Notes under the pieces: generated by a model
The model's database searches: none
What the model saw: the letters and a program-made list of their open reading frames with translations, nothing else
What the model was told of the DNA's origin: nothing
Shown here: positions 1-64,000 of the stretch, piece by piece
Layout of the letters: each line of letters starts with the position of its first letter
Position numbering within the stretch: the stretch's first letter is position 1
Source: Oscillospiraceae bacterium
Lineage (GTDB): Bacteria > Bacillota > Clostridia > Oscillospirales > Ruminococcaceae
Reading direction: 5' to 3'
Assembly: GCA_018110825.1 (NCBI GenBank)
Contig: JAGBCL010000014.1
Coordinates: 90,467 to 154,466, forward strand
Length of the DNA: 64,000 nucleotides
Made by a program: the position numbers and the translations under genes

Positions 1-453
1 TTCGTCATCATAATCAGGAATAGCTGTAATCTGTTCAAGATGCTGCTTATACATATTTAGAAGGTTTGCCTTAAAATCAGAAACTTCCTGCTGCATCTTC
101 ACAAGACAACGTTTCTCTTTTTCAAGCTGAACTCTTGTAGTACCGATAATCTCATCAGCTTTAATTCTGGCTTCCGCAATAATCTTATCTGCTTGTTCCT
201 GAGCTTCAGCAATAACTGCTCTACCTTGCTTCTGTGCTCCAATAAGTGCATCCTTGAGTGCATCTTCATCTTTCTTATATTCTCTTACACTTTCAACAAG
301 AACAGCAATTTTCTTTTCAGTTTCTTCCTTATCCTTCTGATACTGAGTAATCTGATGAGCAATTTCTCTAAGAAAATCGTCAACTTCTTCTGGCTTATAA
401 CCAGGTCTTGCTTGTTCAAAACGCTTATTATTAATATCCTTAACACTCAGCAT
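1..453 (-). CDS. divIVA: DivIVA-family cell-division/polarity protein (3' part cut by window edge)
   Basis: 151 codons are visible and the reading frame runs off the window, so the C-terminus is missing. The N-terminus has the DivIVA lipid-binding signature: MLSVKDINNKRF, then GYKPEEVDDFLREI at about residues 18-31. A long charged coiled coil (KDKEETEKKIAVLVESV and onward) follows. DivIVA binds negatively curved membrane at septa and poles and recruits partner proteins. The start is preceded by a GAGGTG ribosome-binding site. It is the 3'-most gene of a ylmH-sepF-yggS cluster, the usual location of divIVA in Firmicutes. The family is clear; which partners it recruits here cannot be told. Confidence 0.93.
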   Translation of the reverse strand, partial: MLSVKDINNKRFEQARPGYKPEEVDDFLREIAHQITQYQKDKEETEKKIAVLVESVREYKKDEDALKDALIGAQKQGRAVIAEAQEQADKIIAEARIKADEIIGTTRVQLEKEKRCLVKMQQEVSDFKANLLNMYKQHLEQITAIPDYDDE

Positions 454-466
454 ATTTTTCACCTCA

Positions 467-1243
467 TTAATTATATTTTTTCACTGTTATATGTATTCTG
501 TCTTTTTTTGTTTTCCCATTTACGGAAAACAAAATAAATTTTCCGCTTCCACGTACTGAAAAGGTCTCACCTACACTCATCTGATAGGATGGTACTTCAA
601 CAACATTATACATAACTGTAACGTTGCCACCCTTGATAAGACTTGCGGATTTTTCACGACTAAGACCTGAAGCAACGCTAACTACGCTATCGAGTCGCAG
701 CGATGAAACAGTACCTATTTTTTCTATAAATGATTGTTCAGCTTTAATATCAGCATTATCAATTTCAGTAATTTTTACACCGACTGAACCAATTTTGCTT
801 ATTTCTGATAGCAACATATCTTTTACAGTTTTATAAACAAAAACAGTTGCTTCTCCTTTTCCAACTACAATATCTCCAAGCATATTCCTTTTAATCTGCC
901 TGGACATAAATACACCAAGGAAATCTCTGTGCGTAAGCTTGTCCGATTCTCTATATTTTATTGACAATATAGAAATAGGATAGTTTTCCTTGTCTTCCCA
1001 GTAAGCAGGAAAAACACCAAGTACTTTTCTTGAAGCATTGTCATATCCACCAGAAAAAGAATAATGCTCACAATGTTGTTCCTGCATTACATTTTCAGCA
1101 AGTATAACTTGTCGCTCATCAAGAAAAAATGAAAACTTAGGTTGATAGCTTCTTTCGCATATTTCAATCATATCAAGAATATGCGAAACAAGTATCCTAT
1201 CATCTTCTGGTAATTTGGAATAATAGCTGTTAAGCTTTCCCAT
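467..1243 (-). CDS. ylmH: YlmH-like S4-domain RNA-binding protein
   Basis: A 258-residue protein with the YlmH layout. The N-terminal two thirds contain phrases typical of the family (FFLDERQVILAE, FLGVFMSRQIKRNMLGDI). A C-terminal S4 domain lies at about residues 180-240 (LRLDSVVSVASGLSREKSAS, then LIKGGNVTVMYN). S4 domains bind structured RNA; YlmH relatives act on ribosomes and stalled peptidyl-tRNA and sit in the division cluster. It lies 13 nt upstream of divIVA, and its start follows the sepF stop almost directly, so the genes are probably cotranscribed and translationally linked. Confidence 0.88.
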   Translation of the reverse strand: MGKLNSYYSKLPEDDRILVSHILDMIEICERSYQPKFSFFLDERQVILAENVMQEQHCEHYSFSGGYDNASRKVLGVFPAYWEDKENYPISILSIKYRESDKLTHRDFLGVFMSRQIKRNMLGDIVVGKGEATVFVYKTVKDMLLSEISKIGSVGVKITEIDNADIKAEQSFIEKIGTVSSLRLDSVVSVASGLSREKSASLIKGGNVTVMYNVVEVPSYQMSVGETFSVRGSGKFILFSVNGKTKKDRIHITVKKYN

Positions 1244-1245
1244 TA

Positions 1246-1668
1246 TTAAAGAAACACACCATTATTTTCAAGTTCACCAACAAGATCTTCGCCAACGAAG
1301 CCCACATTATATGGTGTGATGATAAATGTATTATTTGCAACAGGCTTGATGTTACCACCGTTTGCGTAAGCTACACCACCAAGAAAGTCGATAATTCTTC
1401 TTGTTACATCAGGTGTTGTTGATTCAAGATTGAGCACAACAGTCTTTTTTGAATTGAGATGATCTGCAATCTGCTTTGTATCCTGAAAAACTTCAGGCTT
1501 TACAAGAATAACCTGCAACTGAGCTGTAGCATGGATATTTACAACCTTATTTCTTTTTCCTACTTCATCGTTTGAATCTGAATCATTGGTATTATCAATA
1601 GTATCAAATTCATCATCCATTTCGGTTTCCATACCAAGCATTTCCTTTAAATTACCAATAAAACTCAT
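1246..1668 (-). CDS. sepF: SepF cell-division protein
   Basis: A 140-residue SepF. It has a short N-terminal amphipathic segment (MSFIGNLKEMLGM), an acidic linker, and the SepF core at about 55-138 (VILVKPEVFQDTKQIADHL; RRIIDFLGGVAYANGG; FIITPYNVGF). SepF polymerises into arcs and tethers FtsZ to the membrane through the N-terminal helix. The frame is open 12 codons further upstream, but the start at 1668 has an AGAGGA ribosome-binding site at the right spacing and gives the conserved membrane helix, so it was preferred. Neighbours yggS, ylmH and divIVA form the standard cluster. Confidence 0.93.
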   Translation of the reverse strand: MSFIGNLKEMLGMETEMDDEFDTIDNTNDSDSNDEVGKRNKVVNIHATAQLQVILVKPEVFQDTKQIADHLNSKKTVVLNLESTTPDVTRRIIDFLGGVAYANGGNIKPVANNTFIITPYNVGFVGEDLVGELENNGVFL

Positions 1669-1687
1669 TTTTATCGTCCTCTCTTTT

Positions 1688-2368
1688 TTATTTTCTTGTT
1701 CCAAAAATACCGGAACCTATTCTTACTATATTCGAGCCGTATTTAACGGCAAGTGCATAATCGGAAGACATACCCATGGACAAAATATCCATATTTATAT
1801 TGTCTGTCCGTTTTGCTTTAAATTCATTAAAGAGCATTTGCATTTTTTCAAATGACTCTTCAGAATTAAATACTGGAGGAATCGTCATCAAACCCTTAAT
1901 TCTGATGTTTTTTAATAAAGACATTTCATCAAGTATTTCACCAAGCATTTCAGGGTGAACACCGCTTTTGCTTTCCTCTTTTCCGATATTCACTTCAATC
2001 AAAACATCCATACATTTCTGAAGCTTTTCGGATTGTTTATCAATTTCAGCAGCAAGCTTTATACTATCAACAGAATGTATAAGAGTTATATCATCGATAA
2101 TGTATTTTATTTTATTAGTTTGTAGATGTCCTATAAAATTTACTTCTGCATTCTTATTATAAAAATTCTTCTTTGAAAGATATTCCTGAACACGATTTTC
2201 ACCAAGAAGTGTAATTCCCTCACTGATAGCATAATTAACACGCTCATACGGAACTGTTTTTGTTACAGCCATTATCTTTACAATATCATCATGCTTTCTG
2301 TACTTAGCTTTAGCATCTTCTATGTCATATCGTATTCGTTTAATATTTTCTGAAATTGTGAAATCCAT
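1688..2368 (-). CDS. yggS: YggS/PROSC-family PLP-binding protein
   Basis: A 226-residue single-domain alanine-racemase-fold protein that buffers pyridoxal phosphate and has no known own reaction. The PLP lysine is K37 in IMAVTKTVP. LGENRVQEY follows, and the phosphate-binding end SMGMSSDYALAVKYGSNIVRIGSGIFG (written here as a motif, residues about 196-222) is intact. A GAGGTG ribosome-binding site precedes the start. It sits immediately upstream of sepF, as in most Firmicutes. Confidence 0.92.
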   Translation of the reverse strand: MDFTISENIKRIRYDIEDAKAKYRKHDDIVKIMAVTKTVPYERVNYAISEGITLLGENRVQEYLSKKNFYNKNAEVNFIGHLQTNKIKYIIDDITLIHSVDSIKLAAEIDKQSEKLQKCMDVLIEVNIGKEESKSGVHPEMLGEILDEMSLLKNIRIKGLMTIPPVFNSEESFEKMQMLFNEFKAKRTDNINMDILSMGMSSDYALAVKYGSNIVRIGSGIFGTRK

Positions 2369-2389
2369 AATTCACCTCTTTCAGGACTA

Positions 2390-3652
2390 TTACATAGTTT
2401 CATTTGGTTCTGATTCATCATTTGATTCCATTGAAGTTGTTTCTTCAATATACAAATCTGCAGATATTTCACCTTCACAGATTATGTCATCATAAACGCT
2501 GACATATTCCGTATCTGAAGTTATTTTTGAAAGAATATATTCATCACATTCATATATTGGTTCAATTTTTTTGAATGCAATTCTCTGTCCTAGAAGTATA
2601 TACACACCTTTATCATTATTCTTGTTGAATCTAATGGCTTTACGTGGTACTTTTATTCCCTCATAATCATTTAAAATAAGTTCTACACGTTCAACTCTGC
2701 GCTGAACAAGATTATATGTAAGTTCATCACATCCAAGGACAATAATACTTTCTTCAGGATTATCTGACTCGATTATATCCTCGATTACTGCAGTTACCGT
2801 ATCAGGCGTCGAAGCAAATTTAACTGTAACATTATTGCCGGTATAAATAGGCATTTGTTCTGTATTTACAATGCCAACCATTTTCCATTCATATCCATCT
2901 ACCATTTTTCCTACAGTATTATCAGAGGTATCAAGATTAGAATTAGAAATTATTTTTTTAATATCATCTACTGAAAGATTATTAATCTTATCTGGTGAAA
3001 GTACATTTTCATATCCGTCAATATAACTTATAAAATAGCCTGTACTATCGGCAGTAATAGTGTTTTTAGGTTCTTTTTTATGTCGTTCGAGCTCTTTTAT
3101 TTCAGCGTTTATATCATCTATCGCATCATTGAAATCAGTTTCTTCATTAATAACAATCTGATAAATGCCCATAAGAGTCTGAAGTTTTTTTCGTTCTTCT
3201 GCTAATGAAGTCAAATCATTTTCAGCGATAAGAAAAGCAACTGTTTGATACTGCTGATCAATCAGCGGCGAAATAATTGCAGGTGTTGTAACCTCAGTTG
3301 TACCAGGATTCTGAGCACTTTTCAGAAGTTCAACATCTTCCTTTAACTTTTTTATACGTTGATTAATAAAAATATCGCTTTCACTTTCATAAACATAAGC
3401 AATAACAGAGCCATTTGCAATCTTCCCGCCATCTGCACAAGAGTAGCTTAATACTCCGTTAATGTTACTATTTATCACAGTTTCGTTTCTTATATATACT
3501 CCCTGAAACGTTACTTTTTCTGCCGAAGAATAAATAACAGCAGTTTCAGTAACATAGTCCTCTTTTGTCTGGAGTATTATCTGACTTGATACTGTTACAA
3601 GAATAAACAGTGAAAGAAAAAAAACAAGTATTCTGACTGTAATAGTATTCAT
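2390..3652 (-). CDS. HlyD-like membrane-anchored adaptor protein
   Basis: A 420-residue protein with one N-terminal membrane segment (about residues 5-25, ILVFFLSLFILVTVSS). A lipoyl/barrel-sandwich-like half follows (GVLSYSCADGGKIANGSVIA), then a coiled-coil stretch (about 95-195), a returning beta-rich half, and an acidic tail. This order resembles HlyD-type periplasmic adaptors, and similar proteins occur beside sepF/yggS in Ruminococcus-like genomes. No ABC transporter gene is adjacent, so an export role is not shown; a role in division or envelope assembly is equally possible. The start is 3 nt after the hfq stop. Confidence 0.6.
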   Translation of the reverse strand: MNTITVRILVFFLSLFILVTVSSQIILQTKEDYVTETAVIYSSAEKVTFQGVYIRNETVINSNINGVLSYSCADGGKIANGSVIAYVYESESDIFINQRIKKLKEDVELLKSAQNPGTTEVTTPAIISPLIDQQYQTVAFLIAENDLTSLAEERKKLQTLMGIYQIVINEETDFNDAIDDINAEIKELERHKKEPKNTITADSTGYFISYIDGYENVLSPDKINNLSVDDIKKIISNSNLDTSDNTVGKMVDGYEWKMVGIVNTEQMPIYTGNNVTVKFASTPDTVTAVIEDIIESDNPEESIIVLGCDELTYNLVQRRVERVELILNDYEGIKVPRKAIRFNKNNDKGVYILLGQRIAFKKIEPIYECDEYILSKITSDTEYVSVYDDIICEGEISADLYIEETTSMESNDESEPNETM

Positions 3653-3655
3653 GAC

Positions 3656-3886
3656 TTACTGTTCAGACTCAAGAATTGATATAGACTTTGAAGGAATAAT
3701 TGTTGAAATAGCATGCTTGAACACCAATTCCTGTTTTCCTTCACTTTCAAGAATTACAACATAGCTGTCGAATCCCTTTACAATCCCTTTAAACTGAAAT
3801 CCATTAGTAAGGATAAAAGTTGCGGGAATCTTGTCTTTTCTTACCTGATTAAGAAAAACATCCTGAAGGTTAATATTTTTATTCAT
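3656..3886 (-). CDS. hfq: Hfq RNA chaperone
   Basis: A 76-residue Hfq with both Sm motifs. Sm1 is around [21 protein letters not shown] with [15 protein letters not shown]; Sm2 is [11 protein letters not shown], where the KHA core matches the canonical YKHA. Hfq forms a hexameric ring that binds U- and A-rich RNA and pairs small RNAs with mRNAs. The gene is preceded by a GGAAGGGA ribosome-binding site. Position next to miaA and mutL/mutS is the classical hfq neighbourhood. The intergenic stretch to miaA (73 nt) shows no strong hairpin. Confidence 0.95.
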
Positions 3887-3959
3887 TTTTAACCATTCCC
3901 TTCCTTTCAGGATAAAATATCATATTTTCAAGCAAAAACAAATGCTCATAATTATTATA

Positions 3960-4907
3960 TCACAAAATTTTTGATTTGGCTACTATTTTTTTGCATATTT
4001 CCATAATTTTATTAAAATTATTTATTTCGTCCATATATATCCAATTAATTCGTTCATCCCGACGAAACCATGTCAGTTGTCTTTTGGCATATCTACGCGA
4101 ACCTAATCGAATTTTGTCAAGACACTCCTCAAGAGACGCTTCTTTCTTAAAATATGGAATAAGCTCCTTGTATCCAATTGCCTGAAACGCTGTACCTATC
4201 TTTTTAGTATTAAATACCTCTTGACATTCTTGTATCATACCATTTTCAACCATAAGTCCCACACGTTTATTTATTCGGTCGTACAGATTTTGACGGTCAC
4301 GATAATTCAACCCGATCATGCAAAGTTTATAAAGAGATTCAGCACCTTTATTCATTCTTTTATATTCACTGAATTTTATTCCTGTCAACTCATAAATTTC
4401 CAAAGCTCGTATTATTCTGACTGTATTCTGAACCGGCACTATTTCAGCTGTTTCAGGGTCAATCTTCTTTAAACGTTCATAAAGAATTTCAGCACCGTAT
4501 AATTCAAGTTCATTGGTTAACTTGGCACGTACATTTCCATCTGTTTCTGCATTGCTGAAATCCACATTATCAACCAATGAATTAATATACAATCCCGTTC
4601 CCCCAACAAGTATAGGAAGTTTTCCTCTCAAACAAATATCATCTATTTTTTCTTTTGCAAGGGAAACATAATCTGCAACACTGAATTTAGTTTCCATATC
4701 AATAACACTGATAATATGATGAGGTATCCCACACATTTCATCAGTAGTAGGCTTGGCCGTAGCAATATCAAGACCTTTATATATTTGCATTGAATCAGCA
4801 GAAATTACTTCTCCATTCAATTCTTTAGCCAAAGCGATACCGAGAGCTGTCTTGCCTGAGGCTGTGGGACCTGCAACTACAAGCAATGGTTTTTTTTCTT
4901 CCGACAT
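3960..4907 (-). CDS. miaA: tRNA dimethylallyltransferase MiaA
   Basis: Transfers a dimethylallyl group to N6 of A37 in tRNAs reading UNN codons. The P-loop GPTASGKT lies at residues 13-20. DSMQIYKGLDIATAKPT, the GGTGLY motif and the C-terminal RRYAKRQLTWFRRD are all present. The open frame extends 36 codons upstream into mutL, but the start at 4907 has an AAGGAG ribosome-binding site and puts the P-loop at the usual distance from the N-terminus, giving 315 residues. MiaB, which methylthiolates the MiaA product, is encoded 5 kb upstream in the same strand run. Confidence 0.95.
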   Translation of the reverse strand: MSEEKKPLLVVAGPTASGKTALGIALAKELNGEVISADSMQIYKGLDIATAKPTTDEMCGIPHHIISVIDMETKFSVADYVSLAKEKIDDICLRGKLPILVGGTGLYINSLVDNVDFSNAETDGNVRAKLTNELELYGAEILYERLKKIDPETAEIVPVQNTVRIIRALEIYELTGIKFSEYKRMNKGAESLYKLCMIGLNYRDRQNLYDRINKRVGLMVENGMIQECQEVFNTKKIGTAFQAIGYKELIPYFKKEASLEECLDKIRLGSRRYAKRQLTWFRRDERINWIYMDEINNFNKIMEICKKIVAKSKIL

Positions 4908-4923
4908 AGCACAACTCCTTTTA

Positions 4924-6882
4924 TCAAACAATTCTTTTAAACTGTTTTTCAAGTTCACGTTTTGTAAGCTTGAACATAACCGGGCGACCATGAGGACAGT
5001 ATCGTATACTTTCATCAGTAAGTATAGTTTTTACAATTACCGCCAATTCTGAAAGCGTATTTACATCGTTTGCTTTAATTGCTGCTTTACAAGCAAATGT
5101 GTGGTACATATCATCAAGTATCTCAGGCATTGGATTTGCTTTATTATCACTGAGATTTCTTGCCAGTTCAATAATCAGGTCAGATGGATCACACTGGTCA
5201 AGTATCGTCGGAACTCCACTTACAATAACTTTTGATGAACCGGATATTTCAAACTCAAATCCCATTTCCGATACAAAATCCTTATTTTGTATTAATGCAT
5301 TGAATTCCTCAAAATCAAGAATGACTTCAGGACTATTCAGAAGCATCTGACAAACAAGCTTTTGTTTTCCGCTTTTTAATTTTTCAAAAAGTATGCGTTC
5401 GTGGGCAGCATGCTTATCAATAAAAACTATATCGCCCTCAACTTCAGCAATAATATAATTTTTGAAAACTTCTCCTATCACCTTAAAATATATTTCTTTC
5501 TTAGGTTCCGGCTGAATTTGCTTCTTTTTTTCAAAAGAAGCTTCTGATATATATTTGAATTGTATATCATCAACAGGCTCAAGTTTTTCAAGTGGTAAAT
5601 CGTCATTTTTAATTTCTGACGGCATATCATATGGAACATCTGTAATTTTATTATCTGAAATATTGTTTATAACAGTATTTACTGTAGGTATAGGTTTCTG
5701 TATTTGTGGAGTAACTGGAATATGCGGCTGTGGGGTTACAATATGTTCCTGGACAGGTTCCTGATATACAGGCTTTATTTCCTGAACAATGGGTTCAGAC
5801 TGGAATTTAATCTGTGTATATTCCGGCAATTCTTCCTGAACAGGTTTTCTGTAATCTATAACATGTTTCTTTATATTTATTTCCACAGGTTTTGAATCAA
5901 GAAGAATTGCGTTTTTTACAGCAAAGAAAATACTGTCAGCAATAACCCTTTCATCAGTAAAGCGCACCTCTATTTTAGCTGGATGCACGTTTACATCAAT
6001 AATAGATGGAGGAATTGTAAGCATTAACACGCAAGATGGAAACTTCCCCTCCATAATGCTGTTCTGATAGGCATGTTCAAGCGAACGAGTACAAACAAGC
6101 GATTTTACATATCGTCCATTAATAAAGAAGTGCTGCATGGTTCGGTTCGGCCTGCCGAAAAGAGGTTTTACCGTAAAACCATTTATTTTAATACCATTCA
6201 ATTCATAATCTACCGGAAGCATTGATGCTGCAAACTGCTTGCCCATTACTGCATACACAGATGAATAGAGTTCACCATCACCCGGAGTAACAAATTCTTG
6301 TTTGTTATCACGAATAAACTTAAATGAAATTTCAGGATGTGAAATTGCAATTTTATCAACAATTGAAGCAATTGCATTACCTTCTGCAACGTCCTTTTTA
6401 AGAAACTTAAGTCTTGCTGGTACATTATAAAATATATCACGGATTATAATGGTGGTTCCGTCGGGACATCCAGTCTGTTCATATTCCTTTTCAATTCCAC
6501 CATTTATAGAATAATGTGTGCCGAATTGCTCATTAAATGTTTTTGTAAGGACATCAACTTTTGCAACCGCACAAATAGAAGCCAGCGCTTCGCCACGGAA
6601 CCCAAGAGTGAGAATACTATCAAGATCAGATTTATCGCGGATTTTACTTGTTGCATGACGTAAAAAGGCTGTAGGTACATCTTCATGGTCAATTCCGCAG
6701 CCGTTGTCAGTTACACGGAGATAGCTTATGCCACCATGTTTGATTTCCACAGTAATTGCGGTTGCACCGCTGTCTATGGAATTTTCAATCAACTCCTTGA
6801 CAATAGAGCTGGGTCTTTCAATTACTTCCCCCGCTGCAATAAGTTCGGCTGTTTCTTTGCTTAAAACCTGTACCTTTGCCAC
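4924..6882 (-). CDS. mutL: DNA mismatch repair protein MutL
   Basis: A 652-residue MutL. The GHKL ATPase motifs are KELIENSIDSG, DNGCGI and GFRGEALASI in the first 100 residues. A Pro/Gln-rich linker (about 345-450) follows, then a C-terminal dimerisation/endonuclease domain. The metal-binding endonuclease motif reads DKHAAHERILFE, with Lys where DQHA is usual, and ACKAAIKAND and CPHGRP are also present, so nicking activity is likely kept. Translation starts at GTG (6880-6882) behind GAGGTGG. It partners MutS, encoded 13 nt upstream. Confidence 0.95.
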   Translation of the reverse strand: MAKVQVLSKETAELIAAGEVIERPSSIVKELIENSIDSGATAITVEIKHGGISYLRVTDNGCGIDHEDVPTAFLRHATSKIRDKSDLDSILTLGFRGEALASICAVAKVDVLTKTFNEQFGTHYSINGGIEKEYEQTGCPDGTTIIIRDIFYNVPARLKFLKKDVAEGNAIASIVDKIAISHPEISFKFIRDNKQEFVTPGDGELYSSVYAVMGKQFAASMLPVDYELNGIKINGFTVKPLFGRPNRTMQHFFINGRYVKSLVCTRSLEHAYQNSIMEGKFPSCVLMLTIPPSIIDVNVHPAKIEVRFTDERVIADSIFFAVKNAILLDSKPVEINIKKHVIDYRKPVQEELPEYTQIKFQSEPIVQEIKPVYQEPVQEHIVTPQPHIPVTPQIQKPIPTVNTVINNISDNKITDVPYDMPSEIKNDDLPLEKLEPVDDIQFKYISEASFEKKKQIQPEPKKEIYFKVIGEVFKNYIIAEVEGDIVFIDKHAAHERILFEKLKSGKQKLVCQMLLNSPEVILDFEEFNALIQNKDFVSEMGFEFEISGSSKVIVSGVPTILDQCDPSDLIIELARNLSDNKANPMPEILDDMYHTFACKAAIKANDVNTLSELAVIVKTILTDESIRYCPHGRPVMFKLTKRELEKQFKRIV

Positions 6883-6895
6883 TTAATCCACCTCT

Positions 6896-9502
6896 TTATT
6901 CCAACATTCCGCAAAGCTCACGAAGAAAATATTTAGCATCTTCATCTGTAAGTTCATCAGCATTTGTCTTCTTGAGTTTATCGATTATTTTATCATTTCC
7001 AATTGTAACAAATGAAATCTGATCATCTGTTTTCTTGGTTGTTTCAATTCTTTCAGCTTCCATCTGTGTAAGAAGTTCTTTAGCGCGTTTTAACACCTTA
7101 TTCGGAAGTCCGGCAAGTTTTGCAACATCAATACCATAGCTGTCATCAACTCCGCCGGGAACAATTTTACGAAGGAATTTGATATCCTCACCACGTTTTT
7201 TTACAGCTACACTGAAATTTTTAACACCGTCAAGTTCATCCTCAAGTTTTATAAGTTCGTGGTAATGAGTTGCAAAAAGAGTTTTACAACCAAGAATACG
7301 TGAATTTGCAATATATTCTGCTACAGCTGTTGCAATACTTATGCCATCATAGGTTGAAGTACCTCTACCTACTTCGTCAAGGATAACAAGACTTTGCTTT
7401 GTCGCATTTTTCAGAATGTCAGCAACTTCACTCATTTCAACCATAAATGTAGATTGACCTGCTGTAAGGTCATCAGAAGCACCTACTCGGGTGAAAATTT
7501 TATCTACAATTGTAATCTTTGCATATTTTGCAGGTACAAAGCAACCTATTTGTGCCATAAGAGTAATGAGTGCAGTCTGACGCATATATGTAGATTTACC
7601 TGACATATTAGGACCGGTAATAATAGCCATACGATTATTATTAAGGTCAAGATATGTATCGTTAGGCACATACATCTCATCAGTGAGCATAAGTTCAACA
7701 ACAGGATGTCTGCCGTCCTTGATATCAATTATGCCATCAATCGCAATATCCGGTTTTGTATATTCATTTTTCAATGCTGTATATGCAAACGAACAAAGCA
7801 CATCAAGCTGTGCAATTGCAGAAGCTGTTTCCTGAACTTTGACAAGCTGAGTGGCAATAAAATCTCTTACCTCACAAAAAATTTCGTATTCAAGTGATAA
7901 TACCTTTTCATTTGCACCGAGAATTTCATTTTCAGCTTTTTTTAATTCATCAGTAATAAATCTTTCGCAATTAGCAAGTGTCTGCTTTCTGATATAATGT
8001 TCAGGAACAAGGTCATAATATGACTTTGTTACTTCAATATAATAACCAAAAACTCTGTTGTAGCCAAGTTTAAGGTTTTTTATTCCAGTAGCTTCCTTTT
8101 CTCGCTGTTCAATTTCGTCAATAATACCCTTGCCATTTTTAATGATACCTCTCAAACGGTCAAGTTCATCATTGAAACCGTCTTTAATAACACCACCCTC
8201 TTTTGCACTGACAGGCGGCTCGTCAACTATTGCATTTTCAATAAGTCCTGAAATTTCACTCAATGTATGTATATTATTATTAAGCTCACGCATAAGTTTG
8301 CAGTTAAAATTCTCCATAAGCATTTTTATGGACGGCAACTGTAAAGCTGTAAGTGAAAGGGATTTCAGATCTCGTGGTGTAGCAGTCTTATACATTACTC
8401 TTGTCATAAGTCTTTCAATATCATACACTCCTGAAAGTGCATCAGAAAGCTCTTCACGGATTATAGATTGTTTGCAAAGCTGTTCAACCGCATCAAGTCT
8501 ATTCATAATAATTGCAGGTTTGATAAGTGGCTGCTCAATATATGCCTTCAGCAAACGCTTGCCCATTGAGGTTTCCGTGTGGTCAAGAACCCAAAGCAAA
8601 CTTCCTTTTTTTTCTTTGTTACGCATTGTTTCGGTAAGTTCAAGGTTTCGTCTTGCTGTAAGATCAAGCTCCATAAAATAGCTGTCATTATAGCGTTTGA
8701 TTTCCGTAAAACGTCCTATCAAAGCTTTTTGGGTATCTGATATATAATCAAAAAGTCCGCATACACAGCAGGCTTCAGTTGTATTCTCATTAATGCCTAT
8801 TTCACATAGTTCAGAAACATTAAATTGCTTGAGAACGATATCAGTCTTAATTGATGTATCAAAGCACTCATTATCAAGCATTTGTACTGAACTATTAAGC
8901 TTATTTTTTATAAAATCAGTTGAAATTTTGCAATCCAGAAATTTATCATTGAACAAAATCTCAACAGGTTCAAATCTGGAAAGTTCATTTATAATTTCAT
9001 TCTGAATGTCTTTTCCTGATTTTTTAAACAGGTGAACCTCGCCTGTTGAAATATCTGCGAAACACATTGCACATTCTTCGTTATCTTTATAAATCGTACA
9101 AAGATAATTGTTTTTAGATTCATCAAGAAGTGTACTTTCGGTAAGAGTACCTGGGGTAACAATTCTGACAACATCACGTTCCACAATTCCACCCTTTGCA
9201 TCTTTCGGGTCAGTAAGCTGCTCGCAGATAGCAACCTTCATCCCCTTTTCAACAAGTCGTTTTATATAAACTTCACTTGAATGATAAGGAATTCCACACA
9301 TTGGAGCACGTTCATCAAGGCCGCAATCACGGCCAGTTAACGTCAATTCCAATTCTCTTGAAACAAGAAGCGCATCATTGAAAAACATCTCATAAAAGTC
9401 ACCGAGTCTAAAAAAAACTATATGTCCTTCATATTTTCTTTTTACAGAAAAATATTGTTTCATCATCGGTGAAAGACGGTTAAAATCGATCTGCATATCC
9501 AT
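6896..9502 (-). CDS. mutS: DNA mismatch repair protein MutS
   Basis: An 868-residue MutS that recognises mismatches and small loops. The mismatch-reading Phe-X-Glu is in FFRLGDFYEMF near residue 34. The connector, lever and clamp regions follow. The ATPase has Walker A GPNMSGKST (about 620), the ST signature GASDDLTAGQSTFMVEM and Walker B LVILDEVGRGTST. It is cotranscribed with mutL. The 115-nt gap to the upstream ylbF-like gene contains a 30-bp palindrome. The start ATG at 9502 has a GAGGAAG ribosome-binding site at rather long spacing. Confidence 0.96.
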   Translation of the reverse strand: MDMQIDFNRLSPMMKQYFSVKRKYEGHIVFFRLGDFYEMFFNDALLVSRELELTLTGRDCGLDERAPMCGIPYHSSEVYIKRLVEKGMKVAICEQLTDPKDAKGGIVERDVVRIVTPGTLTESTLLDESKNNYLCTIYKDNEECAMCFADISTGEVHLFKKSGKDIQNEIINELSRFEPVEILFNDKFLDCKISTDFIKNKLNSSVQMLDNECFDTSIKTDIVLKQFNVSELCEIGINENTTEACCVCGLFDYISDTQKALIGRFTEIKRYNDSYFMELDLTARRNLELTETMRNKEKKGSLLWVLDHTETSMGKRLLKAYIEQPLIKPAIIMNRLDAVEQLCKQSIIREELSDALSGVYDIERLMTRVMYKTATPRDLKSLSLTALQLPSIKMLMENFNCKLMRELNNNIHTLSEISGLIENAIVDEPPVSAKEGGVIKDGFNDELDRLRGIIKNGKGIIDEIEQREKEATGIKNLKLGYNRVFGYYIEVTKSYYDLVPEHYIRKQTLANCERFITDELKKAENEILGANEKVLSLEYEIFCEVRDFIATQLVKVQETASAIAQLDVLCSFAYTALKNEYTKPDIAIDGIIDIKDGRHPVVELMLTDEMYVPNDTYLDLNNNRMAIITGPNMSGKSTYMRQTALITLMAQIGCFVPAKYAKITIVDKIFTRVGASDDLTAGQSTFMVEMSEVADILKNATKQSLVILDEVGRGTSTYDGISIATAVAEYIANSRILGCKTLFATHYHELIKLEDELDGVKNFSVAVKKRGEDIKFLRKIVPGGVDDSYGIDVAKLAGLPNKVLKRAKELLTQMEAERIETTKKTDDQISFVTIGNDKIIDKLKKTNADELTDEDAKYFLRELCGMLE

Positions 9503-9567
9503 AATGCTTAATACACTTCCTCTATGTTCAGATTATTCTCTTTAAAACGCACTTCAAATTTACCACA

Positions 9568-9597
9568 ATTGACCCGCTGTATATACAGCAGGTCAAT
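9568..9597. repeat. 30-bp near-perfect palindrome upstream of mutS
   Basis: Left arm ATTGACC-C-GCTGTA and right arm TACAGC-A-GGTCAAT pair at every position except one central C/A in each half, around a TA centre. It lies between the ylbF-like stop and the mutS start on the minus strand. There is no U-tract after it in either direction, so it does not look like an ordinary terminator; an operator or an mRNA processing hairpin fits better. Confidence 0.6.
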
Positions 9598-9616
9598 CGG
9601 AACATTGTTATTTGAA

Positions 9617-10027
9617 TTAGTGACAGCCACCGCAAGTTGAACAGCTTCCACCGCAACTGTGAGGCTCTTCGGTAGGGCATGTTTCAGGATCTTCACCATT
9701 TGCGGAATATGTTATAACCATATTAATCTGGTTAAGCATGACATCCATTGCATTTTTAGCTTCATTATATGCAGCCATATTTGGATTTGACATAATTGTT
9801 GAATAAAGCTCCTTGATTTCATTGTCAAGAGCAGTAAGCTTTTCTGCGCTTCTGTCTTCCTTACCCATTTCTGCATTCAATTCAATTCTCTTCATCTGGA
9901 ATTCATTAATAAGCTGCTGGAGAGCTGAATCAGCATCGTTGGCTTCTTTTGCCTTACAGTAGGCAGCATATCTTTCATCTGCCTGAATCATTTTTCCTAA
10001 TTCTCTCGCTTTGTCAATTACATTCAT
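9617..10027 (-). CDS. YlbF/YmcA-family protein with C-terminal cysteine cluster
   Basis: A 136-residue alpha-helical Com_YlbF-type protein (MNVIDKARELGKMIQADERY; FQMKRIELNAEMGKEDRSAE). In Bacillus, YlbF and YmcA form a Fe-S-binding complex with YaaT that directs RNase Y processing and affects Spo0A phosphorylation. The last 20 residues here are unusually Cys-rich (HSCGGSCSTCGGCH), five cysteines and a terminal His able to hold metal. It sits between miaB and mutS in one direction with a 19-nt gap to miaB. The family call is sound; the RNase Y link is inferred from relatives. Confidence 0.8.
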   Translation of the reverse strand: MNVIDKARELGKMIQADERYAAYCKAKEANDADSALQQLINEFQMKRIELNAEMGKEDRSAEKLTALDNEIKELYSTIMSNPNMAAYNEAKNAMDVMLNQINMVITYSANGEDPETCPTEEPHSCGGSCSTCGGCH

Positions 10028-10045
10028 TTTTTATACTCCTTTATA

Positions 10046-11413
10046 TTAATTTATTATTTCACCTTGTAAAGCCCAATTAAAAACTTTAGTGATTTTAACT
10101 TTTTTACGCTGTCCGATTATAATTTCATCAGATTTGGCTTCTACAATTATAAACTCATCACTTTTACCGGTATACCAGTTATCATTTTTACCTTCAGAAT
10201 CAAAAAGTACATCAAGTACTCTTCCTTCAAAACGTTTGAAAAATTCTGATGATACTTCACGCTGCACTTCAAGAAGCTCTCTCATCCACTTACCTTTATC
10301 TTCAGCTGATGTTTTGTCATCAATAAGAGCTGCTTTGGTTCCAGTGCGTTTAGAATAAATGAATGAAAAAACATTATCATATTTAACCTTGCGCATTACA
10401 TCGAGCGTACATTTGAAATCCTCATATGTTTCATTTGGGAAACCAATAATTATATCTGTACTGAATGAGAAATCCGGGATACGGCTTCTTGCATAATCAA
10501 TGATTTCCATATATTTTTCAACAGTATACCGCCTATTCATTTCGTCAAGAATACGATTGCTACCTGACTGCAGCGGCAAGTGAAGATGTTTGCAAACTTT
10601 ATCACACTCTACTATAGCATCAATAAACTCCTTGGTAGCATCCTTAGGATGAGGTGACATAAATCTGATTTTAAAATCACCTTCTATATTATTAATCATC
10701 CTGAGAAGTTCCGAAAAAGTTATAGGGTTTTCAAGTGTTTTTCCATAAGAATTTACATTTTGCCCTAAAAGCATTATCTCCTTATATCCTGCATCAACCA
10801 GTTCCTTAACCTCTTTAAGAATTGCTCCGGGTTTTCGGCTTCGTTCTCTGCCTCTGACATATGGAACAATGCAGTACGAACAGAAATTATTACATCCGTA
10901 CATAATCGGAACACCAGTTTTTATTTTATCGTTTCTGACAGCCGGAATTCCTTCAGGAATTTCGTTATTATATTCCGTAATATCTACCATCAGCTTTCTC
11001 TCTGTCAAAACATTGTATACCAGTTTCGGAAGCTCATTCAAAGCGAAAGTTCCGAAAACAAGATCAACTTGCTTATAAGTTTTCTTTATTTTCTCAACAA
11101 CATGCTCCTGTTGAGCCATGCATCCGCAAATTCCTATTATCAATTCAGGATTATTTTCTTTAAGATGCTTTAGATTTCCTATAAGCCCATATATCTTTAA
11201 TTCAGCATTTTCACGGACCGCACAAGTATTATATATTATCATATCAGCTGAAGTGGCATCGTTAGTTATACCATATCCAAGTTCTGTAAGCAAGCCAAGA
11301 ATTTTTTCTCCATCACTCACATTCTGCTGACATCCAAAGCTATGAAGATAGCAAAGCGGAGGTGATATTCTTGCAGATAATATTTTCTGAACCTTATTCT
11401 TATAATCAGTCAC
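10046..11413 (-). CDS. miaB: tRNA-2-methylthio-N6-dimethylallyladenosine synthase MiaB
   Basis: Radical-SAM methylthiotransferase acting on i6A37 tRNA, the MiaA product. The N-terminal cluster domain carries FGCQQN, NTCAVRE and GICGCM cysteines; the radical-SAM motif is GCNNFCSYCIVPYVRG (CxxxCxxC); the C-terminus is a TRAM domain. The frame is open to 11485, but a GTG at 11411-11413 behind GGGGAG is the likely start, because a sigma-A promoter (11457-11485) lies inside the extra segment. This gives 455 residues. Confidence 0.94.
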   Translation of the reverse strand: MTDYKNKVQKILSARISPPLCYLHSFGCQQNVSDGEKILGLLTELGYGITNDATSADMIIYNTCAVRENAELKIYGLIGNLKHLKENNPELIIGICGCMAQQEHVVEKIKKTYKQVDLVFGTFALNELPKLVYNVLTERKLMVDITEYNNEIPEGIPAVRNDKIKTGVPIMYGCNNFCSYCIVPYVRGRERSRKPGAILKEVKELVDAGYKEIMLLGQNVNSYGKTLENPITFSELLRMINNIEGDFKIRFMSPHPKDATKEFIDAIVECDKVCKHLHLPLQSGSNRILDEMNRRYTVEKYMEIIDYARSRIPDFSFSTDIIIGFPNETYEDFKCTLDVMRKVKYDNVFSFIYSKRTGTKAALIDDKTSAEDKGKWMRELLEVQREVSSEFFKRFEGRVLDVLFDSEGKNDNWYTGKSDEFIIVEAKSDEIIIGQRKKVKITKVFNWALQGEIIN

Positions 11414-11456
11414 TTGACTGCTCCCCTTTTTAACGCAATAACAAAATACATTTATA

Positions 11457-11485
11457 ATTATATCACTTTTCAAGTCAAAATGCAA
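11457..11485 (-). promoter_or_regulatory. Sigma-A promoter for miaB
   Basis: On the minus strand: TTGCAT (11480-11485), a 17-nt spacer, and TATAAT (11457-11462). It drives miaB and probably the ylbF-like, mutS and mutL genes below it. Confidence 0.6.
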
Positions 11486-11490
11486 CTATT

Positions 11491-12075
11491 TCAATATACT
11501 TTTTCGCAACCATCAAACAATATTTTTACATCAGTAGGTATAAATGAACCATAGCCCTGATATTTTACATATATTTCATCTTCATACTTAAAAATAAGTA
11601 TTTCATTATTCGGATTATCATTATCTACATACTTTTCTGCTACAACGTATTCTGATAAAAATGGATTTTCTTTATATGGATAAATCTCTGCATCAACATC
11701 GTCTATAGCATTACCATATTCAAAAAGTATTCCTTCATCAGCAAAAACTTCTGTATCTTCAACCCCTGAAAATAATACCGAAACTTTATATCCTGCATTA
11801 TTTTTTTCAAGACGTGAACTTTCAAATACTAATCCGTATTCTTTCGAAACAGCAGCATATTCAAAATACAAATCAAGAAGTTCTTCTGATGTATTTTCAG
11901 GATATCTGAACATATGATATGGACGATTCAGTTTATCAATCAGTCCATTACCTCCAAAATAAATAATACAAAATATTGCAATTGAAATAATAGTATATAT
12001 TACTGTCTGTTTTTGGGAGTTTTTGGGAACACGTTCTTGTTCTCTTTCATCAACAATAGTTACATCTTCTTCCAT
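11491..12075 (-). CDS. Unknown single-pass membrane protein
   Basis: 194 residues. A charged cytoplasmic N-terminus (EEDVTIVDEREQERVP) is followed by one membrane helix (about 25-45, VIYTIISIAIFCIIYFGGNG) and an extracytoplasmic domain rich in Tyr and acidic residues, ending FDGCEKVY. No family is recognised. It is transcribed divergently from the DnaD-like gene, with 133 AT-rich bases between the two starts. It ends 5 nt before the miaB promoter region, so it is probably its own unit. Confidence 0.7.
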   Translation of the reverse strand: MEEDVTIVDEREQERVPKNSQKQTVIYTIISIAIFCIIYFGGNGLIDKLNRPYHMFRYPENTSEELLDLYFEYAAVSKEYGLVFESSRLEKNNAGYKVSVLFSGVEDTEVFADEGILFEYGNAIDDVDAEIYPYKENPFLSEYVVAEKYVDNDNPNNEILIFKYEDEIYVKYQGYGSFIPTDVKILFDGCEKVY

Positions 12076-12208
12076 ATGTTCAATATGCTCCTTTCTAGAC
12101 TATGTTATTTATAGAATATCACGAATTTTTTTTTTGGTCAAGTTTATAGTGATTTTTTTCTTAATTTATGATATAATTACTTTATATAAACATGGGAAGG
12201 TTATAAAA

Positions 12209-13189
12209 ATGAACTATAAAATCAATTGGGATGGTGCAAACGGAGTTTTTGCAGTTCCTGACAGTGTTGCAGAGTCATTGAAACTTGCAAATGGAAAAGC
12301 TGTCAAAGTTATTTTATACATATTAAAAAATAAAATAACTGATATAAATTGCAAATCAATTGCATCTGCAATCGGTGTTAGCGAGGAAGATGTAGAAGAT
12401 GCTGTTTCATTTTGGCAACAGGTTGGAGTTATATATCAGGTTGGTAGCCAACCTGTCGAAGCTGTTAAAACCACACTTAATATACAACCTGCGATTGTTT
12501 CAGAAATTTCTAACGAACGTGCAAAGGAAAAAGCAACCAAAATGCTTTCACCTACCGAAATTGCTGAACGTGCTGAAAAAAATGATGAAATCAAATTCTT
12601 ATTCAACGCTGCCGAAGCTACACTTGGAAAGGTTCTTACTTATACGGAACAAAGAACTATTATTTGGCTTTATGAATATTACAGCATTGCTCCGGATATT
12701 TTGATGATGATTATGGATTTTGCAGTTTCTCAAAAAAAAGCAAGTATAGGATTTATTGAAAAAATTGCAACTACATGGCATGACAATGGTATCACAACTC
12801 ATGAGCAGGCTGAACGTGAAATACGTCAGCTTCAGAATTTCTACTCTTTATCCGGACAAATCACTTCTCGCCTTGAGCTCAATCGAACTCTTACACCTAC
12901 AGAACGCAAATTTGTAAATGATTGGGCTGCCAAAAACATTCCCATTGAACTTATTATTTTTGCATATGAGAAAACGATTGATTCAATAGGAAAAGTAAAA
13001 TTCAGTTACATGAATTCAATACTGAATGACTGGTATAATAAGGGCTGTGCTACACCAAATGATGTAAAATCAATTGAAAGCAGTCGAAGTATATCTCTCA
13101 AAAATGATGTAAAGGAACAGAAAAAACATTCGTATGACTTGGATTTACTTGTTGCACATGCAATCAACAACACTCCAAAAATAAAATGA
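12209..13189 (+). CDS. DnaD-domain replication protein
   Basis: 326 residues with two DnaD-type helical domains. The first is at about 125-205 (EIKFLFNAAEATLGK; IIWLYEYYSIAPDILMMIMD; WHDNGITTHEQAE). The second is at about 220-300 (LTPTERKFVNDWAAK; FSYMNSILNDWYNKG), after an N-terminal winged-helix-like part (SIASAIGVSEEDVEDAVSFW). DnaD proteins remodel origin DNA and help load the replicative helicase. The frame runs 62 codons further upstream, but the ATG at 12209 follows GGGAAGG and has the family-like beginning. The DnaC/DnaI-like loader follows 24 nt later. Confidence 0.88.
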   Translation: MNYKINWDGANGVFAVPDSVAESLKLANGKAVKVILYILKNKITDINCKSIASAIGVSEEDVEDAVSFWQQVGVIYQVGSQPVEAVKTTLNIQPAIVSEISNERAKEKATKMLSPTEIAERAEKNDEIKFLFNAAEATLGKVLTYTEQRTIIWLYEYYSIAPDILMMIMDFAVSQKKASIGFIEKIATTWHDNGITTHEQAEREIRQLQNFYSLSGQITSRLELNRTLTPTERKFVNDWAAKNIPIELIIFAYEKTIDSIGKVKFSYMNSILNDWYNKGCATPNDVKSIESSRSISLKNDVKEQKKHSYDLDLLVAHAINNTPKIK

Positions 13190-13213
13190 TATACCCGGAA
13201 GGAGCGACAATAA

Positions 13214-14209
13214 ATGGCTTTCGACAGACTTACTTATGAAAAAGCGGAACACGCTATTAAACAACGACGTTTTTCTGCTGATAACCGTCTTGCGGAACGA
13301 ATGAACGAAATCGGCACAAAAATTCCCGAAATAAATCAGATTATTAATACTCTTTCTCAAACAAGCATTGAATTATCAAAACTTATTATACGCAAAGAGA
13401 CAGATTTTTCCAAAAATTTCAATAAGATAAAAGAGCAAAATCTTCATGGGCAAGCTATGATAAAACAGCTTCTTGTTCAAAATAATTACCCAGAAAACTA
13501 TCTTGAACCAATTTATACATGTCCTGATTGTAGAGATAAAGGTTACATTAATGGTGAACGCTGTTCATGCTTCAATAAATTACTTACTCGATTTGCAGTT
13601 GAGAAGCTCAACTCGGAAGCGAATATGCCTGAATGTGATTTTGAACATTTTTCATTGGATTATTATAAGGGCACAAGCAATCCCAATTGTCCTGATTGTC
13701 ACAGGAAAATGACCGAAAACCTTGCATTCTGCAAACATTACGCTCAGAATTTTTCACTTAAATCAGACAGTCTGTTTATTCTAGGACAAACAGGAATAGG
13801 TAAAACCCATATTTCTCTTTCCATTGCAAAAGAAGTTTCAGAAAAAGGTTACACCGTTGCATATGGTTCATTACTTAATTATTTAAGAATAATTGAAAAA
13901 GAACACTTCGGACGAACAACTAATTCTGAAAATGATACTTTGCAGATATTAATTGATGCAGACTTACTAATTCTTGACGATTTGGGTTCTGAATTTCAAA
14001 CCAATTTTTATGAATCAACTCTATATAATATAATAAACACACGTATAAATCTCGGACTTCCTACAATTATCAGCAGTAACCTTTCTGCTGAAGAACTTCA
14101 AAGACATTATAACGAGCGTATTATCTCAAGATTGTTCAGTGTATTTACTACTCTTATGTTTTTCGGTGATGATATCAGACAGCTAAAGCGTTTACGGAAT
14201 GAATTTTAA
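13214..14209 (+). CDS. DnaC/DnaI-type helicase loader ATPase
   Basis: 331 residues. An N-terminal helical part is followed by a zinc-binding motif, CPDCRDKGYINGERCSC (about 102-118), with another CPDC near 160. An AAA+ domain then has Walker A GQTGIGKTH (about 195) and Walker B LLILDDLGSE, and ends RQLKRLRNEF. It loads the DnaB-family helicase at origins in partnership with DnaD. The ribosome-binding site is GGAAGGAG. An AT-only stem after the stop (about 14211-14236) may be a weak terminator. Confidence 0.9.
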   Translation: MAFDRLTYEKAEHAIKQRRFSADNRLAERMNEIGTKIPEINQIINTLSQTSIELSKLIIRKETDFSKNFNKIKEQNLHGQAMIKQLLVQNNYPENYLEPIYTCPDCRDKGYINGERCSCFNKLLTRFAVEKLNSEANMPECDFEHFSLDYYKGTSNPNCPDCHRKMTENLAFCKHYAQNFSLKSDSLFILGQTGIGKTHISLSIAKEVSEKGYTVAYGSLLNYLRIIEKEHFGRTTNSENDTLQILIDADLLILDDLGSEFQTNFYESTLYNIINTRINLGLPTIISSNLSAEELQRHYNERIISRLFSVFTTLMFFGDDIRQLKRLRNEF

Positions 14210-14237
14210 ATATTTTTTATTTTTTGCAAAAAATATG

Positions 14238-14276
14238 TTGCAATTTTTAGTATAATGTTGTATAATTATACTAAAA
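14238..14276 (+). promoter_or_regulatory. cheV promoter with 12-bp inverted repeat over the -10
   Basis: TTGCAA (14238-14243), a 17-nt spacer and TATAAT (14261-14266) make a sigma-A promoter. A perfect 12-bp inverted repeat, TTTTAGTATAAT (14245-14256) and ATTATACTAAAA (14265-14276), straddles the -10. Because the predicted start site is near 14273, the repeat would act as DNA, probably as an operator. Confidence 0.55.
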
Positions 14277-14295
14277 TCCAGGAAGGAGTTTTCCT

Positions 14296-15210
14296 ATGAA
14301 TACTAATATTTTACTTGAAAGTGGTACAAATGAACTTGAATTACTTGAATTTCAGGTTGGAGACAGCAATTTTGGAATTAATATTTCCAAGGTTGTTGAA
14401 ATAATGATTAATCAGGAGGTTACTCCTGTCCCTAATTCTCCTGATGAGGTTGAAGGTGTTTTTATTCCTCGTGATAAGCTGATTTCCGTTATTGACCTAC
14501 ATAAAGTTGTCAATACGCCTCATACAAAAACTGGAAAGGAAATTTTTATTATTTGCGAGTTCAACCGCATGCATGTTGCTTTTCATGTTTCAAAAGTTAA
14601 AGGTATTCAGCGTATTTCCTGGTCTGACATTTCTGACCCACCTTCTGTTGCTAACGGTAATGGCACTGATGCAGTCGGTCTTGCTACAGGTGTTGCTAAA
14701 GTAAATGACAGAATAATAATCATTATGGATTTTGAAAAAATTGTTTCTACTCTTAATAAAGATGCTGGTCTTGATGTAAATGGTCTCGACAAGCTTTCAA
14801 GACCATCTGCTACTGTTGGCAACAAGCATATTGTTGTTGCTGATGACTCAAAATTCCTTAATAAGATGATAACAGATTCTTTAAGCAGTATTGGATTCCA
14901 TAATATTATTTCTTTCAGCAATGGTCAGGATGCTTGGGATTATGTTGAGTCATTCCGTGATAAGGGAGATAATATTAACTCACACATTGCTTGCGTTATC
15001 AGCGACATTGAAATGCCTAAAATGGATGGTCACAGACTTACGAAGCTTATAAAAGATGATAAAATTCTTCGTAAAATTCCTGTTCTGCTTTTCTCTTCTC
15101 TTATTAATGAGCAAATGATTGCAAAGGGAAAATCAGTCGGTGCTGACGGTCAATTTTCTAAACCTCAGATTAAAGAACTTATAAGTTATCTTACACAAAT
15201 TTTGTCATAA
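14296..15210 (+). CDS. cheV: CheV-type chemotaxis coupling protein (CheW domain + receiver)
   Basis: 304 residues. The N-terminal CheW domain (about 15-165: LLEFQVGDSNFGINISKV; VPNSPDEVEGVFIPRDKLIS) links receptors to the CheA kinase. The C-terminal response-regulator receiver (about 180-304) has the phospho-acceptor Asp in CVISDIEMPKMDG and the usual Lys in GQFSKPQIK. Phosphorylation of CheV tunes receptor adaptation. No other chemotaxis gene is nearby, so it is a stand-alone unit with its own promoter and terminator. Confidence 0.93.
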   Translation: MNTNILLESGTNELELLEFQVGDSNFGINISKVVEIMINQEVTPVPNSPDEVEGVFIPRDKLISVIDLHKVVNTPHTKTGKEIFIICEFNRMHVAFHVSKVKGIQRISWSDISDPPSVANGNGTDAVGLATGVAKVNDRIIIIMDFEKIVSTLNKDAGLDVNGLDKLSRPSATVGNKHIVVADDSKFLNKMITDSLSSIGFHNIISFSNGQDAWDYVESFRDKGDNINSHIACVISDIEMPKMDGHRLTKLIKDDKILRKIPVLLFSSLINEQMIAKGKSVGADGQFSKPQIKELISYLTQILS

Positions 15211-15224
15211 AATAAAAATGCTTG

Positions 15225-15253
15225 TCCTCCGATATTTTCGGAGGATTTTTTTT
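15225..15253 (+). terminator. Intrinsic terminator of cheV
   Basis: Stem TCCTCCGA / TCGGAGGA with a 5-nt loop, followed by eight T. Confidence 0.9.
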
Positions 15254-15261
15254 ATTTATTA

Positions 15262-15320
15262 TGCCGAAAAAATATGTTGTCCTATAATCGACATATTTTT
15301 AAACAATATAAATGTATAAT
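15262..15320 (+). promoter_or_regulatory. Candidate Spo0A-controlled promoter of spoIIGA-sigE
   Basis: A perfect 0A box TGCCGAA (15262-15268; consensus TGNCGAA) and a 6/7 box on the other strand (15287-15293, read TGTCGAT) precede TATAAT (15315-15320). The best -35, TCGACA (15288-15293), is 21 bp from the -10, far from the usual 17. The Bacillus subtilis spoIIG promoter also has abnormally long spacing with 0A boxes over the -35. The match is by eye. Confidence 0.5.
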
Positions 15321-15352
15321 TAGTTTACAATCTTAATTTCAATGGTGATTTA

Positions 15353-16192
15353 ATGTACATATATATTGATATTTTATTAATTACAAACTTATACACAAAT
15401 TTTTTTCTTTTGAAAACTACAGCAAAACTTGTTCATATGCCGCTCAGAAACTCAAAATGCATTATTGCAGCTCTTGCAGGAAGTTTATTTTCATTGATTA
15501 TTCTTCTTCCTCAGCTTAATTCAGCTGTACTATTAATAATCAGAATCGCTTCCGCAGCTGTTATGATATTGGTTTCTTTCAGCGGAAAAACAATTCGTGA
15601 AATATATCGTACCAGTCTCATTTTCTTTTTCGTAAGCTTCATTTTCGCCGGATTTGAATATGGAATATCTATTTTATTCAACAACGGAAATATGTTGTGG
15701 CACAACTCAACGTTGTATGTAGATATTTCTATGATTACTCTTGTTATTTCAACTATTATTTCATATGTAACAATATGCATTTTCAGATATTATCTGGACA
15801 GTAAAAATATTGGCGATTATGAATTCACAATAGTTATTACATATAAAGGTAAATCTACAACAATAAGTGCTGTAGGAGATACTTGCAATAACCTGACGGA
15901 TGTGTTTACAGGAAAACCTGTTATTGTATGCGGTAAAGAAGCTATTTCTGGATTGCTTGATAATGAGGAATCCAAATTGATTTGCGATAAAGATATGCTT
16001 TCTTTTGTTGATGGTTGGAGGCTTATTCCTTTCTCAACAATTCATTCTGATGGGATACTTCCTATTTTTAAACCTACTGCTGCAATAATCAAATGCTCTG
16101 AAAAAAAGATTATCAAACCAGTAGATGTATATATAGGGATAGTTAACAAAAATATGGATAATGCTGTTTTCAACCCCAAAATACTTAATTGA
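15353..16192 (+). CDS. spoIIGA: SpoIIGA, sporulation sigma-E factor processing peptidase
   Basis: A 279-residue membrane aspartic protease that cleaves pro-sigma-E in the mother cell. Five hydrophobic helices fill about residues 1-145. The cytoplasmic protease half contains the active-site region [19 protein letters not shown] with D176. The usual Asp-Ser/Thr-Gly-Asn reads D-T-C-N here, a Gly to Cys change. The gene is followed directly by sigE, and the stop overlaps the Shine-Dalgarno zone of sigE, so the protease and its substrate are translated together, as in all endospore formers. Confidence 0.93.
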
Positions 16193-16206
16193 TGAGAGGA
16201 AAGATT

Positions 16207-16923
16207 ATGATGCTTTTAATTCAGAATTTTAAAAAAATTGTCAGACATATTCTGCTAAAAAAACATATTAATAATATTTTTTATATAAATGGTCCTGAAA
16301 CACTTCCTGCTCCTCTTTCGCGTTCTCAGGAAGAAGAAACATTTCAACTTCTTGAAATAAATGAAGAAAAGGCACGTCAGACTCTTATTACACATAATCT
16401 AAGACTTGTTGTTTATATAGCAAAAAAATTTGAATCCACAGGAATTGGCATTGAAGACCTTATATCAATAGGAACAATTGGACTGATAAAAGCAGTTAAA
16501 ACATTTTGTCCAAACAAAAACATCAAACTTGCTACATATGCTTCACGTTGTATTGAAAATGAGATTCTTATGTTTTTAAGAAAAACAAGTCAGCATAAAA
16601 ATGAAGTTTCAATTGACGAACCTCTTAATATTGATTGGGATGGAAATGAATTGTTACTTTCTGACATTCTCGGAACAGATGAAGATACTGTAAATGGGAA
16701 TATTGAGTGTGAAGCTGAAAAAACTATCCTCAGAGAAGCTGTTGAAAGACTTCCTGAGCGTGAAAAAAGTATTATGGAGATGAGATTCGGTCTTATTGAC
16801 GGTAAAGAAAAAACACAAAAAGAGGTAGCAGATTTAATAGGTATTTCACAATCATATATTTCACGACTTGAAAAGAGAATTATTAAAAAGCTAAGAAGAG
16901 AGCTTGAAAAAGTTATATTATAA
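16207..16923 (+). CDS. sigE: RNA polymerase sporulation sigma factor SigE (pro-form)
   Basis: 238 residues. A basic, hydrophobic pro-sequence (about 1-25) leads into [13 protein letters not shown], the SpoIIGA cleavage zone equivalent. Region 2 ([38 protein letters not shown]) and region 4 with an HTH ([19 protein letters not shown]) complete the mother-cell sigma factor. A frame start at TTG 16189 is possible, but ATG 16207 lies six bases after GAGAGGA. SigE controls early mother-cell genes, and sigG follows. Confidence 0.95.
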
Positions 16924-16951
16924 TTTCCAATTATTGTTTTGCTTTTCAAAT

Positions 16952-17010
16952 GCATATTAAAAAGTGCTGCTGACAATAATCTTAATAAGATTATCGTCGG
17001 GAGCACTTTT
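16952..17010 (+). promoter_or_regulatory. sigG leader: SD-masking hairpin with embedded forespore-type promoter
   Basis: A long inverted repeat spans 16960-17010: a 9-bp outer stem (AAAAGTGCT / AGCACTTTT), a 5-bp middle stem with one G-U, and an 8-bp inner stem (ATAATCTT / AAGATTAT) around AAT, with two single mismatches. The right arm abuts the sigG ATG and contains its GGGAG ribosome-binding site. A sigma-F/G-like promoter, GCATA (16952-16956), 15 nt, GACAATAATC (16972-16981), lies across the left arm, so a transcript from it would start near 16988 and lack the left arm. Confidence 0.65.
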
Positions 17011-17781
17011 ATGTATTATAATAAAGTTGATATAAGCGGTGTTGATACTTCAAAATTAATAATTTTAAAAGAAGCTGAAAAAATTGAGTTGTTAAAACTT
17101 TGTAAAAAAGGTGACAGAAAAGCACGACAAAAACTTATAAATGGAAATTTAAGATTGGTGCTAAGCGTTATTCAGAAATTTATCGGTCGCGGTGAAAATG
17201 CTGATGATTTGTTTCAGGTTGGATGTATTGGACTGATTAAGGCAATTGATAATTTTAATACTGAAATGGATGTACGCTTTTCAACTTATGCCGTACCTAT
17301 GATTTGTGGAGAAGTCCGAAGATATATGCGTGACAACAATCCAATAAGAGTAAGTCGTTCCTTACGTGATATTGCATACAAGGCAATGCAGGCTAAGGAA
17401 CAACTTATTAACAAAAACCAACGTGAACCTACGATGAAAGAAATATCAGAACTAATTAATGTTAAGCAATCAGATGTAGTACTTGCTCTTGAAAGTATAA
17501 CCGATCCGGTTTCACTGTATGAACCTGTTTATTCAGATGCTGGCGATACACTATATGTTCTGGATCAAATTGGTGATAAAAATGACGATTCAAACTGGAT
17601 TGATGAAATATCGTTGAAAGAATCTATTCATTCACTTCACCCAAGGGAAAAGAATATTCTGTATTTACGCTTTTTTCTTGGAAAAACTCAGGTTGAAGTT
17701 GCAAATGAAATAGGTATTTCACAAGCACAGGTATCCCGTCTTGAAAAAAACACCTTAGCTAAAATTAAGGGAAAAATATAA
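17011..17781 (+). CDS. sigG: RNA polymerase sporulation sigma factor SigG
   Basis: A 256-residue forespore sigma factor. Region 2 contains GNLRLVLSVIQKF, NADDLFQVGCIGLIKAI and RFSTYAVPMICGEVRRYMRD; region 3 IRVSRSLRDIAYKA; region 4 HTH VANEIGISQAQVSRLEK. The start at 17011 was chosen because of GGGAG just upstream and the short N-terminus typical of SigG (MYYNKVDISGVDTSKL, about the Bacillus layout). It follows sigE as in Bacillus and most clostridia and ends in a strong bidirectional terminator. Confidence 0.95.
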   Translation: MYYNKVDISGVDTSKLIILKEAEKIELLKLCKKGDRKARQKLINGNLRLVLSVIQKFIGRGENADDLFQVGCIGLIKAIDNFNTEMDVRFSTYAVPMICGEVRRYMRDNNPIRVSRSLRDIAYKAMQAKEQLINKNQREPTMKEISELINVKQSDVVLALESITDPVSLYEPVYSDAGDTLYVLDQIGDKNDDSNWIDEISLKESIHSLHPREKNILYLRFFLGKTQVEVANEIGISQAQVSRLEKNTLAKIKGKI

Positions 17782-17810
17782 AATCCGGAAATTAATTATT
17801 TCCGGATTTT
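17781..17810. terminator. Bidirectional terminator between sigG and the acetyltransferase gene
   Basis: Perfect 12-bp stem AAATCCGGAAAT / ATTTCCGGATTT with a short loop, A-rich on one side and T-rich on the other, shared by two convergent genes. Confidence 0.85.
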
Positions 17811-17815
17811 ATAGA

Positions 17816-18280
17816 TTATAATTCCATACGCATTTCTGTATTGCCACGTTCTATAAAGCCTTTTTTCAAGTATACATGTTTTCCCATCTCTGTTGCAGAA
17901 AGGTCAATACAAGTTATACCTTCTGATTTTGCGTCAGATATAAGTCTGTCAAGAATTTGTGAAGCAATTCCAAGTCTGCGATATGTTGAAACGGTATAAA
18001 CATTCATAAGGTAACAAGTACTGCCGCTAAGGAAATGCACACTTGCAGGTTTTTCAAGTCTTACCATAAAAATTACAGAAACTGCCTTTCCATTATCTTC
18101 GGCAAGATATGCTGTAAAATCCTTATCCATATGTGTTGCAAAATAATCAGGCAATTGAGAATTGAGTGCATTTACTTGTTTTTCTGAAAGTTCACCTTCA
18201 ACATCTGTCATGTACATAAATCTGAATTTAACTAATGTTTCAATATCTTTTTTAGTTGCAGTTCTGATAGTAATACTCAT
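17816..18280 (-). CDS. GNAT-family N-acetyltransferase
   Basis: 154 residues. The acetyl-CoA motif is VYTVSTYRRLGIASQILDRL (about 95-114), with R-R-L-G-I-A as the Q/RxxGxG/A loop. The end, KKGFIERGNTEMRMEL, is typical of GNAT proteins. The substrate is unknown. The start overlaps the potD stop by one base (TAATG), so it is translated with the polyamine transporter operon; acetylation of polyamines or a related amine is a reasonable guess but not shown. Confidence 0.85.
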   Translation of the reverse strand: MSITIRTATKKDIETLVKFRFMYMTDVEGELSEKQVNALNSQLPDYFATHMDKDFTAYLAEDNGKAVSVIFMVRLEKPASVHFLSGSTCYLMNVYTVSTYRRLGIASQILDRLISDAKSEGITCIDLSATEMGKHVYLKKGFIERGNTEMRMEL

Positions 18281-19554
18281 TAAAAAATATCCTTTTTCTT
18301 TTTAATATAACGCATTATAAGGATTGTAATTGAAAGAATTACACATATAAGCATAAATGCAGGGACAAGCCATTTATTCTTGGTTTCTGACTGTGTAGAT
18401 TTAAGCTCCGTCCATAAATCCTGCATTTTTTGATTTGCTTCATCAGAAAGATTGCGGAAAACAGTTGTATTTGACATAAGGTATTCATCAGTAAGATATG
18501 AAATGCCATCATTCTTAATCTCATCATCAAGCATTTCATATGCCGCTGTATTCGGTGTTGAATAACCAACATAATACGTATTTGAGTATGCAATATCAGG
18601 CTCACATAGAAAATTGATATACATTTCAGCAGCTTCCTTCTGCTTTGCACCCTTTGGAATACAGATACCATCAATAAAGAGGTTTGTTCCGCTTTTAGGA
18701 ATTACAAATCCTAAATCCTCGTATTCTGCCATAAGTGTAACAGCGTCCCCTGCATAATATGGTGCAATCAAAGCTTCACCTGCACCCATCTTATCAAAGA
18801 TTTCGTCCATTACATAAGCCTGAACAACTTTTTTCTGCTCTTTAAGAAGCTCAGCAGCTTCTTCAAGTTCTTTTTCATCTTCAGTATTCAATGAATAACC
18901 TAAGCGAAGTTCTGCAATTGCAAAAGCATCTCTTGGATTATCAAACATAAGTATTCTGTCGGCATAGTCCTCACTCCACAGAATGTCCCAGTCGATATTT
19001 TCCTCTTCAATAAGTGTTGTGTCGTATATAATACCTACTGTACCCCAGAAATATGGAACCGAATACTTATTTTCAGGGTCAAAAGCCTGATTTTTATACG
19101 CTTCACCAATGTATTTATAATTCGGAATATTATCCATATTAAGAGGAAGAATCATATCTTCCTTTATCATACGCGAAATCATATAATCAGAAGGAATGAT
19201 AATGTCATAACTTGCTCCGCCACCTTTGAGCTTTGCATAAAGTTCTTCGTTTGTAGCATAGTTAGTATAATTTACTTTAATACCGGTAAGCTTGGTAAAT
19301 TCAGCATTTACATTGAGTGTTCCCTCATCTGAACCGTCAGAAATGTATTCGCCCCAGTTATAAACGTTAATACTTATGTCATCGTCATAAAAACGTTTAT
19401 AATATTCTTCATCGGCAACGGTAAGGGTCTGCACTTCTGTTTCTTCATCTTCTTCAACAGCATCGGTTTCGGAGGAACAGCCTGTGAACATACTTCCGCA
19501 CATTAATACTGCCAAAGCTGCTACAGCAAATCTTCTTTTCAGGAATTTTTTCAA
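18280..19554 (-). CDS. potD: Spermidine/putrescine-binding lipoprotein PotD with C-terminal membrane helix
   Basis: A 424-residue substrate-binding protein of the polyamine ABC transporter. The lipoprotein signal ends in the lipobox FTGC (Cys near 26). An acidic spacer is followed by the binding fold (VNYTNYATNEELYAKLKGGG; YSVPYFWGTVGIIYD; NPRDAFAIAELRLGYSLN; LFIDGICIPKGAKQKEAAEM). Unusually the protein ends in a second membrane segment (PAFMLICVILSITILIMRYI) and KKKKD. Translation appears to begin at TTG (19552-19554), overlapping the potC stop. Confidence 0.92.
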   Translation of the reverse strand: MKKFLKRRFAVAALAVLMCGSMFTGCSSETDAVEEDEETEVQTLTVADEEYYKRFYDDDISINVYNWGEYISDGSDEGTLNVNAEFTKLTGIKVNYTNYATNEELYAKLKGGGASYDIIIPSDYMISRMIKEDMILPLNMDNIPNYKYIGEAYKNQAFDPENKYSVPYFWGTVGIIYDTTLIEEENIDWDILWSEDYADRILMFDNPRDAFAIAELRLGYSLNTEDEKELEEAAELLKEQKKVVQAYVMDEIFDKMGAGEALIAPYYAGDAVTLMAEYEDLGFVIPKSGTNLFIDGICIPKGAKQKEAAEMYINFLCEPDIAYSNTYYVGYSTPNTAAYEMLDDEIKNDGISYLTDEYLMSNTTVFRNLSDEANQKMQDLWTELKSTQSETKNKWLVPAFMLICVILSITILIMRYIKKKKDIF

Positions 19555-20360
19555 ACCCTCTCCCCCTTTACCTTGACTTTATTATTCTCACTCTTTCTTT
19601 CGATAACATTTTTCAACACAAGAACAATTACAACAACCAGGAAAATAATCGTTGAAAGAGCATTAATTTCTGGGCTTACCTTACGTCTTGTCATAGAATA
19701 GATTGTTACAGGGAGAGTCTGTGAATCGGATCCGCTTGTAAAGTAGCTGATAATAAAGTCATCCAGTGAGAATGTGAAGGACATCATGAAGCCTGAAAGC
19801 ACGCCTGGCATAATTTCAGGAAGTACGACCTTAAAAAACGCTTGACGTGAATTACAGCCAAGATCTTGTGCTGCTTCGTAGAGAAACGGATCCATCTGTC
19901 TGAATTTCGGCATTACATTGAGAATTACATACGGCACGCTGAATGTGATATGTGCGATAAGTAATGTCCAGAAACCAAACTCAAAGTTCATTCTTGCTGC
20001 AAAGAACACAAACAGGAGCATAAGAGATACACCTGTTACGATTTCAGGATTGATAATTGGAAAATTGGTAATGTTCATTACAATTGCTTTCGGCACTTTC
20101 TTCATATTATTGATACCGATTGCAGCAGCTGTACCAAGAATTGTTGCGGTTATGGAAGCAATTACGGCAATGATAATTGTATTCCAGAGGGACTCCATAA
20201 TTATTTCATTACGGAAAAGCTTGAGATACCATTCAAAGGTAAAACCTGACATTACGGTACGGCTCTTAGTTGTGTTGAAAGAGAATACAATCAGCACGAA
20301 AATAGGCACATAGAGAAAGAAAAGGACAAGTCCAAGATATATTTTACTTAATTTTTTCAT
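19551..20360 (-). CDS. potC: Spermidine/putrescine ABC transporter permease PotC
   Basis: A 269-residue inner permease with about six membrane helices (IYLGLVLFFLYVPIFVLIVF at the N-terminus) and the EAA loop EAAQDLGCNSRQAFFKVVLP, which docks PotA. The open frame begins 13 codons earlier, but ATG 20360 has a GGGGAG ribosome-binding site and the typical MKKL start. It is the third gene of potABCD. Confidence 0.94.
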   Translation of the reverse strand: MKKLSKIYLGLVLFFLYVPIFVLIVFSFNTTKSRTVMSGFTFEWYLKLFRNEIIMESLWNTIIIAVIASITATILGTAAAIGINNMKKVPKAIVMNITNFPIINPEIVTGVSLMLLFVFFAARMNFEFGFWTLLIAHITFSVPYVILNVMPKFRQMDPFLYEAAQDLGCNSRQAFFKVVLPEIMPGVLSGFMMSFTFSLDDFIISYFTSGSDSQTLPVTIYSMTRRKVSPEINALSTIIFLVVVIVLVLKNVIERKSENNKVKVKGERV

Positions 20361-20376
20361 CGTGTACTCCCCTTTC

Positions 20377-21186
20377 TTATAGCAATACAGCGCCGTCATC
20401 GTTATCGAACTGGTTCATAATTGTCATAATCAGAAGTATAATAACCATAAGTACCAGTGAAATTGCCGCACCAAGATTTACGTTGTACGCATTACCAAGA
20501 AATTGCATTTCGATAAGGTCGCCAATAAGCAGATTTCCGCCGCCACCCAGCATTCTGGAAATAATAAATGTACTGATTGCGGGGACGAAAACCATTGTAA
20601 TCCCTGACATAACACCAGGGAGACTGAGTGGAAATACAACACGAAGAATAGTTTTCCACGGGTTACAGCCAAGGTCGGATGCTGCTTCGATAACGCTCTT
20701 GTCAATCTTGACCATTACAGAATAAATCGGCAGAATCATATACGGCAGATAGTTATACACCATACCGAGGACAACTGCGCCTTCGGTATTAAGCATTTTA
20801 AATGGTCCGAGACCGATAAACCCGAGAATTGTATTGATAATACCGTTGTTGCCAAGCATTGTCATCCAGGCATATGTACGAAGCAGGAAGTTCATCCACA
20901 TAGGTAGCATAACTATCATCAGCATTGTACTTTGAACATTTTTGCTGAAACCTGTCAAAATGTATGCGAGAGGATACGAAATTACAAGACAAATTACTGT
21001 AGCAATTGCTGCAAGCCATATTGAACGAACAAAAATCTGCGAATACTGTGCAACATCTGCTACATAATCAAGTGTAAAGTTGCCATCCTTGTCAGTAAAA
21101 GCAAAATAACCTACCATTATAAGCGGAACAAGGATAAACACAAACATCCACACAAGGTATGGTGCGGCGATAAGCTTATTCTTCAT
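20377..21186 (-). CDS. potB: Spermidine/putrescine ABC transporter permease PotB
   Basis: A 269-residue permease with about six helices ([21 protein letters not shown]) and the EAA loop [20 protein letters not shown]. The start at 21186 is behind GGAGG inside the end of potA, giving an 11-nt overlap; the longer open frame was rejected. It pairs with PotC to form the membrane channel. Confidence 0.94.
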
Positions 21187-22252
21187 CAGGCACTTCCTCC
21201 TCGGATTTTTCGGTTTCCTTGAGCTTATGCATGATATGAATATCGTCAGGACCAAAAGAAAGACCTACAGAAGCACCCTTATCAGCTGCCTTTGTGGAAT
21301 GTACCATCCAGCGGTAATCATATGCATCAATGAGCATTTCGTAGTGCACGCCCTTGAAGATAACTGACTCGACAACACCACAGAGCTTAGCCTGCTCAGG
21401 CGGAACAATTGTGATATCCTCAGGACGGATTACAACGTCAACTGGTGTATTTTCACCGAAACCACCATCAACACAGTCGAATTCCCTGCCGCTGATTTCA
21501 ACAAGCTTGTCCTTAATCATAAGACCATTTAGAATGTTACTCTCACCAATAAAATCAGCAACAAAAGCATTCTCAGGTTCGTTGTAAATATCAACAGGAG
21601 AGCCAATCTGCTGAATAACACCGCCATTCATTACAACAACAGTATCACTCATTGTGAGGGCTTCTTCCTGGTCATGTGTTACATATATAAATGTGATTTC
21701 AAGCTGCTGCTGGATACGCTTCAGTTCAATCTGCATTTCCTTACGGAGTTTAAGGTCAAGTGCGCCAAGTGGTTCGTCAAGCAAGAGAACCTTCGGGTGA
21801 TTAACAAGGGCACGTGCGATAGCAACACGCTGCTGCTGGCCGCCTGAAAGGCGCTGTACCGTACGCTTTTCGAAACCTACGAGGTTAACAAGCTTAAGCA
21901 TTTCAGCAACACGCTTATTGATTTCCTTTTCTGGAACTTTCTGAACACGGAGTCCGAAAGCTATATTTTCATATACGTTAAGATGCGGGAAAAGTGCATA
22001 TCTCTGAAAAACGGTATTTACGTTACGCTTATATGGCGGAAGTCCGTTGATTTCCTTTCCATCAAACATAACTGTACCGCTATCGGGATTTATAAAACCG
22101 CCGATAATACGAAGTGTAGTTGTTTTACCACAGCCGGAAGGACCAAGAAGTGTTACAAACTCCTTATCTTTAATATTAAGATTGATTTTGTCAAGTATTC
22201 TTTCTCCGTCAAATTCAACCACAATATCCTTTAATTCTACAATATTGTTCAA
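21176..22252 (-). CDS. potA: Polyamine ABC transporter ATP-binding protein PotA
   Basis: A 358-residue ATPase with Walker [10 protein letters not shown], the signature [16 protein letters not shown], Walker [13 protein letters not shown] and a C-terminal TOBE region (about 280-340). It powers polyamine import. The start is TTG at 22252, behind AAAGGAAG. It is the first gene of the operon. The upstream 160 nt contain a TATAAT-like box (about 22313) without a convincing -35. Confidence 0.95.
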
Positions 22253-22376
22253 TTCCCCAGCTTCCTTTCATATCTTAATTTGTATTAAAGACATACAATT
22301 TATACTTTAACCTATTATAGCAAAAAAGTCAATATATTTCTATGAATTTTTTCATATATCGACATAAATTTTACAG

Positions 22377-22409
22377 TAAAAAACACCTCTGTAATTCATA
22401 CAGAGGTTT
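22377..22409 (-). terminator. Terminator of the 22414-22830 acetyltransferase gene
   Basis: Read on the minus strand: stem ACCTCTGTA / TACAGAGGT followed by GTTTTTT. Confidence 0.85.
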
Positions 22410-22413
22410 AAAG

Positions 22414-22830
22414 TTACTTGACTTCATACATTATTTTCAAACGTTGTGCTTCATTTGTTGTGAAGCCTATTTTTTCATAAAACGGTATTTTGTCAGGTAC
22501 AGCCGCAAGTTCAACAAATACCTGTGTACCCTTTATACCATTATCATTCACAAATTTCAACAATTCATTGACAAGCATTCTGCCTATCCCCTTGCCCTGA
22601 TATTCGGGACGAACAACCACATCCTTGATATAATAACACAGCCCCATATCGCCTATCATTCTTGCCATTGCGATTGCTTTATCACCGTCATAAACGGATA
22701 CTCTGAAAATGGTATTCTGCATTGCAAGTTCAGTTTGTTCCAAAGACGGTGCACCGTCCCAGACGCTTTCCCAAAGGGAGATAAATTCTTCGGCGGTGAG
22801 TTCGTTGTATTTTATTGTTAAGTTATTCAT
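22414..22830 (-). CDS. GNAT-family N-acetyltransferase
   Basis: 138 residues. The acetyl-CoA motif is VVVRPEYQGKGIGRMLVNEL (about 90-109), preceded by AMARMIGDMGLCYYIKDV and followed by FYEKIGFTTNEAQRLKIMYE. It belongs to the small single-domain GNAT proteins related to aminoglycoside or amine acetyltransferases; the substrate cannot be told. It is a single-gene unit with a GAAAGGA ribosome-binding site and its own terminator, divergent from the next gene. Confidence 0.85.
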   Translation of the reverse strand: MNNLTIKYNELTAEEFISLWESVWDGAPSLEQTELAMQNTIFRVSVYDGDKAIAMARMIGDMGLCYYIKDVVVRPEYQGKGIGRMLVNELLKFVNDNGIKGTQVFVELAAVPDKIPFYEKIGFTTNEAQRLKIMYEVK

Positions 22831-22853
22831 TATATCAAATCCTTTCTTTTTTA

Positions 22854-22882
22854 TTGACTACATCACACAATAATGATATACT
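22854..22882 (+). promoter_or_regulatory. Sigma-A promoter for the 22913 gene
   Basis: TTGACT (22854-22859), a 17-nt spacer, TATACT (22877-22882). Confidence 0.65.
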
Positions 22883-22912
22883 TAAATTAATAAAATAAGG
22901 GAGGAAATATTT

Positions 22913-23311
22913 ATGGATATTACGTTAGATGCAGGAAAATTTTCTCTTTCATTAATTCCTGAAATTTATTTTTCTGATATTGAATATCCCGAAAATACTA
23001 TTTTACATATACAACTTTACAGCAATGGTTTCAGTGCTAAAACAGCTATGGATATTGATTATAAAGAATTTAAGATATTTATTTCTGAAATAAATAATCT
23101 TTATAATACATTAAACGGAAGTACATCGATTACTGAACCATACGGCTCACAAAAAATCACTTTTTCAGCAGACAAAACAGGACATATTGATGTTATGGGG
23201 AGCCTTAACTCCATAACTGACGGATACAGTCATTCATTAGAATTTGAAAACTCATTTGACCAAACATATCTAAAAGACTTTATAGCTGAACTAAATAAAT
23301 TGATAAAATGA
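22913..23311 (+). CDS. Unknown 132-residue protein
   Basis: No family is recognised. The sequence alternates hydrophobic and polar residues in a beta-like pattern (FSLSLIPEIYFSDIEY; ILHIQLYSNGFSAKTAMDID; HIDVMGSLNSITDGYSHSLE) and has a helical end (YLKDFIAELNKLIK). There is no signal peptide or membrane segment, so it is probably a small cytosolic domain. Expression looks real: it has a promoter, a GGGAGG ribosome-binding site and a terminator. Confidence 0.75.
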   Translation: MDITLDAGKFSLSLIPEIYFSDIEYPENTILHIQLYSNGFSAKTAMDIDYKEFKIFISEINNLYNTLNGSTSITEPYGSQKITFSADKTGHIDVMGSLNSITDGYSHSLEFENSFDQTYLKDFIAELNKLIK

Positions 23312-23343
23312 CCTTAGAAGAACAGATTTCTTCTAAGGTCATT
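23307..23343. terminator. Bidirectional terminator
   Basis: Long stem AATGACCTTAGAAGAA / TTCTTCTAAGGTCATT (one arm begins in the stop region of the upstream gene), between two convergent genes. Confidence 0.85.
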
Positions 23344-23347
23344 ATTC

Positions 23348-24751
23348 TTATTCCTCAAAAAATGCACTGAAAGCCTTATATGTCATATAAACGTCTGTCT
23401 TTGCAACTACTTCATAAGGAGCGTGCATTGCGAGAACAGGTACGCCTACGTCGATTACGTCCATATTCATATTAGCAAGGTATGCGGCTACTGTTCCGCC
23501 GCCGCCGAGGTCAACCTTGCCCAGTTCGCCTGTCTGCCAGATGATATCATTCTTTTCCATAAGTGCACGGACTCTGCCAACGAATTCAGCGGAAGCGTCA
23601 GATGTGCTTGACTTACCTCTTGCACCTGTGAACTTTGTTACTACAACACCGTAGTTAAGGAATGCTGCATTTCTTCTTTCCACAACGTCAGGGAAAGTCG
23701 GGTCGAATGCTGCATTAACATCAGCAGAAAGACATTCTGTATTGGAAATGAGAGTTCTGCCCTTTACGCCAAAGCTTTCAGCAAGGTCATAAAGGAAGTT
23801 TTCGAGGTATGCAGAGCAAAGACCTGTGTTGCCGTCGCTGCCTGTTTCTTCCTTGTCTGTAAGGCAAACAACCGCTGTCTTATTGACTTTATCACAGCCA
23901 AGGATTGCTTCAAGTGCTGTATATGCACAAACTCTGTCATCGTGACCGTATGCACCGATAAGGCTTCTGTCAAAGCCGATATCCTTTGCCTTGAATGCAG
24001 GCACCATTTCAAATTCTGCAGAAAGGAAATCAGATTCAATCATGCCATACTTTTCATTAAGAATAGAAAGGATATTCAGCTTTACCTTTTCACTGATATC
24101 ATCGTCACGGAATGGTCTTGAACCAACGATTACATTAAGCTCCTCACCCTTGATACCTTCGTTGAGAGTACGCTTAACCTGTTCCTGTGCAAGATGTGGG
24201 AGAAGGTCACTGATAAAGAATACGGGGTCATTTTCGTCCTCACCGATACAGATTGTAACCTTTGTACCGTCTTTCTTTACGGCTACACCGTGGAGAGAAA
24301 GTGGAATTGTTGCCCACTGATACTTCTTGATGCCACCATAGTAATGAGTTTTGAAGAGTGCTACTTCGTTATCCTCATAAAGCGGATTCTGTTTCAAGTC
24401 AATTCTTGGAGAATCGATATGTGCAGCAGCAAGATGAACACCGTTTTCAATTGGTTCATTACCGATTACTGCAAGAATAATTGCCTTACCACGGTTGTTG
24501 TAGTAAATCTTATCCCCTGCTTTAAGGGACATACCCTGCGTGTACTCAACAAAGCCTTCTTCTTTTGCACGAGCAATTGTTGTTACAACAGCCTCACGTT
24601 CAGTTTTTGCACTGTCAAGAAAGCTCTTGTAGCTTTCGCAGAAATCATCGCAAGCAGCGATTTCTGTGTCCGCCATAATAAGACCTGCGTGCTTACGTTC
24701 CATAAAAATCTGTTCTTTAAGAAGAGCAGCAGCTGATTTTTCCTTTGACAT
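23348..24751 (-). CDS. M18-family aminopeptidase (aspartyl-type)
   Basis: A 467-residue zinc metallopeptidase of family M18, which removes N-terminal acidic or other residues from peptides in the cytosol. Metal and catalytic signatures are visible: AAHIDSPRIDLK (His-Asp), DKEETGSDGNTG (Glu pair), SADVNAAFDPTF and the last metal His in MHAPYEVVAKTDVYMTYKA. The length fits the family. The start has a GAAAGGATT ribosome-binding site. The downstream terminator is shared with the preceding convergent gene. Confidence 0.92.
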   Translation of the reverse strand: MSKEKSAAALLKEQIFMERKHAGLIMADTEIAACDDFCESYKSFLDSAKTEREAVVTTIARAKEEGFVEYTQGMSLKAGDKIYYNNRGKAIILAVIGNEPIENGVHLAAAHIDSPRIDLKQNPLYEDNEVALFKTHYYGGIKKYQWATIPLSLHGVAVKKDGTKVTICIGEDENDPVFFISDLLPHLAQEQVKRTLNEGIKGEELNVIVGSRPFRDDDISEKVKLNILSILNEKYGMIESDFLSAEFEMVPAFKAKDIGFDRSLIGAYGHDDRVCAYTALEAILGCDKVNKTAVVCLTDKEETGSDGNTGLCSAYLENFLYDLAESFGVKGRTLISNTECLSADVNAAFDPTFPDVVERRNAAFLNYGVVVTKFTGARGKSSTSDASAEFVGRVRALMEKNDIIWQTGELGKVDLGGGGTVAAYLANMNMDVIDVGVPVLAMHAPYEVVAKTDVYMTYKAFSAFFEE

Positions 24752-24768
24752 TTAAATCAATCCTTTCA

Positions 24769-25335
24769 TTATTTATCATCTTCATATAAATTAGTATACG
24801 CTTCATAAGCTTTCATTACTTTATTGACATAATGTGATGTAGTATCTGATGGAATTTTATCAAGTGTTTTACTGTCCAAACTATATTCCTTGCTTTTAAG
24901 CCATTCATTTACACTTCCTCTTCCTGAATGATACGCTGCAACAGCTGTTTCAACATCACCATATTCTTCATACAAAAGCATTATCAGATAGCTTCCGTAT
25001 TCAACATTATATTCGGGAGTATACATATCATCATAACTTATGTCACGTTCATCATTCATACGGAATTTAACCCATTCAAATGCATCTTCCATCAACTGCA
25101 TAAGTCCTCGTGCACCTACATCAGATGTAGCATCTGGGTTAAAGTTGCTTTCGGTTTTTATTACAGCATAAATAAGATACTTATCAATATCTGTTTCATA
25201 AGCAGCTTTTTCAACATAACTGCCGTACTCAATCGGATAGATATATTTTTTGCATATATTTTCAATATTCAGTATTCCTATTATAATCGCACCAAAAAAA
25301 GCAATAAGCAGAAAATTACTGAGTCTCTTCCGCAT
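24769..25335 (-). CDS. Membrane-anchored lytic transglycosylase (SLT domain)
   Basis: 188 residues. An N-terminal membrane anchor (about 5-25, FLLIAFFGAIIIGILNIE) is followed by an SLT domain. The catalytic Glu is in IKTESNFNPDATS, with GARGLMQLMEDAFEW and AVAAYHSGRGSVNEWL as the second and third motifs. It cleaves peptidoglycan between MurNAc and GlcNAc, outside the membrane. The start at 25335, behind AAGGAGT and overlapping the coaE end by 20 nt, was preferred to the upstream codon at 25362. Confidence 0.9.
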   Translation of the reverse strand: MRKRLSNFLLIAFFGAIIIGILNIENICKKYIYPIEYGSYVEKAAYETDIDKYLIYAVIKTESNFNPDATSDVGARGLMQLMEDAFEWVKFRMNDERDISYDDMYTPEYNVEYGSYLIMLLYEEYGDVETAVAAYHSGRGSVNEWLKSKEYSLDSKTLDKIPSDTTSHYVNKVMKAYEAYTNLYEDDK

Positions 25336-25963
25336 TATAATACTCCTTAATTTTCTCGGCAACCTCTTTTGACTTTTCTATAAGTTCGTCTACAGATTTA
25401 TTGTTCTTAATTATGAAATCCGAATGATTGATAAAGAATCGTTCTGTATGCTGGGATGAAAAACGTTTCTTTATCTGTTCAGCGGTAATTCCGTCACGCT
25501 GTGCTATTCGTGCAGTGCGATTTTTTTCAGTTGCTGTTACGCTGATAATAAGATTACAGAAATCATCTGCACGACTTTCAAAAAGTGTTGGTGCATCAAG
25601 AAGAACATACTTACACTTTTCATCACTTAACTTTTTTATTTTATTCAAAATTTCAGAAGTTATGTATGGATAGCTGATTGCGTTAAGTTGTTTGAGCTTT
25701 TCCTTATCGCTGAAAACAATATCAGCAAGTTTATGTCTGTTAAGAGTGCCATCTTCCTGTAGAATATCATTTCCGAAACACTCGGTCAATTCCGCAAGAC
25801 AAGGCATACCCTTTTCCATAATCTGACGGGCAATCTTATCGGCATTAATTATTGCAAAACCCTTTTCTTCAAAAACACGACAAACTGTAGTTTTTCCTGC
25901 TCCACTTTGACCTGTAAGACCAATCACAGCTATATCGGCTGCATCACACATTTTGATATTCAT
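25316..25963 (-). CDS. coaE: Dephospho-CoA kinase CoaE
   Basis: A 215-residue P-loop kinase for the last step of coenzyme A synthesis. GLTGQSGAGKTTV is the Walker A, followed by NADKIARQIM, LLDAPTLFES and the lid region RTARIAQRDGITAEQIKKR. The ATG at 25963 lies directly against AAGGGG; the next ATG, four codons in, is rather far from it, so the exact start is uncertain. It overlaps the transglycosylase gene and follows tsaC by 10 nt. Confidence 0.94.
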   Translation of the reverse strand: MNIKMCDAADIAVIGLTGQSGAGKTTVCRVFEEKGFAIINADKIARQIMEKGMPCLAELTECFGNDILQEDGTLNRHKLADIVFSDKEKLKQLNAISYPYITSEILNKIKKLSDEKCKYVLLDAPTLFESRADDFCNLIISVTATEKNRTARIAQRDGITAEQIKKRFSSQHTERFFINHSDFIIKNNKSVDELIEKSKEVAEKIKEYYNAEETQ

Positions 25964-25973
25964 CCCCTTATTT

Positions 25974-26987
25974 TTACAATGTTATAATTTCAAATCCTGC
26001 AGCACGCAGCAAACGGTTATACACTGCTAATCCAACGCCATCAACAAAAGGGCAGTATGCATAAACCTGCTTTGCACCTATATCATCAAATTCCCTAAGA
26101 ACCGCAAATAACTTTGACGCTTGTTCCTCTGAAGTATCACCGTAAGGTATACATGGTATTCTGCAATAACATTCATCTCTGCTAAATGGCATTGCATAAA
26201 TACCATCCCCACCGTGACTGTTTACATAATCAATATATTGTTCACGGCTTCCACTTATTATTGTTATATTTGCCTTTGGTGAATAATGCTTGTACTTCAT
26301 ACCCGGCGAACGAACTTGTTCACCCTCAATGGCAGCTTCAGTAATATGTTTATCACAGATTACTTCGGAAAACTCTGAAAGCTCATCTGCTGAAATAAAT
26401 CCTGGTCTCAACAAACGGATTTTTCCATTCTCAAAAGAAATAACAGTACTTTCAACACCTACAGGACAGCTTCCTCCATCCACAATAGCTGGAATTCTGC
26501 CATTCATATCGTTCATAACGTGCATCGCTGTTGTAGGACTTGGACTTCCCGAAAGATTTGCTGACGGTGCAGCAAGAGCTTTTCCGCTTTCCTGAATAAG
26601 TTTTCTTGCCGCAGGGTGATAAGGTATTCTTATACCAACCGTATCAAGTCCCGCACTTGTAACATTTGGAATTCTATTCTTTTTAGGTAAAACCATTGTA
26701 AGCGGTCCAGGACAAAATTTCTCGGCGAGCTTATATGCTAACTGAGGCACGTCATATACATATTCTTCAAGCTGAGAAATATCTGCAATATGGACAATAA
26801 GAGGATTATCCTGCGGTCTGCCCTTTGCTTTAAATATATTTTTTACAGCTTCTTCATTTTCTGCATCAGCAGCAAGTCCATAAACTGTTTCGGTAGGAAT
26901 TCCTACAACCTCGCCATCAGCGAGAAGCTTTGCTGCATAAGTTATATCATACTCTGATGTACTAAGCAGCTTAGTTTCATAGTTCAT
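25974..26987 (-). CDS. tsaC: L-threonylcarbamoyladenylate synthase (TsaC2/Sua5 type)
   Basis: A 337-residue enzyme making threonylcarbamoyl-AMP for the t6A37 modification of ANN-reading tRNAs. It has a YrdC domain (about 15-200: GIPTETVYGLAADAENEEAV; SANLSGSPSPTTA; GGSCPVGVESTVI), then a linker with SPGMKYKHYSPKA and a C-terminal Sua5 domain (about 230-337). The two-domain length is that of Sua5 rather than short TsaC. It lies downstream of prfA; a 123-nt spacer with two hairpins separates them. Confidence 0.93.
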   Translation of the reverse strand: MNYETKLLSTSEYDITYAAKLLADGEVVGIPTETVYGLAADAENEEAVKNIFKAKGRPQDNPLIVHIADISQLEEYVYDVPQLAYKLAEKFCPGPLTMVLPKKNRIPNVTSAGLDTVGIRIPYHPAARKLIQESGKALAAPSANLSGSPSPTTAMHVMNDMNGRIPAIVDGGSCPVGVESTVISFENGKIRLLRPGFISADELSEFSEVICDKHITEAAIEGEQVRSPGMKYKHYSPKANITIISGSREQYIDYVNSHGGDGIYAMPFSRDECYCRIPCIPYGDTSEEQASKLFAVLREFDDIGAKQVYAYCPFVDGVGLAVYNRLLRAAGFEIITL

Positions 26988-26995
26988 TTTCTGAC

Positions 26996-27067
26996 TACGC
27001 TTCGTATGAAGCGTATGTCCTCCTCTCTCGATGTTTCGTGATTTTCATAAGAAAAGTTCGGACTTTT
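26996..27067 (-). other. Two hairpins in the prfA-tsaC spacer
   Basis: The 123-nt gap holds no gene. Hairpin 1: TACGCTTC-GTAT-GAAGCGTA (26996-27015), only a few bases upstream of the tsaC ATG on the minus strand. Hairpin 2: AAAAGT-TCGG-ACTTTT (27052-27067). Neither is followed by a U-tract. Hairpin 1 sits where the tsaC ribosome-binding site should be, and that site is otherwise weak. Confidence 0.5.
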
Positions 27068-27110
27068 GTCGCAAAAGCAAAACTCTGATCTAAAAACATC
27101 TTTTCCAACT

Positions 27111-28187
27111 TTACATTTCTTCCTGTTCGGATAATTTTGCAGCCTGATCAGCAGTAGCAAGTGCATCCACAATCTCATCAATATTACCATTTAAAATATA
27201 TTCAAGGCGATAAAGAGTAAGACCAATTCTATGGTCTGTAACACGGCTTTCAGGAAAATTATATGTTCTGATGCGCTCAGAACGATTACCTGTTCCTACC
27301 TGAGATTTTCTTTCAGAAGCGATCTTATCATTCTGCTCCTGCTGTAAAGCCTCATAAAGGCGTGAACGAAGGATTTTCATAGCTTTATCCTTATTTTTAT
27401 GCTGACTTCTTTCATCCTGGCACTCTACAACAACCCCTGTCGGCAGGTGTGTAATTCTTACAGCAGATTCAGTTTTATTGATATGCTGACCGCCTGCACC
27501 TGATGCTCTGAACACGTCAATCTTCAAGTCAGTAGGTGAAATTTCAAGCTCAACCTCGTCAGCTTCAACAAGAACTGCAACCGTTACTGTTGAAGTATGG
27601 ATACGTCCTTGTGACTCTGTTTCAGGAACACGCTGAACACGATGTACACCGCTTTCGTATTTAAGACGTGAATATGCTCCCTCACCTTCTACGCTGAAAC
27701 TGATTTCCTTAAATCCACCCAGTTCAGTTTCATTGGCATTAAGGATTTCAATTTTCCAGCGACGTGACTCAGCATACATAGAATACATACGATAAAGTGA
27801 ATTTGCAAAAAGTGAAGCTTCTTCTCCTCCTGCACCACCACGAATTTCAATAATAACATTTTTGTCATCGTTAGGATCTTTGGGAAGAAGCAATATTTTT
27901 AATTCTTCACCAAGAACTTCAATCTGTTCACGACTTTCATCAAATTCAAGCTGTGCAAGCTCCTTCATTTCCTTGTCAAGTCCACCTTCATCAAGAAGTT
28001 CTTTTGCGTCGTCCATCGTCTTTTTACAATTACAGTATTCACGGTATTTCTCAACAATCGGAGTAAGATTTTTATACTCCTTCATCAATGAAGTATACAG
28101 CTTATTATCGCTTATTACTGCCATATCGGTAAGATTTTCACTGATTTCATTATATTTCTGCTCTGTAAGCTTTAATTTTTCAAACAT
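27111..28187 (-). CDS. prfA: Peptide chain release factor 1
   Basis: A 358-residue RF1 that ends translation at UAA and UAG. The GGQ motif in [20 protein letters not shown] triggers hydrolysis. The stop-reading zone lies around [20 protein letters not shown], where P-E-T corresponds to the PxT motif that defines RF1. The ribosome-binding site is AAGGAG. It is cotranscribed with tsaC and probably coaE below and a DUF951 gene above. Confidence 0.96.
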
Positions 28188-28227
28188 TGTAACAGCTCCT
28201 TAATAATATTTTATAAAAAGTTGTCCG

Positions 28228-28422
28228 CTACAATTCTTTATCATCGGAGCGTTCCACAGTTTTTATATTTTTTTCAATTTTACTTCTCGGAACCATGAAT
28301 TCGTGTCCGCAGCCTTCACATCGAAGCTTAAAATCCATGCCTGAACGTAAAACAAACATACGCTGACTTCCGCATGGATGTTTCTTTTTCATAACAAGTA
28401 TATCCTTATTACGAATATCCAT
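28228..28422 (-). CDS. DUF951 zinc-finger-like protein
   Basis: A 64-residue DUF951 (YyzM-like) protein. Its pattern is HPCGSQRM near residue 16 and RCEGCGHEFMVPRSKIEKNI at 34-53; three cysteines and a His can bind one zinc. Relatives are small conserved Firmicute proteins of unknown function often near ribosome or replication genes. The ribosome-binding site is GAAAGGAG. The 170-nt gap upstream separates it from a divergent gene and shows no strong hairpin. Confidence 0.85.
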   Translation of the reverse strand: MDIRNKDILVMKKKHPCGSQRMFVLRSGMDFKLRCEGCGHEFMVPRSKIEKNIKTVERSDDKEL

Positions 28423-28592
28423 AAAACGCTCCTTTCATAAATTATCGAAATTAAAAATATTATAACATATTTTATATCGTAAAGGCAATTATTTTCTGCA
28501 ATATTTATGCAACTTTAAAACAAAATAGATTAAAAGCACAGAAAATACGCAATAAAAAAAGCGTTTTGCACAAACACAGAGGAGGTTAAGTT

Positions 28593-28913
28593 ATGAAAAT
28601 TACCGCACACTTTAATTCACCTGACGATGCTGATTTTGCTGCAGGTGCATTAAAAAAGCTGTTATCCCCACATACAAAAATTGAAACTGAAAATTTGCAA
28701 AACTTTTTTACTGATACAGACATAAACATTTTTCCTGTCTTTAATCTAACAAGTATAACTCCAACCTATTCAGTTCCAGTACGCACTAACAGAAATAAAG
28801 ATAATATTTCAAATAAAGAGTGCATTTTAAAAATTATTTGTCGTAGTGAAGAAGCTGCTGATGCCTCCCGCATTATTATAGGATATGGCGGACGCAATAT
28901 TACAAAAATTTAG
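28593..28913 (+). CDS. Unknown 106-residue protein
   Basis: The N-terminus MKITAHFNSPDDADFAAGAL and the C-terminus LKIICRSEEAADASRIIIGY read like the two halves of a ferredoxin-like beta-alpha-beta fold, as in stress proteins of the YflT/GSP17M type. A low-complexity middle separates them. This is a structural guess only. The ribosome-binding site is AGAGGAGG. The S1-domain gene follows 77 nt later on the same strand. Confidence 0.65.
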   Translation: MKITAHFNSPDDADFAAGALKKLLSPHTKIETENLQNFFTDTDINIFPVFNLTSITPTYSVPVRTNRNKDNISNKECILKIICRSEEAADASRIIIGYGGRNITKI

Positions 28914-28990
28914 AATAACATGCCTGACCCGTGCATAAGATTGAAAAGCGGATACAATTCAAAATTCAATCAAAACTCGGGAGGTACAAA

Positions 28991-29917
28991 ATGAGAAATT
29001 ACTATCCGGAAGGCGAAATTTTTCTTACGCCTGACAATCAAAGCAGCATTAAAACTATTTTCTCTCTTCAGGAAGCTATGCTTCAGGAAAAGATTCTTGA
29101 AGCACGTGTTTCCTCATGCGACAATGACCACAATCTTCATATTGACCTGCCTTGCGCAAAAGGAATTATTTACCGTGAAGAAGGTGCAATGGGAATTGCT
29201 GACGGAACAACAAAGGATATTGCACTTATCACCAAGGTTAACAAGCCTGTTTGTTTTGTTGTTACCGAAATAATTAAGGATGAAAAAGGAAATTACACTG
29301 CCATACTTTCAAGAAGAAAAGTACAGGAAAGATGTATGAATAAATTCATCAATCATCTTTCTGCAGGTGATGTTATACCTGCAAAAGTTACACATCTTGA
29401 ACAGTTCGGTGCATTCGTGGACATCGGATGCGGAATTCCGTCACTAATTCCCATTGACGCAATTTCTATCTCACGCATTTCTCATCCGTCAGACCGTTTT
29501 CAACCCGGGCAGAATATTTATGTTATAATCAAAGATGTATGCGGAGGACGTGTATGGCTTTCACATAAGGAATTGCTTGGAACATGGGAGGAAAACGCTT
29601 CAAAGTTTCACTATGGTGAAACCGTTTCGGGAATAATCCGAAGCGTTGAAGATTACGGTATTTTTGTAGAGCTTGCACCAAATCTTGCGGGACTTGCCGA
29701 ACCTAAAGAGGGTGTTGCTGTTGGTCAGCACGCAAGCGTATACATAAAAGCTCTCATTCCCGAAAAAATGAAAGTGAAGCTGATTATTGTCGATGTTTTC
29801 AGCGGAACACACATTCATCGTGCACCTGAATATTTCATAACCGAGGGGCATATTTCGCATTGGAGATATTCATCGGATTCATCTCATAAAGTGATTGAAA
29901 GCAGATTCGGGGATTGA
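28991..29917 (+). CDS. S1-domain RNA-binding protein (RpsA-like)
   Basis: 308 residues with an N-terminal region (GIIYREEGAMGIADGTTKD) and two S1 motifs, at about 142-210 (GDVIPAKVTHLEQFGAFVDI; WLSHKELLGTWEE) and 222-290 (GETVSGIIRSVEDYGIFVEL). S1 domains bind single-stranded RNA; the arrangement matches short RpsA-like proteins of clostridia rather than full-length ribosomal S1. ATG 28991, behind GGGAGGT, was chosen over the 20-codon longer frame. A shared terminator follows. Confidence 0.88.
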   Translation: MRNYYPEGEIFLTPDNQSSIKTIFSLQEAMLQEKILEARVSSCDNDHNLHIDLPCAKGIIYREEGAMGIADGTTKDIALITKVNKPVCFVVTEIIKDEKGNYTAILSRRKVQERCMNKFINHLSAGDVIPAKVTHLEQFGAFVDIGCGIPSLIPIDAISISRISHPSDRFQPGQNIYVIIKDVCGGRVWLSHKELLGTWEENASKFHYGETVSGIIRSVEDYGIFVELAPNLAGLAEPKEGVAVGQHASVYIKALIPEKMKVKLIIVDVFSGTHIHRAPEYFITEGHISHWRYSSDSSHKVIESRFGD

Positions 29918-29920
29918 TTA

Positions 29921-29958
29921 AAAATGCCGTTGTACTTCAGATTACAACGGCATTTTTT
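29921..29958. terminator. Bidirectional terminator
   Basis: Stem AAAATGCCGTTGTA / TACAACGGCATTTT plus TT, between the convergent S1-domain and lipoprotein genes. Confidence 0.9.
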
Positions 29959-29959
29959 A

Positions 29960-30319
29960 TTATGATTTCTCATTTTCAGTTCTGTCAGCTGGTTCATGCA
30001 GGAAAATCGCATACACCGTATTTATCTGCAAAGGATAGCTTTCCGCTATTGTACCGTCGTAGAAAACATCTACGATATCGCCGACACTGTACTCTGACTT
30101 ACCGTCCTCGTACTGAATATCAAGGCTTACCCAGCATTGCACGTCCTGCTCATAGCCCTGCAAATCATGACAGGTGATGAGCATTGCACTGTTAGTTATT
30201 TCTTCAACTGTACCGAGCATGCTTGGTTTATTGCTGATGATGTAATTCAAATCTCTGCGGCAACCTGCAAACAGAATAAGGCATATTACTGATATTATTA
30301 TTGCTGTTAATTTTTTCAT
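29960..30319 (-). CDS. Small lipoprotein of unknown function
   Basis: 119 residues. The signal sequence IIISVICLILFAGC has a lipobox, and the Cys near residue 20 would be lipidated. The mature part (MLGTVEEITNSAMLITCHDL; YSVGDIVDVFYDGTIAES) resembles small OB-like/DUF3221-type domains. It lies 14 nt after rarA on the same strand and is probably cotranscribed; a functional link is not evident. Confidence 0.78.
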   Translation of the reverse strand: MKKLTAIIISVICLILFAGCRRDLNYIISNKPSMLGTVEEITNSAMLITCHDLQGYEQDVQCWVSLDIQYEDGKSEYSVGDIVDVFYDGTIAESYPLQINTVYAIFLHEPADRTENEKS

Positions 30320-30333
30320 TCAGACACCTCATT

Positions 30334-31596
30334 TTATCGCTTTATTTTCTCCCAATACTGCTTAGCTATCTGTTCAGTCTTATTATCACCGAATTCATAG
30401 TAAACCTTATCCTTAATTGGGTCAGGCAGATACTGCTGTTTAACATAATGATTAGGATAATCGTGGGGATAGAGATAGTGCTGTCCCACAATCTTTGCAC
30501 CCTCGCCGTCGAAATGCTTATTCTGCAAGTGACGTGGGAAATCGCCGCATTCAATATTTTGAACATCAGCAAGTGCTGAATTTATCGCCTGATATGCGGA
30601 ATTGGATTTTGGTGCCGTTGCAAGAAGAATTACCGCATTTGCAAGGGGTATCCGTGCTTCGGGGAGTCCTAGCTGCATTGCACTGTCAACGCAGGCTTTT
30701 ACGATTGGAATTGCCTGCGGATATGCAAGACCCACGTCCTCGGCGGCTATAACAAGTAGGCGGCGTGACAAGGAAATTATGTCCCCTGCTTCGATAAGGC
30801 GTGCGGCGTAGTGTATTGCGGCATTTTCGTCTGAGCCACGGATTGATTTTTGGAGTGCTGACAAAATATCGTAATGGGAGTCGCCGTCACGGTCGTAACG
30901 CATATTACTGCGCTGGGTAAGTGCTTCGGCGGTTTCCATTTTTATTACGATTTCGCCGTCCGTGCTTGCAGCTGAAAGGACACAAAGTTCAGCTGTGTTG
31001 ATGGACTTGCGTACATCTCCCCCACAACCTCTTGCAATATGCTCGACTACACCCTTTGCAACCTTGACTTTTACACCAAGCTCGTCCGCAACAATTCGGA
31101 AGGCACGGCTGATTGCAGGTGCAAGTTCTTCGGCTGTAATCGGTTTGAACTCAAAAACTGTTGAACGGCTGATAATTGCGTTGTAGACGTAAAAATACGG
31201 ATTTTCGGTTGTTGAAGCGATAAGGGTAATCTGTCCGTTTTCTATATATTCAAGCAGGGACTGCTGTTGTTTCTTGTTCAGGTACTGGATTTCGTCCAGA
31301 TAGAGCAGGACGCCGTTCATTCCGTCGATTGTGTTTGTATCGGCGATAACGTCCTTGATATCGGAAATTGAAGCTGATGTGCCGTTGAGCTTGTGGAGCT
31401 TCATATTTGTATTTTCGGCGATAATTCGGGCAACGGTGGTTTTTCCGATACCTGAACTGCCGTAGAAAATCATATTTGGAATTTTTCCGCTTTCGATTAT
31501 GCGGCGGAGTGGCTTGCCTTCGCCAAGTATATGAGACTGACCTACTACATCGTCAAGCGTTTTAGGGCGTATTCTGTCGGCAAGTGGGGCTGACAT
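30334..31596 (-). CDS. rarA: Replication-associated recombination protein A (RarA/MgsA)
   Basis: A 420-residue AAA+ ATPase related to clamp loaders, acting at stalled replication forks. It has PKTLDDVVGQSHILGEG, Walker A YGSSGIGKTTVAR, Walker B LLYLDEIQYLNKKQQ, sensor STTENPYF and a C-terminal tetramerisation domain (about 255-415: YPQAIPIVKACVDSAMQLGLP). Full length for the family. Confidence 0.94.
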   Translation of the reverse strand: MSAPLADRIRPKTLDDVVGQSHILGEGKPLRRIIESGKIPNMIFYGSSGIGKTTVARIIAENTNMKLHKLNGTSASISDIKDVIADTNTIDGMNGVLLYLDEIQYLNKKQQQSLLEYIENGQITLIASTTENPYFYVYNAIISRSTVFEFKPITAEELAPAISRAFRIVADELGVKVKVAKGVVEHIARGCGGDVRKSINTAELCVLSAASTDGEIVIKMETAEALTQRSNMRYDRDGDSHYDILSALQKSIRGSDENAAIHYAARLIEAGDIISLSRRLLVIAAEDVGLAYPQAIPIVKACVDSAMQLGLPEARIPLANAVILLATAPKSNSAYQAINSALADVQNIECGDFPRHLQNKHFDGEGAKIVGQHYLYPHDYPNHYVKQQYLPDPIKDKVYYEFGDNKTEQIAKQYWEKIKR

Positions 31597-31617
31597 AAAT
31601 TCACTTCCTTACAATAT

Positions 31618-31660
31618 AAAAGCGGTGCAAAACGGCACATATGCCATCTACACCGCTTTT
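31618..31660 (-). terminator. Terminator after glyA
   Basis: Outer stem AAAAGCGGTG / CACCGCTTTT with an inner GGCA / TGCC stem. On the minus strand it ends CACCGCTTTTATATT. Confidence 0.7.
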
Positions 31661-31677
31661 AGTGTTTAGTTATTCAA

Positions 31678-32934
31678 TTACTCATAAAGAGGATACTTTG
31701 CACAGATTTCATTTACGCCTGCACGGATTTCATCAGCCTTGTTTTCAAAGTCTGTTGCGCAGAGGTAGATATATTCTGCAATCTTGTCCATTTCTTCAAC
31801 GCCGAGACCTCTTGTTGTAACAGCAGGTGTACCAATTCTGATACCGCTTGTTACGATAGGCTTTTCAGGGTCGTTGTGGATAGCGTTCTTGTTAACTGTG
31901 ATATAAACCTCATCAAGACGGTGTTCAAGTTCCTTACCTGTGATATTGAAAGGACGGAGATCAACAAGCATAAGGTGGTTATCTGTACCGCCTGATACGA
32001 GGTTGAAGCCTCTCTTAAGGAGACCTTCAGCGAGTGCCTTAGCGTTCTCAACAACCTTCTTGCCGTATTCCTTGAACTCAGGCTTGAGAGCTTCACCGAA
32101 GCAAACTGCCTTACCTGCGATTGTGTGCATAAGAGGGCCGCCCTGTGTACCCGGGAAGATAGCGGAGTTAATCTTCTTTGCGAGTTCTTCGCTGTTTGTG
32201 AGGATGAGACCGCCTCTTGGGCCACGGAGAGTCTTGTGAGTTGTTGTAGTTACGATATCAGCATATGGCACTGGGGACTGGTGCTGACCTGCAGCAACGA
32301 GACCTGCGATGTGAGCCATATCTACCATAAAGTAAGCACCTACAGACTTAGCAATCTGAGAAAGTCTTTCGAAATCAATTGCTCTTGGATATGCACTTGC
32401 ACCTGCAACGATAAGCTTTGGCTTGTTTTCTTCAGCAAGCTTCTGAACTGTATCGTAGTTAATCATTTCTGTTTCATCGTCAAGACCGTAAGAAACGAAG
32501 TTGAAGTACTTACCGGAAAGGTTTACTGGTGAACCGTGTGTAAGGTGTCCGCCATCAGCAAGGCTCATACCAAGAACCGTATCACCAGGCTGGAGAAGTG
32601 CAAAATAAACAGCTGTGTTAGCCTGTGCACCTGAGTGAGCCTGAACGTTTGCAAAGTTTGCACCGAAAAGCTTCTTAGCACGCTCGATAGCAATATTTTC
32701 AACGATATCAACGCACTCGCAGCCGCCGTAGTAACGCTTAGAAGGATAACCTTCTGCATACTTATTTGTGAGAACAGAACCCATAGCAGCCATTACTGCA
32801 GGAGAAACGAGGTTTTCACTTGCGATAAGTTCGAGGTTACGGCGCTGTCTTGCAAGCTCCTTCTTCATACCCTCGCCTACTTCAGGGTCAACTTCGGCAA
32901 CGTAGCCGATTGTATCAATAATATCATTATACAT
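31678..32934 (-). CDS. glyA: Serine hydroxymethyltransferase
   Basis: A 418-residue PLP enzyme interconverting serine and glycine with tetrahydrofolate, the main source of one-carbon units. The PLP lysine is in [15 protein letters not shown]. Other family phrases are [26 protein letters not shown] and [11 protein letters not shown]. The ribosome-binding site is AAAGGAG. A sigma-A promoter is 60 nt upstream, with only a short leader, so no riboswitch is evident. Confidence 0.97.
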
Positions 32935-32968
32935 TGGCGATTACTCCTTTACAAAAAATATTAATATA

Positions 32969-32997
32969 ATTATACAACATCTTGGTTACAATTTCAA
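32969..32997 (-). promoter_or_regulatory. Sigma-A promoter of glyA
   Basis: Minus strand TTGAAA (32992-32997), 17 nt, TATAAT (32969-32974). Confidence 0.7.
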
Positions 32998-33065
32998 CTA
33001 TATTTGAAAATATTGTTCAAAAAAGCAATAAATATTGTAGGTTTTTAACGGAAATGGATAAATAA

Positions 33066-33521
33066 TTATTTCAGAACGTGCTTCCAATCGCCGTTTTCCT
33101 TATAATAACGGAATTCACTCAGGTTATCATCAATAAAGACCTTCATCAAATCGTTCATATAATTAGCAAGCTTCATTTGGGACAACTCATTCAGGTCAAC
33201 CCAATAAACCTCGCCTTCCTCGGAAGATTTCAACTCACCAGTAAACTTATTTGTTTTATACAGCAAAACCATATATCGTGAACCGTCATTCTGTATCCAA
33301 TCCTTTATGCCGCAAAGCTGAGGTGCAGAAATTGTAAGACCTGTTTCCTCGAAAACTTCACGGATTACAGCATCGGTAAAGGGCTCCCATTTTTCGACGT
33401 GACCGCCTGGGAATGTTATTCCGCTCCAGCTTTCGTCATCTACTTTGTTCTGTATCAAAACTTTATCTCGGTCGTACACCATACACATATTTGTTAATTT
33501 GACAATTTCTGTTCGTGACAT
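33066..33521 (-). CDS. Nudix hydrolase (8-oxo-dGTPase-like)
   Basis: 151 residues with a perfect Nudix box: GHVEKWEPFTDAVIREVFEE followed by TGL (GX5EX7REUXEEXGU). It hydrolyses a nucleoside diphosphate linked to another moiety; similarity to MutT/YtkD types suggests oxidised-nucleotide clean-up, not proved. ATG 33521 follows TGAGGAG and was preferred to a start 20 codons upstream. It is a single-gene unit. Confidence 0.88.
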   Translation of the reverse strand: MSRTEIVKLTNMCMVYDRDKVLIQNKVDDESWSGITFPGGHVEKWEPFTDAVIREVFEETGLTISAPQLCGIKDWIQNDGSRYMVLLYKTNKFTGELKSSEEGEVYWVDLNELSQMKLANYMNDLMKVFIDDNLSEFRYYKENGDWKHVLK

Positions 33522-33549
33522 AAAATTACTCCTCAAATATAATGCTTCA

Positions 33550-33578
33550 ATTATATCATCGCATAAAAATATTGTCAA
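33550..33578 (-). promoter_or_regulatory. Sigma-A promoter of the Nudix gene
   Basis: Minus strand TTGACA (33573-33578), 17 nt, TATAAT (33550-33555); both boxes are perfect. Confidence 0.75.
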
Positions 33579-33581
33579 CAA

Positions 33582-33613
33582 AAGTCACTTCCGACAATAA
33601 CCGAAAGTGACTT
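33582..33613 (-). terminator. Terminator of glnN
   Basis: Minus strand stem AAGTCACTTTCGG / CGGAAGTGACTT followed by TTG; it abuts the Nudix promoter. Confidence 0.75.
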
Positions 33614-33629
33614 AAAAAAACATATTGAA

Positions 33630-35735
33630 TTAAACCTTGAAAAGCAAATCTGCATAAGTCGGGAACGGCCACATCTTGTCGGGTGTGATTGTTTCCAGCT
33701 CGTCAACTACTGCACGAAGCTCCTGCATTGCTGCAAAAACAACGTCACGGTAATATCTTGCGGTAGGCTCACCCTCTGCGCAGTTCTTGACTTCGAGAAG
33801 CTTATCATCAAGCACATCTGTTGCTTCGAGAATGCTGTTTGTAAGGCTTGAAGCCTTGGAAGCAAGTTTTTTTTCAGCTGCACAGTTTATGCCGACCTGT
33901 TCCTTTGCGACCATTGCTTCGGCAAGCATTTTGGTGAACTCGATACCAGCTGGAATAATCTGCTTTCTTGCCATATCGACCATTGTGAGTGCTTCGATAT
34001 TGATAATCTTGGAATAGTTTTCAAGGAGAATATCCTGTCTTGACTGGATTTCTGTTCTTGTAAGAACCTTGAATTCCTCAAAAATTTCAACGTTCTTGTC
34101 ATCAGTATAGTGAGGAATTGCATCAACGGTGGAAACAAGGTTAGGAAGTCCCCTTCTTGCTGCTTCTTCAACCCAGGCATCATCGTAGCCATTGCCATTG
34201 AAGATAATCTGCTTATTTTCCTTGATTGTTTCGATAAGAAGTTTATTGAGATCCTTCTTGAAGTGCTTTGAACCTTCAAGCTTATCAGCAAATTCCTTGA
34301 GGACGTGCGCAACGCTTGTATTGATAATCATATTTGTACAAGCGATTGAGTCAGCTGAACCGAGTGCACGGAATTCAAACTTATTACCTGTAAAGGCAAA
34401 CGGAGAGGTTCTGTTTCTGTCGGTTGTGTCCTTAGGGAAATTTGGAAGTGCTTCAACGCCGATTACGAATTCCTGATCCTGATTTTCATCAATCATCTTG
34501 CCTGTTTCAAGGGCATCGAGGATTGTCTGTAATTCGTCACCGAGGAAGATAGAAACGATTGCGGGAGGTGCTTCGTTTGCACCAAGACGGTGGTCGTTGC
34601 CTGCGGAAGCTGCGGAAAGACGAAGCAAATCAGCATAGTTATTTACAGCCTTGATTACTGCAACAAGGAATGTAAGGAACTGGATATTATCCTTTGGATT
34701 TGCACCTGGGTCAAGAAGGTTTTGTCCATCATTTGTAGACATAGCCCAGTTATTGTGCTTACCTGAGCCATTTACACCTGCAAATGGCTTTTCATGGAGA
34801 AGGCAAACAAGGTTATGCTTGAGAGCTGTTTTCTTCATTATTTCCATTGTGAGTGCGTTCTGGTCAGCGGCAACATTTGAAGTTGTATAGATAGGTGCCA
34901 TTTCGTGCTGTGCAGGAGCAACCTCGTTATGCTTTGTTGTGGAAGGAATACCAAGCTTCCAGAGTTCTTCGTCCAGGTCCTTCATATATGCAGAAACACG
35001 TTCCTTGATGTTACCGAAATAGTGGTCTTCAAGCTCCTGTCCCTTAGGTGCTTTTGCACCGAAAAGAGTTCTTCCAGCAAACATAAGGTCTTTACGCTGG
35101 TCATAGAGGGACTTGTCGATAAGGAAGTATTCCTGTTCAGCACCTACTGTTGTTGTAACACGGGTTGCAGTTGTATTACCAAAAAGGCGGAGCACACGGA
35201 GTGCCTGATCGGAAATTACATCCATTGAGCGAAGAAGCGGTGTTTTCTTATCAAGAATTTCACCAGTATAAGAGCAGAATGCTGTTGGTATGTAGAGTGA
35301 ACCATCCTTTACAAATGCAGGAGAAGTAGGGTCCCAGGCTGTGTATCCACGTGCTTCAAAGGTTGCACGGAGTCCGCCAGATGGGAAAGAGGAAGCGTCA
35401 GGCTCGCCCTTGATAAGTTCTTTACCTGAGAACTCCATAATAATTTTACCGTCTTTTGTTGGTGAAATAAAGGAGTCGTGCTTTTCAGCCGTTACACCTG
35501 TCATCGGGTGAAACCAATGAGTATAGTGAGTTGCACCCTTTTCGACAGCCCATTCCTTCATTGCGGAAGCAATTACTTCCGCTACATCAGCATCAAGAGC
35601 AATACCGAGGTGCTGTGTTTTGAGGAGCGCCTTATATATATTTTTAGGAAGTCTGTTTTTCATTATTTCCTCGTTAAAAACGTTGCACGCAAAATAATCT
35701 GGAACGTTTTTAACATTGCTTGTTGTTTCAACCAT
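33630..35735 (-). CDS. glnN: Type III glutamine synthetase
   Basis: A 701-residue GSIII, the large glutamine synthetase of Ruminococcus, Bacteroides and cyanobacteria. It condenses glutamate and ammonia with ATP. Recognised stretches: [62 protein letters not shown] and [22 protein letters not shown] 35735 behind GGGAGG is used rather than the upstream open codon. Its transcription appears to be governed by an attenuating terminator in its leader. Confidence 0.96.
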
Positions 35736-35752
35736 AAATAAATCCTCCCAAT

Positions 35753-35805
35753 AAAAAAGCACTTTAACAAACGGCAATTACTCCGTTGTTAAAGCGCCAT
35801 TGCTT
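35753..35805 (-). promoter_or_regulatory. glnN leader attenuator with ANTAR-like hexaloop hairpin
   Basis: Minus-strand order after the promoter: a small hairpin AAGC-AATGGC-GCTT (35792-35805), whose six-base loop has A at position 1 and G at position 4. It overlaps a strong terminator (35759-35797: GCGCTTTAACAACGG pairing with CCG-T-TTGTTAAAGTGC, then six T, 35753-35758). Forming the first hairpin prevents part of the terminator stem. ANTAR-domain antiterminators recognise exactly such A1-G4 hexaloops and commonly control nitrogen genes. Confidence 0.65.
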
Positions 35806-35826
35806 CATAAAAAATATCACCGTAAT

Positions 35827-35855
35827 ATTTTACACTGAAATTTAGATTTTGTCAA
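35827..35855 (-). promoter_or_regulatory. Sigma-A promoter of glnN
   Basis: Minus strand TTGACA (35850-35855), 17 nt, TAAAAT (35827-35832), just after the upstream gene's stop. Confidence 0.75.
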
Positions 35856-35864
35856 TACCCAAAA

Positions 35865-37163
35865 TCAAAATAATCTCAGACAATGCTTTTCATGCATTTC
35901 CTGAAGAGCAACAAGAATACCCATTCTACCTGTTGGATAGGTTAATCCACCCTGAACATAAGCTGCAAACGGTTCACGGAGAGGAGCGTCAGCAGAAAGT
36001 TCAATTGATGCGCCCATATTGAAAGCACCTGCTGCCATAATTACCTGTGAGTCATAACCAGGCATATCCCAAGGTTCTGGAGTTACATAGCTGTCAACTG
36101 GAGAACCCTTCTGAACGCCCTGACAGAATGCAATAAGGTTTTCAGAATTTTTCATAAGAACAGCTGTGATAATATCACCGCGAACATCGCCTCGCTTAGG
36201 GAAACATTCAAATCCAAGAAGAGTCATTATTTCACTTGTAAATGTTGCTGTTTTTACAGCGTTTGCCACAACATCAGGTGCAAAGAAAAGGCCCTGATAC
36301 ATAAGCTTATTCTGATTGAGTGTACAGCCTACTTCCTTACCCATACCAACACAAGTAAGACGGTATGCACACTGTTCTACAAGTTCCTTTTTACCTGCAA
36401 TATATCCGCCTGTTTCGGCAATACCTGCACCTGGATTCTTAATAAGTGAACCGATAATAAGGTCTGCACCAACATGAGTAGGCTCACGGGTTTCTACAAA
36501 TTCACCGTAGCAATTATCAACCATTACAATAACCTTAGGATTTGCGTTCTTTACAGCCTTTACAATTTCAGCAATATTGTTAATTGTAAGTGTAGGACGA
36601 AGTGAATATCCTCTTGAACGCTGTATGTAAGCAACCTTAGCGTCCTTAACCTTCTGAAATATTTCACCGAGGTTTGGTTTTCCATCAGGAAGAAGGTCAA
36701 CCTGATCATATTTTACACCATAATCAGCAAGCGAACCGTTTCCGCTGCCACGAATACCGATAACTTCCTCAAGTGTGTCATAAGGAGTACCTGTGAGACT
36801 AACAATCTTATCTCCTGCACGGAGCACACCGAAAAGTGCACATGTAAGGGCATGTGTACCTGAAACAAATGTATGACGTACGAGAGCATCCTCTGCACCC
36901 ATTACTTCGGCATATACCTTATCAAGTGTATCACGTCCTACATCATCATAACCATAGCCAGTTGTTCCTGACATACATGCAGCACTTACTTTATTATTTA
37001 TAAATGCACAAAGTACTTTTTCGCCGTTCCTTCGTGCAATTCTGTCAATTTCTGCAAATGCCGCTGAGCAATTTTCTTCAGCCTTATCTGCAAGTTTCAG
37101 AATTCTTTCATCTATTTCAAAGCCCTTTATTTCTACAGGCTTTGGATCAAAAATTTCTGCCAT
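35865..37163 (-). CDS. Methionine gamma-lyase-family PLP protein (aluminium-resistance type)
   Basis: A 432-residue PLP-dependent enzyme of the YnbB/Al-resistance family, related to cystathionine/methionine gamma-lyases. Indicators: TGYGYDDVGRDTLDKVYAEV, HTFVSGTHALTCALFG, VMVDNCYGEFVE and LIIGSLIKNPGAGIAETGGY, where the Lys is the likely PLP lysine. The physiological substrate is unsettled. The ribosome-binding site is GGAAGG. It starts 6 nt after the acetyltransferase gene in the murD-M42 run. Confidence 0.88.
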   Translation of the reverse strand: MAEIFDPKPVEIKGFEIDERILKLADKAEENCSAAFAEIDRIARRNGEKVLCAFINNKVSAACMSGTTGYGYDDVGRDTLDKVYAEVMGAEDALVRHTFVSGTHALTCALFGVLRAGDKIVSLTGTPYDTLEEVIGIRGSGNGSLADYGVKYDQVDLLPDGKPNLGEIFQKVKDAKVAYIQRSRGYSLRPTLTINNIAEIVKAVKNANPKVIVMVDNCYGEFVETREPTHVGADLIIGSLIKNPGAGIAETGGYIAGKKELVEQCAYRLTCVGMGKEVGCTLNQNKLMYQGLFFAPDVVANAVKTATFTSEIMTLLGFECFPKRGDVRGDIITAVLMKNSENLIAFCQGVQKGSPVDSYVTPEPWDMPGYDSQVIMAAGAFNMGASIELSADAPLREPFAAYVQGGLTYPTGRMGILVALQEMHEKHCLRLF

Positions 37164-37169
37164 TTTTAA

Positions 37170-37877
37170 TCAACCTTCCATTTCATATAGTATATCTTCA
37201 GCAACAGGCTCAAAACCTATTGACTCGTAAAACGATTTTCTATGGTCAAGTGCCCATAAATAAGCTTCATAACCTTCTGTTTTATATTGTTCAGCAAGGA
37301 AATACAATAATCTGCGTGCTGTCCCTTTTCCCCTTTCCGATTCAGCTGTAGCAATGTGTGAAAGAAAAACAAATTTATTTATGTTGAATTGCTGTGTTAC
37401 CGTTGTGCTGTCATACAAATATAAATTTGACACCTGATGACGTATTCTATGATTGATATCAACATACCAGCTATCAAAATCTCCCATATTTTCAAAACTT
37501 TCCTTGAGAATTTCATAACAGTCACGCATAAAGCCGTTTACTTTTACACAATCAACATTTACATCACTTTCATTAGTAGTCAAGTGAAACAATGTTCTAT
37601 GGTAATGCAAATAACACGGTTGAATCTGTAAAACTAATTTAGTTGACACCTCTATCGTTGCAGGCTTTATCATTTCTATCAACATTTCAAGTTCAGAAAT
37701 ATCAATATTCCCGTCTATAATCATAGATGAATTGTAAATATGAACAATACCGTCTCCGCATGAATAAAATTTGCAGAAATCATATTCCGAGCCATAAGCA
37801 CGATATGCCGCTAAAATCTTGTATCCATAATATGAATTTGTCACACGCTCAGCTATACCGTCATAAATCTGTTTCAT
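37170..37877 (-). CDS. GNAT-family acetyltransferase with N-terminal extension
   Basis: 235 residues. The C-terminal GNAT motif is SHIATAESERGKGTARRLLY, followed by LWALDHRKSFYESIGFEPVA. The first ~130 residues form another domain (FYSCGDGIVHIYNSSMIIDG) typical of larger clostridial GNAT proteins. The ATG at 37877 overlaps the upstream M42 stop (TAATG), giving strict translational coupling. Substrate unknown. Confidence 0.82.
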   Translation of the reverse strand: MKQIYDGIAERVTNSYYGYKILAAYRAYGSEYDFCKFYSCGDGIVHIYNSSMIIDGNIDISELEMLIEMIKPATIEVSTKLVLQIQPCYLHYHRTLFHLTTNESDVNVDCVKVNGFMRDCYEILKESFENMGDFDSWYVDINHRIRHQVSNLYLYDSTTVTQQFNINKFVFLSHIATAESERGKGTARRLLYFLAEQYKTEGYEAYLWALDHRKSFYESIGFEPVAEDILYEMEG

Positions 37878-38899
37878 TAAAGTGTACACATCTTTTCAAT
37901 CATAAGTTTTGCAAGCTTTTCGCAATCATCAAGATCTGAAAGCTTAACGACGCAGGATGGAGAATGGAGATATCGGCATGGCGCAGAAATTGCTGTTGTG
38001 CGTACACCTCCGCGGGAAATGTGAATTGCACCACTATCATTGCCACCTGCGACCATAGTTTTTGTCTGCCAACCTATCCCCTGTTCATTTGCAATCTCAC
38101 GTGAAATATTGTAAAGCTCCTTATCGTAAATTGTTGAGCGGTCCATATGTGAAACGACTGCACCCTTGCCCAGCTCACAACAACGTTTTTCTCCGCTTGC
38201 AAGCGGAATATCAGCAGCAGTTGTTGCCTCAATCACAAGAGCAAAATCAGGGTCAACAGTATATGCGGCAGGACGTGCCCCACGAAGACCGACCTCTTCC
38301 TGAACTACAAAAGTAAACACGCAGTCATAAGGAAGTTCAGACTGTATAAGTTCAATCATCACTGCACAGCCGAAACGGTCATCAATTGCCTTTCCCTTGA
38401 TATATCCGTCGCCGAATGTAAGAAATTCCGATGCAAAATAAACTCTGTCGCCGAGTGAAACAAGCTTTTCAGCTTCTTCCCTATCAGCCGCACCTATATC
38501 AACATAAAGAGAAGAAAATTTCGGTGCTTTCTTTCTTTCTTCGGCACTAAGATTATGGATTGCTTTTGCGCCGATAACACCATTTATATCACTTTCACCT
38601 ACAGAAACCTGTCTGCCGATTACTACACGCGGGTCAACTCCTCCGACTTCGGAAACGGTAAGTGTTCCGTCAGACTTGATTGAAGTAACTATCATACCTA
38701 CTTCGTCCATATGTGCTGAAATCATAACCTTGTTTTTAGCACTGCTTGCACCCTTTTTATAAGCGATAATGCTTCCGAGAGGGTCAACTTTGTGTTCACA
38801 GTAATCCGCAATCTGTGAAATGATAAAATCTCTAACTCTGCTTTCATCACCTGATGTTCCGTTAATTTGGCAAAGCTTTTCAAGAAGTTCTGTTCTCAT
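37877..38899 (-). CDS. M42-family metallo-aminopeptidase
   Basis: A 340-residue dinuclear-zinc peptidase. Ligand motifs: ISAHMDEVGMIV, GKAIDDRFGCAVMIE, FVVQEEVGLRGAR with the catalytic Glu pair, and a last His near SAPCRYLHSPS. M42 enzymes form tetrahedral dodecamers that trim peptides from proteasome-like digestion. A GGAGGTG ribosome-binding site lies inside the preceding gene, which it overlaps by 4 nt. Confidence 0.93.
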   Translation of the reverse strand: MRTELLEKLCQINGTSGDESRVRDFIISQIADYCEHKVDPLGSIIAYKKGASSAKNKVMISAHMDEVGMIVTSIKSDGTLTVSEVGGVDPRVVIGRQVSVGESDINGVIGAKAIHNLSAEERKKAPKFSSLYVDIGAADREEAEKLVSLGDRVYFASEFLTFGDGYIKGKAIDDRFGCAVMIELIQSELPYDCVFTFVVQEEVGLRGARPAAYTVDPDFALVIEATTAADIPLASGEKRCCELGKGAVVSHMDRSTIYDKELYNISREIANEQGIGWQTKTMVAGGNDSGAIHISRGGVRTTAISAPCRYLHSPSCVVKLSDLDDCEKLAKLMIEKMCTL

Positions 38900-39909
38900 A
38901 CTGTCACCTCCTGAAGATATGCGGCAATAAGCTGTGCCGTATTTTCAACATCAGAAACCGAAATAACCTCAACCGGTGTGTGCATATATTTAAGTGGGAT
39001 AGACAGCGTAACAGCCTTTACTCCGCTTTTATTAACAGAAAATCTGTCAGCATTTGTACCTGTTTCGCCATTCATCACTTCAATCTGATACGGCATACTA
39101 TTCTTTTCAGCAATTGCTTTGAACTGCTGAGAAAGCTCTTTATCCAGAGTAGGAGCGAAACCAATCATACAACCCTTCCCCATTTTACCGCACTTTATTT
39201 CTGAATCGTCAGATGTAAGAGCAAAGCTTACATCAACTGCAAGTGCGATATCGGGGTCAATGTCAAATACGCCGATTTTTGCACCACGCTCACCGAGTTC
39301 TTCCTGAGTTGAAAACATAACTGTTAGCTCATAATCGAGCTTATTGTCCTTGATAATTTCAAGTGCACGAAGAATTGCCGCTACACCGCATCTGTCATCA
39401 AGTGCAGCACCAGTAATTCTGTCACCCTGAAGCTTCTTACAGCCTGTTGCAAAAACAATTTTATCGCCGTAAGAAATTACTTTTTCAGCCTGTTCCTTTG
39501 TCATACCTATATCAATGCAGATTTCGTCCATTTCTGGCACTTTACTTTCATCGGTTGAAAGATGTGGCGGAATTGCACATACAATTCCAGTAACAGGCTC
39601 TTTTCCGAGAACAGTAACCTGCTGTGCAAGAAGAAGTCTGCGGTCAATGCCTCCGCAGTTAGAGATTTTAAGGAAGCCATCATCTGTGATATATGTTACA
39701 ATAAACCCAATCTGATCAATATGTGCATCAATCATAATATGCGGCTTTGTACCTTTTTTTCCGAGATGACCAATTACGTTGCCGTTTCTGATATAGCAGT
39801 CATCAGTAAATTCTTTCAGCATTTCAAGAGCAAGTTCAGCAGCTTTTGTTTCGTCGCCGCTTACGCCGCTTGTATCAGCAAGCTGAATTATTGTTTGTTC
39901 CAAATTCAT
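38896..39909 (-). CDS. M42-family metallo-aminopeptidase, second copy
   Basis: A 337-residue paralogue of the next gene. IDAHIDQIGFIV, GAALDDRCGVAAILR, FSTQEELGERGAK and SIPLKYMHTPVE hold the metal and catalytic residues. A start four codons earlier (39921) overlaps murD as ATGA, but ATG 39909 has TGAGGAA at the right distance. Two neighbouring M42 enzymes with different sequences suggest different peptide specificities in one complex or pathway. Confidence 0.93.
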   Translation of the reverse strand: MNLEQTIIQLADTSGVSGDETKAAELALEMLKEFTDDCYIRNGNVIGHLGKKGTKPHIMIDAHIDQIGFIVTYITDDGFLKISNCGGIDRRLLLAQQVTVLGKEPVTGIVCAIPPHLSTDESKVPEMDEICIDIGMTKEQAEKVISYGDKIVFATGCKKLQGDRITGAALDDRCGVAAILRALEIIKDNKLDYELTVMFSTQEELGERGAKIGVFDIDPDIALAVDVSFALTSDDSEIKCGKMGKGCMIGFAPTLDKELSQQFKAIAEKNSMPYQIEVMNGETGTNADRFSVNKSGVKAVTLSIPLKYMHTPVEVISVSDVENTAQLIAAYLQEVTV

Positions 39910-39917
39910 ATTATTCC

Positions 39918-41306
39918 TCATTTCAAGGCATTTACAACACTCTTGTAGTGTCTGCCTCTTTCTTCAAAATTCTTATACATATCAAAGCTTGCACTTGCGG
40001 GAGAAAGTGTTACAATATCGCCATTTACAGCAGCCTTTCTTGCAGCTTCAACAGCTTCCTCCATAGTTTTTACCCTGATAATTCTGCATTCATTTTCATT
40101 GTAATCTGCGTATGCTCTTACAGCTTCGTCGATTTTGTCAGCTGTTGCACCTAGAAGAACAAGGGTTTTAACATATTTATTGATAGGCTCTGCAAGCTGA
40201 TTATAGTCAAGTTTTTTGTCGGAACCGCCTGCAATCATTATTACCTTTCTGCCGAAAGCGTTGAGTCCTGCAATTACGCTGACTGGACTTGTTGCGATGC
40301 TGTCGTTGTAGTAACGTACACTGTCAAGCTCACGGACAAATTCTATTCTGTGTTCAACGCCGCCGAATGTTCGTGCTGTTTCTGCAATTGCTTCGTTAGT
40401 TGCTTCGCCATGAACAAGTGAAATAGCTGTAAGGTAGTTTTCAACGTTGTGCATACCTGGGATTTTTATTTCGTCCTTGTGTACAATTTTTTCAGTTACA
40501 CCCTTATTCGTAAAGCAGAGCCAGCCATCATCATCAAGGTATGAACCACGCTCAGGTTTAGTTTTAAGGCTGAATTTATACAGACTTCCACGCACATACT
40601 CACTGAGATTATTTACTTCATTGTCAAGATTGAGAACGGTTGTTGAAAACGCATTCTGATGAAGAATAAGATTTTTCTTTGCATCAATGTATTCCTGCAT
40701 TGAGCTGTGGACATTCAAATGATCGGGATAGATATTTGTAATTGCTGCACGGTCGGGTGATTTTCTCATACTGATAAGCTGAAAGCTTGAAAGCTCCACA
40801 ACTGCTACATCATCTTCGCTGATTTCTTCGATAATCGGTAAAAGTGCTCTGCCGATGTTGCCGCCCTTATGTACCTTTTTACCGCTTCTTTCAAGGATTT
40901 CTGTAGTTATTGTTGTGGTTGTGGTCTTGCCGTCTGTACCTGTGATTGCGTAGGTTTTGCAAGGGCAAAGGTCAAAGAAAACTTCCATTTCAGAGGTCAC
41001 AACTATACCCATTTCACGAGCTTTCTGTAATTCGGGAATATGGTAGTAGACCCCGGGTGCACGGAAAATAATGTCACATTCAAAGATTGCATCGAGGTAT
41101 GTTTCACCGAGAGAAAGCTTTGCTCCTGCTGCTTCGAATTCGTCTGCGAGAGCGCCTACCTGCTCACGGGTCTTTTTATCGCAAAGTGTTACATCAATAC
41201 CTTTTTTCAGAAACAGGCGGATAGTATCGTTGTTTGTTACACCTGTTCCGATAAAGGCAACTTTTTTATCTTTTATATCATTGAAAAATCGTTCTGCTTT
41301 TGTCAT
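39918..41306 (-). CDS. murD: UDP-N-acetylmuramoylalanine--D-glutamate ligase MurD
   Basis: A 462-residue Mur ligase adding D-Glu to UDP-MurNAc-L-Ala in cytoplasmic peptidoglycan synthesis. ATP loop YAITGTDGKTTTTTI; carbamylated-Lys region NIYPDHLNVHSSMQEY; ending MIAGGSDKKLDY and TLSPASASFDMYKNFEERG. Unusually murD is away from a mur/fts cluster and heads an operon with M42 peptidases. D-Glu for the reaction comes from MurI at 48.9 kb. Confidence 0.95.
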   Translation of the reverse strand: MTKAERFFNDIKDKKVAFIGTGVTNNDTIRLFLKKGIDVTLCDKKTREQVGALADEFEAAGAKLSLGETYLDAIFECDIIFRAPGVYYHIPELQKAREMGIVVTSEMEVFFDLCPCKTYAITGTDGKTTTTTITTEILERSGKKVHKGGNIGRALLPIIEEISEDDVAVVELSSFQLISMRKSPDRAAITNIYPDHLNVHSSMQEYIDAKKNLILHQNAFSTTVLNLDNEVNNLSEYVRGSLYKFSLKTKPERGSYLDDDGWLCFTNKGVTEKIVHKDEIKIPGMHNVENYLTAISLVHGEATNEAIAETARTFGGVEHRIEFVRELDSVRYYNDSIATSPVSVIAGLNAFGRKVIMIAGGSDKKLDYNQLAEPINKYVKTLVLLGATADKIDEAVRAYADYNENECRIIRVKTMEEAVEAARKAAVNGDIVTLSPASASFDMYKNFEERGRHYKSVVNALK

Positions 41307-41348
41307 TATTAAAGCTCATCTCCATATAGTTTTTTGAATACATATTTT

Positions 41349-41377
41349 ATTATATCCAAATTTTATTAAAATAGCAA
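41349..41377 (-). promoter_or_regulatory. Sigma-A promoter of the murD operon
   Basis: Minus strand TTGCTA (41372-41377), 17 nt, TATAAT (41349-41354). Confidence 0.6.
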
Positions 41378-41436
41378 CAGCATACATAGTTTTTTTACCA
41401 AATTCATAAATATAACTAAGAAAAGAGGGAGAAACA

Positions 41437-42972
41437 TTGAAAATTTTTATGAACCGTATTGCACGGGATACTGCAAGGCTTACTGCTGTTTCGTTTATAC
41501 TGCAGGGATTGAGCTTGTGGCTCAACATTGTTATTTCAAACAAACTTGGTACTGCTTCGGTCGGGGTAATGACGCTTATATTTTCGCTGTTTGGATTTAT
41601 TATGGTACTTGCCAATGGTAACATTTTTATTTCAACAAGCAGGTTCGTTTCGGAAGAAATCGGTGCAGGAAATGAAAATGTTACGCACATAATGCGGTTG
41701 TCTACGGGATTTTCGCTGTTATTATCCTCATTTTTTGCATTGCTTTCTTTCGGGCTTGCAGGTATTATTGCCATATATGCAAAAGGTGAACCTGCTCTTG
41801 TGCTTGCGATAAGAATTATTGCGTTTTCGCTTCCACCTGCGGCTTTCGGGTCATGTATAAAGGGATATTTCAACGCAATACGGAATGTACGCATTCCATG
41901 CTATGGTGATATCATTGAATTTGCGGCAAAATGGAGCGTACTGACATTTGGTGTGCTTTTTCTGCTTGACCGTGGGTTAAGCATTTACATACTGATTTCG
42001 GGTGCAATTCTTATCGGCGAAATTATAAGCTGTGTTTTCTACATTGTAAATTATTATAAGGAATATAGGCAATTTTCTGCTTTGCCTGAAGTAAATCCGA
42101 GAATTGTGCGTATTCCGAATTATCTGAAATTATCTCTGCCAATTGTTGCGGGCGGATATGTACAGATGATTATGTCATCGCTTAACGAGGCACTTGTACC
42201 TGTTGCACTGCTGAAATACAACGTTTCCGCTGAACGTGCAATGAGTGAATACGGAATGTTTGAGGCTATGATTATTCCTACGGTTTTCTACCCTGCTGTA
42301 ATTCTCACAAGCTTGTCAAATATCATTATACCTGAGATTGCGAGGGCTAATTCGTCGGGAAATGTCGGACGTGTTCAGGATTTGATAAAAAAGATATTCA
42401 GCCGTTCTTTTGCATACTCATTTTTCATTTCGGGAATGCTTCTTGCGGCAGGTGATAAAATCGGACAAATTCTCTGCCCGTCCGACAGTCTTGTCAGCGA
42501 AACGCTGGTGAAGATGTTCCCCGTTGTGCCGTTTATTTATCTGGAAATTGTGCTGGAGGGCATTATAAAGGGACTTGGCAAGCAGAATTTTTCCACGGTG
42601 AACAGCTTGTGTGAATATGTGATAAGAATTGTCTGCGTGATTATTTTTGTGGATTTGTACGGGTTTATGGGTGTGCTGATTTCCTACTACGCAAGCAACA
42701 TTTACAGCAATATTGTGAGGATTATTTTTGTATGCAGGACGACAGGTGTGCGGTTTGAGGTATGGAATTACATTGTCAAGCCGTTTGTGATGTGCTTTTT
42801 CTGCTGTCAGGTTGCAGATATGCTGACAAGGTTTATTTCTTATTCGTCGGTTGTGTTTGAGGCGGTTATTTATCTTTGTGTGGCGGGGATTATTTTTGTG
42901 GTGCTTTATGAGGTAGATAAGAGGTGGTTTGTTGAAAAAATGAAACCAAAAGAAGTCAGACAAACTGCTTGA
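41437..42972 (+). CDS. SpoVB/MurJ-like polysaccharide flippase
   Basis: A 511-residue MVF/MOP-superfamily protein with about 14 membrane helices, beginning RDTARLTAVSFILQGLSLWL. Family phrases: NKLGTASVGVMTLIFSLFGF, FSLPPAAFGSCIKGYFNAIR and GLGKQNFSTVNSLCEYVIRI. Such proteins flip lipid-linked sugars; SpoVB acts in spore cortex synthesis. A TTG at 41437 behind GAGGGA is the likely start; an ATG four codons later is the alternative. Whether it serves cortex or another polymer cannot be told. Confidence 0.88.
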   Translation: MKIFMNRIARDTARLTAVSFILQGLSLWLNIVISNKLGTASVGVMTLIFSLFGFIMVLANGNIFISTSRFVSEEIGAGNENVTHIMRLSTGFSLLLSSFFALLSFGLAGIIAIYAKGEPALVLAIRIIAFSLPPAAFGSCIKGYFNAIRNVRIPCYGDIIEFAAKWSVLTFGVLFLLDRGLSIYILISGAILIGEIISCVFYIVNYYKEYRQFSALPEVNPRIVRIPNYLKLSLPIVAGGYVQMIMSSLNEALVPVALLKYNVSAERAMSEYGMFEAMIIPTVFYPAVILTSLSNIIIPEIARANSSGNVGRVQDLIKKIFSRSFAYSFFISGMLLAAGDKIGQILCPSDSLVSETLVKMFPVVPFIYLEIVLEGIIKGLGKQNFSTVNSLCEYVIRIVCVIIFVDLYGFMGVLISYYASNIYSNIVRIIFVCRTTGVRFEVWNYIVKPFVMCFFCCQVADMLTRFISYSSVVFEAVIYLCVAGIIFVVLYEVDKRWFVEKMKPKEVRQTA

Positions 42973-43015
42973 CGATAAAATATATTTGATATATAATTTA
43001 AAAGAGGTGAAAATA

Positions 43016-43384
43016 ATGAGCGATTATATTAAAATAGAAGTAAAAGAACTTCTTGATTGGTATGGTAAAGGTCCTGATGGATGTATAGCTTCTGATAAAA
43101 TTACAAAGGAAGGCTGGAAAGTTGGTTATATGTTCCGTGAAGAACCTACTCCCGGATTTCCTGACAGCGGTTGGTGCGTTTTAGCAGGTAATGAAGATGA
43201 TGACTATATGAATAATGCCGATAATCATCACCCTTTTGCATTAAACACAATTTGCAATTATGACCCGGATATCATTCCTTATCTTGACTCACCCGTCGGC
43301 ACAGCATACATAAGGGTTTCAAGTGATAAATTTGAAATTGATGATAGAAGCAAGGAAATATTCCTGCAAAAGCAAAACAGATAA
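43016..43384 (+). CDS. DUF2185 (immunity-like) protein
   Basis: 122 residues. The middle is a very good DUF2185 match: CIASDKITKEGWKVGYMFRE, PDSGWCVLAGNEDDDYMNN, LNTICNYDPDIIPYLDSPVG. The domain occurs in immunity proteins of polymorphic toxin systems and as stand-alone proteins of unknown role. No toxin is adjacent. ATG 43016 follows AGAGGTGA and is preferred to a start 10 codons earlier. Confidence 0.87.
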   Translation: MSDYIKIEVKELLDWYGKGPDGCIASDKITKEGWKVGYMFREEPTPGFPDSGWCVLAGNEDDDYMNNADNHHPFALNTICNYDPDIIPYLDSPVGTAYIRVSSDKFEIDDRSKEIFLQKQNR

Positions 43385-43395
43385 ATAAAGCAAAT

Positions 43396-43431
43396 CACCC
43401 CGAAAGGAAAAAAAATATTCCTCTCGGGGTG
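43396..43431. terminator. Bidirectional terminator (DUF2185 gene / leuA)
   Basis: Stem CACCCCGA / TCGGGGTG plus an inner AGGAA / TTCCT pairing, between convergent genes. Confidence 0.85.
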
Positions 43432-43435
43432 AAAA

Positions 43436-45097
43436 TCATTTCAAAAGCCCACTATTATTGATTGCCGAAACAAGCGCATTTACAGAAGCTACGATGATAT
43501 CGGTGTCGATACCTACGCCCCAGTATACGCCGCCCTCGGTCTGAATTCCTACATAAGCGGCAGCTTCGGAGGATGAGCCGTGTTCAAGGGCGTGCTCCGT
43601 ATAGGAAAGAATTGTGTAATTGATTGAAAATGCGTCCTTGATTGCGTTGGAAACGGCATTAAGACGACCGTTACCGTTTGCTTCACGGGTAATAAGCTTG
43701 CCGCGGAAATCTGCGGTAACTGTTGCAATGATACCGTTCTTCTGTGTGAAGTGTGCTTCGTCGATACGGAAGTGGTCTGTTTTGTTGACATAACGTGCAA
43801 AGAAGATGTCATAAACCTCGTCAGGGTTGAGCTCCTTGTGTGCGTGGTCGGAAACGCTCTTGACAGCATAGCCGAAATCTTCACGCATTTTAGGCGGCAT
43901 ATTTATGCCGAATTTCTGCTCCATAAGGTAGCCGATACCGCCCTTGCCCGACTGGCTGTTGATACGGATAACGTCGCCCTCGTATTCTCTGCCGACGTCC
44001 TTAGGGTCGATTGCGAGGTATGGGACATTCCAGTAATCGGGGGCTTTTTCCTCACGCCACTTCATACCCTTTGCGATAGCGTCCTGATGTGAGCCTGAGA
44101 ATGCGGCAAATACCAGTGCACCGCTGTACGGCTGACGCTCATAGACATGCATACGGGTCATTTTCTCGTACACTTCGGTAATTTCGGGCAAGTTTGAGAA
44201 ATCAAGATTCGGGTCAACACCATGGGTAAACATATTCATTGCTACTGTTACGATATCGACGTTACCTGTTCTTTCGCCGTTGCCGAAAAGCGTACCCTCG
44301 ATGCGGTCTGCACCTGCGAGGAGTCCCATTTCGGAGTCGGCAACCGCACAGCCTCTGTCATTATGCGGGTGCAGCGAAACAATTACGTTTTCACGGCGGT
44401 TGAGGTTCTTGCACATATACTCAACCTGACAAGCGTAGACGTGAGACATACTTTCCGCAACTGTTACTGGGAGGTTGATGATAACCTTATCATTTTCGGT
44501 AGGCTCCCATATATCAATTACAGCGTTGCAGACTTCCAGTGCAAATTCAGGCTCTGTACCTGTAAAGCTTTCTGGACTGTACTCAAAACGGAAGTTACCC
44601 TCAGTTTTTTCACGGTATTCCTTACAGAGCTTTGCGCCGAAAATTGCTATATCCTTGATTTCCTGCTTGGATTTTTTGAACACCTGCTCACGCTGAGCAA
44701 CGGAGGTACTATTGTAGAGGTGGACGATTGCATTTTTACAACCTTTGAGTGCTTCAAAGGTTTTGGCAATTATATGCTCACGGCTTTGTGTAAGCACCTG
44801 AACTGTTACATCGTCGGGAATGAGGTTCTGCTCGATAAGTGCACGGCAAAAAGCGTACTCTGTTTCACTTGCTGCAGGGAAACCTATTTCGATTTCCTTG
44901 AATCCTACCCTAACGAGATACTTCCAGAATTCCAGTTTTTCTTCCAATGACATAGGAATTATAAGAGCTTGGTTGCCATCACGCAGGTCAACGGAGCACC
45001 AGATTGGTGCTTTATCGATTTTTTCTTTTGTTGTCCAATCATAACATGGAACAGGCGGCATAAAGTAACGTTTCTGATAGTGGTTGAAATTTTTCAT
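43436..45097 (-). CDS. leuA: 2-isopropylmalate synthase
   Basis: A 553-residue enzyme condensing acetyl-CoA and 2-ketoisovalerate, the first committed step to leucine. TIM-barrel motif PIWCSVDLRDGNQALI, SLHPHNDRGCAVADSEMGLL (metal His), GNGERTGNVDIVT, and a C-terminal LeuA regulatory domain (about 430-550) where leucine inhibits. The length is that of the longer LeuA branch also found in actinobacteria. ATG 45097 follows GAAAGGAAAG. Transcription is governed by a leucine T-box. Confidence 0.95.
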   Translation of the reverse strand: MKNFNHYQKRYFMPPVPCYDWTTKEKIDKAPIWCSVDLRDGNQALIIPMSLEEKLEFWKYLVRVGFKEIEIGFPAASETEYAFCRALIEQNLIPDDVTVQVLTQSREHIIAKTFEALKGCKNAIVHLYNSTSVAQREQVFKKSKQEIKDIAIFGAKLCKEYREKTEGNFRFEYSPESFTGTEPEFALEVCNAVIDIWEPTENDKVIINLPVTVAESMSHVYACQVEYMCKNLNRRENVIVSLHPHNDRGCAVADSEMGLLAGADRIEGTLFGNGERTGNVDIVTVAMNMFTHGVDPNLDFSNLPEITEVYEKMTRMHVYERQPYSGALVFAAFSGSHQDAIAKGMKWREEKAPDYWNVPYLAIDPKDVGREYEGDVIRINSQSGKGGIGYLMEQKFGINMPPKMREDFGYAVKSVSDHAHKELNPDEVYDIFFARYVNKTDHFRIDEAHFTQKNGIIATVTADFRGKLITREANGNGRLNAVSNAIKDAFSINYTILSYTEHALEHGSSSEAAAYVGIQTEGGVYWGVGIDTDIIVASVNALVSAINNSGLLK

Positions 45098-45146
45098 AAG
45101 AATCTTTCCTTTCATTCTTGCGGTTGAGTCAAGAAGGTCAGGCAAT

Positions 45147-45431
45147 AAAAAAAGCCCTCATCTCCTTGTAAGAGATGAAAGCTTGTAACTTCCACGGTAC
45201 CACTCTTGTTCAGACTTTCGTCTGCACCTCACCGCATCTCAATCATTCGATATCCAATGCGTATCTCTGTAACGGGAGAACCCGTTCCAACCTACTTATC
45301 TGTGCACAAGATGTTCAGCGGACTGCTCAAGGACGAGTTATAACCGAAATTCTATACTGCCTTTCACCACACGGCAGCTCTCTGAAAAAGTCAATCGGGT
45401 TTTATTCCTATCAGCGCATTTGATTTATTAC
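45147..45431 (-). ncRNA. T-box leader RNA, leucine-specific
   Basis: Read on the minus strand from a promoter at 45438-45466. Stem I has AGAGAGCTGCCG and GGTGAAAGGCAG elements, then a specifier loop with CTC (Leu) complementary to 45335-45337. The T-box sequence AGAGTGGTACCGTGG (45192-45206) follows, whose TGGT bulge fits an A discriminator as in tRNA-Leu. A terminator (45147-45183, ending in seven T) closes it. Uncharged tRNA-Leu would stabilise the antiterminator and allow leuA transcription. Confidence 0.94.
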
Positions 45432-45437
45432 AAGTTA

Positions 45438-45466
45438 ATTATACCATATCATTTTATGTTTGTCAA
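45438..45466 (-). promoter_or_regulatory. Sigma-A promoter of the T-box/leuA transcript
   Basis: Minus strand TTGACA (45461-45466), 17 nt, TATAAT (45438-45443). Confidence 0.8.
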
Positions 45467-45530
45467 CAGCTTAGATATAACTCTTTTTTATGATTGTTCA
45501 AAACATATTTATATTTTTTCCGCAAACTAC

Positions 45531-45559
45531 TGGACAAGCTAAAAAATATATGTTATAAT
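45531..45559 (+). promoter_or_regulatory. Sigma-A promoter of the PrsA-like gene
   Basis: TGGACA (45531-45536), 17 nt, TATAAT (45554-45559). Confidence 0.7.
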
Positions 45560-45597
45560 ATTATGTATTTATAATGTATATGGAGGTTTTTAAGACT

Positions 45598-46728
45598 ATG
45601 TCTTTGATTAAAAAGCTTTCTGCTGTTGCAGTTACATCTGCTATGGCACTTTCACTTGCTTCATGCGGCAAGGATACTACATGGGGTGCAAAAATTGATG
45701 ATACAGAACTCCGTGCAGGTATTTTCATCTATTATCAGTCCGATGCTCTGTCACGTGCTTATGACTATATGACTGAAACCGATACCGACGTTATGGCTAT
45801 CACAATTGATGGTATGTCAACTGAGGATTGGGTTAATGATCAGGCTTTAAAGGGTATGCAGGAATATGTTGCTATCGAAAACAAGTTTGATGAACTCGGA
45901 CTTACTTTCGAAAACAAGGAAGATGAACTTGCAAAGGTTAATGTTGAACAATGGTGGGAATATGTAAGCGAATATTTTGAAGGCATTGGTGTAAGTCAGG
46001 AATCTTACCTTGATGTTGCTATCAACGGCGAAAAGAAGGCAGCTATTTTTGATTACTACTACGGTGAAGGCGGCGAAATGGAAGTTCCTGAAGATGAAAT
46101 CAAGGCAATTCTTAACGCTGACTATGCAAGAATCAAGTACATTGATATGCCTCTCAAGGACGGCGAAGGTAACCTGCTCAAATCCGAGGGCAAGGCTGAA
46201 ATCAAGGCTATGGCTGAGGAATACATTGAAAGAATGAGCACTACGGATGTTACTTTTGAGGAAATTTCCAAGGAATATGATGAGTATTACAACGGTCTTA
46301 TTGAAGCAGCAAATGCTGCAGAAACAACTGATGACACAACTGAAGCAGATGATAATACAATTGAACTTAGTCTTGATGAAACAACTACACAGACAGAAGA
46401 AAATGATGAACTTGTTCTCCTTGGCAGCGTAACTTCCGCTGAATATCCTGTTCCGTCTGCTTCCGTTCATGAAAAGGTTGTTGGTGATGCAATGGCTGTT
46501 GGAGAATATCAGCTTATTGAAGAAGATGAGGTTTATTACATTGTTTACAAGATGGACCTTTTTGCTGATGAAGAATATTATGACTACAAGAAAACTGATA
46601 TTCTTAACGAACTCAAGGGCGAAGAATTCGATGCAACTGTTGCTAGCTGGACTGAAAATCAGACTGTTATCAAAAATGAAGCTGCATTTGACAGATATAC
46701 AATTGAAAAACTTAATGAAACAGAATAA
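45598..46728 (+). CDS. PrsA/SurA-like lipoprotein foldase
   Basis: 376 residues. Signal sequence VAVTSAMALSLASC with lipobox LASC (Cys about 24). A SurA-N-like helical region (about 35-150: TELRAGIFIYYQSDALSRAY) is followed by a region in parvulin position (VPEDEIKAILNADYARIKYI). A Thr/Asp/Glu-rich insert lies at about 240-275, and a C-terminal part follows. Such lipoproteins fold exported proteins outside the membrane; canonical PPIase residues are not obvious, so it may be a chaperone only. ATG 45598 follows GGAGG. Confidence 0.75.
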   Translation: MSLIKKLSAVAVTSAMALSLASCGKDTTWGAKIDDTELRAGIFIYYQSDALSRAYDYMTETDTDVMAITIDGMSTEDWVNDQALKGMQEYVAIENKFDELGLTFENKEDELAKVNVEQWWEYVSEYFEGIGVSQESYLDVAINGEKKAAIFDYYYGEGGEMEVPEDEIKAILNADYARIKYIDMPLKDGEGNLLKSEGKAEIKAMAEEYIERMSTTDVTFEEISKEYDEYYNGLIEAANAAETTDDTTEADDNTIELSLDETTTQTEENDELVLLGSVTSAEYPVPSASVHEKVVGDAMAVGEYQLIEEDEVYYIVYKMDLFADEEYYDYKKTDILNELKGEEFDATVASWTENQTVIKNEAAFDRYTIEKLNETE

Positions 46729-46733
46729 TATTA

Positions 46734-46765
46734 AAGCCGTCTGAAATTTCAGGCGGCTTTTTGTA
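46734..46765 (+). terminator. Intrinsic terminator
   Basis: Stem AAGCCGTCTGAAA / TTTCAGGCGGCTT followed by TTT. Confidence 0.9.
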
Positions 46766-46856
46766 TCTCCTCTGAATTTACAGCATATAATGAAACAGCG
46801 GAGTATTCCGTATTAACTTATGAGGAGGATTGGTCTGCACTGCAGACACAATTATT

Positions 46857-47597
46857 ATGCCAAGTGTTTTTTTAAGTCCTTCCACTCAGGAATGGAATCC
46901 ATATATAAATGGCGGCAATGAAGAACAATACATGAATCTTATTGCTGATGAAATGGAACCATATTTACGTTCTTCCGGTATTGAATACCGAAGAAATGAC
47001 CCTGCACGTGATGTACGCGGTGCAATAAGTGATTCCAATGTCGGAAGTTATGATGTACATCTTGCATTACATTCCAATGCAGGCGGAGGTCAGTTTGCCG
47101 GAAAACTTCGTGGAATTGACCTTTACTACTCACCTTATTCCGATAAAAGCCGACAGCTTGCTTCAATTCTTGCTAATAATCTGCAATATGTATATCCCGA
47201 CCCTGCAAAGGTAAATATTCTTCCCACTACTTCCTTAGGTGAAGTTACAAGAACAAGAGCTGTTGCGGTACTTGCCGAACTTGGATATCATGACAATCAA
47301 GCTGACGCTGAATGGATTAAAGCAAACATTGCTCCAATTGCACGAAGTCTTGTTCAGGGGCTTTGTGATTATTTCGGTATTCCGTTTGTTGAGGCTCAAC
47401 CAGTCCGCAGAGGAATTGTTGCAACCGATGGCTCTAATCTGAATATTAGAAGCTATCCATCAACTGATGCTGCGATTATAGGAAAGATTCCTAATGGTGC
47501 AGCTGTTTCAATTTACGGTCAAACCGGAAACTGGTATGTTATCCGCTATAACACTACAGATGGATACGCTGCTGCTGATTATATCACAATTGAATAA
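46857..47597 (+). CDS. N-acetylmuramoyl-L-alanine amidase-like protein with SH3 domain
   Basis: 246 residues. An Amidase_3-like domain (about 1-170) has NGGNEEQYMNLIADEMEPYL, VHLALHSNAGG and AVAVLAELGYHDNQADAEWI (catalytic Glu). A bacterial SH3 domain follows (about 185-246: DGSNLNIRSYPSTDAAIIGK). The first zinc His of the family is replaced (SPSTQ), so activity is not certain. No signal peptide is present. The start is ambiguous: a TTG at 46830 is only one base from GGAGG, while this ATG begins like relatives but lies 28 nt from it. Confidence 0.78.
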   Translation: MPSVFLSPSTQEWNPYINGGNEEQYMNLIADEMEPYLRSSGIEYRRNDPARDVRGAISDSNVGSYDVHLALHSNAGGGQFAGKLRGIDLYYSPYSDKSRQLASILANNLQYVYPDPAKVNILPTTSLGEVTRTRAVAVLAELGYHDNQADAEWIKANIAPIARSLVQGLCDYFGIPFVEAQPVRRGIVATDGSNLNIRSYPSTDAAIIGKIPNGAAVSIYGQTGNWYVIRYNTTDGYAAADYITIE

Positions 47598-47601
47598 TTA
47601 A

Positions 47602-47640
47602 TGTTACGGAAACGGTGAAAAATTCGCCGTTTCCGTAACA
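47602..47640 (+). terminator. Strong hairpin after the amidase gene
   Basis: Stem TGTTACGGAAACGG / CCGTTTCCGTAACA, very stable, followed by TTTAAC. Confidence 0.75.
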
Positions 47641-47658
47641 TTTAACAGCAAAAAACTG

Positions 47659-47687
47659 TTGCAGTTTCTGTTAATATGTGATATAAT
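47659..47687 (+). promoter_or_regulatory. Sigma-A promoter of the ddl-murI operon
   Basis: TTGCAG (47659-47664), 17 nt, TATAAT (47682-47687). Confidence 0.65.
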
Positions 47688-47773
47688 TAATTGAATATGC
47701 CTTTAACTGCCAAAATAAATTTGTATTGCAGTTATAAGCGTTTACATTATTTTGTTCAGTAAGGAGTCTTTCT

Positions 47774-48829
47774 ATGTCAAAAATCAGGGTTGCCGTTCTG
47801 TTCGGCGGTGTTTCAAATGAACACGATATTTCACTTATTTCCGCAACAAACATTATCTCAGCTATCCCATCCGATAAATACGAGGTTATCCCTATCGGTA
47901 TTACCAAAAAAGGCAGATGGCTTTTCTATCCTGGTGATACCGCTCTCATTGCATCAGGAAATTGGGAGTCACACCCGGATTGTGTTCCTGCAGTAATTCT
48001 TCCTGATCCGATGTACAAGGGAATTATGAAAATTACAGAAGGAAGCTGCACAATTTCTAAAATTGATGTTGTATTCCCTGCCCTGCATGGTCAGAATGGT
48101 GAAGATGGTGCTATTCAAGGACTTCTGAAGCTTTCGGGTATCCCTTATGTCGGCTGTGATATTATCTCTTCTGCAAACTGCATGGATAAGGCTGTTGCTC
48201 ATGTTATTCTTGAAGCCGGTGGAATAAAAATGGCAAGATGGAAGAGTGTTACTATTGCTGACCTTAACAGACTTGAAGATGTATGTGATGAAATTGCAGG
48301 AGAACTTGATTATCCGCTTTTTGTAAAACCTGCAAACAGTGGTTCTTCCGTTGGAGTAAATAAGGCAAGTTCTTTTGAGGAACTTAAAAATGCTATAAAG
48401 CTCGCTTTTAGCCACGATAAAAAAGTTATTGTTGAAGAATTCATTAAGGGACATGAAGTTGAATGTGCTGTATTCGGCAAAGAAACACCATTTGCTTCCG
48501 AAGTTGGTGAAATAAGTTCCTGCAACGAATTCTACGATTATGAGGCAAAGTACATCCTTGGTACATCAGGACTTACAATTCCTGCAAATATATCCTCCGA
48601 AGCCTCAAAGGAAATTCGTGAAACTGCCGTAAAGGCATTTAAGCTTATGGGTTGTTCCGGACTTTCAAGAATTGATTTCTTCCTTACCGATGATGGTTCT
48701 GTATATCTTAATGAAATCAATACTCTCCCAGGCTTTACACAGATCAGCATGTATCCGAAACTTATGGAGAATATGGGCATTTCTCAGCCTGAACTGCTTG
48801 ACAAGCTTATTACACTTAGTATGGAATAA
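47774..48829 (+). CDS. ddl: D-alanine--D-alanine ligase
   Basis: A 351-residue ATP-grasp ligase making the D-Ala-D-Ala end of the peptidoglycan stem. LFGGVSNEHDISLISA at the N-terminus, FPALHGQNGEDGAIQG, FVKPANSGSSVGVNKA and NEINTLPGFTQISMYPKL mark the ligase. The Tyr in EFYDYEAKYI and the overall pattern fit D-Ala rather than D-Lac or D-Ser specificity, so no vancomycin-type change is seen. It is followed by murI in an operon with a strong promoter. Confidence 0.95.
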   Translation: MSKIRVAVLFGGVSNEHDISLISATNIISAIPSDKYEVIPIGITKKGRWLFYPGDTALIASGNWESHPDCVPAVILPDPMYKGIMKITEGSCTISKIDVVFPALHGQNGEDGAIQGLLKLSGIPYVGCDIISSANCMDKAVAHVILEAGGIKMARWKSVTIADLNRLEDVCDEIAGELDYPLFVKPANSGSSVGVNKASSFEELKNAIKLAFSHDKKVIVEEFIKGHEVECAVFGKETPFASEVGEISSCNEFYDYEAKYILGTSGLTIPANISSEASKEIRETAVKAFKLMGCSGLSRIDFFLTDDGSVYLNEINTLPGFTQISMYPKLMENMGISQPELLDKLITLSME

Positions 48830-48867
48830 TAAGTTTATTATAGCTGATTTTACACAAGGAGGTTGCT

Positions 48868-49704
48868 ATGAATAATAATGCAATCGGTGTTTTTGACTCT
48901 GGTTTAGGCGGTCTGACATGCGTAAAAGAACTCAACAAACTTATTCCGAATGAAAACATCATTTATTTCGGAGATAATGCGCGAGTTCCTTACGGCGCAA
49001 GGGGTAAGGAAACAATACTTGAATATGCAAAACAAGATATTGCATTTATAAAAAAACATAATGTAAAGATGATTATTGCAGCTTGCGGCACGGTTTCCTC
49101 CGTACTTGGAAGCAGTAAAACATCTGATGGTGACATTGCTTTTTCAGGGGTGCTTCTTCCTGCGGCACAGACTGCATGCAGTGTTACAAAAAACGGAAAA
49201 ATCGGTGTTATTGGTACGGATGCTACAATTAAATCAGGCAGCTATGGTAAAGCTATAAGAAGTATCCGTCCTGATATCAAGGTTATCGGAAATTCCTGTC
49301 CGTTATTTGTTCCGCTTGTCGAAAATGGATTTACCGACCGTAATAATCCCGTTACAAAACTTGTTGTTGAACAATACCTTTCTCCGCTGAAAAAAGAAGG
49401 TGTAGACACGCTTATTCTCGGCTGCACCCACTACCCTATCATTCGTGACGCAATTGCTGATTATATGGGAGAAAATGTTACACTGATTTCTTCCGGTGAA
49501 GAGGTTGCCAAATATGCATATACAACACTTATGAAGAATGATATGCTTTCTGACAGCCATACCCCAGGCACCAATATATATTATACATCTGACAGTGTTG
49601 AACTGTTTGAAGAAAATGCACATGCATTTCTCGGTAATTCAATCAACGGAAAAATATTTAAAGTTGGAATTGATGAACTCATTTCATCTATTATAGATAA
49701 TTAA
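48868..49704 (+). CDS. murI: Glutamate racemase
   Basis: A 278-residue racemase supplying D-Glu to MurD. Both catalytic cysteines are in place (IIAACGTVSS near residue 74 and LILGCTHYP near 188), after FDSGLGGLTCVKEL and YFGDNARVPYG. The ribosome-binding site is AAGGAGG. It lies in one run with ddl, a DUF1934 gene and argS. Confidence 0.95.
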   Translation: MNNNAIGVFDSGLGGLTCVKELNKLIPNENIIYFGDNARVPYGARGKETILEYAKQDIAFIKKHNVKMIIAACGTVSSVLGSSKTSDGDIAFSGVLLPAAQTACSVTKNGKIGVIGTDATIKSGSYGKAIRSIRPDIKVIGNSCPLFVPLVENGFTDRNNPVTKLVVEQYLSPLKKEGVDTLILGCTHYPIIRDAIADYMGENVTLISSGEEVAKYAYTTLMKNDMLSDSHTPGTNIYYTSDSVELFEENAHAFLGNSINGKIFKVGIDELISSIIDN

Positions 49705-49714
49705 GAGGACTGAA

Positions 49715-50134
49715 ATGGAAAGAAATATTTTTTTAACATTAAAAAGCATTAATTCAATCGATGAAGAAAGTACAACTACCGAACTCAATTCTGTTGGCGT
49801 ACTTAGAATTCTTGAAAATGATGATATAGAAATAAGTTATGAAGAATCCGAAGCAACAGGATTTAAAGGTTCCACAACATTCATTATTATTTCAAAGGAT
49901 TCTATGGTTACAATGAAAAGAACAGGCTCTGCTCCATCGATTCTTACAATTGAAGAAAATCAAAGACACCTTTGTCATTACGGAACTCCATATGGCGATA
50001 TATATATGGGAATATACACACATACTGTCGAAAACAATATTACTTTTGACGGCGGTGATCTTTATCTTAAATATACAATTGACGCAAATTCAAATTATGT
50101 TTCGGATAATGAAATATTTTTACATGTAAAATAA
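49715..50134 (+). CDS. DUF1934 (YwiB-like) beta-barrel protein
   Basis: 139 residues of the DUF1934 family, a calycin-like barrel found beside argS in many Firmicutes. Matching pieces: GVLRILENDDIEISYEESEA, MVTMKRTG and GGDLYLKYTIDANSNYVSD. The role is unknown, but conserved linkage to murI/argS is seen here too. The ribosome-binding site is AGAGGA. Confidence 0.85.
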   Translation: MERNIFLTLKSINSIDEESTTTELNSVGVLRILENDDIEISYEESEATGFKGSTTFIIISKDSMVTMKRTGSAPSILTIEENQRHLCHYGTPYGDIYMGIYTHTVENNITFDGGDLYLKYTIDANSNYVSDNEIFLHVK

Positions 50135-50151
50135 CTGAAAGGATGAATAAA

Positions 50152-51912
50152 ATGACAAACCCTATCAAATCCGCATCTAATGAACTTCGTGAGCTGCTTA
50201 TGGCTGCTCTCGGCAGACTTGTTTCTGAAGGAAAAATTGAAGCTGTTCCCCTTCCTGCATTCAACATTGAAATTCCGCAGGATAAATCTCATGGTGACTT
50301 TGCTTCAAACATTGCACTTGCTTGTGCTAAGCCCCTTAAATCTGCACCAAGAAAGATTGCTGAAATGCTTTGCGAAGCAATTATTCTTGAAGGCAGCTCA
50401 TTTGAACGTGTTGAAATTGCCGGACCTGGATTCATTAACTTTTTCTTATCCAGAAGCTGGTTCTCAAATGTTATCAATTCTGTATTTACTGAAAAAGAAA
50501 ATTACGGACGTACCGATACCGGTGCAGGAAAGAAAATTCTTGTTGAATTCGTTTCTGCAAACCCTACAGGTCCTATGCATATTGGTAATGCTCGCGGCGG
50601 TGCTATCGGTGACTGCCTTGCAGCGGTTCTTGACTGGGCAGGCTACAATGTTGAACGTGAATTCTATGTAAACGACGCTGGCAATCAGATTGAAAAATTC
50701 GGTAATTCCCTCAATCTCCGTTATTTACAGCTCTGTTCAGAAAATGGACAGGCATTCATTGCTAAATATGCTGACAACGAAGAACTTTGTCAGGCAATTT
50801 ACAATGACGCTGATACATTCCCTATGCCTGAGGATGTTTATCTCGGTGCGGACATTATTGTTCATGCTAAAAATTTCTATGATATTAACGGTAATGCTTT
50901 TGCTGAAAAATCCGAAGAAGAACGCAAGGAAGCTCTTGTTGCGTTTGCACTTCCTAAGAATATTCAGAAGCTTGAAGATGACCTCCGCAAGTATAGAATT
51001 GAGTACAACACATGGTTCCGTGAAAGCTCACTTCATAACAGCGATGCTATCAAAAACGTAATTGACCTTCTCAAGAAGAGTGGTTACACTTACGAACAAG
51101 AAGGTGCACTCTGGTTCAAATCTTCTGAACTTGGGGATGAAAAGGACAGAGTTCTCATCCGTGCAAACGGTATTCCTACTTACTTTGTTCCTGATATTGC
51201 TTACCACTACAATAAGCTTGTTACACGTGGTTTTGATACAGCTATTGACATTCTCGGTGCTGACCACCACGGTTATATTCCAAGAATGAAAGCTGCTATG
51301 CAGGCTCTCGGAGTTGACCCTAGCCGTCTCGACATGATTATTATGCAGATGGTTCGTCTTGTAAAGAATGGAGAAACATACAAGCTTTCCAAGCGTTCAG
51401 GTAAGGCTGTTACACTCGAAACTCTGCTTGATGAAATTCCTATTGACGCAGCACGTTTCTTCTTCAATCTCCGCGAAGCAAACTCTCACTTTGAATTTGA
51501 CCTTGACCTTGCTATTGAACAGTCCTCAAAGAATCCTGTTTACTATGTTCAGTATGCTCATGCAAGAATCTGCTCCATTATCCGCAATCTTGAAGCTGAA
51601 GGTTACTCCGTTAAGGTACTTTCTGCTGAGCAGCTGAATGTACTTGATGCACCTGAAGAAATCGAACTTATCCGTTTTATTGCTTCCCTACCTAACACTG
51701 TTGATGCGGCTGCAAAGGATTATGACCCAGCCAAGATTACACGTTATACTCAGGACCTTGCTACCTTGTTCCACAAATTCTATGATAAGTGCAGAATCAA
51801 GGGTGCAGAAGAAAATGTACTTTATGCACGTCTTGCTCTTTGCGAATCTGTTAAGATTACTCTCAAGAACACACTTGATATGCTTAAAATTACCTGTCCT
51901 GAAAAGATGTAA
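50152..51912 (+). CDS. argS: Arginyl-tRNA synthetase
   Basis: A 586-residue class I synthetase. The Arg-tRNA-S N-domain is followed by the HIGH region SANPTGPMHIGNARGGAIGD; the KMSK site reads KLSKRSG, and the anticodon-binding DALR domain contains VQYAHARICSIIRNLEAEG. ATG 50152 is preferred to 50143 because the GAAAGG site would touch the earlier codon. No T-box is seen upstream. Confidence 0.96.
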   Translation: MTNPIKSASNELRELLMAALGRLVSEGKIEAVPLPAFNIEIPQDKSHGDFASNIALACAKPLKSAPRKIAEMLCEAIILEGSSFERVEIAGPGFINFFLSRSWFSNVINSVFTEKENYGRTDTGAGKKILVEFVSANPTGPMHIGNARGGAIGDCLAAVLDWAGYNVEREFYVNDAGNQIEKFGNSLNLRYLQLCSENGQAFIAKYADNEELCQAIYNDADTFPMPEDVYLGADIIVHAKNFYDINGNAFAEKSEEERKEALVAFALPKNIQKLEDDLRKYRIEYNTWFRESSLHNSDAIKNVIDLLKKSGYTYEQEGALWFKSSELGDEKDRVLIRANGIPTYFVPDIAYHYNKLVTRGFDTAIDILGADHHGYIPRMKAAMQALGVDPSRLDMIIMQMVRLVKNGETYKLSKRSGKAVTLETLLDEIPIDAARFFFNLREANSHFEFDLDLAIEQSSKNPVYYVQYAHARICSIIRNLEAEGYSVKVLSAEQLNVLDAPEEIELIRFIASLPNTVDAAAKDYDPAKITRYTQDLATLFHKFYDKCRIKGAEENVLYARLALCESVKITLKNTLDMLKITCPEKM

Positions 51913-51954
51913 TCGAAAGGAGCACATTTCCCCTATCCCGGAAATGGTTATACT

Positions 51955-52755
51955 ATGCAGATTATGATTGAATGTGAATACTGCAATTCACTTTATGATT
52001 TCAGTGAGAATCATAGTTGTCCGAATTGTGCAGCTATTCCCGATAAAAAGAAGGTGGCAGCTGCTAAAGCTACGGCAAAAGCTGAAACTAAAAAATCAAC
52101 TGAATATGCCGTAAAATCTGACTATACGCCTGAAAAACCGCCTTCAAGTATGTTCATAACTATAATTGTAAAGCTTATTCCTTTGTGGATTTTTCTGATT
52201 ATTGGTCTGACTTTTGTACCAAATATGGCAGAAAAATCCGCAGCCAAAAAAGCTTATGAAAATTTCCAGACGATTGATGAAATTACATACATTGAACACT
52301 CAATGAATGAGGAGTTCATTTATGATAACAAAATTAATTTGGAAATCGATGATGCTTTTTATGCTGAAAGTGAAGTGGTTGACGCACTTCTTCCTGATGG
52401 TATGAAGTTGCTGGTTGTTCATATTAAAGGCAGTATTGATAAAGATATGTATAACAGCTATGATTATAATGATTATATGAGAGTTAAACCTTATATAACC
52501 AATGGTACTGTTTGCCGTGAAAATCTTGGATATTCTGCACTTAATTCAATTCCTGAGATATATGGCAATACGCAATTTTCATTCAGTAATTTCTATAGTT
52601 TTTCAAGCGAAAAAGATGGCTACTGGTGTTTTATCATCGATGGAAATGATACAAATTTAAGCTTATGTATAGGTGACTTCAATGTAAAAGATTATGCACT
52701 TAATCTTGAATGTGTACATAAGATTGACATTGTAATTGCAAAGGAGGAATCCTGA
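51955..52755 (+). CDS. Zinc-ribbon membrane protein of unknown function
   Basis: 266 residues. An N-terminal zinc ribbon (CEYCNSLYDFSENHSCPNC), an Ala/Lys-rich linker, one membrane helix (about 62-84, MFITIIVKLIPLWIFLIIGL) and an extracytoplasmic domain ending NLECVHKIDIVIAKEES. The ribosome-binding site is AAAGGAG but about 30 nt from the ATG, so the start is uncertain. It is translationally coupled to the next gene. Confidence 0.7.
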   Translation: MQIMIECEYCNSLYDFSENHSCPNCAAIPDKKKVAAAKATAKAETKKSTEYAVKSDYTPEKPPSSMFITIIVKLIPLWIFLIIGLTFVPNMAEKSAAKKAYENFQTIDEITYIEHSMNEEFIYDNKINLEIDDAFYAESEVVDALLPDGMKLLVVHIKGSIDKDMYNSYDYNDYMRVKPYITNGTVCRENLGYSALNSIPEIYGNTQFSFSNFYSFSSEKDGYWCFIIDGNDTNLSLCIGDFNVKDYALNLECVHKIDIVIAKEES

Positions 52756-53258
52756 TGGCTTTTTTCAAAAGAAAAAGATATAACTTTTTTATAAAGCTTA
52801 TTGCAATTGCATTGTTTATTCTTACACTTATTATGATTTTGGGCACAATTTTGATAGTTGCGGAAACAAAAACTCTATCATCTTATCATAGTTACCATGA
52901 ATGGAATATTGTAGGACATACAATAAAAAAAACTGATAATGGTAACTATAACCTTACGCTTGAAATAAAAAATATAAGTGCTTATGATGCGCATATTGAA
53001 GATTATTGTATAAGACTCGAATACGGAAATTCCAGCTACATTGATTACATAGCTGCAAATTATCCGGATGGATATTTTTATGATACTCTGAATTCACCAA
53101 TAATACCTCCAGGAGAAACCATTACGCATTCTATTACTTTTGAAGCACCTGAGGGATTAAGTTCGATAAGAATAAGATACATTGGTGAATCATATATGCT
53201 TGCTGATGTAAGAGGCAATGATGAAAATTATAAATATTATAGCGTTGATTTAAAATAA
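52755..53258 (+). CDS. Membrane protein with DUF4352-like domain
   Basis: 167 residues. A basic N-terminus, one membrane helix (about 12-35, LIAIALFILTLIMILGTILI) and a beta-rich outside domain (GNYNLTLEIKNISAYDAHIE; PPGETITHSITFEAPEGL) reminiscent of DUF4352/immunoglobulin-like domains. The ATG overlaps the preceding stop (ATGA-type), so the pair probably forms one membrane complex. Confidence 0.7.
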   Translation: MAFFKRKRYNFFIKLIAIALFILTLIMILGTILIVAETKTLSSYHSYHEWNIVGHTIKKTDNGNYNLTLEIKNISAYDAHIEDYCIRLEYGNSSYIDYIAANYPDGYFYDTLNSPIIPPGETITHSITFEAPEGLSSIRIRYIGESYMLADVRGNDENYKYYSVDLK

Positions 53259-53268
53259 TTCCAAAAAA

Positions 53269-53326
53269 TCACCTCGGACAGTATAATTTGATTTAAATGG
53301 TCAAAACTATGTCCGAGGTGAATTTT
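53269..53326 (+). promoter_or_regulatory. SD-masking hairpin with embedded sigma-F-like promoter before the SpoIIQ-like gene
   Basis: Perfect 12-bp stem TCACCTCGGACA (53269-53280) / TGTCCGAGGTGA (53310-53321) with a 29-nt loop. The right arm holds the GAGGTGA ribosome-binding site of the next gene. A sigma-F-like promoter, GTATA (53281-53285), 14 nt, GTCAAAACTA (53300-53309), lies in the loop. The stem is followed by ATTTT and may also end the argS transcript. Confidence 0.6.
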
Positions 53327-54043
53327 ATGAGTAATGAGAAATTCAAAATTTCAAGCAAAAGTCTGCTTATCACAACAGGAGTTTGTATTGCAGTTGCGGC
53401 AATTGCCGGATTTTACACCTATAACAAGGCATCAGACCAACTGAATGCCGAAATTATCGGCAACAACAAAACTACATTGTCCGCAGAAGCAACCACTGAA
53501 ACTCATGTTAATGCTGAACAGACTAACATTGCAAAGACAGAAAATACGACAGATACTGAAACTGAAGTAATTGAATCAGCAATTGCTCCGGAAGTTGAAG
53601 TGGTTGAGGATGCTGCCGTTACTCCTCAGGTTATGGTAAGACCGCTTAACGGCGAAATTATCAACAGTTTTTCAAACAATGAGCTTGTAAAATCCAAAAC
53701 ACTCAATGTATGGAAAACACATGATGGCGTTGACATTGCAGGTGCTCTTGATGAGAAAGTAAAAAGCATGACAAGCGGTAAAGTTACAAAGGTTTATGAA
53801 GATCCAATGATGGGTGCTTGCGTGATCATTGACCACGGTAATGGTCTTGAGGGATACTATTGCAATCTTAGCAAAGACATTCCAATTGCAGAGGGTCAAA
53901 ATGTTTCTGCAGGAACAATTATCGGAATGGTTGGTGACACTGCAGAAAGCGAAATCAGTGAGCCTTTTCACCTGCATTTCGCAGTTAAGAAAAATGGTGA
54001 ATGGATCGATCCCATTGCACTTATTTCTGGAGAAGGAAGCTAA
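53327..54043 (+). CDS. SpoIIQ-like M23 peptidase
   Basis: 238 residues. An N-terminal membrane helix (about 12-32, LLITTGVCIAVAAIAGFYTY), a Thr/Glu-rich linker (about 45-105), then an M23/LytM domain with both zinc motifs, HDGVD and HLHF. Clostridial SpoIIQ keeps such residues; SpoIIQ, made in the forespore, pairs with SpoIIIAH to hold the engulfing membrane. The membrane-plus-single-M23 layout and the sigma-F-like promoter argue for SpoIIQ, but spoIIID is not adjacent, so another envelope M23 protein remains possible. Confidence 0.68.
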   Translation: MSNEKFKISSKSLLITTGVCIAVAAIAGFYTYNKASDQLNAEIIGNNKTTLSAEATTETHVNAEQTNIAKTENTTDTETEVIESAIAPEVEVVEDAAVTPQVMVRPLNGEIINSFSNNELVKSKTLNVWKTHDGVDIAGALDEKVKSMTSGKVTKVYEDPMMGACVIIDHGNGLEGYYCNLSKDIPIAEGQNVSAGTIIGMVGDTAESEISEPFHLHFAVKKNGEWIDPIALISGEGS

Positions 54044-54051
54044 AATGCAAG

Positions 54052-54082
54052 AAAAGAGGTACCTTGTGGGTACCTCTTTTCT
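54052..54082 (+). terminator. Terminator of the SpoIIQ-like gene
   Basis: Perfect stem AAAAGAGGTACC / GGTACCTCTTTT with a 5-nt loop, followed by CT. Confidence 0.9.
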
Positions 54083-54087
54083 ATAAA

Positions 54088-54113
54088 AAACGCACGACCG
54101 AAGCCGTGCGTTT
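54088..54113 (-). terminator. Hairpin, probable terminator for minus-strand transcription
   Basis: AAACGCACG / CGTGCGTTT; on the minus strand the second arm runs into TTTTTTA. Confidence 0.75.
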
Positions 54114-54140
54114 AATTTATTATTTTAGACTTTTACGTAA

Positions 54141-54224
54141 TTAAGCCTTCATAGCTTCCTCAACCGCAACTGTTCGATTGTAAAACTGGAATCCATAGGC
54201 AAAGACAGAACAATGGACTTACCA
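54141..54224 (-). pseudogene. Possible 3' coding remnant next to the recombinase
   Basis: Between the recombinase stop and a minus-strand terminator, two frames stay open and end in stop codons. One ends YNRTVAVEEAMKA, the other LPMDSSFTIEQLRLRKL. Either could be the tail of a gene cut by insertion of the element, or a lost C-terminus of the recombinase itself. Neither family is recognised. Confidence 0.25.
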
Positions 54225-55844
54225 TTATATTGTGCTGTCTTTGATAAAAATGATAGCTGCGTTCCCTGTCCATACAACTCTTTTAATAATTTTCTTTATG
54301 TATTCACGTTTGTTTTCTATTGACAGATTTTCAAAGTTATCCTTAAGATAAACTATAGCGTCCTCTAAGGAGTTGAGATTTCTATGAAGCTGTGCCTGAA
54401 TAATGTCTTTATCATTCAATTCACAAATCTGCGTCTCAATCAGTTGATTCTCATTATTAAGTTCCTCAATTTTATTATTGATAGCAGCCATAGTCAACTC
54501 ACTTGCGCCGTTAGCCAATGCTGTAACAAGATTATTTAAAGCCTTGGTGTTGTGATTCTTTTTGTCATTCAGCTTTTTAATCTGTACTGAAATATCATCG
54601 TCAATATTGTTAAGCTGTTTACGCAATGCATTAAGCTGTGTATTTACAACGCTGTCCTTAACATCGAATTCGAAAATTCTCCGCATAACAATTTTGTCAA
54701 GCTCATCACCGTTTACATTATGGTTTTCACAAGCAGCCTTCTTGGTTTTCTCCTTGTTTTCGCACATATAGTACATTACACCTGAACCATACAGTTTAGG
54801 ACGCATATAAGAACCGCACTTACAGAACAATACTCCCGAAAGCAAAGACCTTGGATTAAAGCTGCGTTTTGTAGCACAAACTCCGCCATAACGGTTTTTG
54901 CTGTTCTGTTCAAGAAGATTCTGAATTCTTACCCACTCTTTTCCGCTCAATAATCCTTGATGAGTAGATACGGTAATCATCCACTTTTCAGGAGGTACAC
55001 TCTTCTGATTAGTATGACGATTGTACGGAAGAATGCCTGAAACACCGTCACAATCAGTTTTGTCAAAGCAAATGTTACATCCGAGTTCGGTAAAGTATTC
55101 CAGACTATCCTCGTCTGCTATACAATAAATCGGGTTATTGAGAATACGTTTGGCATTGGCGTTTGACCATTCTTTTCCGTTACGGGTAAGATTCTTGGTT
55201 TTGTTAAGATACTGTTCTACTGCATGAACGCTCTGCAATTCACTGTACTTTGTAAAAATGAGCTTTACAAGTTCAATTTCGTCTTCGTTAATTTCAAGTG
55301 TAAAATAGCTTCTTGACTTACCATTGACGTCAGATACTGTATGCCTGACTGACTTGTAACCGAGTGGTGTTGTTCCTCCTGTCCAACGTCCCAGCTTAGC
55401 AAGCTGATACATATTGTCCTTGATACGTTCAGCTATGGTTTCACGTTCAAGCTGAGCGAATACAGCAGCAATATTCATCATTGCTCTGCCCATAGGAGTT
55501 GATGTGTCAAACTGTTCCTTGATGCTGATAAAAGCAGTTCCAAGAGAGTTGAGCTTTTCAATCAATCCTGAAAAGTCACCTACATTTCTGCTTACTCTGT
55601 CAAGCCGATACACGATAAGGCAGTCAAACGGCTCACTTTCTTCAACACTCATAAGCCTTTTAAACTGCGGTCTGTCAAGACTTTTGCCGGATACACCTTC
55701 GTCCTCATACACTGAAATTTCAAACTGGTCATAATCAGCGAAATGAAGCTTTAAATATTCCTTGCACATTTCAATCTGATTTTCAATGCTGTCACCCTTG
55801 CCTGTAAATTTGGACTTTCTAGAATAGATAGCTATTCTTTTCAC
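54225..55844 (-). CDS. Large serine recombinase (site-specific integrase)
   Basis: 539 residues. The resolvase catalytic domain (about 1-150) has the nucleophile in IAIYSRKSKFTGKGDSIENQ, VYRLDRVSRN and GRAMMNIAAVFAQLERETIA. The recombinase domain (about 165-270) is followed by a zinc ribbon (LFCKCGSYMRP with MCENKEK) and a coiled-coil C-terminus (about 390-500). Such TndX/TnpX-type enzymes excise and integrate clostridial elements without high-energy cofactors. The promoter is at 55899-55928. The C-terminus at FIKDSTI is short, and a continuing open frame just beyond might be lost tail. Confidence 0.92.
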   Translation of the reverse strand: MKRIAIYSRKSKFTGKGDSIENQIEMCKEYLKLHFADYDQFEISVYEDEGVSGKSLDRPQFKRLMSVEESEPFDCLIVYRLDRVSRNVGDFSGLIEKLNSLGTAFISIKEQFDTSTPMGRAMMNIAAVFAQLERETIAERIKDNMYQLAKLGRWTGGTTPLGYKSVRHTVSDVNGKSRSYFTLEINEDEIELVKLIFTKYSELQSVHAVEQYLNKTKNLTRNGKEWSNANAKRILNNPIYCIADEDSLEYFTELGCNICFDKTDCDGVSGILPYNRHTNQKSVPPEKWMITVSTHQGLLSGKEWVRIQNLLEQNSKNRYGGVCATKRSFNPRSLLSGVLFCKCGSYMRPKLYGSGVMYYMCENKEKTKKAACENHNVNGDELDKIVMRRIFEFDVKDSVVNTQLNALRKQLNNIDDDISVQIKKLNDKKNHNTKALNNLVTALANGASELTMAAINNKIEELNNENQLIETQICELNDKDIIQAQLHRNLNSLEDAIVYLKDNFENLSIENKREYIKKIIKRVVWTGNAAIIFIKDSTI

Positions 55845-55898
55845 TTAACTGTTCCCTCCCAGTCTCTATTTTTTTACGTCATTTTTTGTCATATAAGC

Positions 55899-55928
55899 AG
55901 TATACCATATATTTGTCTTATCTTGCAA
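55899..55928 (-). promoter_or_regulatory. Promoter of the recombinase
   Basis: Minus strand TTGCAA (55923-55928), 18 nt, TATACT (55899-55904). Several TTGCA/TGCAA words surround it (for example CTTGCATATAGCAAG at about 55967-55981), possible regulator sites. Confidence 0.5.
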
Positions 55929-56050
55929 CAATTTTCGAAAAAATGTTTGCACAAGTTATTTATTTCTTGCATATAGCAAGTATAAAAATATACAACAACA
56001 GTGTATTATGATAATTTGCGACAAGTTTTGTGAAAATTTGATGAAAATTA

Positions 56051-56147
56051 TTGACATACACAAAAAAATCAGTACAATGTAAATATAGTTTTTTAACTAG
56101 TGCATATATCTTTCTTTTAAATTTAAGGGAGATTATGCACTTTTTTT
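56051..56147 (+). ncRNA. Promoter-hairpin-terminator unit: short RNA or attenuated leader
   Basis: TTGACA (56051-56056), 16 nt, TACAAT (56073-56078), then within about 15 nt a long imperfect hairpin (AGTGCATA 56099-56106 with TATGCACT 56134-56141, and inner pairing) followed by seven T. The product would be a 55-60 nt RNA. It could be an independent small RNA or an attenuated leader for the 54-residue gene at 56280. Confidence 0.5.
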
Positions 56148-56279
56148 ATTTTATAAATTAAGCCAGATGTTTTTCATCTCTGAGTAGGCAAATTTGCATT
56201 TACCAATTCAGTAAACGACATAATATTCCTTTAAAAGAACGTAGCAATGACAAATTTGTAGACAATGAGGTGTATCACT

Positions 56280-56444
56280 ATGAAAAAATCAAAACGTATT
56301 AAAACTGTCGTTTACTTCCCCAATAATAGGGATGCTTTTGAAAAATTATATGTAGACGCAACCTTTGAAGCAATTAAACAGTTGGCAAGAACTACATCTC
56401 CTCCAAATATTCCAGACAAAAAGAATGATAAGGATAAAATTTAA
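56280..56444 (+). CDS. Small 54-residue protein of the element
   Basis: Begins MKKSKRIKTVVYFPNNRDAF and ends PNIPDKKNDKDKI. It has a GAGGTG ribosome-binding site at good spacing and is followed directly by a hairpin, so it looks expressed despite its size. Basic N-terminus, one amphipathic helix (VDATFEAIKQLAR), polar tail. No family is recognised; small DNA-binding or partner proteins of recombinases are possible. Confidence 0.5.
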   Translation: MKKSKRIKTVVYFPNNRDAFEKLYVDATFEAIKQLARTTSPPNIPDKKNDKDKI

Positions 56445-56479
56445 TCCCTCAAAGCTATGAAATACAGCTTTAAGGGATT
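56443..56479 (+). terminator. Hairpin after the 54-residue gene
   Basis: AATCCCT-C-AAAGCT / AGCTTT-A-AGGGATT, beginning in the stop codon; little U-tract follows. Confidence 0.6.
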
Positions 56480-56566
56480 GAAAGAAGTAGTTGTTAAGCC
56501 TTTACATTTGGTTAGTCAATAGAGCCATTTTATGCTGGCAACAAATATTGATTTCATAAACTTTTC

Positions 56567-56839
56567 TTATTCATCAATTTCCTTCATCATTTCCAACATA
56601 AGCTGAGCCCCGACCCTGACACCCATCTGAAACTGCAGAAATTCGTAATGATTGGCGGCGGCGTGGTATGTCACAAAGTATTTATCCAAAAACTCCTTTG
56701 CCTCAGGATATTTCTTGAACATCTCAACCTGAAGCTTAAGAATTTCCTCCAATTTTTCATCATATTCTTCTGAACGCGGGTTCAGTTCCATAAAGGAAAG
56801 AATATTTCCGTAATACATGTCTTTAAGTATACTGTTCAT
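56567..56839 (-). CDS. DUF6809-type helical protein
   Basis: 90 residues: LKDMYYGNILSFMELNPRSE, then a helical LEEILKLQVEMFKKYPEAKE and YEFLQFQMGVRVGAQLMLEM. It looks like the small helical DUF6809 proteins common in clostridial genomes and mobile elements, function unknown. The ribosome-binding site is GGAGG. It is the last gene of a three-gene minus-strand run after two SpoVG paralogues. Confidence 0.7.
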   Translation of the reverse strand: MNSILKDMYYGNILSFMELNPRSEEYDEKLEEILKLQVEMFKKYPEAKEFLDKYFVTYHAAANHYEFLQFQMGVRVGAQLMLEMMKEIDE

Positions 56840-56864
56840 ATATTTTTACCTCCAAATAGATATT

Positions 56865-56893
56865 AAGCGTTGGAACATAAAGTCCCAACGCTT
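56865..56893. terminator. Hairpin between SpoVG paralogue 2 and the DUF6809 gene
   Basis: AAGCGTTGG / CCAACGCTT. A T-tract follows on the plus strand only, so for the minus-strand genes it is more likely a processing or attenuating hairpin. Confidence 0.5.
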
Positions 56894-56899
56894 TTTCGT

Positions 56900-57169
56900 T
56901 TATTCTGTCATCTGTGCAACATAAGCCGCATAAGCATCAAGCACATGCACTTCGATAATCTCTCTTGCTTCAGCAAAAATCGGATGCACCATATCGGCAA
57001 ACCCACCGTCAACAGTTTTTCTGCTGGGCATTCCGACAAAGAGCCTGTCAGTCCCCTGAACAACCTTGATGTCGTGAACCTCAATAAAGTTGTCAATGAC
57101 GATTGAAGCAACAGCCTTAAGCTTGCCCTCTGTGAAAATGTTATGGATATTTACGTTTGTAATAGTCAT
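56900..57169 (-). CDS. SpoVG-family protein, copy 2
   Basis: 89 residues, the SpoVG fold throughout: FTEGKLKAVASIVIDNFIEV, HDIKVVQGTDRLFVGMPSRK, FADMVHPIFAEAREIIEVHV. SpoVG proteins are small dimeric DNA- and RNA-binding regulators. The ribosome-binding site is AAGGAG. It lies 98 nt downstream of a second, diverged SpoVG gene within the mobile element, so it is probably an accessory regulator rather than the housekeeping SpoVG. Confidence 0.9.
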   Translation of the reverse strand: MTITNVNIHNIFTEGKLKAVASIVIDNFIEVHDIKVVQGTDRLFVGMPSRKTVDGGFADMVHPIFAEAREIIEVHVLDAYAAYVAQMTE

Positions 57170-57267
57170 AAATTTTGTAACTCCTTTGTGATTGTAAGTT
57201 TAGTTTGTACGTTTGTAAAAGTTGCCTGTGCAAAAGCCGAACAGACCTTTGCACAAGCTTTTGAACA

Positions 57268-57567
57268 TCAGAAAGACATCTTGTCATCTTCCGAATCAAG
57301 CACGCTTTCAAGTTCCACATAATTCTTGTAAGCTTCAAGAATCGTGTCCTCGAAATACTTTCTTGCCTCAGGATAAATCGGATGAACTACATCACGGTAA
57401 ATCCCGTTTTCGTCCTTGCGTGACGGCATGGCGATGAACAATCTCTCGCTGCCCTGAACAACCTTGATGTCGTGGATGGCAAGGCAGTCGTCGATTGTGA
57501 CGGACACAATACCTCTGAGTGCACCGTCTGTAAATGTCTTTCTGATTTTAATTTCTGTGATTTTCAT
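57268..57567 (-). CDS. SpoVG-family protein, copy 1
   Basis: 99 residues: FTDGALRGIVSVTIDDCLAI, HDIKVVQGSERLFIAMPSRK, YRDVVHPIYPEARKYFEDTI, and an extra acidic tail (ESVLDSEDDKMSF). About half its residues match copy 2 by eye, so the pair is an old duplication. The ribosome-binding site is AAAGGAGG. The long gene-free stretch upstream (57568-58053) would be its 5' region if transcription starts far off. Confidence 0.9.
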   Translation of the reverse strand: MKITEIKIRKTFTDGALRGIVSVTIDDCLAIHDIKVVQGSERLFIAMPSRKDENGIYRDVVHPIYPEARKYFEDTILEAYKNYVELESVLDSEDDKMSF

Positions 57568-58053
57568 GGTGAAAATCCTCCTTTAAAATATTAAAAATTA
57601 TTCAGATACATAATTGCCGCCGGCAGGCATTACATATCTTTAAGAACAATCCGCCGTCTCACCAGAGACGGTTTTATAGAACATGATAATATCAATAATA
57701 TAGAACGTGAATCCTAACTTTGAATTACCAAATTCTTTAGAAGAAACTCGCCAGCACACCAGTGCTGGTTTTGACATTCATCCGACCTACAGTCTGTAAA
57801 CGCAAAACAGCAGACCGTTAATGGTAACAGTCCGCTCTTCACGTCTACCTGTGTTCAATTGTGGGAACAATGCCTGAGATGGACAGTGCAGACTCCTGTA
57901 ATGTCATACACTATCCTAAACACTATCCCGACGGCAGCTTCTCTGCCGTAAAAGCAATATACAATTAGAATATGTATTACTTTAAATCCAATCCGGCAGT
58001 GCTTTTGCACTGCCCTTATATTTGCAGTACACAAGGTGATTACCGTTCCGTTA
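57568..58053. other. Gene-free, hairpin-rich region (candidate structured RNA)
   Basis: No convincing gene in about 490 nt. Four strong hairpins: CCGTCTC-ACCA-GAGACGG (57654-57671) and CCAGCAC-ACCA-GTGCTGG (57751-57768), both with loop ACCA and followed by TTTT; ACGGCAG-CTTCT-CTGCCGT (57931-57949); GGCAGTGC-TTTT-GCACTGCC (57995-58014). Open frames here are short and lack ribosome-binding sites. Either a large structured RNA or a set of cis sites of the element. Confidence 0.45.
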
Positions 58054-58082
58054 TTGACTTTTAAGCAGGGTTTCGTTATAAT
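58054..58082 (+). promoter_or_regulatory. Sigma-A promoter of the GrpB-family gene
   Basis: TTGACT (58054-58059), 17 nt, TATAAT (58077-58082). Confidence 0.75.
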
Positions 58083-58114
58083 AATTATAAATATGAACTT
58101 GAGGGAGATTACAG

Positions 58115-58630
58115 ATGAGTGCAAAAAGGGTTATAGTTACACCTTATGATAAAGCGTGGAAAACTGCATTTGAAGAAATAAAAGCAGAAATTGAAAGTGC
58201 AATCGGCGACTTAATCATCGGCATTGAACATGTCGGAAGCACATCTGTGGAAGGACTTTCTGCCAAACCTTGCATTGATATTGATGTTATAATAAAAGAT
58301 TATTCAGTATTTAATGCTATTGTAAAAGAATTAGAGAAAATCGGCTACATTCATAAAGGCGACCTCGGAATAAAGGACAGAGAAGCGTTTAAATGTGCAG
58401 ATAAACCTCATTTGCAAACGCACCATTTATATGTGTGTCCTCAATATTCCGAAGAATTACGTCGCCACATTACATTCAGAGATTTTTTGAGAAGCAACGC
58501 TGAAGCTGTCAAAAAATACAGCTTGGTTAAGGAAAAAGCTGCACAGCTATTTCCAAATGATATTGATAAATACATAGAATACAAATCGCCTTGCATTGAT
58601 GAGTTGTATAAACTGTGTGGTTTGAATTAA
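58115..58630 (+). CDS. GrpB/UPF0157-family nucleotidyltransferase-like protein
   Basis: A 171-residue GrpB-family protein: PYDKAWKTAFEEIKAEIESA, IEHVGSTSVEGLSAKPCIDI (nucleotidyltransferase-like GSTS..D.D), HLYVCPQYSEELRRHITFRD. The fold is a minimal nucleotidyltransferase, sometimes fused to CoaE elsewhere; its substrate is unknown. GAGGGAGA ribosome-binding site and its own promoter. Probably cargo of the element. Confidence 0.88.
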   Translation: MSAKRVIVTPYDKAWKTAFEEIKAEIESAIGDLIIGIEHVGSTSVEGLSAKPCIDIDVIIKDYSVFNAIVKELEKIGYIHKGDLGIKDREAFKCADKPHLQTHHLYVCPQYSEELRRHITFRDFLRSNAEAVKKYSLVKEKAAQLFPNDIDKYIEYKSPCIDELYKLCGLN

Positions 58631-58712
58631 GTTACTGAATACATACAAAAAATGATGGACCACAAAAGCCCATCATCCAAACATATACCCATAATAAAAA
58701 AATAAGAGGTGT

Positions 58713-58882
58713 ACCAAAATAGTAACAAAAAAGGCGCAATTTTGGTGTGCATAACGTAATTTAAAGCCGGTGTCCAAAATTGTTACTTTTTAGGTGCGAA
58801 AAATGCACCAAAATAGTAACTTTTTTGGTACAGCAAGCAAAATTTTTGAATCGTGTGCGATTTTGTAACAAAAACGGTGCAG
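58713..58882 (+). repeat. Four iteron-like ~26-bp repeats
   Basis: Copies at 58713-58738, 58773-58798, 58807-58832 and 58858-58882 share the pattern (C)CAAAAT-A/T-GT-A/T-AC, five or six A/T, then GG-C/T-GC. Spacing is irregular (60, 34 and 49 nt). An inverted half copy (TTTTGGTGTGC) lies near 58741-58750. They resemble binding sites for a replication or mobilisation protein. A hairpin ATGATGG / CCATCAT (58652-58676) separates them from the GrpB gene. Confidence 0.55.
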
Positions 58883-58947
58883 AACCGGTGCATTTATTGC
58901 GCACTGAAATTTATGATAAAAAATTCCTGTTTCAAAAAAATTTAGGC

Positions 58948-59281
58948 TTGACATTTAATCCAAAAGGTGTAATAATAAAATCAAATAGAATATAAAATTT
59001 CATAAGATTGCATAGGTCTTGAATTCATACAAGAGCAACGCCCTGCTAAGGCAAAGCTTGAATTCAAGATAGAATAGAGCACGAAAACGAAAAAGCTTAA
59101 ACTCATATAAGGGTGACGCCCTGCTAAGGCGAAGCCTGAGTTTAAGAAAAAATGGAGCACGAAAATGAAAAGGCTTAAATTCCTACAAGAGTGACACCCT
59201 GCTAAGGTGAAGCTTGAATTTAAGATATGATTGAGCATGAAATTATACTTCACTTGAAGTGTATTTTTATGCTCTTTTTTT
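58948..59281 (+). ncRNA. Three tandem 78-nt hairpin repeats with promoter and terminator
   Basis: TTGACA (58948-58953) and TAATAA (58970-58975) would start an RNA near 58982. Three repeats of exactly 78 nt follow; their hairpins are 59018-59068, 59096-59146 and 59174-59224. Outer stems: CTTGAATTC/GAATTCAAG, CTTAAACTC/GAGTTTAAG, CTTAAATTC/GAATTTAAG. Inner stems GCC/GGC, GCC/GGC, ACC/GGT close an identical CTGCTAA loop. Linkers share GAGCACGAAAA. A terminator GAGCAT..ATGCTC plus seven T ends at 59281. No open frame explains it. Confidence 0.75.
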
Positions 59282-59340
59282 GTACCCACATGCGGAAATA
59301 TTTGTAAATTGCATAGTAGGTGCAAAATGGGTAGGAGGTC

Positions 59341-59408
59341 AAGGAGGAAGGGAGTCCCTACCTCCTTGCGCCACTATTGATGAAAAGGTCTGCCTTTTTG
59401 TCAATAGT
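59341..59408. other. oriT-like palindrome pair before the relaxase gene
   Basis: First palindrome 59341-59367: AAGGAGG-A-AGGGA-G-TCCCT-A-CCTCCTT. Second 59373-59408: ACTATTGA-TG-AAAAGG-TCTG-CCTTTT-TG-TCAATAGT. Inverted repeats directly upstream of a relaxase gene are the usual setting of the transfer origin; the nick site itself was not identified. Confidence 0.5.
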
Positions 59409-59476
59409 TTCTTGGCTTATGAAACAATCGGCATACCGATTGACGAAAGCATTGACTTTGAGAAAGGACGGATATT

Positions 59477-61438
59477 ATGGCAGCTGGAATTACATCAAAC
59501 CACAACAAGAATTTAGGTAATGGACAGACAGGCAACCTTATTCACAATGACCGTAAAATCAACCCTAAAAATGTTGATCCAAGGCTTATTCAGAATAATA
59601 TTATCTTCAAGAACAGTACGCTTGCTGCAGCTTACGAAGAAGCCTTCGGTGATGCTATTGATGAGTATAATCATAAGCAGAAGCGTAGTGACAGAAGAAA
59701 GTATGACAGAAAAGGCTACTTCAAGCATCTTTTCGGAGTTGAGCCTGAAAATGAAAGTGCACAGGTAATTCTTACTTCTACTGCAAGAGGTAGGCATGAG
59801 ATAAAATCCTTTAATGAGGATTTGTTTCAGGTTGGAGATTGTCAGGAATTCGGACACTTTATGCGTGACGAGTATGGCAATTTCATTGATAAGGACGGCA
59901 ACCCTGTTAAATGGGATACAAAAGACCGTACATATTATGACGTAAACGGAAACGAAGTAACTGACAGCAGTAATCTTATGCCTAACCCTGAAGCTGAACG
60001 TGCAAAGGCAGTTCTCACATGTTTTTATGAGGGCGGCAGATTTAAATTTGCTGCTGATAAAGACGGCAGACCTTGTCTTGAACGCCTTGATGACAACAGT
60101 CCTGAGTCAGATGATTTATATATTCTCCCGTTTGAAGAACGCAATCCAAGCTTTAAAGTTGTTTACGCTACTATTCACAATGATGAATGGCACGGCACTC
60201 CGCATATTCATATAGATTATGTTCCTGTTGGAAGCGGCTACAATAAAGGTCCAGAAAAGCAGGTAGGCTTTGAAAGAGCATTGGCTGATATGGGATTTAC
60301 AAATAAGAATGTTGCGTACAAGCAGTGGCGTAACAACGAACGGTTAATATTAAAGACAATATGCAACTGTTTTGGTTATGAAACCAAGACCAGAGAAGAA
60401 GAAAAAGCAAATAACCGTGGCAAGACCTATACAACCAAGGAATATTCCGATATAATCCATGATGCTAATGCAGATGCACAGGAAATACGCAAAGATGCTG
60501 AACAGCAGGCACAGGATACCATAGAAAATGCAAATCAGGAAGCTCAGAGGACACTTGAAAACGCTGACCAACAGGCTAATAACACCATTGAAGACGCAAA
60601 TTGTCAAGCACAGGAAATTATTGAAGGTGCAGAGGTTGTTTTAAACACAACAAAGGAAGAAGCCTGCGAAATCAAGGAACAGGCTGAAAATGATGCAGCA
60701 GCTGTTATTCATAAGGCTTTTGTTGAAAAAGAACAGATTGAAAATGAGGCTGAAACTATACGAAATCAGGCTCGTGAAGAAGCTGAAAGTATAATAACAG
60801 CGGCAAAACAGGAAGCTGCAGATATTGTAGATGGAGCTCTTAGGGATAAACATAATTTAAAAGCTGAAAAGAAAGCACTTACTGAAGAAAACGAGAATTT
60901 GAAAAATGACATTCAAAGCAACCGCAACCAGATAATGATACTGGTAGGTGTCATTGCAAATATGCCGAAGAAAAAGAATGTAATTCAGAATTTTATTTCA
61001 AAACATAGTGCTGAGAAATATGAGATGGATAAAGAAGCCTATGATGGATTTATGTCAGCAGTAGATACAATGAAGCGTTTGTCAGGCAACACGCTTACTT
61101 CTGATGAGGATAAGGCTGCAAGTGAAGAAAGGTTAAGACAGATTGAACAGCTTAAAGCCGACATGGAACGTAACATCAGAGAACAGGCTGAACAGCTGGG
61201 AAGGCAGATGGTTCAGAGGAAGGTTGAGGAGCTTGAGCTTGAAAAGAATAAGTACACGTCGCTTTATAAGAATTTAAAATTAAATGCATTTAACTTTGCA
61301 AATAGAATGTGTACAAAGGTTTCAAGCCAATTTGCTCAAATGAGTAAGGAAGAAAAGTTAAAAATGCTTTCTGATGCGTATTGGCAGGTTAAGAATGAAC
61401 AGCGGACCAGAGAGGAGTCTGGGATGGAGATGGGGTGA
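59477..61438 (+). CDS. MobV-type relaxase (plasmid mobilisation/recombination protein)
   Basis: 653 residues. The N-terminal relaxase half (about 1-320) has the conserved metal-site motif NDEWHGTPHIHIDYVPV near 235-251, and HNDRKINPKNVDPRLIQNNI at the start as in Pre/Mob proteins. The C-terminal half is a long coiled coil (about 325-600). Residues 343-386 are four near-identical 11-residue units. The relaxase nicks oriT, stays on the 5' end and pilots the strand through a helper's channel. The ribosome-binding site is AGAAAGGA. Confidence 0.87.
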   Translation: MAAGITSNHNKNLGNGQTGNLIHNDRKINPKNVDPRLIQNNIIFKNSTLAAAYEEAFGDAIDEYNHKQKRSDRRKYDRKGYFKHLFGVEPENESAQVILTSTARGRHEIKSFNEDLFQVGDCQEFGHFMRDEYGNFIDKDGNPVKWDTKDRTYYDVNGNEVTDSSNLMPNPEAERAKAVLTCFYEGGRFKFAADKDGRPCLERLDDNSPESDDLYILPFEERNPSFKVVYATIHNDEWHGTPHIHIDYVPVGSGYNKGPEKQVGFERALADMGFTNKNVAYKQWRNNERLILKTICNCFGYETKTREEEKANNRGKTYTTKEYSDIIHDANADAQEIRKDAEQQAQDTIENANQEAQRTLENADQQANNTIEDANCQAQEIIEGAEVVLNTTKEEACEIKEQAENDAAAVIHKAFVEKEQIENEAETIRNQAREEAESIITAAKQEAADIVDGALRDKHNLKAEKKALTEENENLKNDIQSNRNQIMILVGVIANMPKKKNVIQNFISKHSAEKYEMDKEAYDGFMSAVDTMKRLSGNTLTSDEDKAASEERLRQIEQLKADMERNIREQAEQLGRQMVQRKVEELELEKNKYTSLYKNLKLNAFNFANRMCTKVSSQFAQMSKEEKLKMLSDAYWQVKNEQRTREESGMEMG

Positions 61439-61454
61439 TGTTTGGTAGAAATCG

Positions 61455-61483
61455 TTGAAATATGGGGAAATTTGTGGTATAAT
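61455..61483 (+). promoter_or_regulatory. Sigma-A promoter of the YdcF gene
   Basis: TTGAAA (61455-61460), 17 nt, TATAAT (61478-61483). Confidence 0.75.
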
Positions 61484-61514
61484 TAGTGTAGATGATTTGT
61501 AGGAGGATATCCAT

Positions 61515-62120
61515 ATGACCAATCGTATTATTACTGATATTTCAGATTATATATTTGTGTCCGATGAACCGCAGAAGGTAGATGCAATTTTTCTTCCCGG
61601 AGGCTCTCATCCTGAGCAACCTGAATATGCGGCAGAACTTTATCACAAAGGTTTTGCAGAGTGGCTTATCCCGTCGGGCGGCATAAGTGTTAAGGCAGAT
61701 AAGTGGCATGGTGTCCGTTCCAAAGCAGAAATATACAATGGTGATTACCATTCCGACTGTGAATTCTTCACAGATGCTTTGATAAAAAATGGTGTTCCGA
61801 TGTCTGCAATTATTCAAGAAAACAAATCGGGACATACCCGTGATAACGCTTTTCTTTCACGCAAGGCTGTTGATGAAAAAGGAATAGAAATTAAAACAGC
61901 CATCATTGTATGCAAAGCCTTTCACGCACGCCGCTGTTTAATGCTTTATCAGATGGCATTCCCTGATGTTGATATAAAGGTTTGCCCTGTGCATTGCTAT
62001 AACATTACCAAAGAAAATTGGTATCAGACCGAATACGGAACAGACAGAGTTCTCGGTGAGCTTGCACGCTGTGGAAATCAGTTTGTGGGGGATATAAAGA
62101 ATTATCTTACAACTATGTAG
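61515..62120 (+). CDS. YdcF/SanA-like DUF218 protein
   Basis: 201 residues. A DUF218 domain with VDAIFLPGGSHPEQPEYAAE, WLIPSGGISVKADKWHGVRS, ENKSGHTRDNAFLSRKAVDE and VCKAFHARRCLMLYQ. The Rossmann-like domain binds nucleotide or SAM-like ligands in some relatives; the role is not known. No membrane segment, unlike SanA. The ribosome-binding site is GGAGGAT. First gene of a four-gene plus-strand run. Confidence 0.87.
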   Translation: MTNRIITDISDYIFVSDEPQKVDAIFLPGGSHPEQPEYAAELYHKGFAEWLIPSGGISVKADKWHGVRSKAEIYNGDYHSDCEFFTDALIKNGVPMSAIIQENKSGHTRDNAFLSRKAVDEKGIEIKTAIIVCKAFHARRCLMLYQMAFPDVDIKVCPVHCYNITKENWYQTEYGTDRVLGELARCGNQFVGDIKNYLTTM

Positions 62121-62145
62121 ATTCAGAATGATTGGAGATAGTGAA

Positions 62146-62637
62146 ATGAACATATTGCTAACTGCTTTTATAAACACTTCAAGTGAGTTGCTTATTAAAT
62201 CGTTTGGCGATAATTATGACAAACTGATATTAGAGAACAATAAAAAACAGTGTTTTTCTCAGTTTAAAGATAAAATTGAAGCTAAGAGTTACGATTATGT
62301 GTTTAGCTTTGGTCAGAAGCCTGTTATTTCAGATAAAGTTTACATTGAACAATACGCTAAGAATGATAAAGGAACATATGAAACAACTATTGATATAACG
62401 AAGTTTGCAAATGCGTTTATGAGCAGTGCACTTACAGTAAAGCTCTCTAAAAATGCAGGAACTTCATATTGCAATTACTTATATGCACAGGGTCTTGAAT
62501 ATCTAATCTTAAGTAATCTAACTACTAAAATGATATTCATTCACGTCCCCTTTTCTAAAAATATTACTGACTTTAACAACTTCTCTCAGAAAATAAAAGA
62601 CGCTATAGGAAACTATGCAAGGGGGTATTATGACTAA
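62146..62637 (+). CDS. Pyroglutamyl-peptidase I-like protein (C15)
   Basis: 163 residues. The pieces fit peptidase C15: LLTAFINTSSELLIKSFGDN at the start (FGG...N in the family), YIEQYAKN (Glu position), NAGTSYCNYLYAQGLEYL with the catalytic Cys, and IFIHVPF with the His. It is shorter and divergent compared with about 200 residues for the enzyme, so specificity is open. ATG 62146 follows GGAGA. Overlaps the HAD gene by 8 nt. Confidence 0.7.
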   Translation: MNILLTAFINTSSELLIKSFGDNYDKLILENNKKQCFSQFKDKIEAKSYDYVFSFGQKPVISDKVYIEQYAKNDKGTYETTIDITKFANAFMSSALTVKLSKNAGTSYCNYLYAQGLEYLILSNLTTKMIFIHVPFSKNITDFNNFSQKIKDAIGNYARGYYD

Positions 62638-63247
62638 TATCAGCTGGCTGTTTTTTGATGTAGGTTCAACACTTATTGATGAAACGGAATGTTATAATCA
62701 TCGTATCAGAGATGCTATTGAAGGTACGGATATTACTTTTGAGCAGTTCAATGATCAACGTATTTTCTTTGCAAAACAAAATCTTAAGGGAGATATAGAA
62801 GCAATAAAATTTTTTGGACTCACTAAAACTCCTTGGCATACGGAAGATGAAAAACCTTACAAAGAAACCGAACACGTCCTCAAAACTCTTTATGATAAGG
62901 GATATAATATTGGCATAATCGCAAATCAATCATTGGGTACAGAAAAACGTCTTGAAGATTGGGAACTTTTAAAATATATAAAGCTTGTTGTGGCTTCTGC
63001 CGAAGAAGGTGTTGCAAAGCCTGACAAGGAAATCTTCCTGAGGGCATTAAGCCGTGCTGAATGTCTGACCGAAAACGCTGTTATGATTGGTGACAGAATA
63101 GACAATGATATTGAACCTGCTAATAAGCTCGGAATGAAAACAATATGGGTTAAGCAGGGCTTTTCTGTATATCAGATACCTATGAATGATTTTCAGCAGG
63201 CAGATTATACTGTTGATAGGTTGCAGGATATTTTGGAGGTGTTATAA
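62630..63247 (+). CDS. HAD-superfamily hydrolase
   Basis: 205 residues. Motif I is FFDVGSTLID, with the nucleophile Asp but Gly in place of the second Asp, as in several HAD subfamilies. Motif II IIANQSLG, motif III GVAKPDKEIF, motif IV MIGDRIDNDIEPANKLGM. Probably a small-molecule phosphatase or dehalogenase-like enzyme. ATG 62630 follows GGGGG; translationally coupled to both neighbours. Confidence 0.85.
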   Translation: MTNISWLFFDVGSTLIDETECYNHRIRDAIEGTDITFEQFNDQRIFFAKQNLKGDIEAIKFFGLTKTPWHTEDEKPYKETEHVLKTLYDKGYNIGIIANQSLGTEKRLEDWELLKYIKLVVASAEEGVAKPDKEIFLRALSRAECLTENAVMIGDRIDNDIEPANKLGMKTIWVKQGFSVYQIPMNDFQQADYTVDRLQDILEVL

Positions 63248-63804
63248 TGTTCTATCACGCTTCTTCTGTTAAAGGCATAAAAACACTTGAACCGAGAATT
63301 TCAAACCACGATCTTCCCTTGATTTATTTTTCTGAAAAAAGAGAAAATGTTCTTGTATATTTAAGCAATGCGGTTGAAAAATTCTGCAAGGAAACAGGCT
63401 TTAACTATTCGGGTGTATGGCATAAATGGGCAAGCTATGGCTTTGACAAAGATGGCATTCTTAATCTTGAAGAATATTACCCAAACGCTTTAATCGACAC
63501 ATACAAAGGTGTGTCGGGGTATATTTATTCTGCCGAAAACGTTAATAATTCTGGCGATACAATAAACATTCCCTATGCAGTTACTTCAAGAGAGAAGGTT
63601 ACTGTTTCAGGTTGCGAATTCATTGAAGATGCATATGAGGAAATTATTAAAGCCGAAGAAAACAGTCTTATCAGAATTACGCGTTATGAGCAATTAAGCA
63701 AGGCTAAGCTCAAATGGATTGCTGACACAATGAAACGTGAATATGAAGAAGCCAGTGAACATCCCGAATACAGATATTTTATTGAGAATAAGTTTGGAGT
63801 TTAA
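63247..63804 (+). CDS. Unknown protein, possibly ADP-ribosyltransferase-like fold
   Basis: 185 residues. The opening MFYHASSVKGIKTLEPRISN followed by LPLIYFSEKRENVLVYLSNA resembles the YHxS...L.P....VYFS pattern of small ADP-ribosyltransferase/Arr/KptA-like domains. The rest is not recognised, and a clear H-Y-E triad is not proved. ATG overlaps the HAD stop (TAATG). The call is tentative. Confidence 0.6.
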   Translation: MFYHASSVKGIKTLEPRISNHDLPLIYFSEKRENVLVYLSNAVEKFCKETGFNYSGVWHKWASYGFDKDGILNLEEYYPNALIDTYKGVSGYIYSAENVNNSGDTINIPYAVTSREKVTVSGCEFIEDAYEEIIKAEENSLIRITRYEQLSKAKLKWIADTMKREYEEASEHPEYRYFIENKFGV

Positions 63805-63828
63805 GAAATCGAACTATAAAACCCGACC

Positions 63829-63846
63829 GCCTTATCACCATAAGGC
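63829..63846. other. Short hairpin before the AraC-type gene
   Basis: GCCTTAT-CACC-ATAAGGC, perfect 7-bp stem, no U-tract; in the leader of the next gene. Confidence 0.45.
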
Positions 63847-63870
63847 AAGAATGAAAAGTGAGGTGGTAAA

Positions 63871-64000
63871 ATGCACAGAATTATCAATATGTACCATCCG
63901 ATAACAGCCACACCTTTTACTGATAATGACACCTATTGCGAAATTCTGCCTTGTGAAGCTTTACGGCCATATGTAAGGTGTTTCTGGGGTACGAAAAATC
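63871..64000 (+). CDS. AraC-family regulator N-terminus (cut by window edge)
   Basis: Only 43 codons are visible. The sequence ILPCEALRPYVRCFWGT matches the start of AraC regulators with a DUF6597-type sensor domain (LxPYVRCFWG). The HTH half is outside the window. The start has a GAGGTGG ribosome-binding site. It may control the preceding enzymes or be unrelated. Confidence 0.6.
   Translation, partial: MHRIINMYHPITATPFTDNDTYCEILPCEALRPYVRCFWGTKN

Follow-up and report, generated by a model that had tools for sequence, protein, structure and literature searches.

Tandem hairpins with a tRNA anticodon-arm-like core on a mobile element of an Oscillospiraceae bacterium: a candidate decoy RNA

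What might a mobile element do with a row of hairpins that share one loop, stand between a promoter-like site and a terminator, and lie ahead of a relaxase gene? The question arises in a 64,000-nucleotide stretch of an Oscillospiraceae genome, analysed here as a whole and called the window. An earlier sequence-only reading had described three tandem hairpins with paired stem changes and had offered several roles for them: antisense or decoy control of the relaxase, a scaffold for the SpoVG proteins of the same element, or a transfer-related structure. The array stands up to analysis and has somewhat more to it than was first noted; its interesting part is a likeness to the arm of a tRNA. As a whole the interpretation is partly supported: RNA structure and transcription signals hold up, but linkage to the relaxase is not supported.

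The array and its single relative

Tandem Repeats Finder (TRF) reports one tandem array in the entire window (59018–59242; period 78, 2.9 copies, 80% matches, 0% indels), in agreement with the three indel-free units of 78 nt first described. Each unit carries a 51-nt hairpin with the loop CTGCTAA, made of helices of 9, 3 and 3 bp, a 6-nt bulge and a small internal loop (Table 1). The outer 9-bp stem, the inner 3-bp stem and the fixed loop had been recognized correctly; the middle 3-bp helix had been overlooked. All three paired stem changes named at the time are present, and a fourth lies in the middle helix, which passes from GAG/CUU to GGG/CCU among units.

Table 1. Features of the array and its surroundings, in window coordinates
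Feature	Position	Strand	Evidence or remark
Large serine recombinase	54225..55844	-	79% identical to the recombinase beside the G189 hairpin
59-aa ORF, start perhaps 56280	56265..56444	+	51–55% identical to the ORF beside the G189 hairpin
Promoter-like site TTGACA-17-AATAAT, TG before second hexamer	58948..58976	+	11/12 consensus letters; consensus match alone
Inferred transcript of ~300 nt, three hairpins and terminator	58982..59281	+	Fold; 5′ end inferred
Hairpin 1 (u1): 9-bp, 3-bp and 3-bp helices, loop CTGCTAA	59018..59068	+	Fold and pairing analysis
Linker 1 with GAGCACGAAAA, resembling the terminator 5′ arm	59069..59095	+	Sequence
Hairpin 2 (u2)	59096..59146	+	Fold and pairing analysis
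Linker 2 with GAGCACGAAAA	59147..59173	+	Sequence
Hairpin 3 (u3)	59174..59224	+	Fold and pairing analysis
Intrinsic terminator, stem 59233–59274 then T run	59233..59281	+	Fold
MobV-type oriT-like sequence, perfect 8-bp arms ACTATTGA/TCAATAGT	59368..59418	+	Read by eye; separate from the array
MobV/Pre-type relaxase (plasmid recombination protein)	59477..61438	+	tblastn

The stems vary as paired structures. In the three copies 45 of 45 stem cells are paired and every variable pair (4/4) is changed on both sides; when the pairing partners are slid by 1–3 columns, at most 51% of cells stay paired. Shuffles equal the 4/4 compensatory result in 10 of 500 trials, which is about the floor for three sequences. 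By simple combinatorics, which is not a phylogenetic test, the chance that the eight variable stem letters form four whole pairs is 2.3 × 10−4, and ~3 × 10−6 if the correct partner letters are required. The folding check that had been suggested gives −80.7 kcal/mol for the RNA at 58982–59281 (z = −5.1), with none of 200 shuffles equally stable; the minus strand of the array also folds, more weakly (z = −4.0).

The signals on either side agree with the promoter and strong terminator first proposed. Upstream, the promoter-like site is a consensus match only. The 901 bases scanned contain four promoter-like sites and shuffled versions 2.9 on average; the number is therefore no evidence, and only the quality of this one site counts. 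Downstream, the fold places a long stem and a T run, although a simple terminator scan did not list this terminator. The repeated linker sequence is likewise present and can be specified further: GAGCAYGAAA, the 5′ arm of the terminator at 59233, recurs in both linkers (59077 and 59155). The array thus looks like an expanded hairpin-plus-terminator gene.

A covariance model built from the three units was matched, in a family sample of 396 genomes, by the window and by one of the 395 others (G189; 62.9 bits, E 3 × 10−9). It matched the window only among 21 genomes of the genus; a second model (R2) matched the window only in 394 genomes of the order, and G189 only in the two genomes of the G189 genus. 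Where a search covered more than 40 genomes, scoring was confined to the 12 best candidates of each, under strict filters. The G189 locus has a promoter-like site with 12/12 consensus letters, a single hairpin and a terminator fold, and its loop is 9 nt long (CTTCGCTAA) versus 7 nt in the window units. With G189 added, 60 of 60 cells pair, and four pairs are changed on both sides and one on one side. The compensatory pairs bear out the suggestion of selection on RNA structure, and the core recurs in a second element. Tandem duplication of the hairpin together with the terminator 5′ arm, in a G189-like gene with one hairpin and a terminator, is the probable origin of the three copies.

G189 is the single relative found for this covarying RNA, which is without a match in Rfam. 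At gathering score, the sole Rfam match in the window is a T-box leader on the minus strand (45168–45423), away from the array; the five matches within 58900–59480 at E up to 5 are all far under their gathering scores. DNA comparison matched three of 100 genomes, the window's included, and the other two matches (G046 and G006) were set aside as 28–29 nt in or beside ordinary chromosomal genes. The phage and plasmid collections gave two records each, chance matches of 33–36 nt (E 0.07–0.08). A tandem-loop pattern led to low-complexity repeats, tRNA-Ser(GCU) genes and other DNA in genome contigs (10 stretches) and viral contigs (2), and four of these loci did not match model R2. The relaxed pattern matched four viral stretches, all rejected (tRNA clusters at L145 and L146, and L065 and L066, already met), and, in 377 family genomes, the window and an unrelated repeat in G270 only; its reversed control matched in ~10 genomes. 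The reverse-complement core pattern gave no match, and none of the five viral loci with a 17-base core pattern matched the model.

A tRNA-like core and what it may bind

The core of each unit resembles the 3′ strand of the D stem and the anticodon arm of a tRNA. Its loop is, letter for letter, the anticodon loop of the host tRNA-Ser(GCU), with which the array has 11 letters in common (CCCTGCTAAGG), and this identity points to tRNA mimicry. The sequence-only reading knew no described family with this loop; that holds for Rfam families, but the loop itself is that of a tRNA. In all three window hairpins a 7-nt loop with C32, U33, A37 and A38 sits on 3–4 paired bases, which is not the case in G189 with its 9-nt loop. 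In viral contigs the core pattern occurs in two places, both inside tRNA-Arg(UCU) genes according to ARAGORN. Of three genome loci taken by eye for tRNA genes, ARAGORN identifies two as tRNA-Ser(GCU), and the third (L068) contains N runs.

The resemblance was noticed first and tested afterwards. A matrix was built from 35 distinct host tRNAs (positions 21–43), and every hairpin of three or more pairs that closes a 7-nt loop was scored against it. The units score 17.4, 16.7 and 14.5 bits, where host tRNAs range from 1.6 to 25.9, and the G189 hairpin minus two loop bases scores 17.3. They rank 1, 2 and 3 of 22,428 hairpins from 25 sources (the window and 24 loci; next best 12.3), and 1, 2 and 8 of 89,052 from 120 sources with ARAGORN tRNAs masked, a background that includes loci fetched for the loop motif or for tRNA genes. 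None of 2000 structure-preserving shuffles of any of the three units reached its matrix score, though small pseudocounts push this null very low (mean ~−19), which makes the test generous. By a gapped score, structure-preserving shuffles were as good in 37, 18, 25 and 8 of 2000 cases (u1, u2, u3 and G189) and dinucleotide shuffles in 14, 0, 9 and 2 of 500. An ungapped score against host tRNAs is outstanding for u3 only (2/1000 dinucleotide shuffles as good) and ordinary for u1 (93/1000), u2 (107/1000) and G189 (205/1000). The sequence likeness to tRNA is thus beyond chance in the matrix and shuffle tests, but ordinary in the ungapped test for three of the four hairpins.

All four hairpins are collinear with host tRNA-Arg(UCU) from position 5 to 43–56. 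The best-matching tRNA is Arg(UCU) for u1, Ser(GCU) for u2, Gly(GCC) for u3 and Arg(CCU) for G189, with Arg(UCU) second best for u2, u3 and G189; since the four hairpins are related, these alignments are not four independent proofs. The predicted fold puts the 'D-stem' strand to another use, pairing it with the hairpin's 3′ side, and the overall shape is accordingly not that of a tRNA; in u2 the D-stem letters depart from tRNA (GAG to GGG). A whole tRNA gene was rejected with ARAGORN, which finds none in the window or in the G189 locus L077, and Rfam gives no tRNA match to 58900–59480 even at E up to 5.

We tentatively propose, at somewhat less than an even chance, that this element-borne small RNA is a decoy or sponge for a protein that binds anticodon arms. 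The array would be transcribed as a stand-alone structured small RNA from an integrative mobilizable element. Each 51-nt hairpin would display, at the end of a long stem, a copy of one tRNA segment: the 3′ D-stem strand and the anticodon arm that follows it. Several such tips, if their likeness to tRNA extends to function, would sequester a protein whose usual ligand is the anticodon arm of a tRNA. Candidate partners are anticodon nucleases of defence or toxin systems, tRNA-modifying enzymes and synthetases. The proposal is drawn from the two elements found.

Multi-copy hairpins with an invariant loop, as seen in the array, are the usual design of protein sponges such as the CsrB-type RNAs, and the RNA could in principle titrate some other RNA-binding protein, its tRNA likeness being accidental or a functionless relic. 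An accidental likeness would agree with the 9-nt loop in G189 and with the weak results of ungapped scoring. The matrix ranks among 89,052 hairpins and the absence of any equal among 2000 shuffles per unit make pure accident unlikely, and we regard a sponge for another protein as a somewhat unlikely explanation overall. Its best-known form can be rejected: CsrA sponges carry a GGA loop motif, and the hairpins have no GGA loop.

For a decoy of an anticodon-arm-binding protein, the identity of the partner may be narrowed by leads of uneven value. A review table counts A20, C35 and U36 among the arginine identity letters of bacteria (PMC9976931); the last two are retained in the loop, which we take only as a lead. 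An argS gene for ArgRS lies at 50143–51912, ~7 kb upstream of the array; its proximity to an Arg-tRNA-like RNA is probably chance, because the gene is part of the flank and ArgRS is without a match on the G189 contig. Ten proteins from the element and from the DNA to its right gave no PADLOC match. The host encodes an AAA_13 protein (L172, G000:C115:2855–4609) with a CxxC pair, behind two smaller ORFs, which presumably resembles RloC-like or ABC three-component systems. The PrrC and RloC anticodon nucleases belong to Pfam AAA_13, but the family also occurs in seven of 14 control genomes (three over the cut-off), and the host protein was therefore given no weight as evidence of a partner.

A more specific form of the proposal is doubtful: that the RNA represents a new family of mobile-element small RNAs, made of anticodon-arm mimics in tandem, which descend from tRNA-Arg(UCU) or have converged on it, carry GCU in place of its anticodon and shield the element by occupying a host anticodon nuclease. 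If true, it would be counter-defence by a tRNA-mimic RNA, parallel to the RNA anti-CRISPRs, and would mean that mobile elements titrate tRNA-reading proteins with short tandem copies of a tRNA arm. It would also add an RNA class, simple and open to test, that counters defence or controls translation enzymes, and would show what to search for: a tRNA-arm core on a hairpin that is not a tRNA and has a promoter and terminator to itself.

The surrounding element and further explanations

The array is surrounded by genes for a serine recombinase, a 59-aa ORF, DUF6809, two SpoVG proteins, GrpB and the relaxase. The G189 hairpin has on one side a serine recombinase (79% identity to the window's) and on the other a homologue of the small ORF. 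When the 27-kb G189 contig was searched with 12 window proteins (tblastn), these were the only two matched, and no homologue of the relaxase, SpoVG, DUF6809 or GrpB was found; the RNA therefore travels with the recombinase group and not with the relaxase, as far as two elements can tell. The small ORF occurs in two of 297 family genomes (the window genome and G189), and a further search for it matched 25 stretches and confirmed none. Beside three less similar recombinases (44–48% identity), no comparable RNA gene was seen by eye in the adjoining ≤1.5 kb, and their genomes have no model match. The G189 element may extend past the recognised part of its contig and the window stops at a contig end, so the limits of the element are not settled.

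Several further features were seen around these elements. At the recombinase-side end, the window (54148–54170) and G189 (L077 5075) carry 21 letters identical to the 3′ end of the gene for a GGGtGRT protein (PF14057; G009 locus L163 ~1501–1523). The same letters occur in the window genome's own contig C15 (L170 2700), and they are perhaps the attachment site of this recombinase group. At 56053–56150, in the place that corresponds to that of the hairpin in G189, a promoter-like site and a short terminator-like hairpin are seen by eye without the tRNA-like hairpin; an RNA gene has perhaps been lost from this place or has moved away. Immediately upstream of the RNA gene in the window (58710–58832) lie iteron-like direct and inverted repeats of the CCAAAATAGTAACTTTTTTGGT type. 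On the G189 contig, L171 ~9724–11707 holds repetitive ORFs like a translated CRISPR array, adjoining genes that resemble type III CRISPR parts, both judged by eye.

The relaxase is a distant relative of the MobV/Pre proteins: it matches 209 plasmid records, all below 60% identity, has no Pfam match above the cut-off, and is matched in 30 of 150 genomes, its own included. Ten stretches of viral contigs matched it and none was confirmed. An oriT-like inverted repeat of similar layout was read by eye upstream of several relaxase relatives.

With promoter-like site, hairpins and terminator placed upstream of the relaxase and in the same orientation, the array might be a cis-acting leader or antisense RNA on the relaxase and transfer, for example an attenuator ahead of the oriT-like sequence and relaxase, as the sequence-only reading had suggested. 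Recurrent linkage to MobV relaxases, which that reading had looked to, is not supported: the covariance-model search found one relative, whose contig has no homologue of the window relaxase. In 20 regions with relaxase relatives, no TRF array has a period above 22 nt; 17 of these regions have ~1.2 kb of upstream DNA, and three are shortened by contig ends to 81, 140 and 564 nt, including 60 nt of the gene. A model search of 16 of the 20 gave 22.5 bits at best (E 0.09). As for antisense action, the loop complement TTAGCAG is confined to the array within 54001–62200, so that no loop-complementary target was found within the element, and such a target is rejected. We consider control of the relaxase in cis unlikely. 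The same lack of support for linkage weakens the other two roles first offered, the SpoVG scaffold (G189 has no SpoVG homologue on its contig) and the transfer-related structure, for which the oriT-like sequence is moreover separate.

A free-standing promoter–terminator gene whose loop is invariant in the three window copies would also suit a small RNA that targets chromosomal mRNAs by base pairing, with the loop or the A-rich linkers as the pairing region. G189 has a different loop, and no conserved single-stranded seed longer than the 7-nt loop was seen; pairing of this kind appears improbable.

Inverted repeats close to an oriT-like sequence and to iteron-like repeats raise the thought of a DNA-level element (a cruciform, or an origin of replication or transfer). 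We judge this very improbable, given that a promoter-like site and a terminator flank the hairpin or hairpins in both elements, that the plus strand folds better than the minus strand, that the oriT-like sequence lies elsewhere and that the neighbours differ in G189. The array was in particular rejected as the MobV oriT: read by eye, it is without the short inverted repeat with a GCGCC...-type boundary that the separate sequence at 59368–59418 has.

Least credible of all is a repeat protein of 26-residue period encoded on the minus strand. An open frame does cross the units on that strand (58981–59325), which partly corresponds to a finding that the sequence-only reading had named as speaking against an RNA, and another crosses the G189 hairpin (L064 1401–1625). 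The window frame has no Pfam match, compensatory changes favour RNA, and the codons changed between units are mostly non-synonymous (12/15, 12/14 and 14/15), which makes coding unlikely and led us to reject the protein.

Comparison with known systems

In the open-licence literature, among the matches listed and in the portions of text they give, no description appears of anticodon-arm mimics that form an array by themselves on a mobile element. Four kinds of system invite comparison with the proposed decoy.

ToxI-type antitoxin RNAs have their own promoter. Type III toxin–antitoxin RNAs such as ToxI are described, in the extract cited, as tandem RNA repeats ending in a terminator (PMC8860590), and the array shares with them tandem repeats, a promoter (by consensus only in the array) and a terminator. 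By that extract the repeats differ: hairpins with a 78-nt period in the array versus short pseudoknots. No ToxN-, CptN- or TenpN-like toxin was found among the window neighbours (Pfam, PADLOC) or among those G189 neighbours that were scanned (some, with Pfam), and with no toxin gene among the window neighbours a type III antitoxin was rejected.

Phage tRNAs escape anticodon nucleases, according to an excerpt of PMC11455837, and like the array they place anticodon-arm sequence on a mobile element. As presented there they are whole tRNAs, whereas the array has only the arm, on a hairpin.

The Racr RNA anti-CRISPRs mimic CRISPR repeats (PMC10651486, as excerpted). The account describes small mobile-element RNAs that mimic a host RNA and often lie just downstream of a predicted promoter, as the array RNA would. 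What is mimicked differs, CRISPR repeats in the Racrs of that account and, as proposed, a tRNA arm in the array.

The operator of E. coli thrS mimics the anticodon arm of tRNA-Thr (PMC9976931, in the section cited), and anticodon mimicry is discussed for thrS with ThrRS and for HisRS in a passage of PMC6542539. The operator and, as proposed, the array are RNA hairpins that mimic an anticodon arm, accompanied in the operator, by these accounts, by a second such arm; the operator is there bound by a tRNA-reading protein, and binding by the array is proposed. The array differs in being stand-alone, in three tandem copies and on a mobile element. An operator of this kind is part of a synthetase leader and represses that gene, whereas downstream of the array come a terminator, an oriT-like sequence and a relaxase gene. 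By analogy, the thrS operator would be nearest to the array in working principle, and the Racr RNAs nearest in logic.
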